Shown here: positions 1-37,614 of the stretch, piece after piece
Layout: each line of letters opens with the position of its first letter
Numbering within the stretch: position 1 is the stretch's first letter
DNA from: Bacteroidetes bacterium GWC2_46_850
GTDB lineage: Bacteria > Bacteroidota > Bacteroidia > Bacteroidales > Dysgonomonadaceae
Assembly (NCBI GenBank): GCA_001768325.1
Contig: MENQ01000029.1
Coordinates: forward strand, 1 to 37,614
DNA: 37,614 nt
Direction: 5' to 3'
Notes under the pieces: generated by a model
What the model was told of the DNA's origin: nothing
The model's input: the letters and a program-made list of their open reading frames with translations, nothing else
The model's database searches: none
Translations under genes and position numbers: made by a program

Positions 1-242
1 ATACTTATCATTCGTTATGAACGAAGTTGTTCCGTTCAAGTTTGTAAGTGGTATACTTTTCGATTGAAATGTGGGGTACTTCTTAATTAATATATACATT
101 GAGGTGGTTTTTTGTGTTGTTATGCGGGTATGATATAAGAGTATGCACATAAAAAAACCTACACTTTTAAAGAGTAAATCTTTATAAATGTAGGTAATTT
201 TGTAGGTAAATTCTGTAATATGCTTATTATCAGCACCGTTTG
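1..242. other. AT-rich flank without a gene
   Basis: I see no convincing reading frame here. The stretch is clearly more AT-rich than the genes that follow. It holds a small inverted repeat (TTCGTT, 3-base spacer, AACGAA, about 11-25), the tRNA terminator (151-195), and a direct repeat of TGTAGGTAA-like units at 189-209. The stretch lies directly beyond the 3' end of tRNA-Asp, a common integration site for mobile elements, but no integrase is visible inside the window. Confidence 0.5.
151..195 (-). terminator. Rho-independent terminator of tRNA-Asp
   Basis: Read on the minus strand, ACCTACA (195-189) pairs with TGTAGGT (163-157). An inner AAAGA/TCTTT stem sits between them, and a run of six T follows (156-151). 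It lies about 50 bases past the tRNA 3' end, in the right orientation to end its transcript. Confidence 0.6.
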
Positions 243-316
243 CGGTATGGACGGGACTCGAACCCGCGACCCCCTGCGTGACAGGCAGGTATTCTAACCA
301 ACTGAACTACCACACC
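243..316 (-). tRNA. tRNA-Asp (anticodon GTC)
   Basis: On the minus strand the 7-base acceptor stem GGTGTGG pairs with CCATACC, with one G-T pair. The anticodon arm has stem CCTGC/GCAGG around loop CTGTCAC, which gives anticodon GTC. The T arm carries the usual GGTTCGAGTCC. The discriminator base is G, as expected for tRNA-Asp. The 3' CCA is not encoded: the bases after the discriminator read C-A-A. A promoter-like site lies at 391-420 and a hairpin terminator at 151-195, so it looks like a single-gene transcript. Confidence 0.95.
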
Positions 317-347
317 GTTTTTTGGTCGTTGCTACCTTCTTTTTTAC

Positions 348-365
348 CGGGAGTCGCTACTCCCG
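348..365. other. Perfect hairpin in the tRNA-Asp leader
   Basis: A 7-bp perfect stem (CGGGAGT/ACTCCCG) encloses a 4-base loop, between the tRNA promoter and the mature tRNA 5' end. On the transcribed minus strand it is followed by an A-rich stretch, so it does not look like a terminator. It may be part of the 5' leader removed by RNase P. Confidence 0.45.
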
Positions 366-390
366 CATGTATAACTTCCGATAGCGAGTG

Positions 391-420
391 CAAAGGTAAG
401 CATATTTTCCAAATTGCAAA
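391..420 (-). promoter_or_regulatory. Promoter of tRNA-Asp (Bacteroidota type)
   Basis: The minus strand carries TTTG (420-417), 18 bases, then TACCTTTG (398-391), which matches the Bacteroidota -33/-7 pattern TTTG...TAnnTTTG. The expected start would be about 65-70 bases upstream of the mature tRNA. Confidence 0.55.
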
Positions 421-449
421 ACATTTGGAATCATTTTTGAGAAAATATT

Positions 450-2561
450 TTACTTCAACCACTGGTCGAACCAGCGGAAGAACTCACGCTGAAACAGGAT
501 ACCGTTCTGTGGTTTGGATATCCAGTGGTTCTCATTGGGGAAGATGAGCATGCGAGACGGGATGCCGCGAAGCTGGGCGGCGTTGAATGCCATCATTCCC
601 TGCGACGCCAGGATGCGGTAGTCGAGCTCACCGTGGGTGATCATGATGGGGGTGTCCCATTTTTCGACAAAACGATGGGGCGAGTTCTCAAAGGTGCGCT
701 GTGCGGTGGCGTTGGACTTGTCCCAGTAGGGGCCGCCCATATCCCAGTTGGCAAACCACATCTCCTCGGTCTCGAGGTACTGTGTTTCGAGGTTGAAGAT
801 GCCGGCGTGCGACAGGAAGGCCTTGAAGCGGCCGTCGTGGTTGCCCGCAAGCCAGTAGACAGAGAATCCGCCATAACTGGCGCCAGTGCATCCGAGGCGG
901 TCTGCATCAACATAGGGTTCCTTTGCAAGTGCATCGATGGCGGTGAGATAATCTTTCATGTTCTGTCCGCCATAGTCGCCGCTAATCTGCTCCAGCCACT
1001 CCTGACCGAATCCGGGAAGGCCGCGCCGGTTGGGGGCGACGACGATATAGCCGTTGGCGGCCATCATCTGCAGGTTCCAGCGGTAGGACCAGAACTGGCT
1101 AACCATGCTCTGCGGGCCACCCTGACAATAAAGCAGCGCGGGATAAGTCTTTGTGGAATCGAAGTCGGGCGGATAAACCACCCAGGTGAGCATCTGCTTG
1201 CCGTCGGTGGTTTCGATCCATCGTTCTTCCACCATGCCCATGGTCAGCCCTGCCAGCAGTTCGCTGTTTTCCTGCGAAAGGTTGGCAGCTTCACCCGTGA
1301 CCCTATCCACCGCGTAGATCTCGGTGGGCTGCGAGAGGGACTGGCGTCCGGCGATCAGCTTGCCATTGGCCACCGCCACCGAGGTGTAGTCGTGATACCC
1401 TTTCGTGATGGGCGTAATCTGCCGCGTGGCGAGCTCGGCCTTGTAGAGCTGCGTGGTACCCTGCACGGGCATCACCAGATAGAGCGTGTTGTTGTCGTTG
1501 TCCCAGCTGAAGGCGTCGGTGTTGTAATCGAAGTTTTCCGTGACGTAGGTCTTCGTGCCTGTGGTGAGGTCCAGGACGAAGAGGCGGTTCTTGTCCGACT
1601 CATATCCGTCTCGTTCCATGCTCTGCCAGGCTATCTTCGTGCCGTCGGGCGAGAACTGCGGGTTGGTATCGTATCCCATCATCCCTTCGGTGATGTTGCG
1701 GGTGTTGCCGCCGGCAATGTCATAGAGGTAGATGTCGGAGTTGGTGGAGATGCTGTAGGCGAGGCCCTTCTTTTTACGGGATGTGTAGGCGATGGTCTTG
1801 CTGTTGGGGCTCCAGGCCAGTTGTTCCATGCCGCCGAAGGGAGCCATGGGCGCCTCGTAGGGTTCACCCTCGAGCAGGTCCTTGATGTGGCTGAGCTTGT
1901 TGCCGTCCACGTCTGCCACGAAGGGATGGGGCACGCTTTCCACCCAGTGGTCCCAGTGCTTGTACATCAGGTCGTCGACGATTCGGCCCGATGCCTCAGG
2001 CAGATCGGCATAGCGGTCGGCAGCCGTCTTGGTGGTCTTCACCTGCTTGATAAAGAGCACCTTTTTGCCGTCGGGCGAGAAGGCGAATCCTTCAATATCT
2101 TCCTTCAGATGGGAGATCTGCGTCATGCCGCCCCCATCGGGGTTGATGCTCCATATCTGGGAGCTGCCGGTTTCGTTGCTCAGGAAGGCGATCTTCTTGC
2201 CGCCATCGATCCACTGCGGGTTGCTCTCCTGCGTGTTGGTGATGGTGAGTTGTTTCTTTTCGGAGCCGTCAATGTTCATGATAAACAGATCCGCGTTGGT
2301 TTTATTCTGCGGGATGCTCACGTAGGTGACCGGATAGATGAGCCGGCTCCCGTCGGGCGAGAGTGTGGCGCTCCCCACCCTGCCGAAGCTGTGGAGCACC
2401 TCGGGTGTCATGATGCCGCCACTGATGTCGGGTGTTGCCTTGCCGATGACTTCATTCGTTTCTTTGCCTTTCTTCGCACGTTCAGCCCGCTGCCCTGACT
2501 CATTGCAGGATAGCATGCCGCCAATAATTGCGATTGCCATAAAAATTATTTTGAAATACAT
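450..2561 (-). CDS. DPP5-like S9 family dipeptidyl peptidase, lipoprotein
   Basis: Serine exopeptidase of the prolyl oligopeptidase family (S9), likely releasing dipeptides from peptides in the periplasm or at the outer membrane. The N-terminus has a short charged start, a hydrophobic stretch and a lipobox ending at Cys19 (GMLSC), so it should be lipid-anchored. Residues from about 50 to 430 contain several TolB/WD40-like propeller strands with the SPDG or SPNS motif. The C-terminal alpha/beta hydrolase domain has the nucleophile in GASYGG (Ser562), Asp647 in HGELD and His679 in NENH. The Ser-Asp-His spacing (85 and 32 residues) equals what I recall for Porphyromonas gingivalis DPP5 (S542, D627, H659), and 703 residues is close to the usual length. 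The ATG at 2561 gives the full signal. A DPP4 or acylaminoacyl peptidase role is less likely. The gene stands alone, with a repeat-rich spacer upstream. Confidence 0.88.
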   Translation of the reverse strand: MYFKIIFMAIAIIGGMLSCNESGQRAERAKKGKETNEVIGKATPDISGGIMTPEVLHSFGRVGSATLSPDGSRLIYPVTYVSIPQNKTNADLFIMNIDGSEKKQLTITNTQESNPQWIDGGKKIAFLSNETGSSQIWSINPDGGGMTQISHLKEDIEGFAFSPDGKKVLFIKQVKTTKTAADRYADLPEASGRIVDDLMYKHWDHWVESVPHPFVADVDGNKLSHIKDLLEGEPYEAPMAPFGGMEQLAWSPNSKTIAYTSRKKKGLAYSISTNSDIYLYDIAGGNTRNITEGMMGYDTNPQFSPDGTKIAWQSMERDGYESDKNRLFVLDLTTGTKTYVTENFDYNTDAFSWDNDNNTLYLVMPVQGTTQLYKAELATRQITPITKGYHDYTSVAVANGKLIAGRQSLSQPTEIYAVDRVTGEAANLSQENSELLAGLTMGMVEERWIETTDGKQMLTWVVYPPDFDSTKTYPALLYCQGGPQSMVSQFWSYRWNLQMMAANGYIVVAPNRRGLPGFGQEWLEQISGDYGGQNMKDYLTAIDALAKEPYVDADRLGCTGASYGGFSVYWLAGNHDGRFKAFLSHAGIFNLETQYLETEEMWFANWDMGGPYWDKSNATAQRTFENSPHRFVEKWDTPIMITHGELDYRILASQGMMAFNAAQLRGIPSRMLIFPNENHWISKPQNGILFQREFFRWFDQWLK

Positions 2562-2566
2562 TGAAA

Positions 2567-2614
2567 ATGATTTGTTGATGTGATGATTTGCTAATCTGCT
2601 AATTTACTAATGTG
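2567..2614. repeat. Six-unit octamer tandem array
   Basis: Six consecutive 8-bp units: ATGATTTG, TTGATGTG, ATGATTTG, CTAATCTG, CTAATTTA, CTAATGTG. It starts six bases before the start codon of the DPP5-like gene, so it should form its 5' leader. The same two unit types in the same left-to-right order make up the larger array at 24523-24666. Confidence 0.8.
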
Positions 2615-2656
2615 CCGGGGTTTCCCGGCGTTCTTCTTGTCTGCACTTATTCTTTG

Positions 2657-2736
2657 ACCTGTCGTCGTCTCGGTTTCTAAAAGAGAAGAAGTCGCTTCGC
2701 TCACTTCTCTTTTTACGAAACCTTCACCGGACAGGT
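2657..2736. repeat. Long interrupted inverted repeat (80 bp)
   Basis: Three nested arms pair in order: ACCTGTC (2657-2663) with GACAGGT (2730-2736), GGTTTC (2672-2677) with GAAACC (2717-2722), and AAAAGAGAAG (2679-2688) with CTTCTCTTTT (2704-2713), around a 15-base loop. Unpaired bulges separate the arms. It could be a folded small RNA, a palindromic repeat element or a degenerate miniature element. A short GC hairpin (GCCGGG/CCCGGC, 2614-2629) lies beside it. Confidence 0.6.
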
Positions 2737-2763
2737 GCCCTTTCCAACATCCCACGACCAAAA

Positions 2764-2812
2764 GCTGATAGCTGACTCCTGAATCCTGAATTCTGAATCC
2801 TGACTCCTATTC
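2764..2812. repeat. Seven-unit heptamer array at the lolD stop
   Basis: Seven 7-bp units on the plus strand: GCTGATA, GCTGACT, CCTGAAT, CCTGAAT, TCTGAAT, CCTGACT, CCTATTC. The first six share a CTGA core. The lolD stop codon (2807-2809, minus strand) lies in the last unit, so for lolD the array begins at the stop. A related array with TCAG core is at 5807-5874. Confidence 0.75.
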
Positions 2813-3460
2813 CTCAACCCTCCCGTCTTTCATATGAATCGTTCTGTCGGTGAGCGACGCCAGGTGCTCATCGTGTGTGACGATCACGAAAGTCTGGTTC
2901 AGCTTGTCGCGCAGTTCGAAGAAGAGCCTGTGCAGTTCCTCCTTGTTGTTCGTGTCGAGGCTGCCCGATGGCTCATCGGCAAAGACCACGCTGGGGTCGT
3001 TGATGAGCGCCCGTGCTACGGCCACGCGTTGCTTCTCGCCACCCGACAGCTCGTTGGGCTTGTGTGTGGCGCGATCACTGAGGCCCATCATCTGCAGCAG
3101 TTCCCGGGCTTTCGCTTCGGCACGGGCATGCTTCACGTCGCCGATGAGTGCGGGGATCATCACGTTCTCGAGTGCGGTAAATTCGGGTAGCAGCTGGTGA
3201 AACTGAAAAACGAAACCGATGTTCTTATTCCGGAAGTCGCTCAGCTTCTTCTCGCTCAGCCGGTTCAGCTCCTGCCCGTCGATGGTGATCCTGCCGCCAT
3301 CGGCTTTTTCCAGCGTACCCATAATCAGGAGCAGTGTTGTCTTGCCTGCGCCGCTGGGCCCAACGATGGAGACGATCTCTCCCTTCCTCACTTCCAGGTC
3401 GATGCCCTTGAGTACCTGAAGTGAGCCGAAGCTCTTTGTAATATTTTCTGCTTTAATCAT
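2807..3460 (-). CDS. lolD: LolD-type ABC transporter ATP-binding protein
   Basis: ATPase of a MacB/LolD-class ABC transporter; in the Lol system it powers release of lipoproteins from the inner membrane to the periplasmic carrier. Walker A GPSGAGKT is at residues 34-41, Q-loop Gln86, signature LSGGE at 138-142, Walker B VVFADEP at 158-164 and the switch His at 196. The 217-residue length fits LolD. I chose the ATG at 3460: the frame stays open upstream to 3541, but the family N-terminus [12 protein letters not shown] begins here. No permease gene (LolC/E type) is adjacent, so the partner must be elsewhere and the exact substrate is inferred from family similarity. The stop codon sits in a heptamer repeat array. 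Confidence 0.85.
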
Positions 3461-3781
3461 GTTGTAGGGACTGATCCGTTCGTCGCCCTCCCGGAGGGGA
3501 AGAATTGAATATGCGAAGATAGTTAATTTTGGTAATTCCAATTGCTATTATTACATATTTTACGTACACTATGACATACTTTATACACACTATTACATAT
3601 TTTTGTAATATTTGCAAAAGGTCCGGCCCCTTGTATAAGACATACATTTTTGCATTATTAACAGTCTTTTGTCGGAAGAAAGGCTGCCTTGTCCGTTATA
3701 AGTTCAGAAACACGGGTCCGGCACCCGAAACGAAGCAAACGCAAAATTACTTGCTGGGCCGGAACCCAAAAAGAAGAGATT
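3461..3781. other. AT-rich spacer between divergent lolD and pdxH
   Basis: No gene is supported. It must hold the promoters of both flanking genes. For lolD, a near-consensus -7 box TATCTTCG is on the minus strand at 3521-3514. For pdxH, a TATTTTTG match lies at 3598-3605 without a clear -33 box. A three-unit 21-bp repeat occupies 3541-3603, and a GC-rich near-palindrome (CCTCCCGGAGG) lies at about 3487-3497, inside the lolD leader. Confidence 0.5.
3541..3603. repeat. Three degenerate 21-bp tandem repeats
   Basis: Units at 3541-3561, 3562-3582 and 3583-3603. They share an ACTAT-ACAT-TTT-like core and all end in CATATTTT or CATACTTT. A partial fourth copy may follow. The 21-bp period is about two helical turns, so the copies lie on the same DNA face. 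The array sits between the divergent genes lolD and pdxH. Confidence 0.65.
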
Positions 3782-4420
3782 ATGGATGAACTGAGCAGGA
3801 TGCGGCAGGAATATGAGGCCGGCACACTGGATGAGAGGCTGATGGCGGCAGATCCGCTGGAGACCTTTACCGAGTGGATGTATGATGCGATTGCCTTCGG
3901 AATGAAGGAGCCCAATGCCATGACCGTGGCCACGGCATCGCCCGAAGGGAAGCCTTCGGCGCGGGTGGTGTTGCTGAAGGAGGTGACGGCTGACGGCTTT
4001 GTCTTCTTTACCAATTATCTGAGTCGCAAGGGGATGGAACTGTTTACCAACCCCTTTGCCGCGGTGGTGTTCGACTGGCACGATATGGCCCGACAGGTGC
4101 GGGTGGAAGGCCGTGCCGAGAAGTTGCCGGCTGAAGCGTCGGATGCTTACTTCAATGAGCGTCCCGAGAATGCAAAGATTGGTGCATGGACATCGCCCCA
4201 GAGCAAGATCGTGAAGGATCGCGCCGAGATTGAACATTTGCAGTGGGAGATGGCGCAGCGGTTCGCGGGCAAGAAGGTGGAGAGGCCCTCGCACTGGGGA
4301 GGCTTCCTGATCAGGCCCACCGTGATGGAGTTCTGGCAGGGAAGACCCGACCGGCTGCACGACCGTGTGGTTTATTACAAAACGGAAGAGGGCTGGAGCA
4401 AGCACCGGCTTGCTCCCTGA
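3782..4420 (+). CDS. pdxH: Pyridoxamine 5'-phosphate oxidase
   Basis: FMN-dependent oxidase that converts pyridoxamine or pyridoxine 5'-phosphate to pyridoxal 5'-phosphate, the last step of vitamin B6 synthesis and salvage. The protein is 212 residues, normal for PdxH. The N-terminal helix region (about 1-35) is followed by the FMN-binding split barrel with RVVLLK at 61-66 and FFTNY near 75-79. The C-terminal PLP-binding motif HWGGFLIRP starts at about 161, and EFWQGRPDRLHDR starts at about 173. I chose the ATG at 3782, preceded by a purine-rich AAGAAGAG. The frame is open further upstream, but that extension has no family similarity and enters the spacer. It stands alone on the plus strand, convergent with tsaB. 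Confidence 0.95.
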   Translation: MDELSRMRQEYEAGTLDERLMAADPLETFTEWMYDAIAFGMKEPNAMTVATASPEGKPSARVVLLKEVTADGFVFFTNYLSRKGMELFTNPFAAVVFDWHDMARQVRVEGRAEKLPAEASDAYFNERPENAKIGAWTSPQSKIVKDRAEIEHLQWEMAQRFAGKKVERPSHWGGFLIRPTVMEFWQGRPDRLHDRVVYYKTEEGWSKHRLAP

Positions 4421-4423
4421 GAA

Positions 4424-4450
4424 GGAGGGGTTTACCCCTGAAACCCCTCC
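4424..4450 (+). terminator. GC-rich hairpin after pdxH
   Basis: A perfect 10-bp stem, GGAGGGGTTT/AAACCCCTCC, with a 7-base loop lies four bases after the pdxH stop. There is no T-tract, so intrinsic termination is uncertain. It may serve as a 3' stabilising hairpin or a bidirectional block between convergent pdxH and tsaB. Confidence 0.45.
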
Positions 4451-4485
4451 CTGCAATGTGATCCGTTGTAAGAGGGCTTCAGCAC

Positions 4486-5178
4486 TTAGATGTTAATGAT
4501 TTTATTTTTGGGCTGTGTAGCCACAAATTCTTTCAGATAAAAAGGTTCAAAGTAGGCGGTATCGACAAAGTCGCCGGCGGCATAAGCCTGTTCGGCAAGA
4601 GAGACCATGCCCGAAGCGAGCGGATGTACCCCGTCGGCAAACAGTGCGTGGGGATGGGTAAGGTGTATCTTGCATTTCTCGGCGCCATTCCCAAAGAAGA
4701 GTACCCTGTTCGCCGAGAGGATATTGGCATAACTTCCTTCCTCCACGATGTCGGCGGCCGTTTCCCGAATCACCTGAAGCGAATGGTTGTAGAAGGTGGC
4801 GTACACCTCCATGCGCCGGGCGTCTATCATGGGACAAAGCAGGAGATCATCGTCTGCCTTCTCCTGCATCATGGAGGCCATGACGCGCGACGTGGGCAGC
4901 GCAATGAGCGGGACACCGAGTCCGTAGCTGAGACCTTTGGCTTCAGAAACGCCAATACGCAATCCCGTGTAGGAGCCGGGGCCACTGCTCACGGCGATGG
5001 CGTCGGGCGTGAGGTGCTGCTCCCGGGCGATGGTCATGATCTCATGCACAAAGCGCCCCAGCAGGGAGGCGTGCGACTGTCCGAGAAAATCTTCCCGGGT
5101 GGCCAGCAGTTCACCGTCGCGCGACAGGGCGCAGGAGCAGACGGGGGTCGCTGTTTCTATGGAGAGTATAACAGGCAT
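4486..5178 (-). CDS. tsaB: tRNA threonylcarbamoyladenosine biosynthesis protein TsaB
   Basis: TsaB is the non-catalytic partner that binds TsaD and TsaE to place the t6A modification at A37 of ANN-decoding tRNAs in the cytoplasm. The N-terminus ILSIETATPVCSCAL is the first strand of the ASKHA fold. The signature GPGSYTGLR (about 66-74) followed by RIGVSEAKGL is diagnostic for the TsaB/YeaZ family. The length of 230 residues is usual. The ATG at 5178 is the natural start and a TACCTTTG -7 element lies at 5209-5202. TsaD, TsaE and TsaC are not in the window. The gene seems monocistronic, between the RRM-gene terminator and pdxH. Confidence 0.93.
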   Translation of the reverse strand: MPVILSIETATPVCSCALSRDGELLATREDFLGQSHASLLGRFVHEIMTIAREQHLTPDAIAVSSGPGSYTGLRIGVSEAKGLSYGLGVPLIALPTSRVMASMMQEKADDDLLLCPMIDARRMEVYATFYNHSLQVIRETAADIVEEGSYANILSANRVLFFGNGAEKCKIHLTHPHALFADGVHPLASGMVSLAEQAYAAGDFVDTAYFEPFYLKEFVATQPKNKIINI

Positions 5179-5201
5179 AAATCCATTTGATGTTGTGGAT
5201 G

Positions 5202-5209
5202 CAAAGGTA
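5202..5209 (-). promoter_or_regulatory. -7 element of tsaB
   Basis: TACCTTTG on the minus strand matches TAnnTTTG and lies 23 bases upstream of the tsaB ATG. No clear -33 TTTG is seen at the usual spacing. Confidence 0.5.
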
Positions 5210-5240
5210 GCAATAAAAGGGTGACCCGAAAAGTGGGGCC

Positions 5241-5271
5241 AAAAAAAAACTGCATCGCGAGGGATGCAGTT
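5241..5271 (-). terminator. Rho-independent terminator of the RRM gene
   Basis: A perfect 9-bp stem (AACTGCATC/GATGCAGTT, 6-base loop) is followed on the minus strand by a run of T (5249-5241). It begins about 24 bases past the stop codon. The plus strand also shows a T-rich tail, so it could act weakly both ways. Confidence 0.85.
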
Positions 5272-5295
5272 TTAATTTTTTCTAATCTGTACAGA

Positions 5296-5613
5296 TTAAT
5301 ACCTGTTCCTGTCACGATTTCCGTAACCTCCACCACCACGGTTGTTGCTGCGTGGTGCACGTTCGCCTTCAACGCGAGGACGAGCTACAGAAACGGAGAG
5401 TGTACGTCCGTCGTATTCTGCATCGTTGAGTTCTTCAATGGCACGTTGTCCTTCTTCATCGTTGGACATCTCTACAAAGCCGTACCCTTTTGAGCGGCGG
5501 CTTTCACGGTCGGTAATAATTTTTGCTGAGGATACTTCACCATACTCCTCAAACAGTTCTTTTAAATCGGCATCAGTAATCTGATAACTTAAGCCAGCTA
5601 CAAAAATGTTCAT
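5296..5613 (-). CDS. Small RRM-domain RNA-binding protein
   Basis: A 105-residue cytoplasmic RNA-binding protein with a single RNA recognition motif and a basic Gly/Arg/Asn-rich tail, the class found in cyanobacteria and widespread in Bacteroidota. RNP2 is IFVAGL (3-8) and RNP1 is KGYGFVEM (42-49), with the aromatic residues for RNA stacking intact. The RRM runs to about residue 79, and the tail from about 84 ends in GGGGYGNRDRNRY. It probably binds single-stranded mRNA and affects stability or translation; the targets are unknown. The transcript should be monocistronic: a promoter lies at 5739-5768, the leader is long (about 120 bases) and a strong terminator follows. The long AT-rich leader could allow post-transcriptional control, but this is inference. 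Confidence 0.93.
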   Translation of the reverse strand: MNIFVAGLSYQITDADLKELFEEYGEVSSAKIITDRESRRSKGYGFVEMSNDEEGQRAIEELNDAEYDGRTLSVSVARPRVEGERAPRSNNRGGGGYGNRDRNRY

Positions 5614-5738
5614 GTAAAATAATTAAAATAAAAAAATAAAAAAATTCTGCAGAAGTTCTTCGATAAGAGGAGTTAGGCAATAACTTGACATGTGTGAAGT
5701 GACTAAATAACGGCCCGCTAAAAAATACTTTTGCGCGA

Positions 5739-5768
5739 CAAAGATAAACATAAAAATGTTGTTACAAA
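5739..5768 (-). promoter_or_regulatory. Promoter of the RRM gene
   Basis: On the minus strand TTTG (5768-5765) is followed by 18 bases and TATCTTTG (5746-5739), a full TAnnTTTG match. It predicts a leader of about 120 bases. Confidence 0.55.
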
Positions 5769-5806
5769 ATATTTTAAGAGAAAAAGTGAGAAAAAAGATT
5801 CGGAAA

Positions 5807-5874
5807 TCAGGAGTCAGCTGTCAGCTTTCAGGAATCAGCTGTCAGGAATCAGCTGTCAGGAATCAGCTGTCAGG
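5807..5874. repeat. Heptamer/14-mer tandem array
   Basis: Plus-strand 7-bp units TCAGGAG, TCAGCTG, TCAGCTT, then three perfect copies of the 14-mer TCAGGAATCAGCTG (5828-5869), then a partial TCAGG. Every unit begins TCAG. The core is the reverse complement of the CTGA core of the array at 2764-2812, so the two belong to one repeat family. Confidence 0.85.
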
Positions 5875-5920
5875 TTTGGTAGTGGAATGGTGTTTGCATC
5901 GACCCACCTTCGCATCAGTT

Positions 5921-6586
5921 TCACATCAGCACATCATCCTCTTCCTCTTCCTCCTCTTCTTCCTCCCAGACGACAGGTGGTTTCTGCGGTCCCTCTTTGC
6001 GGAAAAGGATCGCCATGAAGAGCCCGGCAATTGCCCCCGCGAGGTGTCCTTCCCAGGAGATGGCCGGATCAACCAGCTCGGTGACGGGGAAGATGCTCCA
6101 CACGGTGCTCCCGTAAATGAAAGCCACGATCAGGGAGACGGCTATCAGGGGGATGTAACCGCGGAAAACGCCGCTGAAGAAAAGAAAAAAGAGGATGCTG
6201 AAGATCAGTCCGCTGGCGCCCACATGAATAGCTCCCCGGGCAATGAGCCATGTGTTGATGCCGCTCACGATCCAGAGGAGCAGGAGCACCATGGAAGCTA
6301 TCTTGCTGTAGAAATAGAACAGAAACCAGATGAGGATAAGCAGCGGCAGCGTATTCGATAACAGATGGGTAAATGATGCATGCAGGAAGGGGGAGAGGAT
6401 GATCCCCTTCAGGCCGCGCAGTTCGCCCGGTCGGATGCCCCACTGTGAGAACTGGTCACCCAGCAGACCGGCCTGATCGGCAAGGAAAACCAGCCAGACA
6501 AGGGACACAAAAACCAGCGAGGGTATCAGTGCAAGCCACATCCTTTTTTTCTCGAAGGTAAACGGGGGCATCTCTTTTTCAGTCAT
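5921..6586 (-). CDS. Rhomboid family intramembrane serine protease
   Basis: A 221-residue integral inner-membrane protease that should cut single-span membrane proteins within or near the bilayer. Six hydrophobic segments are visible. The HASFTHLLSN motif (69-78) matches the conserved HxxxN region; the nucleophile is Ser125 in GASG, and the catalytic His181 is in the last helix (SWEGHLAGA). I chose the ATG at 6586. An in-frame TTG at 6622 would lengthen the protein by 12 residues, but it overlaps the -7 element TATATTTG (6627-6620) and so should not be transcribed. The C-terminus is odd: nine consecutive Glu, then DDVLM, encoded by a GAA/GAG tract prone to slippage. The substrate is unknown. 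Confidence 0.92.
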   Translation of the reverse strand: MTEKEMPPFTFEKKRMWLALIPSLVFVSLVWLVFLADQAGLLGDQFSQWGIRPGELRGLKGIILSPFLHASFTHLLSNTLPLLILIWFLFYFYSKIASMVLLLLWIVSGINTWLIARGAIHVGASGLIFSILFFLFFSGVFRGYIPLIAVSLIVAFIYGSTVWSIFPVTELVDPAISWEGHLAGAIAGLFMAILFRKEGPQKPPVVWEEEEEEEEEDDVLM

Positions 6587-6619
6587 ATTCTGCAAGGAAT
6601 GTATAAACTCATTCCGGGA

Positions 6620-6650
6620 CAAATATACGATTATTGAATTTATTCCTCAA
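6620..6650 (-). promoter_or_regulatory. Promoter of the rhomboid gene
   Basis: The minus strand shows TTG (6650-6648), 20 bases, and TATATTTG (6627-6620). This places the start of transcription downstream of the in-frame TTG codon and supports ATG 6586 as the real start. Confidence 0.65.
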
Positions 6651-6656
6651 TTTTGC

Positions 6657-6687
6657 TTGTCAAATCACGACGATTTTATTACCTTTC
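6657..6687 (+). promoter_or_regulatory. Probable promoter of the glucan operon
   Basis: TTG (6657-6659), 20 bases, then TACCTTTC (6680-6687), one base off TAnnTTTG. It overlaps the divergent rhomboid promoter head to head and lies 47 bases before the debranching-enzyme ATG. Confidence 0.4.
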
Positions 6688-6733
6688 GCAGGAATTGCAC
6701 AACCATTCACCTTACCCTAAACATTATGTAACG

Positions 6734-8674
6734 ATGAGTTATCTGAAATTCGATAAAGAGCTGATGATTAACCTGGAGTATTCCCTCTATCGGAACGTTC
6801 TCAGGACCAACAGACGGGGAGCTTATCAAAATACCTCTATTTCAGGCTGCAACACAACCAAGTACCAGGGACTGCTGGTGATGCCCGTACCCTATATGGA
6901 TGATGAAAACCACCTCATCCTCTCTTCCTTCGATGAAACGGTCGTTCAGCACGGCGCTGAGTTCAACCTGGGGATACACCGCTATGCCGGAGACAACTAC
7001 AGCCCCAAGGGACACAAGTATATCCGGGAGTTCAACTGCGACAGCGTGCCCAAGACCATTTACCGCATCGGGGGCGTGATCCTGTCGAAGGAGATCATGT
7101 TCTCCTCGAAAGAGAACCGGTTGATGATACGCTATACCCTGCTCGATGCCCACTCGCCGACAACCATCCGGTTCAAGCCTTTTCTGGCTTTCAGGAAGAT
7201 ATCGCAGCTCACCCACGAGAACGATCAGGTGGACCGCTCCTATCGGGTGGTGGAGAACGGAATAAGCACCTGCATGTACTTCGGCTATCCGGAGCTCTTC
7301 ATGCAGTTCAACAAAACACCGGAGTTCATGTATCACCCCGACTGGTACCGGGGCATTGAGTACCTGCAGGATCTGCAGAGCGGCGACACCTTCCAGGAGG
7401 ATCTCTATGTGCCGGGCACGTTCGAGATGTCCATCGAGAAGGGCGAGGAGATCATCTTCTCCGCGGGCGATATCATGGTGGATACGGCCAACCTGGCGAA
7501 GGAGTTCGACCTGGAGATCTACAGCCGCACGCCCCGTTCCAACTTTTACAACTGCCTGAAGAATTCGAGTCACCAGTTTAAATACATGCCCGGCAAGGAG
7601 GATCAGTATCTGCTGGCCGGATATCCCTGGTTCAAGGTGAGGGCGCGCGACCAGTTTATCGCACTCCCGGGATGCACCCTCGCCGTGGATAAGGCACCCG
7701 ACTTTGTGAAGACCATGGACACCGCCATCCCCCATCTGCGGAACTTCATGGCCGACAAGCCGTCGAAGAGCTTTCTCAAGGAGATTGAAGACCCCGACGT
7801 GCTGCTGTGGGTGACCTGGGCGTTGCAACAATACTGGCGTGAATACAAGGAGTCCTTCATCGTAAAATATAGCGCCTTCCTGTTTGAGATCATCGATTAC
7901 CTCCTCGAGGGCAGGCATCCCAATCTGGCCTACCGGCAGGAGGAGGGCCTGCTCTCCACCTACGGACGCGAGGTGGCTGTGAGCTGGATGAACGCCATGC
8001 AGGACGGACGACCCGTAATTCCCCGCTCGGGCTTCCTGGTGGAGTTCAACGCACTCTGGTACAATGCGCTGAAGTTCGCGGAGGAGATAGCACGCGAGAC
8101 GGGTGCCATGGCCGAGGCCGAAGCACTGGAAGGCAGGGCGCGGCTGGCAGGCAACTCGTTCACTGAGGTATTCCTGAACAGCGCGGGTTACCTGTACGAC
8201 TACGTGGACGACTATCACAAAGACCTGAACGTGAGACCCAACATGATCTTCGCAGTCTCACTGCCCTACTCCCCGCTGGAGAGGGGACAAAAGAAATCGG
8301 TGATCGACTTTGTGACCAAGGAGCTGCTCACCGCCTGCGGCATCCGTTCACTCACACCCAAGAGCGATCAGTTTCACCCACATTATACAGGCAACGAAGG
8401 TGAAAAGCAACTGGCTTATTTCAACGGGATGGCCTTTCCCTGGCTGCTGGGCCCCTATATTGAAGCGTATCTGAATGTATTCCATATGAGCGGGCTGTCG
8501 CTGGCCGACCGGATCATGGGTGAGATGGAGGGTGAGATGCAGAACGACTGCATCGGCTCCATATCGGAATTCTACGACCCCAGTCCGCCCTTTATCGCCC
8601 ATGGCGGCTATTCGTTTGCCATGAGTGTGGGAGAGCTTCTCAGGGCACATCGGATCATCAGCTCCTATGCATAA
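6734..8674 (+). CDS. Glycogen debranching enzyme (amylo-alpha-1,6-glucosidase, GH133-like)
   Basis: A 646-residue cytoplasmic enzyme without a signal peptide. It has an N-terminal bacterial/archaeal glycogen-debranching domain (about 1-280: the RTNRRGAYQNTSISGCNTTKYQGLL region, then many beta strands) and a C-terminal (alpha/alpha)6 glucosidase domain (about 290-646), with YSAFLFEIIDYLLEG, GREVAVSWMNA and AHGGYSFAMSVGELLRA. It should hydrolyse alpha-1,6 branches of a glycogen-like polymer. I chose ATG 6734; the frame runs upstream to 6653 through promoter sequence. It is the first gene of a three-gene operon (65- and 50-base gaps) with a glycogen synthase-like glycosyltransferase and a GH57 protein. 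The same trio is known in Bacteroides. The polymer itself is not known from this sequence. Confidence 0.88.
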   Translation: MSYLKFDKELMINLEYSLYRNVLRTNRRGAYQNTSISGCNTTKYQGLLVMPVPYMDDENHLILSSFDETVVQHGAEFNLGIHRYAGDNYSPKGHKYIREFNCDSVPKTIYRIGGVILSKEIMFSSKENRLMIRYTLLDAHSPTTIRFKPFLAFRKISQLTHENDQVDRSYRVVENGISTCMYFGYPELFMQFNKTPEFMYHPDWYRGIEYLQDLQSGDTFQEDLYVPGTFEMSIEKGEEIIFSAGDIMVDTANLAKEFDLEIYSRTPRSNFYNCLKNSSHQFKYMPGKEDQYLLAGYPWFKVRARDQFIALPGCTLAVDKAPDFVKTMDTAIPHLRNFMADKPSKSFLKEIEDPDVLLWVTWALQQYWREYKESFIVKYSAFLFEIIDYLLEGRHPNLAYRQEEGLLSTYGREVAVSWMNAMQDGRPVIPRSGFLVEFNALWYNALKFAEEIARETGAMAEAEALEGRARLAGNSFTEVFLNSAGYLYDYVDDYHKDLNVRPNMIFAVSLPYSPLERGQKKSVIDFVTKELLTACGIRSLTPKSDQFHPHYTGNEGEKQLAYFNGMAFPWLLGPYIEAYLNVFHMSGLSLADRIMGEMEGEMQNDCIGSISEFYDPSPPFIAHGGYSFAMSVGELLRAHRIISSYA

Positions 8675-8739
8675 CGAGAGAGAGAAAGTCAGGTAAAAAA
8701 ATACACGAAAGGCATCGGTAATTATCAAATATTGAACAG

Positions 8740-10005
8740 ATGAAGGCATTAATGTTTGGCTGGGAATTCCCGCCACATATCCTCGGAGGACTCGGAACGG
8801 CAAGCTATGGATTGACCAGAGGGATGGCGCAGCAACCTGACATGGAGACGATCTTCGTGATCCCCAAGCCGTGGGGTGACGAGGATCAGAGCTTCGCCAG
8901 GATTGTCGGCGCCAACACAACGCCCATCGTATGGCGCGACATCCCCTGGGAGATGGCCCGCGCGAGACTGGAGAAGTTCATGGACCCCCGCGAGTATTAC
9001 TGGCGGCGGGACAACATTTATGCCGATTTCAGCTATATGCACACGAACGACCTGGGCTGCATCGAGTTCTCAGGACGCTACCCCAGCAACATCCTGGAGG
9101 AGACAAACAACTACTCCATTGTGGCCGGCGTGATTGCACGCACCTACGAGTTCGATGTAATACATGCTCACGACTGGCTCACCTACCCTGCCGGGCTGCA
9201 CGCGAAGAGCGTGTCGGGCAAGCCGATGGTGATTCATGTGCATGCTACCGAGTTCGACCGCAGCAGGGGCAAGCCAAACCCCATCGTCTACAACATTGAA
9301 AAGGACGGCATGGACAACTGCGACCACATCATCTGCGTGAGCGACCTCACCCGCCGCACCGTGATTGAAAACTACCACCAGCCCTACTGGAAGGTGACGA
9401 CGGTGCACAATGCCGTGGATCCGCTCAACCCCGAGATCGAAGCCATTGAAAGACTGTCGGGCGTACAGGAGAAGGTGGTCACCTTTCTGGGAAGAATCAC
9501 CATGCAGAAGGGGCCCGAGTTTTTTGTGGATGCAGCCACGCAGGTCATCCGCAAGACGGACCACATCCGCTTTGTGATGGCGGGCAGCGGCGACATGATG
9601 GATCAGATGATCCGCCTGGTGGCCGAGCGGGGTATCGCCCACAAGTTTCACTTCACCGGCTTCCTGCGTGGCAAGCAGGTGTATGAGATGCTCAAATCGA
9701 GCGACGTGTATGTGATGCCTTCCGTGTCGGAGCCTTTCGGCATCTCACCCCTCGAGGCAATGCAATGCAACGTGCCGAGCATCATTTCTTACCAGTCGGG
9801 CTGCTCCGAGATACTGGAGAACGTGATCAAAACCGATTACTGGGATGTGGATGCAATGGCCGACGCCATCTATTCCATCTGCACCTACCCCGCCATGGCC
9901 GAGCACCTCAAACTGGAAGGTAAGATCGAGGTGGACAACATCAAGTGGGAAGATGCCGGGCTGAAGGTCCGCAGGATCTACGACAACCTCGTGGGAAGAA
10001 AATAG
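8740..10005 (+). CDS. Glycogen synthase-like glycosyltransferase (GT-B, GT4-type)
   Basis: A 421-residue retaining glycosyltransferase with a two-domain GT-B fold. The N-terminal domain opens with MFGWEFPPHILGGLGTASYGL, typical of glycogen/starch synthase-like enzymes where the GG loop contacts the donor. HAHDW is at about 142-146. The C-terminal domain begins with the donor-binding GRITMQKGPE (251-260) and has the EX7E motif EPFGISPLE (Glu331, Glu339). It probably elongates an alpha-1,4-glucan from a nucleotide-sugar, in the cytoplasm. The shorter length (classic GlgA is about 470-480) and overall look place it nearer GT4 than GT5, so a different glucosyl acceptor is possible. Its place between the debranching enzyme and a GH57 protein supports storage-glucan turnover. 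No glgC or glgB is nearby. Confidence 0.85.
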   Translation: MKALMFGWEFPPHILGGLGTASYGLTRGMAQQPDMETIFVIPKPWGDEDQSFARIVGANTTPIVWRDIPWEMARARLEKFMDPREYYWRRDNIYADFSYMHTNDLGCIEFSGRYPSNILEETNNYSIVAGVIARTYEFDVIHAHDWLTYPAGLHAKSVSGKPMVIHVHATEFDRSRGKPNPIVYNIEKDGMDNCDHIICVSDLTRRTVIENYHQPYWKVTTVHNAVDPLNPEIEAIERLSGVQEKVVTFLGRITMQKGPEFFVDAATQVIRKTDHIRFVMAGSGDMMDQMIRLVAERGIAHKFHFTGFLRGKQVYEMLKSSDVYVMPSVSEPFGISPLEAMQCNVPSIISYQSGCSEILENVIKTDYWDVDAMADAIYSICTYPAMAEHLKLEGKIEVDNIKWEDAGLKVRRIYDNLVGRK

Positions 10006-10055
10006 ATGCAAGAGACAAGACAGAGGAATAAAAAATAACAAAACAAGATAACGAG

Positions 10056-11375
10056 ATGAAGACAATTTGCTTTTATTTCCAGATTCACCAGCCATTCCGG
10101 TTAAAAAGATACCGTTTCTTCAACATCGGCAGGGACCATTATTACTTCGATGACTACGCAAACGAAGATATCCTGCAACAGATCGCTGCACGGTCGTTTA
10201 TGCCCGCCAACCGGATGCTGCTCGATCTGGTGAATCAGTATCAGGGAAAATTCAAAGTGGCTTTCTCCATATCGGGTGTGGCACTGGAACAGCTGGAGAT
10301 TTACGCGCCTGAGGTGATCGATGGTTTTCGTGAGCTGAGCAAGACCGGCCACGTGGAGTTTCTGGCCGAGACGTACGCCCATTCACTGTCGGCGCTCTTC
10401 GATCCGGAGGAGTTCCGCAACCAGGTAAGGCACCATGCCGAGCGGATTGAGGCGCTCTTCGGACAGAAACCGACCGTGATGCGCAACACCGAGCTGATCT
10501 ACAACGACGACATTGCCGAGATGGTGTATGATATGGGATACACCAGGATGATCACCGAGGGGGCGAAGCACGTGCTGGGATGGAAGAGCCCCAACTACGT
10601 GTACCAGGCTGCCTCACAGCCCAAGCTGAAGCTGTTGCTCAAAAATAGCCGTTTCAGCGACGACATCACCTATCGTTTTTCAAACTACAGCTGGAACGAG
10701 TATCCCCTCACGGCGGAGAAATTTATCTCCTGGATTGCAGCCACGCCGCCCGAGGAGGAGGTTTTCAATCTCTTTATGAACTACGAGACGCTGGGCAACA
10801 TCCAGCCTTCCCATACCGGCATCTTCGAGTTTATCAAGGCGCTGCCGCGCTTTGCCTCTGAACATGAGATCGGCTTCAGTACGCCCGGCGAAGTACTGGA
10901 TAACCACGAACCCATTGGCGCCATCAACGTGCCCAACAGCATATCCTGGTCCGATGAAGAACGGGACGTGAGTGCATGGCTGGGAAACAAACTGCAGCAA
11001 AGCGCACTGAAAGCACTCTACGAGATGGGTGAACGGGTGAGGCTCTGTACGGACAGGCGACTGAAACACGACTGGCTTTACCTGCAGACGAGCGATCACT
11101 TCTACTACATGTCGACCAAGCATTTTGGCGGCGGACAGAGCCATTTCAGCCCCTACATGTCGCCCTACGATGCATTCAACAACTACATGAACGTGTTGAG
11201 TGATTTCATTGCCCGGGTGGAGGCGCAATATCCCGAGACGGTGGACAACGAAGAGTTGAATGCGTTGCTGACCACCATCCACAACCAGGAGAAGGAGATC
11301 AAACGTCTTCAGATGGAGCTGAAGACGGTGATCGGGAGCAACGAGAAGCGGCTGGTTGAAAAGGTAAAGAAATAA
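10056..11375 (+). CDS. GH57 alpha-amylase-like protein
   Basis: A 439-residue cytoplasmic protein of glycoside hydrolase family 57. Motif 1 is FQIHQPF (8-14), motif 3 holds the catalytic nucleophile in MRNTELIYN (Glu146), and motif 4 is MNYETLG (241-247). In active GH57 amylases motif 4 reads D-x-E-x-F-G, with Asp as the acid/base. Here that residue is Asn242 (codon AAC at 10779-10781), and the following FGEH is LGNI. The enzyme may therefore be weak, altered or non-catalytic; GH57 members lacking a catalytic residue have been described in this phylum. The last 40 residues (about 395-439) form a charged coiled coil. It is last in the glucan operon and is followed by a strong hairpin terminator. 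Confidence 0.87.
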   Translation: MKTICFYFQIHQPFRLKRYRFFNIGRDHYYFDDYANEDILQQIAARSFMPANRMLLDLVNQYQGKFKVAFSISGVALEQLEIYAPEVIDGFRELSKTGHVEFLAETYAHSLSALFDPEEFRNQVRHHAERIEALFGQKPTVMRNTELIYNDDIAEMVYDMGYTRMITEGAKHVLGWKSPNYVYQAASQPKLKLLLKNSRFSDDITYRFSNYSWNEYPLTAEKFISWIAATPPEEEVFNLFMNYETLGNIQPSHTGIFEFIKALPRFASEHEIGFSTPGEVLDNHEPIGAINVPNSISWSDEERDVSAWLGNKLQQSALKALYEMGERVRLCTDRRLKHDWLYLQTSDHFYYMSTKHFGGGQSHFSPYMSPYDAFNNYMNVLSDFIARVEAQYPETVDNEELNALLTTIHNQEKEIKRLQMELKTVIGSNEKRLVEKVKK

Positions 11376-11404
11376 ACGACAAACATAATCCACAATAAAA
11401 AAAA

Positions 11405-11446
11405 CACAATAAAAAAAGGAGCACTGCGGCTCCTTTTTTTATTGTG
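11405..11446. terminator. Bidirectional terminator between GH57 gene and rny
   Basis: A perfect 18-bp inverted repeat with a 6-base loop: GGAGC/GCTCC core flanked by seven A and seven T, then ATTGTG pairing with CACAAT. The A/T flanks give a U-tract in both directions. It ends the glucan operon on the plus strand and rny on the minus strand. Confidence 0.9.
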
Positions 11447-11461
11447 GATCTTTCATATCCA

Positions 11462-12991
11462 TCACTTGGCGTAACTTACGGCACGTGTTTCGCGGATGAC
11501 GGTAATTTTCACCTGACCGGGATAGGTCATCTCGGTCTGTATCTTGCGTGCGATTTCGTCGGAGAGTCTTTCCGTATCCTGATCATCGATCTTGTCGGCT
11601 CCCACAATCACGCGCAGCTCACGCCCTGCCTGGATGGCGTAGGTCTTCACCACACCCGGGTAAGAGAGCGCCAGGCTTTCCAGATCGTTCAACCGCTTGA
11701 TGTAGGCTTCCACAATCTCGCGCCGTGCGCCGGGACGTGCGCCGGAGATGGCATCACACACCTGTACGATGGGCGCCAGCAGGGTGGTCATCTCCACCTC
11801 GTCGTGGTGTGCACCAATGGCGTTGCAGATATCGGGTTTCTCCTTGTATTTCTCTGCCAGCTTCATACCCAGTACGGCATGCGGCAGTTCGGGCTCATCG
11901 TCGGGCACCTTGCCGATGTCGTGCAGCAGGCCGGCACGTTTTGCCTTTTTGGGATTCAGTCCCAGCTCAGAGGCCATGATGGAACAGAGGTTGGCCACTT
12001 CACGGGAGTGCTGCAGCAGGTTCTGTCCATACGATGAACGGTATTTCATCTTGCCCACCATCCTGATCAGTTCGGGATGCAGGCCATGAATACCGAGGTC
12101 GATCACGGTGCGTTTGCCGGTCTCGATGATCTCCTCCTCGATCTGCTTCTTCACCTTCGACACCACCTCCTCGATGCGGGCGGGGTGGATGCGTCCGTCG
12201 GCCACCAGCTGGTGCAACGAAAGGCGGGCAATCTCACGGCGGACAGGATCGAAGCCCGACAGCACGATGGCTTCGGGTGTGTCGTCGACCACAATCTCTA
12301 CGCCCGTAGCGGCTTCCAGTGCACGGATGTTGCGTCCTTCACGGCCAATGATCCTTCCCTTTACCTCATCGGAATCGATGTGAAATACCGTGATGGCATT
12401 CTCGATAGAGGTCTCCGTAGCCACACGCTGGATGGACTGGATCACAATCTTCTTGGCTTCCTTGTTGGCCGTCATCTTGGCCTCCTCCATGATGTCGTTC
12501 ACGTACGACTGGGCATCGGTCTTGGCTTCATCCCTGAGCGACTCCACCAGGCGTTCCTTTGCTTCCTGGGCAGAGAGACCCGAAATGGTTTCCAGCTTTT
12601 CCACCGACTGCCTGTGCAGGCGTTCCATCTCGGCAGCCTTCTTATCCATAAATTCCTGCTGGGAGGCCAGCGTCACCCGTGCCTCGTCGATATCAAGTGT
12701 CTTCTTGTTCAGTTCTTCCTGCTTTTGATTCAGCGTCATCTCCCGCTGCTTGAGCCTGTTCTCGGTCATTTGAATTTTCGATAACCGGGAGTTGGCCTGC
12801 TTCTCTGCTTCGTTCTGCATGGAAAGCGTTTCTTCCTTCGCCTCCAGCAACATCTTCTTCTTGATCACCGCCGCATCCTTCTCGGCATCGCTCAGGATGC
12901 TCTGCGCGCGGGAGTTAGCAGCCTTACCGGTGAGGTACCAGGCCACAATTGCCCCGATCGCCAAACCGATAATTCCTATTACTATGTCCAT
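11462..12991 (-). CDS. rny: Ribonuclease Y
   Basis: Membrane-anchored endoribonuclease that starts mRNA decay in bacteria without RNase E as the main enzyme. The 509-residue protein has one N-terminal transmembrane helix (about 2-21), a long charged coiled coil (about 25-185), a KH RNA-binding domain with [10 protein letters not shown] (212-221) and a metal-dependent HD phosphohydrolase domain with GLLHDIGK (His357-Asp358) and AHHDE downstream. Length and domain order match RNase Y. The ATG at 12991 begins right at the membrane helix. It is the last gene of a minus-strand unit with a coiled-coil protein gene and zapA. A structured hairpin with a T8 run lies between zapA and rny, so rny may be expressed by read-through or from its own promoter. 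Confidence 0.96.
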
Positions 12992-13079
12992 ATTCTTTAA
13001 TTTAAAATTGATTTATATGCTCCAGCCGTAAATACTTGTTTCCCGGCGGGAGGGTTTATTTGTTTGCTTATAGCCTGTT

Positions 13080-13131
13080 AAAAAAAATCGCACACAGTCA
13101 GCCACATAATCATTATGTGCCGAAAGGTGCG
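13080..13131 (-). terminator. Nested hairpin with T8 after zapA
   Basis: On the minus strand CGCAC (13131-13127) pairs with GTGCG (13093-13089). A 7-bp hairpin CACATAA/TTATGTG (13119-13103, 3-base loop) lies between them. Eight T follow (13087-13080). It could be an attenuating terminator between zapA and rny or the 3' end of a small RNA. I did not fold it by program. Confidence 0.5.
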
Positions 13132-13165
13132 TCAACCGGTTCTCTTCTTTTTTGAATCGAACAGA

Positions 13166-13468
13166 TTATTTTTTGAGATAGTGATCCAGTTCGACGATCA
13201 GCGAACCAATCTTATCTTCAAAGGGTTTTGTATTATTTTTATCACCGAGAGAAAAATTCTCAGCCAATGCCTGTATGGCGGTCATTGCCACAAAATCCTG
13301 CGTTGTCAGCTGGGAGTTATCGCCCCCGTAAGCAACACGGTATTGGTTTATTTTCGTATTTATCTTTTTGACGGCGTCGCGAAAGGCTTGTTCTTCTGAC
13401 TTTTTGATCTTCAAAGGATACTTTCTGCCGGCAACCTCTAATGTTAATAAAAATTTTTCGTCTCCCAT
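13166..13468 (-). CDS. zapA: Cell division protein ZapA
   Basis: A 100-residue cytoplasmic protein that binds FtsZ filaments and cross-links them in the division ring. The N-terminal half has the ZapA head pattern (LLTLEVAGRKYPLKI, then EEQAFRDAVKKINTKINQYR), and the conserved middle QDFVAMTAIQALAENF is typical of the family. The C-terminal helix (about 70-100) would form the dimer coiled coil. The ATG at 13468 fits the family start. It lies 19 bases downstream of a coiled-coil gene and shares its promoter (13852-13883). Confidence 0.92.
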   Translation of the reverse strand: MGDEKFLLTLEVAGRKYPLKIKKSEEQAFRDAVKKINTKINQYRVAYGGDNSQLTTQDFVAMTAIQALAENFSLGDKNNTKPFEDKIGSLIVELDHYLKK

Positions 13469-13487
13469 CCCATAAATTTTTTAAAAC

Positions 13488-13778
13488 TCATTTTAATAAA
13501 TTTATGCATTTATCCACTTCCCGCACCAGTTTTGACAGTTTGAGCTTCGCCGTATCCACGTCGACCGAGGCCGCAGTAATGGTTCTGGCGGTTTTTAAAC
13601 CATCGTATCTTGTTTTCAATTGCTGCAAATCCTTCACCGTTTCATCCAGTTGCTTTTGCCGTGTCCGTACCTCCGCTTTTAAGCGATCATTTTCATCTTT
13701 CAACGAATCGCATAAAAACATGACCTGTTTGATACGAACCTCCAGATCGACCAGCAGCTTATTATTATCGTCGGACAT
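13488..13778 (-). CDS. ZapB-like coiled-coil protein, function unproven
   Basis: A 96-residue protein that is almost all coiled coil: residues 8-55 show heptads (LLVDLEVRIKQVMFLCDSLKDEN, then KQLDETVKDLQQLKTRYDGLK), followed by a second helix near 75-95. It has no signal peptide or membrane segment. Size, composition and location directly before zapA suggest a division-ring partner that works with ZapA, comparable to ZapB of Gammaproteobacteria, but sequence identity to ZapB is not evident to me. It is the first gene of the minus-strand unit and has a near-perfect promoter 74 bases upstream. Confidence 0.8.
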   Translation of the reverse strand: MSDDNNKLLVDLEVRIKQVMFLCDSLKDENDRLKAEVRTRQKQLDETVKDLQQLKTRYDGLKTARTITAASVDVDTAKLKLSKLVREVDKCINLLK

Positions 13779-13851
13779 ATGAAACGGGCCTCTCTATTTT
13801 TCAACGATAGAACACTTCCTGATTTAACTCGTTTGAAAACAAAAAATCACG

Positions 13852-13883
13852 CAAATATAGCAATTGAAATAGATTTTCCCAAA
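13852..13883 (-). promoter_or_regulatory. Promoter of the coiled-coil gene-zapA-rny unit
   Basis: Minus strand TTTG (13883-13880), 20 bases, TATATTTG (13859-13852). Both boxes and the spacing match the Bacteroidota housekeeping consensus exactly. Confidence 0.75.
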
Positions 13884-13943
13884 TTAATCACCCCATATTT
13901 TTCGAATTTTCATTCATTTAGGATGATTTTGCGCTCTTCTGCT

Positions 13944-15107
13944 TCAGATTTTCAATACAATCCTGAAGGTAGTGCCTTTTCCCGGTTCCGATGTCAGTAC
14001 GCTTATCTTCCACCCGTGATTGACTTCCACGATGCGCTTCACCAGCGACAGACCCAGTCCCCACCCCCGCTCTTTGGTGGTATAACCGGGATAAAAGGCC
14101 CTTTTGAATTTCGACCTGGGAATTCCTTTTCCGGTGTCGGACACATCCAGCAGAACCTGTCGGCCCTTCTCCACCAGGGAAACGGTCACCACCCCTTCGC
14201 CATTCATGGCATCCACGGCATTTTTGGCGAGGTTTTCGATCACCCAGCCCATGAGTGGCTTACTCAGCGAAACAACCACCGGGTGATCGGGCAGCTGCAG
14301 GGAGAAGGAGACCTTTGTCGACAGCCGTTTCTCCAGGTAGGTCAGCGTACGGTTGATCACCTCGCGCAAATCGGCAAGCTGCATATCGGGTGAGGAGCCG
14401 ATCTTCGAGAACCGCTCCGCGATCATCTGCAACCGGAAGGTATCTTTCTCTATTTCTGTCAGCAACTGCGGGTCCACCTCCTTCAGCTTCAGGTATTCTA
14501 CCCATGCCGTGAGCGAAGAGATGGGAGTCCCCAGCTGATGGGCAGTCTCCTTCGAGAAGCCCACCCACAGCTTGTTTTGTTCTGCCCGCTGCGATCGGTT
14601 CAGTGCGAACAATGCCAGGGTCATGAACAACGCAATCATGAAAAGTTGCACGTAGGGGTATGTCCGCAACTGTTTTAACCGGGAGGAGTCGTCGAAGTAC
14701 AACGACTGATTCAGCTCTTCCAGCCGGATGGGCTGATGCCTGGCGCCAAAGGCTGCCATCCTGCCCATCAGGAAGTCCCGCACGTTCTCCCGCGGCAACG
14801 CAATGTTGTGCGACTGAACTTCACCGCTGTTTTCGTCGTACAGGATGACGGGGATGGTACTGTTGCTTTGCAGGATTTTCAGTGTCAGATCCAGATCTGC
14901 GCGTTCTCCCTTCATCGCCACGTTTTCGGTTGCCAGCGCCCAGATCTCCAGTCGGCGCTGTTCTTCTTCCGACAGCTCCTTCGCCAGCTTGTTGGACAGC
15001 ACCAGCGATATGAGGGCCGCGGTGATCGATAGGATCACGAACAGGTAGGTGAGGATTTGTCGGGTTGAGCCGGTAGACATGGGACAAGGATTTAAAAAGT
15101 GAATCAT
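13944..15107 (-). CDS. Sensor histidine kinase (orphan)
   Basis: A 387-residue membrane sensor kinase. Transmembrane helices lie at about 17-38 and 151-170 and enclose a periplasmic sensor domain of about 110 residues. The dimerisation/phosphoacceptor helix has KETAHQLGTPISSL with His190. The N box (ENLAKNAVDAM), G1 (DTGKGI) and G2 (GWGLGLSLVKRI) are intact, so it should be active. The start at 15107 overlaps the rsmF stop (ATGA), which suggests translational coupling; a second ATG at 15080 would also leave the first helix whole. No response regulator is adjacent, so its partner and signal are unknown. Confidence 0.9.
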   Translation of the reverse strand: MIHFLNPCPMSTGSTRQILTYLFVILSITAALISLVLSNKLAKELSEEEQRRLEIWALATENVAMKGERADLDLTLKILQSNSTIPVILYDENSGEVQSHNIALPRENVRDFLMGRMAAFGARHQPIRLEELNQSLYFDDSSRLKQLRTYPYVQLFMIALFMTLALFALNRSQRAEQNKLWVGFSKETAHQLGTPISSLTAWVEYLKLKEVDPQLLTEIEKDTFRLQMIAERFSKIGSSPDMQLADLREVINRTLTYLEKRLSTKVSFSLQLPDHPVVVSLSKPLMGWVIENLAKNAVDAMNGEGVVTVSLVEKGRQVLLDVSDTGKGIPRSKFKRAFYPGYTTKERGWGLGLSLVKRIVEVNHGWKISVLTSEPGKGTTFRIVLKI

Positions 15108-16528
15108 TCGGTGGGGTGAACCGGTTGTCCGGGAGCCAGTATCTCCGGCTTTTTATCGGGCAGATATCCGCTGCGGATACGCCATTCGTTCGGGTAGAGA
15201 TTGTTTGCCCTGTTACCGATATTCTTTACAAAGCCGAGGGGTTCTTTTTGCCAGGTAAGCAGCACCATTCCCCGGGGTACGCCGGCAAGGGTGATGGCCT
15301 CCTTTCGCAGGTAGGCGATGGCCTGCTCATAGGTCACTTCATAGCTCCGGAAAGCTTCCCTGTTCAGGTTGATGCTCATGGCCAGCGCATGGGCGGGGAT
15401 GAAGTCTTTTCCTTTCTTTTCTCCCAAGTCTATGCCTGCGGACAGACATTTCAGGTGATGCATCAATGCAACGATGGTTTCGGCATGCACTTTTGGCAGC
15501 GCCATGATGTGATCACCCGATTCCATCAGATAAAACGATTCGGGGTTTGTGATCAACGCCGCATAGTCAGCCGGATTCTTGATGAAGACTGCAGGTTGTT
15601 TCCGGTTTTTTTTAGGATGAAAGTAGGCTTCGGACTGCTCCGCTTCGGGTTTCTGCAGAACAGTGACAAAGAGTCCTTCCCCTTTCACCTTGTGCGGATA
15701 AAAATGATAACCGCCAGCCTCTCCGTCCCGGGAAGGCGTGATGTTCCAATCGGCATCGACCGCCACCCTGGTGAAGAGGGCACCCAACTGGCTTGCCGTC
15801 CAGCGGGCATTTTCTTCATTCTCTTCGCCGTTGTAGGTGCAGGTGCTGTAGACCAGCAGGCCACCCGGCCTGAGTGCCGGCCACACGTCGCCCAGAATAT
15901 CCTTTTGACGGGCAGCACACATCTTCACGTTCTGCGGCGACCATTCCTGCACGGCCACCTCATCTTTGCGGAACATGCCTTCGCCCGAACAGGGAGCATC
16001 CACCAGGATCAGATCGAACAAACCGGGAAAAGCGGCAAAATCCTTCGCACTGTTCTGGGTTACCACCGTGTTGGGATGGCCGAACTTGATCAGCGTCTCA
16101 GACAGTACATTCGCCCGCTGGCGGACAACTTCGTTGCTCACGAGCAGACTCCCCGCCGGCAGTGCAGAGAGAAGGCCAACCGACTTCCCGCCGGGGGCAG
16201 CACAGAGATCGAGGCAGGTGACCGGTGTGGAGACCAGTTTTCTTACCACATGTTCAATGAACATGGAGGAAGCCTCCTGCACATAATAATAGCCTGCATG
16301 AAACAGCGGGTCGAAGGTGAAGGAAGGCCGTTCTTCGAGATAATATCCCTGCTCGGACCAGGGCACACGTTCCGCGGGGTGAAGAAAGGTGAGGGGACTG
16401 CGTTGTCTTTTAAACGGATTCAGCCGGATGCTCACCGGAGCATCCTGCGCCAGTGCCGCGAGAAACGGTTCAGTCTCTTCCCCGAGCTGTGCACGAACAG
16501 AACAAATAAAATCGGCAGGCAAATTCAT
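15104..16528 (-). CDS. rRNA (cytosine-C5-)-methyltransferase, RsmF/NOL1-Nop2-Sun family
   Basis: SAM-dependent m5C methyltransferase acting on rRNA (RsmF acts at C1407 of 16S rRNA in E. coli) or possibly tRNA. The 474-residue protein opens with the N1 domain (SIRLNPFKR). The SAM-binding motif CLDLCAAPGGKS follows. The paired catalytic cysteines are in DAPCSGEGMFRKD and YSTCTYNGEENE. A C-terminal PUA-like/FmuDxD domain occupies the last 120 or so residues. This full architecture favours RsmF over the shorter RsmB-type enzymes. The exact target base cannot be read from sequence. It shares a 4-base overlap with the downstream histidine kinase gene and has a -7 element at 16568-16561. Confidence 0.88.
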   Translation of the reverse strand: MNLPADFICSVRAQLGEETEPFLAALAQDAPVSIRLNPFKRQRSPLTFLHPAERVPWSEQGYYLEERPSFTFDPLFHAGYYYVQEASSMFIEHVVRKLVSTPVTCLDLCAAPGGKSVGLLSALPAGSLLVSNEVVRQRANVLSETLIKFGHPNTVVTQNSAKDFAAFPGLFDLILVDAPCSGEGMFRKDEVAVQEWSPQNVKMCAARQKDILGDVWPALRPGGLLVYSTCTYNGEENEENARWTASQLGALFTRVAVDADWNITPSRDGEAGGYHFYPHKVKGEGLFVTVLQKPEAEQSEAYFHPKKNRKQPAVFIKNPADYAALITNPESFYLMESGDHIMALPKVHAETIVALMHHLKCLSAGIDLGEKKGKDFIPAHALAMSINLNREAFRSYEVTYEQAIAYLRKEAITLAGVPRGMVLLTWQKEPLGFVKNIGNRANNLYPNEWRIRSGYLPDKKPEILAPGQPVHPTE

Positions 16529-16532
16529 TTCT

Positions 16533-16560
16533 CAACTTTTAGATGACAACTTTTAGATTA
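16533..16560. repeat. Two 14-bp direct repeats upstream of rsmF
   Basis: CAACTTTTAGATGA (16533-16546) and CAACTTTTAGATTA (16547-16560) differ at one base. They fill the leader between the rsmF -7 element and its start codon. The 14-bp unit is twice seven, like other arrays in this window. Confidence 0.7.
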
Positions 16561-16568
16561 CAAAGTTA
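16561..16568 (-). promoter_or_regulatory. -7 element of rsmF
   Basis: TAACTTTG on the minus strand, 33 bases before the rsmF start. A TTTG upstream is at a short spacing (16), so the -33 box is doubtful. Confidence 0.45.
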
Positions 16569-16596
16569 AAAGGATTATGCATTTCAAAAAAATAAC

Positions 16597-16604
16597 TACC
16601 TTTG
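16597..16604 (+). promoter_or_regulatory. -7 element of the sugar isomerase-like gene
   Basis: TACCTTTG on the plus strand, a full TAnnTTTG match 35 bases before the ATG at 16639. It is divergent from the rsmF promoter. No clear -33 box. Confidence 0.5.
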
Positions 16605-16638
16605 TGCTCGAACACACTTACAAAAAATATTTCAAATC

Positions 16639-17469
16639 ATGAAGAAATTACTCCTCATTACGGGACTCCTGGTTTCCCTCTCCCTCTGGTCGCAGGAAAG
16701 GCCCGATCCGCAACCCGCGCCGGAAACGGCAGAAAAATTCAACGTAGGCATGGCCGGCTACTCATTCAGACACTTCGATCTGGATCAGACGCTGGAGATG
16801 ATGCAAAAGTGCGATGTGAAGAATCTTTGCATCAAGGATTTTCATCTTCCGCTCAACAGCAGCGAAAAAGAGATTGCCGACTTTCACGCCAAGCTTGCTT
16901 CGAAAGGAGTGACCGGTTATGCCGTGGGTCCCATCTATATGCGTTCAGAGAAAGAGATTGACGATGCCTTTGCATACGCCAAAAGAGTGGGCGTGAAACT
17001 GGTTGTGGGAGTACCCAACTATGAATTGCTACCGTATGTGGACAAGAAGGTGAAGGAGTATGACATGCATTATGCCATCCACCTGCACGGTCCCGACATC
17101 GCACTCTATCCCGACGCCGACGATGTGTGGAACCATGTGAAAGACCTGGATTCGCGTATCGGCATGTGCCTCGATGTGGGTCATGACACCCGCAACGGCA
17201 AGGATCCTGTGGAGGATCTGAAGAAATACCACAGCCGTGTATTCGACATTCACATCAAAGATGTGACCGGTGCATCCAAAGCAGGTTATTCCGTGGAGAT
17301 AGGCCGCGGCATCATCGATTTCCCGGCTTTCGTAAAGATGCTCCGTGAAGTGGGTTATACCGGCATGTGCAGCCTCGAGCACGAACGCAACATGAAAGAT
17401 CCCCTGCAGGGTATTGCCGAGTCGATCGGTTATTTCAGGGGAGTGATTGCCACCACAAGCGGGAAATGA
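16639..17469 (+). CDS. Secreted sugar phosphate isomerase/epimerase-like TIM-barrel protein
   Basis: A 276-residue protein of the xylose isomerase-like/AP endonuclease 2 superfamily. A Sec signal peptide (MKKLLLITGLLVSLSLWSQ) places it in the periplasm, although most relatives are cytoplasmic. The barrel from about 34 on shows strands with metal-ligand-like residues: HLHGPD, LDVGHD, DIHIKD and a late LEHE. These look intact for divalent-metal binding. It probably isomerises, epimerises or lyses a sugar or inositol-like compound; the substrate cannot be inferred. Its stop overlaps the start of an RsmI-like methyltransferase (ATGA), an unexpected partner. Confidence 0.82.
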   Translation: MKKLLLITGLLVSLSLWSQERPDPQPAPETAEKFNVGMAGYSFRHFDLDQTLEMMQKCDVKNLCIKDFHLPLNSSEKEIADFHAKLASKGVTGYAVGPIYMRSEKEIDDAFAYAKRVGVKLVVGVPNYELLPYVDKKVKEYDMHYAIHLHGPDIALYPDADDVWNHVKDLDSRIGMCLDVGHDTRNGKDPVEDLKKYHSRVFDIHIKDVTGASKAGYSVEIGRGIIDFPAFVKMLREVGYTGMCSLEHERNMKDPLQGIAESIGYFRGVIATTSGK

Positions 17470-18179
17470 ACGATCCGGTACTCTATCTGATTCCCGTTAC
17501 ATTGGGTGACACGCCTGTTGGAAGGGTTCTTCCCGCGTTCAACACGACGGTTATCTCCGCGCTGAAGTATTTCATCGTGGAGAACGTGCGGTCGGCACGT
17601 CGTTTTCTGAAGAAATGCAATCCGGAGATTGAGATTGATGCGATCACCTTTTACGAGTTGAATCAGCACACCGATACAAAGGAGATTGCAAGCTACCTCA
17701 TCCCGATGAAAACGGGAGAAAGCATGGGCATCATCTCGGAGGCAGGTTGTCCCGCCGTGGCCGACCCGGGTGCCGACGTGGTGGCCATTGCACAACGGGA
17801 AGGCTACAGGGTGATGCCGCTGGTAGGCCCCTCCTCCATCCTGATGGCGGTCATGGCCTCTGGATTCAACGGACAGAGCTTCGCCTTTCAGGGTTATCTC
17901 CCCATTGAGGCAAACGAACGGGCCAAAAGGTTGAAACAACTGGAAGCACGGGCTTACAATGAAGACCAGACCCAGCTTTTTATAGAGACTCCCTACAGGA
18001 ATCAAAAACTGGCCGAGGAGATCCTGCTGCAGTGCAAACCGCAAACACGCCTTTGCATTGCCATGAACATTTCGTGTGACGATGAATACATCGTCACACG
18101 AAGTGTGAAGGCGTGGAAGGGCAAACTGCCGGATATGCATAAAAAACCGACAGTATTTCTTATTTACAAGGGATATTAA
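17466..18179 (+). CDS. RsmI-like SAM-dependent methyltransferase (tetrapyrrole methylase fold)
   Basis: A 237-residue protein of the tetrapyrrole (corrin/porphyrin) methylase superfamily, nearest in look to RsmI, which 2'-O-methylates C1402 of 16S rRNA. Residues 4-15 (VLYLIPVTLGDT), the glycine/acid-rich GIISEAGCPAVADPGADVV and GPSSILMAVMASGFNGQ are the family landmarks for SAM binding. It is shorter than canonical RsmI (about 280) and its N-terminus reads IPVTLGDT rather than the RsmI-type PTPIGNL, so it belongs to the divergent Bacteroidota group and its target may differ. I chose ATG 17466, which overlaps the previous stop as ATGA; the frame upstream lies inside the previous gene. Confidence 0.8.
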   Translation: MNDPVLYLIPVTLGDTPVGRVLPAFNTTVISALKYFIVENVRSARRFLKKCNPEIEIDAITFYELNQHTDTKEIASYLIPMKTGESMGIISEAGCPAVADPGADVVAIAQREGYRVMPLVGPSSILMAVMASGFNGQSFAFQGYLPIEANERAKRLKQLEARAYNEDQTQLFIETPYRNQKLAEEILLQCKPQTRLCIAMNISCDDEYIVTRSVKAWKGKLPDMHKKPTVFLIYKGY

Positions 18180-18271
18180 CCCTCCTAATCTGTCAACCTT
18201 ACCGATATCTGATGACCTGACACAAAAAACCAACAGCGTGCCAGGATAGATAATGCTTGAAAATTTTTGCG

Positions 18272-18279
18272 TATATTTG
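18272..18279 (+). promoter_or_regulatory. -7 element of murB
   Basis: TATATTTG, full match, 32 bases upstream of the murB ATG (18312). An in-frame TTG at 18267 lies upstream of the expected transcript start and is rejected as start codon. No good -33 box. Confidence 0.5.
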
Positions 18280-18311
18280 TAACTCATATCAGACTATTTC
18301 TCTTTTCCGCA

Positions 18312-19310
18312 ATGACCATCAGATATAACGTACAACTGCAACCATATAACTCTTTCCGCACCAGGGCGACGGCCCGGATATTCTGCGAACCGCAAACGGC
18401 AGGGGAGCTTTCAGAAGCAATCAGAACTTTTTCCAATGAACAGAAGCTTGTGCTGGGAGCGGGATTCAACCTGTTCTTCACACGCGATTTCGATGGCGTG
18501 ATCATCAAGCCCGGGATGCGGGGCATTACAACGATAACCGAAAACGAAGAATATGTAGACATCGAAGCGGGAGCCGGCGAAGAGTGGGATCATTTTGTGG
18601 GGTTCTGCGTTTCCCACGGTTATGCGGGACTGGAAAACCTTTCACTGATACCCAGCTCCGTGGGAGCTAGCCCCATACAGAATATCGGCGCCTATGGAAC
18701 GGAGGTGAAAGATACAATTATCCTGGTAAAAGCGGTAGATATATACTCAGGTGAACTCCGTGAATTTACCAGTGCTGAGTGTGACTTCGGATATCGCGAC
18801 AGCATCTTCAAGCGCACCGGCCGCTATGTGATCACGTCGGTGGTATTTCGGCTTGGCAAGACATTTGTCTACAAGGAAAAATATGTCGACCTGAGTCGGG
18901 AGCTGGAAGGCGTTGTTGCTCCCACGATCACCCAGGTACGCGATGCCATTATCCGCATACGCACCCGCAAGCTACCCGACTTCAACCTCCTTCCCAATGC
19001 GGGCAGCTTCTTCAAAAACCCCATGCTGACAACGGATGAAAAGGATGCGTTGCAGAAGATATTGCCGGATGCGCCGGTCTACAATGTGGGAGACGATGGC
19101 TTTAAGACATCGGCTGCGTTCCTGATCGAAAAGGCCGGGTACAAGGGGAAACGAAAGGGCATGGTGGGAACCTACGAGCGCCATGCGCTGATCATCGTCA
19201 ATTACGGGACTGAAAACGGACAGGAGATCGCCGCTTTCATGGAGGATATTCAACAGGAAGTAAAAAAACAATTCGGCATCCTGCTCGAGCCGGAAGTGTG
19301 GATATTTTAA
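18312..19310 (+). CDS. murB: UDP-N-acetylenolpyruvoylglucosamine reductase
   Basis: Cytoplasmic FAD enzyme that reduces the enolpyruvyl group with NADPH to give UDP-MurNAc, the second committed step of peptidoglycan synthesis. The 332-residue length and the E. coli-like (type I) layout fit. The FAD-binding region (NSFRT, LGAGFNL, SSVGASPIQNIGAYG) is followed by the substrate domain. Arg162 (FGYRDSIFK), Ser232 (NAGSFFKNP) and Glu328 (LEPEVWIF) match the E. coli catalytic residues R159, S229 and E325 with a constant offset of 3. The start at ATG 18312 agrees with the promoter. The murA gene follows after 10 bases, so the two consecutive pathway enzymes are co-transcribed, in reverse pathway order. 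Confidence 0.95.
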   Translation: MTIRYNVQLQPYNSFRTRATARIFCEPQTAGELSEAIRTFSNEQKLVLGAGFNLFFTRDFDGVIIKPGMRGITTITENEEYVDIEAGAGEEWDHFVGFCVSHGYAGLENLSLIPSSVGASPIQNIGAYGTEVKDTIILVKAVDIYSGELREFTSAECDFGYRDSIFKRTGRYVITSVVFRLGKTFVYKEKYVDLSRELEGVVAPTITQVRDAIIRIRTRKLPDFNLLPNAGSFFKNPMLTTDEKDALQKILPDAPVYNVGDDGFKTSAAFLIEKAGYKGKRKGMVGTYERHALIIVNYGTENGQEIAAFMEDIQQEVKKQFGILLEPEVWIF

Positions 19311-19320
19311 GCTGAAAACT

Positions 19321-20625
19321 ATGTCATCATTTATCATCGAAGGCGGACACAGCCTTCAGGGAAACATCACCCCACAGGGAGCAAAGAACGAAGCGCTGCA
19401 GGTGATCTGCGCCACGTTGCTCACGCAGGAAGAGGTAATCATCGACAATGTCCCCGACATTCTCGACGTGAACAACCTGATCGCCCTCATCGGAGATATG
19501 GGGATCACGGTAAAGAAACTGGATGAAAAACGGTATTCTTTCAAAGCAGAGGAGATTGATCTGTCTTATACGCAATCGGATGATTTTATGCGGAAGAGCG
19601 CGGCATTGCGGGGCTCCATCATGCTGATCGGGCCGCTCCTGGCACGTTTCGGTGAGGCCGTCGTGCCCAAACCGGGAGGCGACAAGATTGGCCGCCGGCG
19701 GCTCGATACCCACTTCAACGGCATCATGAAGCTGGGCGCCCAGATGATCTACCACGAACAGCGAAACCTCTTTACCCTCTCGGCCAAACAACTGAAAGGG
19801 ACTTATATCCTGCTCGACGAGGCATCGGTGACGGGTACGGCCAACCTGCTGATGTCAGCCGTGCTGGCGGAGGGAGAGACCGTCATCTACAATGCGGCCT
19901 GTGAGCCCTACGTGGAACAACTTAGCCGGATGCTGGTGCGCATGGGTGCACAAATTGAAGGCATCGGATCCAACAAACTGCTCATTCGGGGAGTCACCAG
20001 ACTGTCGGGTTGCACCCACCGCCTACTCCCCGACATGATTGAGATAGGCAGCTTCATCGGCATGGCGGCCATGACTGCCTCGGAGATCACCATCAAGGAG
20101 ACCTCCGTTGCCCACCTGGGCATCATCCCCGAGAGCTTCCGCAGGCTGGGTATCACCGTGGAACAGCAGGGCGACGACCTTCACATACCCCGACACGAGG
20201 GTTACACCATTGAATCGTTTATCGACGGCTCCATCCTCACCATTGCCGATGCGCCGTGGCCGGGACTCACGCCCGACCTGTTGAGTGTGATGCTGGTGGT
20301 GGCCACGAAAGCCAAAGGCAGTGTACTCATTCATCAGAAGATGTTCGAGAGCCGCCTCTTCTTTGTGGACAAACTGATTGACATGGGAGCCCAGATCATT
20401 CTATGCGACCCGCATCGTGCCGTGGTGATCGGTCTGGACAACCGGTTTCACCTGCGGGGCATGACGATGACCTCGCCCGATATCCGTGCGGGAATATCGA
20501 TGCTGATCGCCGCCATGAGTGCCGAGGGAACAAGCACCATCCACAACATTGATCAGATAGACCGCGGATATCAGTCCATCGATACGCGGCTGAACGCCCT
20601 GGGGGCCCGTATTAAAAGGATATAA
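19321..20625 (+). CDS. murA: UDP-N-acetylglucosamine 1-carboxyvinyltransferase, Cys-to-Asp type
   Basis: Cytoplasmic enzyme that transfers enolpyruvate from PEP to UDP-GlcNAc, the first committed step of peptidoglycan synthesis. The 434-residue protein has the two-domain inside-out barrel pattern; Lys22 lies in the conserved AKNEAL. The flexible active-site loop reads PGGDKIGRRRLD where E. coli has PGGCTIGARPVD. The catalytic Cys115 is thus replaced by Asp121 (codon GAC at 19681-19683). Fosfomycin alkylates that Cys; the same Asp form in Mycobacterium and Chlamydia keeps activity and gives intrinsic resistance. The rest of the sequence is well conserved, so I expect an active enzyme. It sits 10 bases after murB. 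Confidence 0.94.
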   Translation: MSSFIIEGGHSLQGNITPQGAKNEALQVICATLLTQEEVIIDNVPDILDVNNLIALIGDMGITVKKLDEKRYSFKAEEIDLSYTQSDDFMRKSAALRGSIMLIGPLLARFGEAVVPKPGGDKIGRRRLDTHFNGIMKLGAQMIYHEQRNLFTLSAKQLKGTYILLDEASVTGTANLLMSAVLAEGETVIYNAACEPYVEQLSRMLVRMGAQIEGIGSNKLLIRGVTRLSGCTHRLLPDMIEIGSFIGMAAMTASEITIKETSVAHLGIIPESFRRLGITVEQQGDDLHIPRHEGYTIESFIDGSILTIADAPWPGLTPDLLSVMLVVATKAKGSVLIHQKMFESRLFFVDKLIDMGAQIILCDPHRAVVIGLDNRFHLRGMTMTSPDIRAGISMLIAAMSAEGTSTIHNIDQIDRGYQSIDTRLNALGARIKRI

Positions 20626-20628
20626 TCT

Positions 20629-20654
20629 GTTCCGCCCGCCAGGCAGGGCTGAAC
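20629..20654 (+). terminator. Hairpin after murA
   Basis: GTTC-c-GCCC pairs with GGGC-t-GAAC around an 8-base loop, starting three bases after the murA stop. No T-tract follows, so termination is uncertain; it may be a 3' stabilising hairpin. Confidence 0.35.
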
Positions 20655-20713
20655 CAAACAATCTTGTGAACGTTAACACGATACAATCAACCTTCATTAA
20701 ACAGATAGATCGT

Positions 20714-21487
20714 ATGTCAAAAACCAGTGAATTCAGGAAACTTCATGCCGGAGATGAACCGTTCATCCTCGGCAACGTGTGGGACGCCAAAAGCGCACAA
20801 CTTGCGGAAAAGGCCGGCTTTAAGGCGGTGGGTATCTCGGGTCATGCCATCGCCGAGAACCTCGGCTACCGCGATGGGGAAGATATGGATTTCGAGGAGC
20901 TGCTGTTCGTCGTGAACAGGGTGATCAAATCGGTTTCCATTCCCGTTTCGGTAGATATTGACGGGGGCTACAGCCGGAATATCGAAAAGGTGAATGCCCA
21001 TGTTGAGCAGCTCATCAACATGGGAGCTGCCGGCATCAACATCGAAGATTCGGTGATGAAAAGTGGAAAACGGGTGCTGCAGGAAGTGGGAAAATTCGCC
21101 AAGGTGGTGGGTGCCATACGCACCTTCCTGGGTGATCAAAAATCGGACCTTTTCCTGAATGTGCGCATCGACACCTACGTGACCAAACATCCCAAACAGC
21201 TGGAGGAAACAATAAAACGGATCGGCGAATTTGAAAAAGCAGGTGCCGACGGCATATTCGTGCCCTTGCTGTCGGACGACAAAGAATTAAAACAGGTCAT
21301 TCAAAGTACATCGCTTCCGCTGAATGTCTTTCTGCGCCCCGACACGCCCTCTTTTTCAAAACTTAAACTGATGGGGGTGAAGCGCATCAGCAGCGGCGCC
21401 GCCGTCCATGCACAGAGTTACAAGAGGGCAGCGGAACTCTACACCACCCTGATCGACGACAAGCGGTTCGGCAAGCTTTTTCTCTAA
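20714..21487 (+). CDS. PEP mutase/isocitrate lyase family protein
   Basis: A 257-residue cytoplasmic TIM-barrel protein of the phosphoenolpyruvate mutase/isocitrate lyase superfamily. Landmarks are NVWDAKSAQLAEKAGFKAVG near the start, the metal-binding strand VSVDIDGGY, and GINIEDS where the Glu-Asp pair helps hold Mg. The loop that carries the lyase Cys in isocitrate lyase (KKCGH) is not evident, so it is more likely an oxaloacetate-decarboxylase-like, methylisocitrate lyase-like or related C-C lyase of unknown substrate. I chose ATG 20714; a GTG at 20666 would add 16 residues without family similarity. It follows murA by 88 bases. Confidence 0.82.
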   Translation: MSKTSEFRKLHAGDEPFILGNVWDAKSAQLAEKAGFKAVGISGHAIAENLGYRDGEDMDFEELLFVVNRVIKSVSIPVSVDIDGGYSRNIEKVNAHVEQLINMGAAGINIEDSVMKSGKRVLQEVGKFAKVVGAIRTFLGDQKSDLFLNVRIDTYVTKHPKQLEETIKRIGEFEKAGADGIFVPLLSDDKELKQVIQSTSLPLNVFLRPDTPSFSKLKLMGVKRISSGAAVHAQSYKRAAELYTTLIDDKRFGKLFL

Positions 21488-21561
21488 GGAAACTCCGGAT
21501 AAAAAGAAGTGAATCATAAGGGAAAGCACAAAAGATGAAGCTGCTTTTCCCGGGGAAAATA

Positions 21562-21593
21562 TTTGCTTTTCTGGCGACTCTTTTATTACTTTG
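21562..21593 (+). promoter_or_regulatory. Promoter of korAB
   Basis: TTTG (21562-21565), 20 bases, TTACTTTG (21586-21593). The -7 box has one mismatch to TAnnTTTG. The spacing is right and it lies 30 bases before the korA ATG. Confidence 0.5.
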
Positions 21594-21623
21594 TATCTTC
21601 ATTCGAAATAACAGACTACAACT

Positions 21624-23489
21624 ATGCCCACCAATTCGGTTATCACCGACATCCAACAAGTAACCATTCGTTTCTCGGGAGACTCAGGGGACGGAATGCA
21701 GTTGTCCGGAACACTCTTCTCCACCTTATCGGCTATCTTCGGAAACGAGATTGCCACGTTTCCCGATTTCCCGGCCGAGATACGTGCGCCACAAGGCTCA
21801 CTACACGGTGTTTCGGGTTTCCAGGTACGCATCGGAGCCAAAGACGTGTACAACTCAGGCGATAAAACAGACGTACTTGTGGCGATGAACCCGGCGGCAC
21901 TGAAGATGAATGCACAGTTCCTGAAGAGAGAATCCATTGTGCTCTACGACACCGATTCATTTCAAAAGAAAGATCTGGACAAGGCATTGTATGCAACCCA
22001 GGATCCCTTTGCAGAACTCAAGCTGGAACATGTGCAGCCTGTGGGCGTGTCCATCACCTCCCTCACCAAAGCCTCACTCGAAGGCTCGGGTCTGGAGAAC
22101 AAAGACATGCTCCGTTGCAAGAACATGTTCGCACTGGGTATTGTCTGCTGGCTCTTCAACCGGCCCCTGGAGATAGCCGACATGCTGCTGCAACAGAAGT
22201 TCGCCAAAAAGCCGTTGCTGGTGCAGGCCAACATCAAGGCCATGTCCGACGGTTACAACTATGGCAACAACATACACCTTACCGCCTCCACCTATCGCAT
22301 TGAGCCGATTGAAGGCAGCAAAGGTTTTTACACCGACGTGAACGGAAATACGGCCACGGCGTACGGATTGATAGCCGCAGCCGAAAAAGCAGGTCTGCAG
22401 CTGTTCCTCGGTTCCTACCCCATTACACCGGCCACCGATATCCTGCAGGAGCTATCCAAAAGAAAAGATTTTGGTGTGAAGGCCCTGCAGATGGAAGATG
22501 AAATTGCCGGAATCACCTCCTCCATTGGCGCCAGCTTCGCAGGCTGCCTCGCCGCCACCTCCACCTCGGGCCCGGGCCTCGCGCTCAAGACCGAAGCGCT
22601 GGGACTGGCCGTGATGACCGAGCTACCCCTGGTGGTGATCGACGTGCAGCGCAGCGGGCCCTCCACGGGGATGCCGACAAAAAGTGAGCAGACCGACCTG
22701 AACCAGGCGCTCTATGGGCGCAACGGCGAAAGTCCGCTGGTGGTAATGGCGGCAGCATCGCCCACCGACTGTTTCGAGAGCGCCTTTGAAGCATCGAAGA
22801 TTGCACTGGAACACATGACGCCGGTGGTTCTGCTTACCGACGGTTATATTGCCAACGGCTCTTCGGCCTGGCGTATCCCCGACATGAAAGATTATCCCGA
22901 AATAAAGCCTCCCTATGTGGAGAAATATTACAAGGGCGATCCGGAAGGATGGCGACCCTACGTGCGGGATGAAGAAAGCCTGGTCAGATACTGGGGTGTG
23001 CCGGGAACACCCGGGTTCATGCATCGCATTGGCGGACTGGAAAAAGATAAACTTACCGGCGTCATCTCCTCCAACCCCGAGAATCACCAGTACATGGTGG
23101 ATACCCGCCGGAAGAAAATTGAAAAGATTGCCGATTTCATTCCCGAACAAAAGGTGGTGGGCGACAAGGACGCCGACACGCTGATTGTGGGATGGGGAGG
23201 CACCTACGGACACCTCCTCGAGGCAATGCTCCGCATACAGACTACCGGCAGGAAGGTGGCATTTGCCCATTTCAGGCATATCTCTCCCCTGCCAAAGAAC
23301 ACGCACGACCTGTTGAAGAAATACAAGCGGGTGATCGTGGCAGAACAAAACGATGGCCAGTTTGCGGCCTACCTGACCGGGAGGTTCGAGGATCTGGGTA
23401 ACATCCGCCGTTTTAACAGGGTGGAAGGACAACCTTTCAAGGTGAGCGAGCTGGTTGAAGAATTTACGAAAATGATGGAGGCCAAATAA
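21624..23489 (+). CDS. korA: 2-oxoacid:ferredoxin oxidoreductase, fused gamma-alpha subunit
   Basis: Catalytic subunit of a thiamine diphosphate enzyme that oxidatively decarboxylates a 2-oxoacid, probably 2-oxoglutarate, to its CoA ester and reduces ferredoxin; it may also run in reverse. The 621-residue protein carries the gamma domain first (about 10-190; FSGDSGDGMQLSG, FPDFPAEIRAPQGSLHGVSGF) and the alpha pyrimidine-binding domain next (about 230-600; GSYPITPATDILQEL, QMEDEIAG, TSTSGPGLAL). The gamma-alpha fusion is typical for the KorAB type. The stop is followed after two bases by korB. No ferredoxin-like delta subunit is present. Substrate choice (2-oxoglutarate versus pyruvate) is inferred from the two-subunit layout. 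Confidence 0.9.
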   Translation: MPTNSVITDIQQVTIRFSGDSGDGMQLSGTLFSTLSAIFGNEIATFPDFPAEIRAPQGSLHGVSGFQVRIGAKDVYNSGDKTDVLVAMNPAALKMNAQFLKRESIVLYDTDSFQKKDLDKALYATQDPFAELKLEHVQPVGVSITSLTKASLEGSGLENKDMLRCKNMFALGIVCWLFNRPLEIADMLLQQKFAKKPLLVQANIKAMSDGYNYGNNIHLTASTYRIEPIEGSKGFYTDVNGNTATAYGLIAAAEKAGLQLFLGSYPITPATDILQELSKRKDFGVKALQMEDEIAGITSSIGASFAGCLAATSTSGPGLALKTEALGLAVMTELPLVVIDVQRSGPSTGMPTKSEQTDLNQALYGRNGESPLVVMAAASPTDCFESAFEASKIALEHMTPVVLLTDGYIANGSSAWRIPDMKDYPEIKPPYVEKYYKGDPEGWRPYVRDEESLVRYWGVPGTPGFMHRIGGLEKDKLTGVISSNPENHQYMVDTRRKKIEKIADFIPEQKVVGDKDADTLIVGWGGTYGHLLEAMLRIQTTGRKVAFAHFRHISPLPKNTHDLLKKYKRVIVAEQNDGQFAAYLTGRFEDLGNIRRFNRVEGQPFKVSELVEEFTKMMEAK

Positions 23490-23491
23490 GC

Positions 23492-24526
23492 ATGGAAGCA
23501 ACAGAAATAAAATATCAAAAATATCTACCCAAGGATTACAAGAGTGAAAACGCGGTACGCTGGTGCCCCGGCTGTGGCGACTATGCCATCCTCACCTGCC
23601 TGCACAAGGCAATGGCAGAGCTGAACCTCGAGCCGCACCAGACAGCGGTGATCTCCGGTATCGGCTGTTCATCGCGACTGCCCTACTACATGAATACCTA
23701 CGGCTTTCACAGCATTCACGGCCGCGCGGCAGCCATTGCCACCGGCGTGAAAGTGGCCAACCCCGACCTGAGCGTGTGGGTGGCCACCGGCGACGGTGAC
23801 TCACTGGCCATCGGCGGCAACCATTTTATTCATGCTGTGCGTCGCAACGTAGATATCAACGTCATCCTTTTCAACAACAAGATTTACGGCCTTACCAAAG
23901 GACAGTACTCACCCACCTCGGCCCGTGGATTTGTCTCCAAGTCGTCGCCCTACGGCACGGTGGAAGATCCGTTCCGCCCGGCAGAACTCACCTTTGGAGC
24001 CAGAGGAACTTTCTTTGCCCGTGCCATCGACGTGGACATGAAGAACCAGGTGGACGTGATGGTGGAGGCCGCACGCCACAAAGGTACCGCAGTGATTGAG
24101 GTGCTGCAGAACTGTGTGATCTTCAACGACGGCATCCACAACAAAATCAGCGACCGCACCTGGAAGGCCGACAATACGGTTGTCCTGAAGCATGGCGAAA
24201 AGATGATTTTCGGCAAGGACAGCGAGAAGGGTCTCGTGCTGGATGGCTGGAACCTGAAGGCGGTCACCATCGGGGAAGAGGGCTATACGCTCGATGACGT
24301 CCTGGTGCACGATGCCGCTGCCAAAGACAGCACCTTGCAGTTGAAGCTTGCCCTGATGGACACCGGCGACGGTCTCCCCGTGGCACTGGGTGTGATACGC
24401 AATGTGGATGCGCCATCCTACGACGGAGATTACCAGCAACAGATTAAAGAGGTACAACAGAAATCGCCGAAAAAATCATTCACCGAGTTTCTCCTCAGTT
24501 CCTCCAACGTGTGGGAAGTAAAATGA
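23492..24526 (+). CDS. korB: 2-oxoacid:ferredoxin oxidoreductase beta subunit
   Basis: The beta subunit binds thiamine diphosphate and one [4Fe-4S] cluster. The 344-residue protein has the cluster Cys pair in RWCPGCGDY (Cys25, Cys28), a third in SGIGCSS (Cys59) and a fourth in VLQNCVIF. The diphosphate/Mg motif is GDGDSLAIGGNHF with NNKIYGLTKGQYSPTS following, the standard pattern for KorB. The start is two bases after korA, so the pair is translationally coupled. The TGA stop lies inside the first unit of an 18-unit octamer repeat array, which fills the gap to the convergent proline dehydrogenase gene. Confidence 0.93.
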   Translation: MEATEIKYQKYLPKDYKSENAVRWCPGCGDYAILTCLHKAMAELNLEPHQTAVISGIGCSSRLPYYMNTYGFHSIHGRAAAIATGVKVANPDLSVWVATGDGDSLAIGGNHFIHAVRRNVDINVILFNNKIYGLTKGQYSPTSARGFVSKSSPYGTVEDPFRPAELTFGARGTFFARAIDVDMKNQVDVMVEAARHKGTAVIEVLQNCVIFNDGIHNKISDRTWKADNTVVLKHGEKMIFGKDSEKGLVLDGWNLKAVTIGEEGYTLDDVLVHDAAAKDSTLQLKLALMDTGDGLPVALGVIRNVDAPSYDGDYQQQIKEVQQKSPKKSFTEFLLSSSNVWEVK

Positions 24527-24666
24527 TGTGATGATGTGATGATTCGATGATGTGATGATTTGTTGATGTGTTGATGTGTTGATGTGTTGATGTGTTGATG
24601 TGATGATTTGATGATTTGCTAATCTACTAATCTGCTAATCTGCTAATCAACTAATCTGCTAATCAA
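24523..24666. repeat. 18-unit octamer tandem array between convergent genes
   Basis: Exactly 144 bases, 18 units of 8 bp. The left 12 units are of the type ATGATGTG, ATGATTTG or TTGATGTG (one is ATGATTCG); five TTGATGTG copies in a row are perfect (24563-24602). The right six are CTAATCTG, CTAATCAA or CTAATCTA. The korB stop TGA (24524-24526) is in the first unit and the proline dehydrogenase stop TGA (24665-24663, minus) is in the last. Since 8 is not a multiple of 3, stops recur in all frames. No other sequence separates the genes. Confidence 0.9.
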
Positions 24667-25850
24667 ACAGATCTTCTTCGTTTCATTTCCGTGCTGATCA
24701 TTTTCAGTTCACGGCTGCTTTGTCCCTTCACCGAGGAGTTCTCCTCGGCACGGCGGAATAGATAAGGCATCATGGTTTTCACCTCTCCGTAAGGAACATA
24801 CTTCGCCACGTTATAGCCTTGTTCGGCCAGATTGTACGTGATGTGGTCGCTCATGCCATAGAGTTGGGAGAAATAGATTCCCGGATGGTTTCGCGGCACA
24901 CCGTGTGCATCGATCAGGGAAGCCAGCAAACGGCTGCTTGCCTCGTTGTGCGTGGCCACCATAAAATCGATGCTCTCCAGATGATCCATAAAATAGCGGA
25001 TGATGTTGTCAAAATCACGGTCGGTCGCCTCTTTATCGGGCTGTATGGGTGAAGGATATCCTTTTTCCAGCGCCCGGGCACGTTCCTTCTCCATGTAGGC
25101 ACCCCGCACAATCTTTAACCCGAAACGAAAACCGCCCTCCAGCGCCATCCGGTGATGCTGCCTGATCCGCTCAATGCTGTCGTGCCGGTACATCTGATAG
25201 GTATTTTGCACAATGGCTTTCTTCCCGTTATACTGCGCCATCAGTCGCATGACCATCTCGTCCAGTACGGGCTGGATCCAGGTCTCCTCGGCATCGATCA
25301 TCACCGGGACATCCAGTTCGTAACCACGCCGGAAGATTGCATCGACCCGTTGCTCTACCTGCCGGTACTCGGCTGCTTCCGCATCGGTCAGCGTACTCCC
25401 GCTGCTCACCTTCGCCAACAGGTCGAAACGGGCTACGCCGGTGATCTTGAAAACACTGAAAGGCACGGCCGGGTTATGCTGTGCAAACTCAATGGTGCGG
25501 ATGATCTCACCGCAGGTGGCATCGAAAGCTGCCTCCGTCTCCTCCCCCTCCTGTGCATAATCGAGTATCGAGAATACATTTCGCTTTGCAAGCCGGGCAA
25601 TGGTCCTGCTGCAATCTTCAATGGACATGCCACCCACAAAATGGCGGTAGATGGTTTTCCGCAAAATATTCTTCACCGGGAAACGGATGGCCATGGCAAA
25701 GTTGACAAGCTGCTTGCCAGTGCGTACCAGCATTTTGTTGTTCATGAGTTTGAAAAGCTGATAAGCCTGCCTGAGGCCGGCATTCGATTGTTCGCGAAAG
25801 GCAACCTCGGTGTTCTCGAAGTTGAGGAAGTGGTTTTTTTCAGGTAGCAT
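24663..25850 (-). CDS. Proline dehydrogenase
   Basis: FAD enzyme, probably at the inner face of the membrane, that oxidises L-proline to 1-pyrroline-5-carboxylate and passes electrons to quinone. The 395-residue protein is the stand-alone, non-PutA form. Family landmarks are FVGGMSIEDC near 90, the barrel strands with FSVFKITG and VMIDAEETW, GLKIVRGAYMEKER, and the C-terminal LYGMSDHIT plus YLFRRAEEN. The last matches the proline-binding YLxRRxxEN helix of PutA, with Arg366/Arg367. The ATG at 25850 lies 34 bases from a TACTTTTG -7 element. It is divergent from the P5C dehydrogenase gene, the next enzyme of the pathway. Its stop codon is inside the octamer array. Confidence 0.92.
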   Translation of the reverse strand: MLPEKNHFLNFENTEVAFREQSNAGLRQAYQLFKLMNNKMLVRTGKQLVNFAMAIRFPVKNILRKTIYRHFVGGMSIEDCSRTIARLAKRNVFSILDYAQEGEETEAAFDATCGEIIRTIEFAQHNPAVPFSVFKITGVARFDLLAKVSSGSTLTDAEAAEYRQVEQRVDAIFRRGYELDVPVMIDAEETWIQPVLDEMVMRLMAQYNGKKAIVQNTYQMYRHDSIERIRQHHRMALEGGFRFGLKIVRGAYMEKERARALEKGYPSPIQPDKEATDRDFDNIIRYFMDHLESIDFMVATHNEASSRLLASLIDAHGVPRNHPGIYFSQLYGMSDHITYNLAEQGYNVAKYVPYGEVKTMMPYLFRRAEENSSVKGQSSRELKMISTEMKRRRSV

Positions 25851-25883
25851 GTATGTTCAATGTAAAAGTTCAAAGATTTACTG

Positions 25884-25891
25884 CAAAAGTA
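25884..25891 (-). promoter_or_regulatory. -7 element of proline dehydrogenase
   Basis: TACTTTTG on the minus strand, full TAnnTTTG match, 34 bases upstream of the ATG. It faces away from the P5C dehydrogenase -7 element about 75 bases further on, so the two share one control region. Confidence 0.5.
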
Positions 25892-25965
25892 AAAAAAAAT
25901 TGGATTCCCTATTTCTGCCTTACTGAAAAAACAGGTGAAAGAATCCCCGAATCGGTTTTTTTTGA

Positions 25966-25973
25966 TATATTTG
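25966..25973 (+). promoter_or_regulatory. -7 element of P5C dehydrogenase
   Basis: TATATTTG on the plus strand, full match, 36 bases before ATG 26009. It rules out the upstream in-frame ATG at 25853 as start, because that codon would precede the transcript. Confidence 0.55.
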
Positions 25974-26008
25974 CCCCATTCAACAGAACCACAGAAAAAA
26001 ACCAGATT

Positions 26009-27640
26009 ATGCCAAAAGGAATCTACCAATTGCCACCCGTAAAGAATGAACCTGTCAGGAGTTACGCTCCCGGCTCAACTGAAAGGGAAGCACTGAAACA
26101 CAAACTTGCTGAACTCAACAAAGGTGGTCTCGACCTGCCGATGGTGATTGACGGCAAGGAAGTACGTACCGGTAACCTCATGGAAATACGTCCCCCCCAC
26201 GACCACCGTCACCTGCTGGGACATTATCACCAGGGAGATCAGTCCCATGTACAGATGGCCATTGAGGCGGCCCTCAAAGCCAAACCGGCCTGGGAGGCCA
26301 TGCAATGGGAAAGCAGGGCAGCCATATTCCTGAAGGCGGCCGAGCTGATTGCAGGCCCTTACCGGAGCGAGTTCAATGCCGTGACCATGATCGGACAATC
26401 GAAAAATGCATACCAGTCGGAGATCGATGCCGTTTGTGAGTTGGTGGATTTCTACCGCTACAATGTGAAGAACATGGCCGCGATCTATGCCATGCAGCCC
26501 AACTCCGCGCAGGGCGTATGGAACAGGATGGTCTGGCGTCCGCTCGAGGGATTTATCTTTGCACTCACCCCCTTCAACTTCACCTCCATCGCGGGCAACC
26601 TGGGTGCAGCACCGGCGCTCATGGGCAACACGGTGGTGTGGAAGCCCTCCAAAACGGCAGTCTATTCCGGCCATCTCATCATGAAGATACTGCAGGAAGC
26701 AGGATTGCCAGACGGAGTGATCAACCTGGTCTATGTAGGCGGAAGAGAAGCCGCCGAGGTGGTTTTTAACCACCGTGACTTTGCCGGACTACACTTCACC
26801 GGTTCCACGGCGGTATTCAACGGCATGTGGGGCACCATTGCCAAAAACATATCGAAGTACAAATCCTATCCGCGCATTGTGGGCGAGACCGGCGGCAAGG
26901 ATTATATCTTTGCCGATGCCACGGCCGACCCGAAACAGGTGGCGACGGCCATCACGCGTGGCGCTTTCGAATATCAGGGACAGAAGTGCTCCGCCGCATC
27001 CCGTGCCTACATTCCGGAGAACATATGGGAAGCAGTCAGGAAAATGGTGGATGATGACCTTTCTAAGATCAAAACCGGCGTGGTGGAGGATTTCAGCAAC
27101 TTTGTGAATGCCGTAATCGATGAGGAATCGTTCGACAAGCTGGCGCGGGTGATCGATGACGCCAAGGCATCGCCCGATGCGGAGATCGTCTGTGGAGGCA
27201 GCTACGACAAGTCGACCGGTTATTTCATTCAGCCGACGGTGATTCTGGCAAAGAGACCCGATTATGTCACCATGCGGGAAGAGCTTTTCGGTCCCATCAT
27301 CACGATCTATGTCTATCCTGCCGGCAAGGAGGATGAGACCATGGATATCCTGGACAGCACCACCGATTATGCACTCACAGGCGCCATCTTCTCGGCCAGC
27401 AGGGCCAACATTGAAAAGATGACCACCCGGCTGATGCATACTGCGGGAAACTTTTATATCAACGACAAGCCCACCGGCGCCGTGGTGGACCAGCAACCCT
27501 TTGGCGGGGGACGTGGATCGGGTACCAACGACAAGGCAGGCTCCCTCTTTAATCTGATGCGCTGGGTTTCGCCACAGTGCATCAAGGAGACGTTTGTTCC
27601 GGCAACCGACTACATGTATCCCAACTTTCTGGAAGCCTGA
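26009..27640 (+). CDS. 1-pyrroline-5-carboxylate dehydrogenase
   Basis: NAD-dependent aldehyde dehydrogenase that turns P5C/glutamate semialdehyde into glutamate, the second step of proline breakdown. The 543-residue protein resembles the stand-alone ALDH4A1-type enzyme. The Rossmann region has LTPFNFTSIAGNL (about 186-198) and WKPSKTAVYSG; general base Glu293 is in VGETGGK, and the nucleophile Cys327 is in YQGQKCSAASR. PFGGGRGSGTNDKAG near the C-terminus is typical. I chose ATG 26009 because the promoter lies just before it and the family N-terminus begins there. It is divergent from proline dehydrogenase. Confidence 0.94.
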   Translation: MPKGIYQLPPVKNEPVRSYAPGSTEREALKHKLAELNKGGLDLPMVIDGKEVRTGNLMEIRPPHDHRHLLGHYHQGDQSHVQMAIEAALKAKPAWEAMQWESRAAIFLKAAELIAGPYRSEFNAVTMIGQSKNAYQSEIDAVCELVDFYRYNVKNMAAIYAMQPNSAQGVWNRMVWRPLEGFIFALTPFNFTSIAGNLGAAPALMGNTVVWKPSKTAVYSGHLIMKILQEAGLPDGVINLVYVGGREAAEVVFNHRDFAGLHFTGSTAVFNGMWGTIAKNISKYKSYPRIVGETGGKDYIFADATADPKQVATAITRGAFEYQGQKCSAASRAYIPENIWEAVRKMVDDDLSKIKTGVVEDFSNFVNAVIDEESFDKLARVIDDAKASPDAEIVCGGSYDKSTGYFIQPTVILAKRPDYVTMREELFGPIITIYVYPAGKEDETMDILDSTTDYALTGAIFSASRANIEKMTTRLMHTAGNFYINDKPTGAVVDQQPFGGGRGSGTNDKAGSLFNLMRWVSPQCIKETFVPATDYMYPNFLEA

Positions 27641-27712
27641 ACAGACAAGGAGTATATGCCATCTTATCGCATTAAAGAAGAAATGTGAAATAGATTATTC
27701 CGATAAACAATC

Positions 27713-27720
27713 TATCTTTG
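27713..27720 (+). promoter_or_regulatory. -7 element of cmk-ispH
   Basis: TATCTTTG, full match to TAnnTTTG, 32 bases before the cmk ATG. No clear -33 TTTG. Confidence 0.5.
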
Positions 27721-27751
27721 TGTTTTGTTATTCTCTTTGACGGGATAAAAT

Positions 27752-28450
27752 ATGCAAAGTAAAAGGATTATCATTGCCATTGACGGTTACTCGTCTTGCG
27801 GCAAGAGCACAATAGCCAGGGGACTGGCAAAACAACTGGGATATATCTATATTGACAGCGGCGCCATGTATCGCGCTGTGGCGCTTTACGCCCTCAGAAA
27901 AGGGTGGCTTACAGAAAAGGAAATCGATGAGGATGCGCTGCGCCGGCATATCGGTGATATCCACATCACATTCAATCCCAATGCACAGGGTATACAGGAA
28001 ACCTTTCTGAACGGTGAGAACGTGGAAAGGGAGATCCGTTCTCTGCAGGTGGCCAACGGTGCAAGCCGGGTGAGCACACTCTCCTTCGTGCGCAGGGAGA
28101 TGGTACGCCAGCAACAGGAGATGGGAAAAAATAAAGGTGTGGTCATGGATGGGCGTGATATCGGCACGGTGGTCTTCCCCGATGCCGAGATGAAGCTTTT
28201 TCTGACCACTTCCCCTGAGATACGCGCCAGACGACGCTTCGAGGAGATGGTCGCCAAAGGGGAGCAGGCGGAATATGAAGCCGTACTGGCCAATGTAAAG
28301 GAACGTGACCTGCGTGATACGACACGCACCGAGAGTCCGTTACGCAAAGCAAACGATGCCTTTGAACTGGACAACACCCACATCGGGATTGAAGAACAGC
28401 TGCAATGGGCATTGCATATGTTTCACAAAATCACAGCACAAAATGAGTAA
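27752..28450 (+). CDS. cmk: Cytidylate kinase
   Basis: Cytoplasmic kinase that phosphorylates CMP and dCMP with ATP. The 232-residue protein has a P-loop GYSSCGKST (12-20), the nucleotide-binding DSGAMYRAVAL and the conserved MDGRDIGTVVFPDA. The LID region follows with SPEIRARRRFEE and RDLRDTTRTESPL, all standard for bacterial Cmk. The stop codon overlaps ispH by eight bases, so both come from one transcript starting near 27727. A cmk-ispH pairing makes no direct pathway sense but suggests shared growth-related control. Confidence 0.96.
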   Translation: MQSKRIIIAIDGYSSCGKSTIARGLAKQLGYIYIDSGAMYRAVALYALRKGWLTEKEIDEDALRRHIGDIHITFNPNAQGIQETFLNGENVEREIRSLQVANGASRVSTLSFVRREMVRQQQEMGKNKGVVMDGRDIGTVVFPDAEMKLFLTTSPEIRARRRFEEMVAKGEQAEYEAVLANVKERDLRDTTRTESPLRKANDAFELDNTHIGIEEQLQWALHMFHKITAQNE

Positions 28451-29336
28451 AATTGAGATAGACAGGCTGTCGGGATGCTGCTTTGGTGTCGCCAAGGCGA
28501 TCTCCAAGGCGGAGGAGGAGCTGAAAAAGGGAGGCACACTTTATTGTTTGGGCGACATTGTACACAACAACATAGAAGTAGAACGACTCGCAAAGATGGG
28601 ACTGATCACGATCAACCACGAGCAGTTCCGGGAACTGAAGAATGTACGCGTGTTGTTGCGTGCACACGGTGAACCACCCAGCACCTACGAGATAGCCAAA
28701 CAGAACAACATTGAGATCATTGATGCTTCCTGCCCCGTGGTGTTGGGACTGCAGAAGAGAATCAACAAGAAGTATGCATTTCGTGCGCACGATGATTCTC
28801 AGATCGTTATTTTCGGGAAAAGGGGGCATGCAGAAGTGAATGGCCTTCTCGGCCAGACCGATGAATCGGCCATCATCATCGAGAGCAAAGAGGAAATAAA
28901 CAAGCTCGACTTCTCACGAGACATCAGTCTTTTTTCACAAACGACCAAGCCGCTGGACGGCTTCCACGAGATTGGAGAACTAATCAGTTCACGCATGCAG
29001 GAAGGTGCGAAATTCGAATTTTACGACACCATCTGCCGGCAGGTATCAAACCGTGTGCCCAACATACAGGAGTTTGCCGCCAGTCACGACCTGATCATCT
29101 TTATTGCCGGCGAAAAGAGTTCCAACGGCAAAGTATTGTTTGCAGAGTGTAAGAAGAAGAATCCCAATTCCTATCTGATCCACACCCCGGAGGAACTTGA
29201 CCCGGAGCTGATTAAGGAAGAGATCAGCATTGGTATTTGCGGTGCTACCTCCACCCCCAAGTGGCAAATGGAAGCTGTGGCCGAGCGGATCGAAAAATTG
29301 CAACCGCAAATGAGGTTGGAAAAAGCTGCTTTTTAG
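28443..29336 (+). CDS. ispH: 4-hydroxy-3-methylbut-2-enyl diphosphate reductase
   Basis: Iron-sulfur enzyme of the last step of the MEP isoprenoid pathway; it gives IPP and DMAPP. The 297-residue protein keeps the three cluster cysteines: Cys12 (SGCCFGV), Cys97 (ASCPVV) and Cys198 (DTICRQVSNR), nearly equal to E. coli C12, C96 and C197. RAHGEPP and FSQTTKP are further family motifs. I chose ATG 28443, which overlaps cmk; the frame upstream runs inside cmk. The end is compact: the TAG stop lies at the loop/stem border of the gene's own terminator hairpin. Confidence 0.96.
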   Translation: MSKIEIDRLSGCCFGVAKAISKAEEELKKGGTLYCLGDIVHNNIEVERLAKMGLITINHEQFRELKNVRVLLRAHGEPPSTYEIAKQNNIEIIDASCPVVLGLQKRINKKYAFRAHDDSQIVIFGKRGHAEVNGLLGQTDESAIIIESKEEINKLDFSRDISLFSQTTKPLDGFHEIGELISSRMQEGAKFEFYDTICRQVSNRVPNIQEFAASHDLIIFIAGEKSSNGKVLFAECKKKNPNSYLIHTPEELDPELIKEEISIGICGATSTPKWQMEAVAERIEKLQPQMRLEKAAF

Positions 29337-29349
29337 CAGCTTTTTTTTT
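29321..29349 (+). terminator. Terminator of cmk-ispH, overlapping the ispH stop
   Basis: AAAAGCTGC pairs with GCAGCTTTT as a 9-bp stem with a 6-base loop, followed by a T-run to 29349. The ispH TAG stop (29334-29336) is part of the loop and right arm. The T-run runs into the TTTG of the pfkA promoter. Confidence 0.85.
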
Positions 29350-29377
29350 GTGCCATCGTTAAAAAAACATATCTTTG
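29347..29377 (+). promoter_or_regulatory. Promoter of pfkA
   Basis: TTTG (29347-29350), 19 bases, TATCTTTG (29370-29377). It is a full match in both boxes. The -33 TTTG is the end of the upstream terminator's T-run. The expected leader is about 60 bases. Confidence 0.7.
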
Positions 29378-29443
29378 CATCTTATTGTTTTTTCAGGAAA
29401 AGGGTATATAAACCACAAAGTCTCAAAGACAAACAACACAATT

Positions 29444-30427
29444 ATGGACTCAAACATTCAAAGCGTAGGTGTCCTCACTTCAGGGGGTGATGCGCCGGGC
29501 ATGAATGCCGCTATCCGCGCAGTGACGCGTGCGGGCATCTCTAACGGCATGCGTGTGTACGGCATCTACAGAGGTTATAAAGGCCTCATATCGGACGAAA
29601 TAGTAGAATTCAAGACAAATAGCGTCAGCAACATCATCCAACAGGGTGGAACCATCCTGAAGACTGCCCGTTCGCATGAGTTCATGACCGTGGAAGGACG
29701 CAGGATTGCCTTCGAGAACATGCAGAAACATGGCATTGATGCATTGGTTGTAATCGGGGGTGATGGTTCTCTCACAGGTGCCAGCATTTTTGCCAACGAG
29801 TACAATATCCCCATAGTAGGCCTTCCCGGCACCATCGACAACGACCTGAACGGTACCGACACCACCATTGGATATGATACGGCGTTGAACACCATCATGC
29901 AATCGATGGATAAAATACGCGATACGGCTACTTCACACGAACGTTTGTTTTTTGTAGAGGTGATGGGACGCAACTGCGGGTTCCTGGCACTGAACAGTGC
30001 CATTGCATCGGGTGCGGAGGCAGCCATCATTCCCGAGATCAGCATTGAGAAGGACCAGTTGGGAGAACTCATTGAACAGGGTTTCCGCAAGTCGAAAAAC
30101 AGTAGCATGGTGCTGGTCACCGAGAGTGAGGTGACCGGGGGAGCCATCAAGCTGGCCGAACGGGTGAAGACGGAATATCCGCAATATGATGTGCGGGTTT
30201 CCATCCTGGGCCATCTTCAGCGTGGCGGTTCACCCTCGGCACAGGATCGCATTCTGGCAAGCCGTATGGGCATTGCTGCCATACAGGCCCTGTTGGAAAA
30301 TCAGCGCAACGTGATGATTGGCATTCATGAAAACGAAATCGATTATGTTCCTTTCAAGAGGGCCATCCGTAAAGATCGGGAAATCAGCGAAGAACTACTG
30401 GAAGTATTGCGCATTTCTTCGATATGA
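29444..30427 (+). CDS. pfkA: ATP-dependent 6-phosphofructokinase
   Basis: Glycolytic enzyme that phosphorylates fructose 6-phosphate to fructose 1,6-bisphosphate. The 327-residue protein is of E. coli PfkA size. [10 protein letters not shown] binds ATP; GGDGS (105-109) and PGTIDND (128-134) carry the donor-deciding residues Gly108 and Gly129 with the catalytic Asp132. These two glycines mark ATP use; diphosphate-dependent enzymes have Asp and Lys there. [10 protein letters not shown] and [13 protein letters not shown] are the substrate-binding segments. I chose ATG 29444; the upstream open frame covers the promoter. It is monocistronic, with a promoter at 29347-29377 and a strong terminator after it. 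Confidence 0.95.
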
Positions 30428-30442
30428 GATAAATTCTACCGG

Positions 30443-30482
30443 GAGCAGGAAACAAAAAGAATTATTTTGTTTTCTGCTCTTT
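30443..30482 (+). terminator. Rho-independent terminator of pfkA
   Basis: A 15-bp stem (GAGCAG-GAAACAAAA with TTTTGTTTT-CTGCTC, one G-T pair) encloses a 7-base loop and is followed by TTTATT. It starts 16 bases after the pfkA stop. Confidence 0.85.
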
Positions 30483-30498
30483 ATTAAGGGGAAAACGG

Positions 30499-30506
30499 TA
30501 CTTTTG
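30499..30506 (+). promoter_or_regulatory. -7 element of the decarboxylase operon
   Basis: TACTTTTG, full TAnnTTTG match, 31 bases upstream of the mce ATG (30537). The -33 TTTG is not at the usual distance. It is the only clear promoter seen before the operon. Confidence 0.5.
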
Positions 30507-30536
30507 TAACACAAACAAACTAAACGGACTATTTAT

Positions 30537-30944
30537 ATGGAAATAACACACATCGAGCACATTGGCATTGCTGTAAAAAGTATTGAAGAACATCTGCCCT
30601 ATTACGAAGGGATTCTTGGCCTTACATGCTATAACATTGAAACCGTGGAAGACCAGAAGGTGAAAACGGCTTTTTTCATGGTCGGGCCGACCAAGATAGA
30701 ACTTCTTGAGCCTACCAGTGAGGAAAGTACCATTGCCAAATTCATTGAGAAAAGGGGCGAAGGGGTGCATCACATTGCCTATGCTACAAAAAATGTGAAC
30801 GAAGCATTAAAGGAAGTCGAAGAAAAGGGTGTACGCCTGATCGACCAGGAGGCACGTGGCGGTGCCGAAGGGCTGCGGATCGCTTTTCTCCATCCCAAAT
30901 CTACGGGAAGCGTACTGACCGAATTATGTGAACATCCCGAATAA
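30537..30944 (+). CDS. mce: Methylmalonyl-CoA epimerase
   Basis: Cytoplasmic VOC-fold enzyme that interconverts (2R)- and (2S)-methylmalonyl-CoA and so links methylmalonyl-CoA mutase to decarboxylation in the succinate-to-propionate route. The 135-residue protein has two VOC modules: [13 protein letters not shown] at the start with metal-ligand His8, KIELLEP in the middle, [11 protein letters not shown] and the C-terminal [12 protein letters not shown]. It is the first gene of the operon; mmdA follows after 32 bases. The mutase genes are not in the window. The neighbouring decarboxylase makes this assignment firm. Confidence 0.93.
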
Positions 30945-30976
30945 ATCCTAAAAAAATATTAATAAACACATTTTAT

Positions 30977-32539
30977 ATGAGCAATCAACTTGAGAAAGTA
31001 AAAGAGCTTATTGAACTCCGTGAGAAAGCTCGGTTAGGCGGTGGCGAAAAAAGAATTGAATCGCAACACCTGAAAGGAAAATACACAGCCCGTGAGCGTA
31101 TTGCCATGCTCCTGGATGAAGGCAGTTTCGAAGAATTTGACATGTTCGTGGAACACAGATCCCACAACTTCGGCATGGAAAAAACAAAATTCCTTGGCGA
31201 CGGGGTTGTCACCGGCTTTGGAACTATCGACGGGCGACTGATTTATGTTTTTGCACAGGATTTCACAGTCTCCGGCGGTTCTCTTTCTGAAATGCATGCA
31301 CAGAAAATATGCAAGGTGATGGATCAGGCCATGAAGATGGGTGCCCCGCTGATTGGCATCAACGACTCGGGCGGTGCACGTATTCAGGAAGGCATCAACG
31401 CACTGGGCGGGTATGCTGAGATTTTTCAACGCAACATCCTGGCATCGGGTGTGATTCCGCAGATATCCGGCATCTTTGGCCCCTGCGCGGGAGGTGCGGT
31501 CTATTCTCCGGCCCTCACCGACTTCATCATCATGACCCAGGGCACTTCCTACATGTTCCTTACCGGCCCCAAAGTGGTTAAGACAGTGACCGGAGAAGAT
31601 GTAACCCAGGAGCAACTGGGCGGTGCGTCGATACACGCAGCCAAATCGGGTGTATCGCAGTTTCAGGTACAGACCGAGGAGGATGGCATGAAGCTGATCC
31701 AAAAGTTACTCAGTTATATTCCCCAGAACAACATGGAGGAAGCACCACTGCAGCCCAATGATGACCCCATTTACAGGTTGGAGGATGGTTTGAATGACAT
31801 CATTCCCGACAGTCCCACCAAACCCTACGACATGTATGAAGTAATTGGCGCCATCATCGACAAGGGTGAATTTCTGGAGGTGCATGCCGATTACGCAAAG
31901 AACATCATCGTGGGCTTTGCCCGTTTCAACGGCATGTCGGTGGGTGTTGTCGCAAATCAGCCCAAGTTTCTTGCGGGCGTTCTCGACATCAGTGCTTCCC
32001 GCAAGGCAGCCCGCTTTGTGCGTTTCTGCGATGCTTTCAACATACCCCTTGTCACCTTGGTAGACGTTCCCGGCTTCCTTCCCGGCACAGGACAGGAATA
32101 TGGCGGGGTAATTACCCACGGCGCCAAGCTTCTTTATGCATACGGTGAAGCCACCGTGCCCAAAGTAACCGTTACCCTGCGCAAGTCTTACGGAGGAGCT
32201 CATATCGTGATGAGCTGCAAGCAGCTTCGCGGCGACATCAACTATGCCTGGCCCACAGCCGAGATTGCGGTGATGGGCGCCGACGGTGCGGTGGAAGTAC
32301 TCTACAGCAAGGAGATTGCGGCAGAAAAGGATCCGGAAAAATTGACTGAAGTATTGTCTGAAAAGAAAAAGGAATACAACGACTTGTTTACCAATCCCTA
32401 TGTGGCAGCCAGATATGGTTATATCGACGATGTGATTGAGCCACGCAACACCCGTTTCCGCGTGATCCGTGCTTTGCAGCAACTGCAGACCAAGAAATTG
32501 CAGAACCCGCCCAAAAAGCATGACAACTTACCACTTTAA
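30977..32539 (+). CDS. mmdA: Methylmalonyl-CoA decarboxylase, carboxyltransferase (alpha) subunit
   Basis: Soluble carboxyltransferase that moves the carboxyl group from (S)-methylmalonyl-CoA to the biotin of the carrier protein; the membrane beta subunit then decarboxylates carboxybiotin and pumps sodium. The 520-residue protein has two crotonase-like halves, with the oxyanion-hole segments GGARIQEG and [13 protein letters not shown] in the N-half and [17 protein letters not shown] and [13 protein letters not shown] in the C-half. The length is right for MmdA/PccB. A propionyl-CoA carboxylase beta role is possible by sequence alone, but no biotin carboxylase is present and oadB genes follow. 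Confidence 0.93.
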
Positions 32540-32551
32540 TTGATGATGTGT

Positions 32552-33454
32552 ATGAAACAAATAACATATATATCCTTCCTTTTCCTTGCGGTTCTGCTTT
32601 CGGGATGTTCCTCCGAAAAGAAGAATCCCGCCTGGGTGATCAACGAAGTGATGGTGGTGAATGAAACCAATTACGTTGATGACTTCGGGCAACGGAACGG
32701 ATGGATTGAAATTTATAACAATACGGCAGCGACCAAGGATCTGGGAGGAAGGTACCTTACCAACGACCGCAACAATCCAAAGAAATATCCGATTCCCCGG
32801 GGTGATGTCCTCACGCGTATACCACCTCATCAGCATGTGCTGTTCTGGGCAGATAACGAACCGTTCAATGGTACGTTTCATGTTAATTTCAAACTTGACC
32901 CAACCCAGGATAATTATATCGCATTGTATGAAAACGATGGAAAAACCCTGCTCGATGAGATTGTAATCCCCGCCGGCATGCTGACGGATCAGACTTACGG
33001 ATATCCGAATGACGGCATTAAATATGACAAGGAAGGCAAAAGCCTTTCCACTCATCTGAAGAGGGTAACACCCAGCAGCAACAATGCCATTCTGGAAGAA
33101 AATCCAAAAGTGGTTAGTCTGCAGGAAACCGATACTTTTGGAGGAATGCTCACCATCACCTCCATGCTGGTAGTATTTATCGCATTGATTGCTTTGTATC
33201 TTTTCTTCAAATTATCGGGTAACCTGGCCAAAAACATGTCGCAGAAGAAGGTGGCCCAAAGCGGTACACTCTCTGCTGCCCGTAGCCAGTCTCATCTCTC
33301 GGGAGAAGTTCTGGCAGCTATTTCCGCCGCGATCAACGAATTGAGAGAAGATCAGCATGATATTGAATCGACCATCCTCACCATCAACCAGGTGAAGAGA
33401 AGTTATTCGCCCTGGAGTTCCAAGCTGCAAACACTCAGGAAATTACCAAAATAA
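32552..33454 (+). CDS. Lipoprotein lamin-tail domain fused to OadG-type gamma subunit
   Basis: A 300-residue membrane protein in the place of the decarboxylase gamma subunit. A lipoprotein signal ends at Cys19 (LLSGC). A lamin-tail-like beta domain follows at about 27-185 (INEVMVVNE, DFGQRNGWIEIYNNT, LGGRYLTND, FKLDP). A transmembrane helix is at 198-220 (MLTITSMLVVFIALIALYLFF). The cytoplasmic tail ends in EVLAAISAAINELRE and VKRSYSPWSSKLQTLRKLP, as in OadG. It would thus be anchored twice, with a periplasmic beta domain. The role is probably assembly or stability of the sodium pump; the lamin-tail function is unknown. I chose ATG 32552; ATGs at 32543 and 32546 are possible, adding three or two residues. 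Confidence 0.83.
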   Translation: MKQITYISFLFLAVLLSGCSSEKKNPAWVINEVMVVNETNYVDDFGQRNGWIEIYNNTAATKDLGGRYLTNDRNNPKKYPIPRGDVLTRIPPHQHVLFWADNEPFNGTFHVNFKLDPTQDNYIALYENDGKTLLDEIVIPAGMLTDQTYGYPNDGIKYDKEGKSLSTHLKRVTPSSNNAILEENPKVVSLQETDTFGGMLTITSMLVVFIALIALYLFFKLSGNLAKNMSQKKVAQSGTLSAARSQSHLSGEVLAAISAAINELREDQHDIESTILTINQVKRSYSPWSSKLQTLRKLPK

Positions 33455-33460
33455 AATCAG

Positions 33461-33488
33461 AGACAAAGAACCAAGAACAAAGACACAT
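33461..33488. repeat. Short heptamer-like run after the gamma gene
   Basis: AGACAAA, GAACCAA, GAACAAA, GACACAT follow each other in 7-bp steps, starting seven bases after the stop codon at 33454. It is degenerate and short. Confidence 0.4.
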
Positions 33489-33552
33489 TTCCGTTCCGCC
33501 CGTATTGTACAAAAAACTTGTGGGATGAGTCCGGATAATAAAAATAAATTGT

Positions 33553-33996
33553 ATGAAAGAGTTTAATTATAAAATCAACGGTACACCCTACAGGGTAGTG
33601 GTAACCAAATCCGACACAGAAACAGTTGAACTGGAAGTGAACGGCACACCCTTCACCGTGGAAATGGCACAAAAAACCAAAAAAGCGCTCTCGGGCGTGA
33701 AACGTCCCAGTACCTCAGCACCATCTCCCGTGCCCCAATCAACAACCACGCCGCTTGTAACCAGACCATCGGCTCCTGCAGGCAAAAACACCATTCAATC
33801 ACCCCTGCCCGGCATCATTCTTGACATTCGCTGCAAAGTGGGTGACACGGTGAAGAAAGGACAAACACTGATGATTTTGGAAGCCATGAAGATGGAGAAT
33901 AACATTCTGTCGAACGGAAATGGCAAGATTACGGAAATTTTGGTGCAGAAAGGGGACTCGGTGCTTGAGGGAGCCAATCTTGTAGTAATTGAATAA
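33553..33996 (+). CDS. Biotin carboxyl carrier subunit of the decarboxylase
   Basis: A 147-residue soluble carrier whose biotin shuttles CO2 between MmdA and the membrane beta subunit. Residues 1-45 form a small beta domain of the kind seen in MmdC/PccA-like carriers. A Pro/Ser/Thr-rich linker (about 50-80) gives the arm its mobility. The biotinyl domain has LPGIIL and EAMKMEN with the modified Lys113. It lies 16 bases before the first oadB gene. It is the only biotin carrier in the operon, so both beta subunits must share it, unless another is encoded elsewhere. Confidence 0.93.
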   Translation: MKEFNYKINGTPYRVVVTKSDTETVELEVNGTPFTVEMAQKTKKALSGVKRPSTSAPSPVPQSTTTPLVTRPSAPAGKNTIQSPLPGIILDIRCKVGDTVKKGQTLMILEAMKMENNILSNGNGKITEILVQKGDSVLEGANLVVIE

Positions 33997-34011
33997 AATC
34001 CCGGAGATCAT

Positions 34012-35169
34012 ATGAATGCATTACTATCATTATCAGATAATCTACAGACCTTCTGGGATTATACAGGGTTTGCCAACGCCGAAGCAGGACATTTTATCAT
34101 GATCCTGTTCGGATTGGTCTTTATTTACCTGGCCATCACCAAGGAATATGAACCGCTGCTTTTGATCCCGATCGGGTTCGGTATACTCGTCGGAAATATT
34201 CCGTTCAATGAGGCCGCCAACCTGCAGGTGGGAATCTATGAGGAGGGATCGGTGCTGAATATTCTTTATCAGGGTGTGGTAAAAGGGTGGTACCCACCCT
34301 TGATTTTTCTGGGTATTGGCGCAATGACAGATTTCTCGGCATTGATAGCCAACCCAAAGTTAATCCTGGTCGGCGCAGCTGCACAATTTGGCATATTTGG
34401 AGCCTATATCATTGCTCTCCAAATGGGTTTTGCTCCCAATGAGGCGGGAGCAATCGGCATCATTGGTGGTGCCGACGGTCCGACGGCCATCTTCACCACA
34501 TCGAAACTAGCCCCTCACTTGCTGGGGGCCGTTGCCATCTCGGCATACTCATATATGGCGCTGGTGCCGGTTATACAACCTCCGTTCATGCGGCTGCTGA
34601 CCACGAAAAAAGAGCGTTTGATCAAGATGAAGACACCCCGTGTGGTATCACAAACCGAAAAGGTTTTGTTTCCCATTATGGGACTGTTACTGACTGCCTT
34701 CCTGGTACCTTCGGGGCTTCCGCTATTAGGAATGCTTTTTTTCGGTAACCTACTGAAAGAGTCGGGTGTTACACGCCGTCTGGCTGAGACAGCACGCGGG
34801 CCGCTGATCGACACCATCACCATCCTGTTAGGATTCACCGTGGGTGCTTCCACGCAAGCCACGACCTTTCTTCGGATGGAATCGATCAAAGTATTCGCAA
34901 TCGGCGCCCTCTCTTTTGTAATTGCCACATGTGCGGGTATCCTCTTCGTGAAGGCTTTCAATCTTTTATTGCCAAAAGAGAAGAGAATCAACCCGCTAAT
35001 CGGGAACTCGGGTGTTTCTGCTGTACCCGATGCTGCGCGCATATCACAGACCATCGGGCTGGAATATGATCCGACAAACTACCTGCTGATGCATGCCATG
35101 GGGCCCAATGTGGCAGGTGTGATCGGTTCAGCTGTTGCTGCCGGTATTTTGCTTGGATTCTTGTATTAA
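34012..35169 (+). CDS. oadB: Sodium-pumping decarboxylase beta subunit, copy 1
   Basis: Integral membrane subunit (OadB/MmdB/GcdB family) that decarboxylates carboxybiotin and exports Na+. The 385-residue protein has about nine hydrophobic segments. The coupling motifs are whole: GADGPT (Asp equivalent of Klebsiella D203), Tyr in AYSYMALVP (Y229), and NPLIGNSGVSAVPDAAR with Asn, Gly, Ser and Arg at relative positions 0, 4, 9 and 16, equal to N373, G377, S382 and R389. Of the two copies it looks nearer to the standard family. It begins 16 bases after the biotin carrier gene, and the second copy follows 29 bases after its stop. Confidence 0.93.
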   Translation: MNALLSLSDNLQTFWDYTGFANAEAGHFIMILFGLVFIYLAITKEYEPLLLIPIGFGILVGNIPFNEAANLQVGIYEEGSVLNILYQGVVKGWYPPLIFLGIGAMTDFSALIANPKLILVGAAAQFGIFGAYIIALQMGFAPNEAGAIGIIGGADGPTAIFTTSKLAPHLLGAVAISAYSYMALVPVIQPPFMRLLTTKKERLIKMKTPRVVSQTEKVLFPIMGLLLTAFLVPSGLPLLGMLFFGNLLKESGVTRRLAETARGPLIDTITILLGFTVGASTQATTFLRMESIKVFAIGALSFVIATCAGILFVKAFNLLLPKEKRINPLIGNSGVSAVPDAARISQTIGLEYDPTNYLLMHAMGPNVAGVIGSAVAAGILLGFLY

Positions 35170-35197
35170 TTCCGGAATAGGTTAAAAAACAGTGAAT

Positions 35198-36349
35198 ATG
35201 GGTGTAGAACAATTGATGCCTGCCATTGCCGGTATGACCTGGCAGCATCTGGTGATGATCGGCGTCGGATTGATTCTTATTTATCTGGCCATTGCCAAAA
35301 ATTACGAACCGACGTTGCTGCTGCCGATGGGTTTTGGTGCCATCCTGGTAAATATACCGCTCTCTTCTGCACTCACGCAGATAGATCCGGCTACGGGCGA
35401 AGCGGTGGAAGGAGTATTGAACATCTTCTTCAACGCCGGTATTGCCACGGAGATCTTTCCGTTGCTCATCTTCATCGCTATCGGTGCCATGATCGATTTT
35501 ACACCCCTGTTTCGCAACCCTTCCTTGCTGCTGTTTGGTGCTGCAGCGCAGCTTGGCATCTTCCTCACCATGATGCTGGCAGCCCTGCTGGGATATGACA
35601 TCAGGGAAGCCGCTTCCATCGGCATCATTGGTGCTGCAGACGGCCCCACCTCCATCGTGGTGGCATCCCGATTCGCTCCCAACCTGCTGGGGCCCATTTC
35701 GGTGGCGGCCTATTCATACATGGCGCTTGTGCCCATTATTCAGCCTCCGGTGATCCGGTTGTTGACATCCCGGAAAGAGCGGTTAATACGAATGACCGGC
35801 AACAACAACAAGAAGATCTCCAAAAAAGCACTGATTGCATTTCCCATCGTGATTACCATTGCGGCGGGCATTATTGCTCCTTCGTCCCTTGCGTTGATCG
35901 GTTTTCTGATGTTTGGCAACCTGATCCGCGAGTGCGGTGTGCTGAACAAGCTTTCCCTTGCGGCACAGAATGAGCTCTCAAGCCTGGTGACCATTCTGCT
36001 GGGCATCACCATTGCCAGCACGATGACGGCCGAGCGTTTCATCCGTGTGGATACGCTCATCATCATTGCACTGGGCTTGTTTGCGTTTGTTTTTGATACC
36101 TTTGGCGGCGTGATCTTTGCCAAGTTCCTGAACCTGTTCCGGAAAGAAGGCAATAAAATTAACCCGATGGTGGGTGCCTGCGGCATCTCGGCCTTCCCCA
36201 TGTCGGCCCGTGTGATTCATCAGATGGGACAAAAAGAGGATCCTTATAACTACCTGCTTATGCCGGCTATCAGTGCCAATGTGGGCGGTCAGATAGGATC
36301 GGTTGTGGCTGGAGGTATTATTTTGACACTGGTTCCCTTACTTGCATAA
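35198..36349 (+). CDS. Sodium-pumping decarboxylase beta subunit, copy 2
   Basis: A second, diverged OadB-family subunit of 383 residues, directly after copy 1. The same coupling residues are kept: AADGPT, AYSYMALVP, and NPMVGACGISAFPMSAR (Asn, Gly, Ser, Arg at 0, 4, 9, 16). Differences include a longer segment at about 52-80 (TQIDPATGEAVEGVLN), a Lys/Asn-rich cytoplasmic loop (GNNNKKISKK) and many changes inside the helices, so the duplication is old. I chose ATG 35198; a GTG at 35192 would add two residues. A 61-residue gamma-like gene follows after nine bases. It might be a pump of different ion or partner preference; this is inference. Confidence 0.9.
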   Translation: MGVEQLMPAIAGMTWQHLVMIGVGLILIYLAIAKNYEPTLLLPMGFGAILVNIPLSSALTQIDPATGEAVEGVLNIFFNAGIATEIFPLLIFIAIGAMIDFTPLFRNPSLLLFGAAAQLGIFLTMMLAALLGYDIREAASIGIIGAADGPTSIVVASRFAPNLLGPISVAAYSYMALVPIIQPPVIRLLTSRKERLIRMTGNNNKKISKKALIAFPIVITIAAGIIAPSSLALIGFLMFGNLIRECGVLNKLSLAAQNELSSLVTILLGITIASTMTAERFIRVDTLIIIALGLFAFVFDTFGGVIFAKFLNLFRKEGNKINPMVGACGISAFPMSARVIHQMGQKEDPYNYLLMPAISANVGGQIGSVVAGGIILTLVPLLA

Positions 36350-36358
36350 ACAAATGAT

Positions 36359-36544
36359 ATGACACCAACAGTACAAACAGCATTGCTTATTGCAGGAATC
36401 GGGATAGTCGGGATTTTTATTTTCATGGCACTCTTCTACCTGATGATTATTGCACTCGATAAATACCTCCCTTATCAGGAAGAGAAACCGGCTGAAGTCT
36501 ATCTTTCGGAGACAGAGGAGGAGGAGGAAGAGATAGAGGAATAA
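36359..36544 (+). CDS. Small OadG-like gamma subunit
   Basis: A 61-residue single-span membrane protein. Residues 8-31 form one helix (LIAGIGIVGIFIFMALFYLMII), followed by ALDKYLP and an acidic tail (SETEEEEEEIEE). The pattern, GxGIVxxF-type helix, short basic/aromatic boundary and charged tail, is that of OadG, the small gamma subunit that holds the decarboxylase complex together. It is easy to miss in annotation because of its size. Its position right after the second beta gene suggests it pairs with that subunit, while the lamin-tail fusion pairs with copy 1. Confidence 0.78.
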   Translation: MTPTVQTALLIAGIGIVGIFIFMALFYLMIIALDKYLPYQEEKPAEVYLSETEEEEEEIEE

Positions 36545-36572
36545 AAACCTGCTCTATCATAGAATTTAATTT

Positions 36573-36616
36573 GGGGAAATGACTCAACAAGTTGGGACAT
36601 TTCCCCCTTTATTTTT
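36573..36616 (+). terminator. Terminator of the decarboxylase operon
   Basis: GGGGAAATG and CATTTCCCC form the outer 9-bp stem, with an inner CTCAAC/GTTGGG stem, one A-A mismatch and a 2-base loop. CTTTATTTTT follows. It lies 28 bases after the last stop and just before the convergent nadK stop. Confidence 0.85.
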
Positions 36617-37511
36617 ATAGGGATTGCTTCCGGACATCGGCCCCCCACATCAGCTTATCACGGAGCGTCTCGTAGAATGTGTGCCCCAGTCTCTTGACCA
36701 CCCGCAGGGTATAATCTGCCTTTCTCACCTGGATGCTGACTGTTTCGTCCAGCACACGCGACTGCCCGTCGACCGACACAAGGAACATGTGGCTGCGGCT
36801 CTCAATCTTCAGTGAGATGATGCTGCTGTCGTCCACCACCAGCGAGCGTGAAGTCAGGTTGTGTGGCGCAATGGCCGAAAGGATGATGCTGGGTGTGGTG
36901 GGTGACAGAATGGAGCCGCCAATACTCAGCGAGTAGGCAGTAGATCCGGTAGGGGTGGAGATCACCAGGCCGTCGGCTTGATAGGAAGTGAGATAATCGT
37001 TGTTGATATAAGCATGTATGGAAAGCATGGAGGCGGTATCCTGCTTTAACAGGGCCACTTCATTCAGTGCATGCGCATTAAAATAGTCCGGCGGGAACGT
37101 CTCATCGGTGGTCATCTTCAACAGCGTGCGCTCCTGCACATTGTAGGCGTTGTTCATCACCTCCTGCAGTGTTTCCTCCACATCGGCGTAATTGATGGCG
37201 GCAAGAAAACCGAGTCTTCCCGTGTTGATACCCAGTATGGGTATGCCGGAATCGCCCACGGTGGTTGCTGTCCGCAGGAAGGTACCATCGCCGCCCACGC
37301 TCACCACCATGTCTACCTGCGGCAGGGTCTCTGCCAGTTCACAAAGTGGACCCACCCGCTGCTGAATGTATCCGGGGAGGGTAAGGAAAAAATTTTCGGG
37401 CAGGTACAACTCACCTCCCTGTCGCCGGATGGCATCACATACCCCGACTATCTGTTCTTCCGCTTTGGCTGTTCTGTCGGGAAACATACTCCCGAATAGT
37501 GCAAACTTCAT
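36615..37511 (-). CDS. nadK: NAD kinase
   Basis: Cytoplasmic enzyme that phosphorylates NAD to NADP. The 298-residue protein has the conserved GGDGT (73-77) with the catalytic Asp75, followed by GINTGRLGFL. Further family motifs are HALNEVAL (NE/D motif), QADGLVISTPTGSTAYSLSIGG and the C-terminal barrel SLVVDDSSI. Length and motif order are standard. The ATG at 37511 starts the natural N-terminus MKFALFGSMF. It is convergent with the decarboxylase operon. Upstream (37512-37614) there is only AT-rich sequence without a firm promoter match; in Bacteroides a divergent pdxJ often follows, but none is visible here. Confidence 0.95.
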   Translation of the reverse strand: MKFALFGSMFPDRTAKAEEQIVGVCDAIRRQGGELYLPENFFLTLPGYIQQRVGPLCELAETLPQVDMVVSVGGDGTFLRTATTVGDSGIPILGINTGRLGFLAAINYADVEETLQEVMNNAYNVQERTLLKMTTDETFPPDYFNAHALNEVALLKQDTASMLSIHAYINNDYLTSYQADGLVISTPTGSTAYSLSIGGSILSPTTPSIILSAIAPHNLTSRSLVVDDSSIISLKIESRSHMFLVSVDGQSRVLDETVSIQVRKADYTLRVVKRLGHTFYETLRDKLMWGADVRKQSL

Positions 37512-37614
37512 CTATATTACTCATGTTTCGCACTTCCCTCAAACCATTGACAAAGAAATAGAAGGGAAATGCATTATTATCTATATCTCTGTACTATAAC
37601 ATTTTATATTTTAC

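What the first reader, a model, noticed from the sequence alone, without database searches (positions are those of the whole stretch)
32552..36544. One decarboxylase operon with two beta and two gamma membrane subunits
After a single carboxyltransferase (mmdA) come a lamin-tail/OadG fusion, a single biotin carrier, two tandem OadB paralogs and a 61-residue OadG-like protein. Both OadB copies keep the Asp, Tyr, Asn, Gly, Ser and Arg residues known from Klebsiella OadB to couple decarboxylation to Na+ export. The usual system has one beta and one gamma. The operon may therefore make two alternative membrane sectors fed by one carboxybiotin carrier (for example for different ions or energy states), or one complex with a beta heteromer. 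This is my leading candidate for an undescribed system.
Basis: partly seen in the sequence, partly recalled or inferred. Interest (0 to 1): 0.75.

Follow-up and report, generated by a model that had tools for sequence, protein, structure and literature searches.

The report
Sodium pump operon with two motors
This bacterial operon for a propionate-forming enzyme carries its own membrane sodium-pump subunit plus a second one of foreign type with a separate tiny helper protein, and related genomes that keep only one or the other suggest that the two are interchangeable motors for a single enzyme.

Summary
"Paralogs" is misleading: copy 2 (B2) is not a duplicate of copy 1 (B1). It groups with Bacillota/Cloacimonadota β subunits, many of which are followed by a small transmembrane-only γ (g2) and few of which lie near a decarboxylase gene. 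The B1-B2-g2 tandem is kept in 43 of 51 B2-bearing genomes of the family (Dysgonomonadaceae). Five relatives lack B1 and keep mmdA-tail-carrier-B2-g2; three have B1 only. In 8 Bacteroidota genomes a B2-type is the only OadB, in two of them away from mmdA. The α-binding γ tail has lost its membrane helix in 9 loci, all in genomes with B2-g2; 63 of 63 B1-bearing operons in one count keep it (one exception found later). Best reading: two alternative membrane sectors of different origin for one MmdA/carrier, the second a laterally acquired split-γ sector. An obligate heteromer is unlikely; mixed trimers stay possible. The OadB pair is already annotated in Petrimonas mucosa, without comment in the passages seen. 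New variant of a known kind.

The parts
30537..30944 (+). methylmalonyl-CoA epimerase
   Evidence: TIGR03081 155.7 bits, cut-off 115
30977..32539 (+). mmdA, carboxyltransferase (alpha) subunit
   Evidence: PF01039 662 bits; TIGR01117 mmdA 803.8 bits, below its curated cut-off 998.8
32552..33454 (+). one-piece gamma with lipoprotein-like start, lamin-tail domain, one membrane helix and cytoplasmic alpha-binding-type tail (LTDgamma); frame open from TTG 32540
   Evidence: PF00932 40.4 bits, PF04277 47.6 bits; helix at residues 198-230 counted from TTG 32540
33553..33996 (+). biotin carrier (MmdC-like), EAMKMEN motif
   Evidence: PF00364 63.9 bits; NF047903 78.8 bits, cut-off 200 not reached
34012..35169 (+). 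OadB1 (B1), native Bacteroidota-type beta
   Evidence: TIGR01109 469 bits, cut-off 190.6; tree
35170..35191 (+). 22-nt B1-B2 gap, no hairpin here; 17 of 43 tandem loci have a stem of 9 bp or more in this gap
35192..36349 (+). OadB2 (B2), Bacillota/Cloacimonadota-type beta; GTG start, or ATG at 35198
   Evidence: TIGR01109 411 bits; tree
36359..36544 (+). g2, transmembrane-only gamma (OadG_rel_small), no alpha-binding tail seen
   Evidence: NF040909 25.3 bits, cut-off 25; profile match to gamma helix; helix in AF2 model
36573..36616 (+). terminator-like hairpin after g2

Best explanation
The operon encodes one cytosolic methylmalonyl-CoA decarboxylase front end (MmdA plus one biotin carrier) and two membrane sectors of different origin. 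Sector 1 is the native one: B1 with a one-piece gamma (lipoprotein-anchored lamin-tail domain, membrane helix, cytoplasmic tail that by homology holds MmdA). Sector 2 is a laterally acquired cassette: B2 with g2, a gamma reduced to its membrane helix. Both beta subunits should take carboxybiotin from the same carrier, decarboxylate it and export Na+. Sector 2 has no tail of its own in this operon, so it would reach MmdA through the tail of LTDgamma or take the free carrier. Shown by sequence: the two origins, the persistence of the tandem, and that each beta occurs without the other beside mmdA and a carrier. Inferred: that both sectors work with this MmdA in this organism, the tail sharing, and that the use is alternative (tuning of pump number, Na+ affinity or expression) rather than simultaneous in one trimer.
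For: Tree: B2 in a clade with Bacillota and Cloacimonadota (66 rows, branch 1.21, SH-aLRT 100), B1 in a separate, almost wholly Bacteroidota clade (36 rows, 100). In 79 named B2-type loci, 51 have a g2-like ORF next to B2 (31 at E 0.001 or better) and only 12 have any mmdA-, oadA- or carrier-like ORF in the stretch held (genes). Natural knock-outs: 5 family genomes with B2+g2 and no B1 beside mmdA (L050, L062, L078, L081, L200), 3 with B1 only; a B2-type is the only OadB in G755, G775, G658, G729, G808, G045, G049 and G394; in G729 and G808 it is unlinked to the mmdA-tail-carrier operon. Tail proteins without a membrane helix: 9 loci (L078, L081, L104, L208, L209, L223, L225, L227, L233), all in genomes with B2-g2; 63 of 63 B1-bearing operons keep the helix. 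g2 profile matches the gamma helix, P 1.7e-5 (probability 79%), reversed control P 0.028. In Salmonella OAD the gamma helix binds beta and the tail, separately removable, binds alpha (PMC7274780). Na+ residues intact in both. Median dN/dS 0.038 (B1) and 0.026 (B2). An independent tandem in a Bacillota MAG, L147. Hairpins in 17 of 43 B1-B2 gaps suggest separately set expression in those genomes.
Against: No biochemistry, expression or complex data. In the window the gap is 22 nt, so the two are probably co-transcribed, which also suits a mixed complex. g2 has no alpha-binding tail and the operon has only one tail protein. 28 of 79 named B2-type loci show no g2-like ORF by profile, among them the 3 Cloacimonadota (one of the 28, L147, has one by eye; one, L139, ends at the contig end). 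Exceptions to the gamma pattern: L050, L062, L200 and L139 have B2 and a helix-bearing gamma; L233 has a B1-like beta with a helix-less tail; L227 has, besides unlinked B2-g2, a further distant OadB-family gene right behind the carrier (371 bits; 31% to the third OadB). In G433, outside the family, B2 beside an intact B1 operon has a broken frame. Without the genomes with an exchanged LTDgamma-carrier-B1 block, LTDgamma correlates more with B2 (0.43) than with B1 (0.20), which speaks for sharing rather than strict separation.
Confidence: 0.6

Rival explanations
1. B1 and B2 form one mixed beta trimer, with LTDgamma on B1 and g2 on B2, so that one complex holds two gamma kinds and the single tail tethers MmdA.
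For: Beta subunits are trimers in Salmonella OAD (PMC7274780); long co-retention (43 of 51 B2-bearing family genomes); only one tail protein in the operon; LTDgamma-B2 partial correlation 0.43; tight gap in 19 of 43 loci including the window.
Against: Each beta occurs without the other in related genomes; hairpins between the genes in 17 of 43 loci; the LTDgamma-carrier-B1 block was exchanged as a unit without B2; B1-B2 partial correlation only 0.07 and 0.17 in the two subsets; 47% identity.
Confidence: 0.18
2. B2-g2 serves another carboxybiotin donor (for example the genome's separate OadG-OadA-OadB set or pyruvate carboxylase) and merely sits behind the mmd operon.
For: 67 of 79 named B2-type loci show no mmdA-, oadA- or carrier-like ORF in the stretch held (donors unlike my reference proteins would be missed); TerC-like genes adjoin B2 in several Bacteroidota.
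Against: The genome's other OadA has its own beta and small gamma (L036); in 8 Bacteroidota genomes a B2-type is the only OadB, and their mmd operons, all read, have no other beta; four family genomes read across the junction lack B1 and have B2 directly behind the carrier (L050, L062, L078, L081).
Confidence: 0.12
3. Redundant intermediate: an acquired sector that can replace the native one, now coexisting without a distinct role.
For: B1-only, tandem and B2-only states look like steps of a replacement series; helix-less tails in several lineages without B1.
Against: Both copies are under purifying selection (median dN/dS 0.038 and 0.026); the tandem is kept in five genera (g1, g3, g5, g10, g11); in the 36 fetched tandem loci all B1 and B2 are full length except four B1 cut by contig ends, and N runs in one B2.
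Confidence: 0.1

Closest known systems
Sodium-translocating methylmalonyl-CoA decarboxylase (MmdA/D/E/C/B, Veillonella, Propionigenium)
   Same: MmdA, separate biotin carrier, membrane beta, helix-plus-tail small subunit, epimerase gene next door. Veillonella also has two small subunits (delta, epsilon; recalled, not tested).
   Different: Two beta of different origin; gamma carries a lamin-tail domain; second small gamma follows the second beta.
Klebsiella/Salmonella oxaloacetate decarboxylase OadGAB (PDB 6IVA/6IWW)
   Same: Only solved relative of both beta by sequence; Na+ residues; gamma helix and tail functions.
   Different: One beta and one one-piece gamma; biotin domain part of alpha.
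Enterococcus faecalis-type OAD (OadA, OadB, OadD, OadH; PMC6193673, passages)
   Same: Seven Lactobacillales clusters (L140, L161, L176, L177, L183, L193, L197) carry a B2-type beta followed by a 40-47 aa g2-like ORF; in six of the seven a helix-less protein of 109-132 aa precedes the carrier, in the place of OadH.
   Different: Decarboxylates oxaloacetate; no second beta in the stretches read; that protein and the gamma tail do not match by profile.
Petrimonas mucosa ING2-E5A oadB2-1/oadB2-2 (PMC7768429, Table 2, passages)
   Same: The same tandem in the same family; G545 has exactly its genome size, 3,717,632 bp.
   Different: Annotated there as oxaloacetate decarboxylase, the neighbouring carboxyltransferase as pccB1; two betas not discussed in the passages seen.

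Membership tests
Na+-translocating methylmalonyl-CoA decarboxylase | MmdA carboxyltransferase by curated model | tested here: not met
   TIGR01117 is the best match but 803.8 bits is under the cut-off 998.8; PF01039 met
Na+-translocating methylmalonyl-CoA decarboxylase | Pathway context: epimerase and methylmalonyl-CoA mutase | tested here: met
   TIGR03081 over cut-off next to mmdA; two PF01642 genes on C16
Na+-translocating methylmalonyl-CoA decarboxylase | Separate biotin carrier | tested here: met
   PF00364 63.9 bits and EAMKMEN; the MmdC model NF047903 is under its cut-off (78.8 of 200)
Na+-translocating methylmalonyl-CoA decarboxylase | Beta subunit with Na+ residues D203, S382, N412 | tested here: met
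   B1 and B2 both
Na+-translocating methylmalonyl-CoA decarboxylase | Na+ transport coupled to methylmalonyl-CoA decarboxylation | not testable with these tools
   needs biochemistry
OadG/MmdD gamma-delta subunit (LTDgamma) | OAD_gamma domain: membrane helix plus cytoplasmic tail | tested here: met
   PF04277 47.6 bits over 27; helix 198-230; TIGR01195 31.2 is under its cut-off 36.05
OadG_rel_small (g2) | NF040909 over cut-off, next to a beta gene | tested here: met
   25.3 bits, cut-off 25, only just; helix profile match
Full OadG (g2) | PF04277 over cut-off and alpha-binding tail | tested here: not met
   15.5 bits, cut-off 27; short acidic end after the helix
B2 as a paralogue of B1 | B1 and B2 sister within Bacteroidota | tested here: not met
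   separate clades (quick search, SH-aLRT only, no AU test run)

The most novel reading that the evidence does not exclude
One decarboxylase and one carboxybiotin carrier drive two Na+ pumps of different evolutionary origin in the same cell, with a gamma function split in two and shared in trans (helix by g2, tail by LTDgamma); this tandem is a long-kept intermediate of a repeated replacement of the membrane motor, possibly including mixed beta trimers with two gamma kinds.
Probability: 0.45. Interest if true: 0.68.

Novelty: new variant of a known kind. Interest (0 to 1): 0.52.

Why it matters
Gamma subunits of decarboxylase Na+ pumps have two jobs, holding beta and holding alpha. Here evolution seems to separate them repeatedly: in genomes with the B2+g2 pair the alpha-binding tail can lose its membrane helix. 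The family offers species with sector 1, sector 2 or both around similar MmdA (85-99% identical to the window's in the family loci with a full-length gene), so what each beta and gamma part contributes can be tested directly. It also warns that OadB genes next to mmdA get annotated as oxaloacetate decarboxylase (PMC7768429), and that a seemingly missing mmdD can hide as an unusual gamma (in Xylanibacter the authors themselves settled on an oadG-annotated gene; PMC11575231, passages).

Tried and rejected
Fusion of B1 and B2 (782-aa frames in G024/G035): rejected, a stop lies between them. Gene duplication of B1: rejected. Degenerate B2 without Na+ residues: rejected for the window and the family. 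Different ion for B2: no residue evidence. Lamin-tail domain as a mark of B1: rejected, since 13 of 63 B1-bearing operons have a gamma without it. Co-variation: the strong LTDgamma-carrier-B1 signal (partial r 0.81-0.87) comes from a block exchanged in a few genomes; one search also included L055, whose B2 holds N runs; without five exchanged loci the signals are weak and do not separate B1 from B2. OadH-like proteins against the gamma tail: no profile match. Pfam of 10 neighbours of B2-type genes from 7 loci: no common partner, 4 of the 10 without any family. The AF2 model (58 rows, 21 of them read-through chains) gives a confident g2 helix (residues 393-425, pLDDT about 88-94, pTM 0.85) but no contacts could be read and the two proteins were given as one chain, so docking is not shown.

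How one search counted: 63 B1-bearing loci (40 with B2, 23 without B2 in the stretch, of which L054 and L067 are cut by a contig end) and 7 B2-only. Dropped because mmdA or a recognised tail was missing: L036, L056, L060, L064, L065, L066, L068, L074, L075 of L034-L093, and of the later loci all those not named in that script. L200, L223, L225, L227, L139, L231, L233 and L123/L211 were judged apart. L209's helix score (1.57) is just under my threshold of 1.6. The tail and g2 profiles were built from this family, so distant members may be missed. The counts are not corrected for relatedness. Recalled, from no call: Veillonella epsilon subunit; Proteiniphilum as likely genus; TerC as the name of the multi-spanning neighbour.
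Full report
What is there. The window holds, on the + strand, epimerase, mmdA, a lamin-tail/gamma fusion, a biotin carrier, OadB1, OadB2 and a 61-aa gene, followed by a terminator-like hairpin. The genome has a third OadB elsewhere, behind an OadA-like gene and an 83-aa OadG-like gene, and two methylmalonyl-CoA mutase genes. Both OadB of the window score far over the curated beta model (TIGR01109 469 and 411 bits, cut-off 190.6) and keep the residues that bind Na+ in Salmonella OadB, D203, S382 and N412, as well as E40 (residue roles: PMC7274780, parts 1-5 of 11 of its main section read; mapping). At two residues that matter moderately there, the copies differ: R304 is R in B1 and K in B2; N311 is G in B1 and N in B2.

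The second copy is foreign, not a duplicate. In a tree of 114 OadB, the family's B1 lie with other Bacteroidota OadB (36 rows, SH-aLRT 100), while B2 lies in another clade with Bacillota and Cloacimonadota (66 rows, branch 1.21, support 100), the Bacteroidota B2 forming a subgroup (support 95). Of the 79 of these loci other than L120, 51 have a g2-like ORF beside B2 (31 at E 0.001 or better), and 12 have any mmdA-, oadA- or carrier-like ORF in the stretch held. None of the 3 Cloacimonadota shows a g2-like ORF. In seven Lactobacillales loci the pair sits with a carrier and an oadA-like gene, and in six of the seven a helix-less protein of 109-132 aa precedes the carrier. Enterococcus faecalis is described as having OadA, OadB, OadD and OadH, OadH being a proposed functional homologue of OadG within a cytoplasmic OadAHD complex (PMC6193673, passages).

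Distribution. Of 101 genomes of the family, 51 have B2 at E 1e-110 or better. Of these, 43 have B1 directly upstream (in four B1 is cut by a contig end), 5 have B2+g2 without B1, 2 have B1 and B2 apart or not adjacent (G039, G053), and 1 is cut by a contig end. G027 is a 44th tandem with N runs in B2. B1-only are G041, G046 and G058. In the order sample 9 of 393 genomes have B2 at E 1e-115 or better, two of them in the family; in the phylum sample of 395 only 3 besides the window's had a match over 70% identity. On a tree of four neighbouring genes (42 rows) the B2-only genomes fall in more than one place among the tandem ones, and the three B1-only genomes lie on one side of a root drawn at the midpoint. 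The family is Dysgonomonadaceae: G545 has exactly the genome size given for Petrimonas mucosa ING2-E5A, whose Table 2 lists the pair as oadB2-1/oadB2-2 (passages).

Natural knock-outs. In L050, L062, L078 and L081 the carrier is followed directly by B2 and g2; L200 shows the same order with broken frames in a MAG. G755, G775, G658, G729, G808, G045 and G049 have a single OadB, as does G394, and it is of B2 type. In G729 and G808 the mmdA operon has no beta at all and B2-g2 lies elsewhere. A B2-type sector can therefore be the only beta of this family available to a MmdA.

Split gamma. In Salmonella OAD residues 2-43 of gamma form the helix that binds beta, and removal of residues 61-84 loses alpha but not beta (PMC7274780). 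g2 has only the helix: 41 of 41 g2 show one, and the g2 profile aligns with the gamma helix (P 1.7e-5, probability 79%; reversed control 0.028, 2%). In mmdA operons with B1, 63 of 63 tail proteins carry a helix; in seven B2-only ones, 5 do not. Later loci add three without helix (L223, L225, L227), one helix-less tail beside a B1-like beta with B2-g2 5.7 kb away (L233), one LTDgamma with helix beside B1 (L231) and one B2 locus with helix (L139); L200 also has a helix. So all 9 helix-less tails found by the tail profile lie in genomes with B2-g2; they come from seven labelled genera plus Ca. Symbiothrix. L123/L211 has, in the tail's place, a helix-less protein that the tail profile does not recognise. 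L227 is weaker evidence, because a further distant OadB-family gene follows its carrier. The counts are not corrected for relatedness.

Selection and expression. Median dN/dS: mmdA 0.023, B1 0.038, B2 0.026, LTDgamma 0.091, carrier 0.098, g2 0.239 (29 tandem loci, 19 to 40 pairs per gene with dS under 1.5). The B1-B2 gap is 17-41 nt in 19 of 43 loci and 76 nt or more in 24; 17 of those 24, and none of the 19, hold an unbroken stem of 9 bp or more (G-U allowed); in 16 of the 17 at most 1 of 60 shuffles reached that stem. The LTDgamma-carrier-B1 block is divergent as a unit in six genomes while mmdA and B2 are not.

Mechanism. Most likely one MmdA/carrier front end with two membrane sectors. Shown: origins, persistence, and that either beta occurs as the only one in related genomes. 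Inferred: Na+ export by both, tail sharing, alternative use. Mixed trimers remain open, because the window operon is compact and has one tail protein only. An independent tandem in a Bacillota MAG (L147: mmdA, 133-aa gamma, carrier, beta, B2-type, 40-aa helix gene) shows that the arrangement has arisen more than once.

Literature. Searches (openly licensed PMC papers only) listed no paper whose title or abstract start concerns a decarboxylase operon with two beta subunits of different type; the Petrimonas table above names the pair only. Papers seen in passages: PMC6193673, PMC7768429, PMC11575231, PMC10542786; in part: PMC7274780; the rest in search listings.

Verdict. A real, conserved feature, better explained than at first reading: a new variant of the biotin-dependent Na+ decarboxylase, with a testable replacement series. 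Interest 0.52.

Noticed in passing
L147:2490-7681: A Bacillota MAG has an independent tandem: mmdA, 133-aa gamma, carrier, beta, B2-type beta and a 40-aa helix-only gene.
   Followed up: partly
L083:5908-7044: G041's only OadB is of B1 type with D203N, Y229C, N412S and S419A, on a long branch; Na+ coupling may be lost or changed.
   Followed up: no
L106:6739-7951: B2 convergent to an intact B1 operon in G433, its frame broken near the C-terminus.
   Followed up: partly
L104, L123, L208, L209, L139: A multi-spanning gene (TerC-like, name recalled) adjoins the mmd genes and B2 in five B2 loci.
   Followed up: no
L227:1385-4629: In G367 a distant OadB-family gene (407 aa, 31% to the third OadB) and two TerC-like genes follow the mmdA-tail-carrier genes.
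   Followed up: no
L087:3407-6046: Independent tandem duplication of B1-type OadB in G079.
   Followed up: no
L037, L047, L052, L053, L055, L067: The LTDgamma-carrier-B1 block is strongly divergent while the flanking mmdA and B2 are not, in genomes scattered on the gene tree: block exchange.
   Followed up: partly
L036:5171-8583: Complete separate OadG (83 aa)-OadA-OadB set in the window's own genome.
   Followed up: partly
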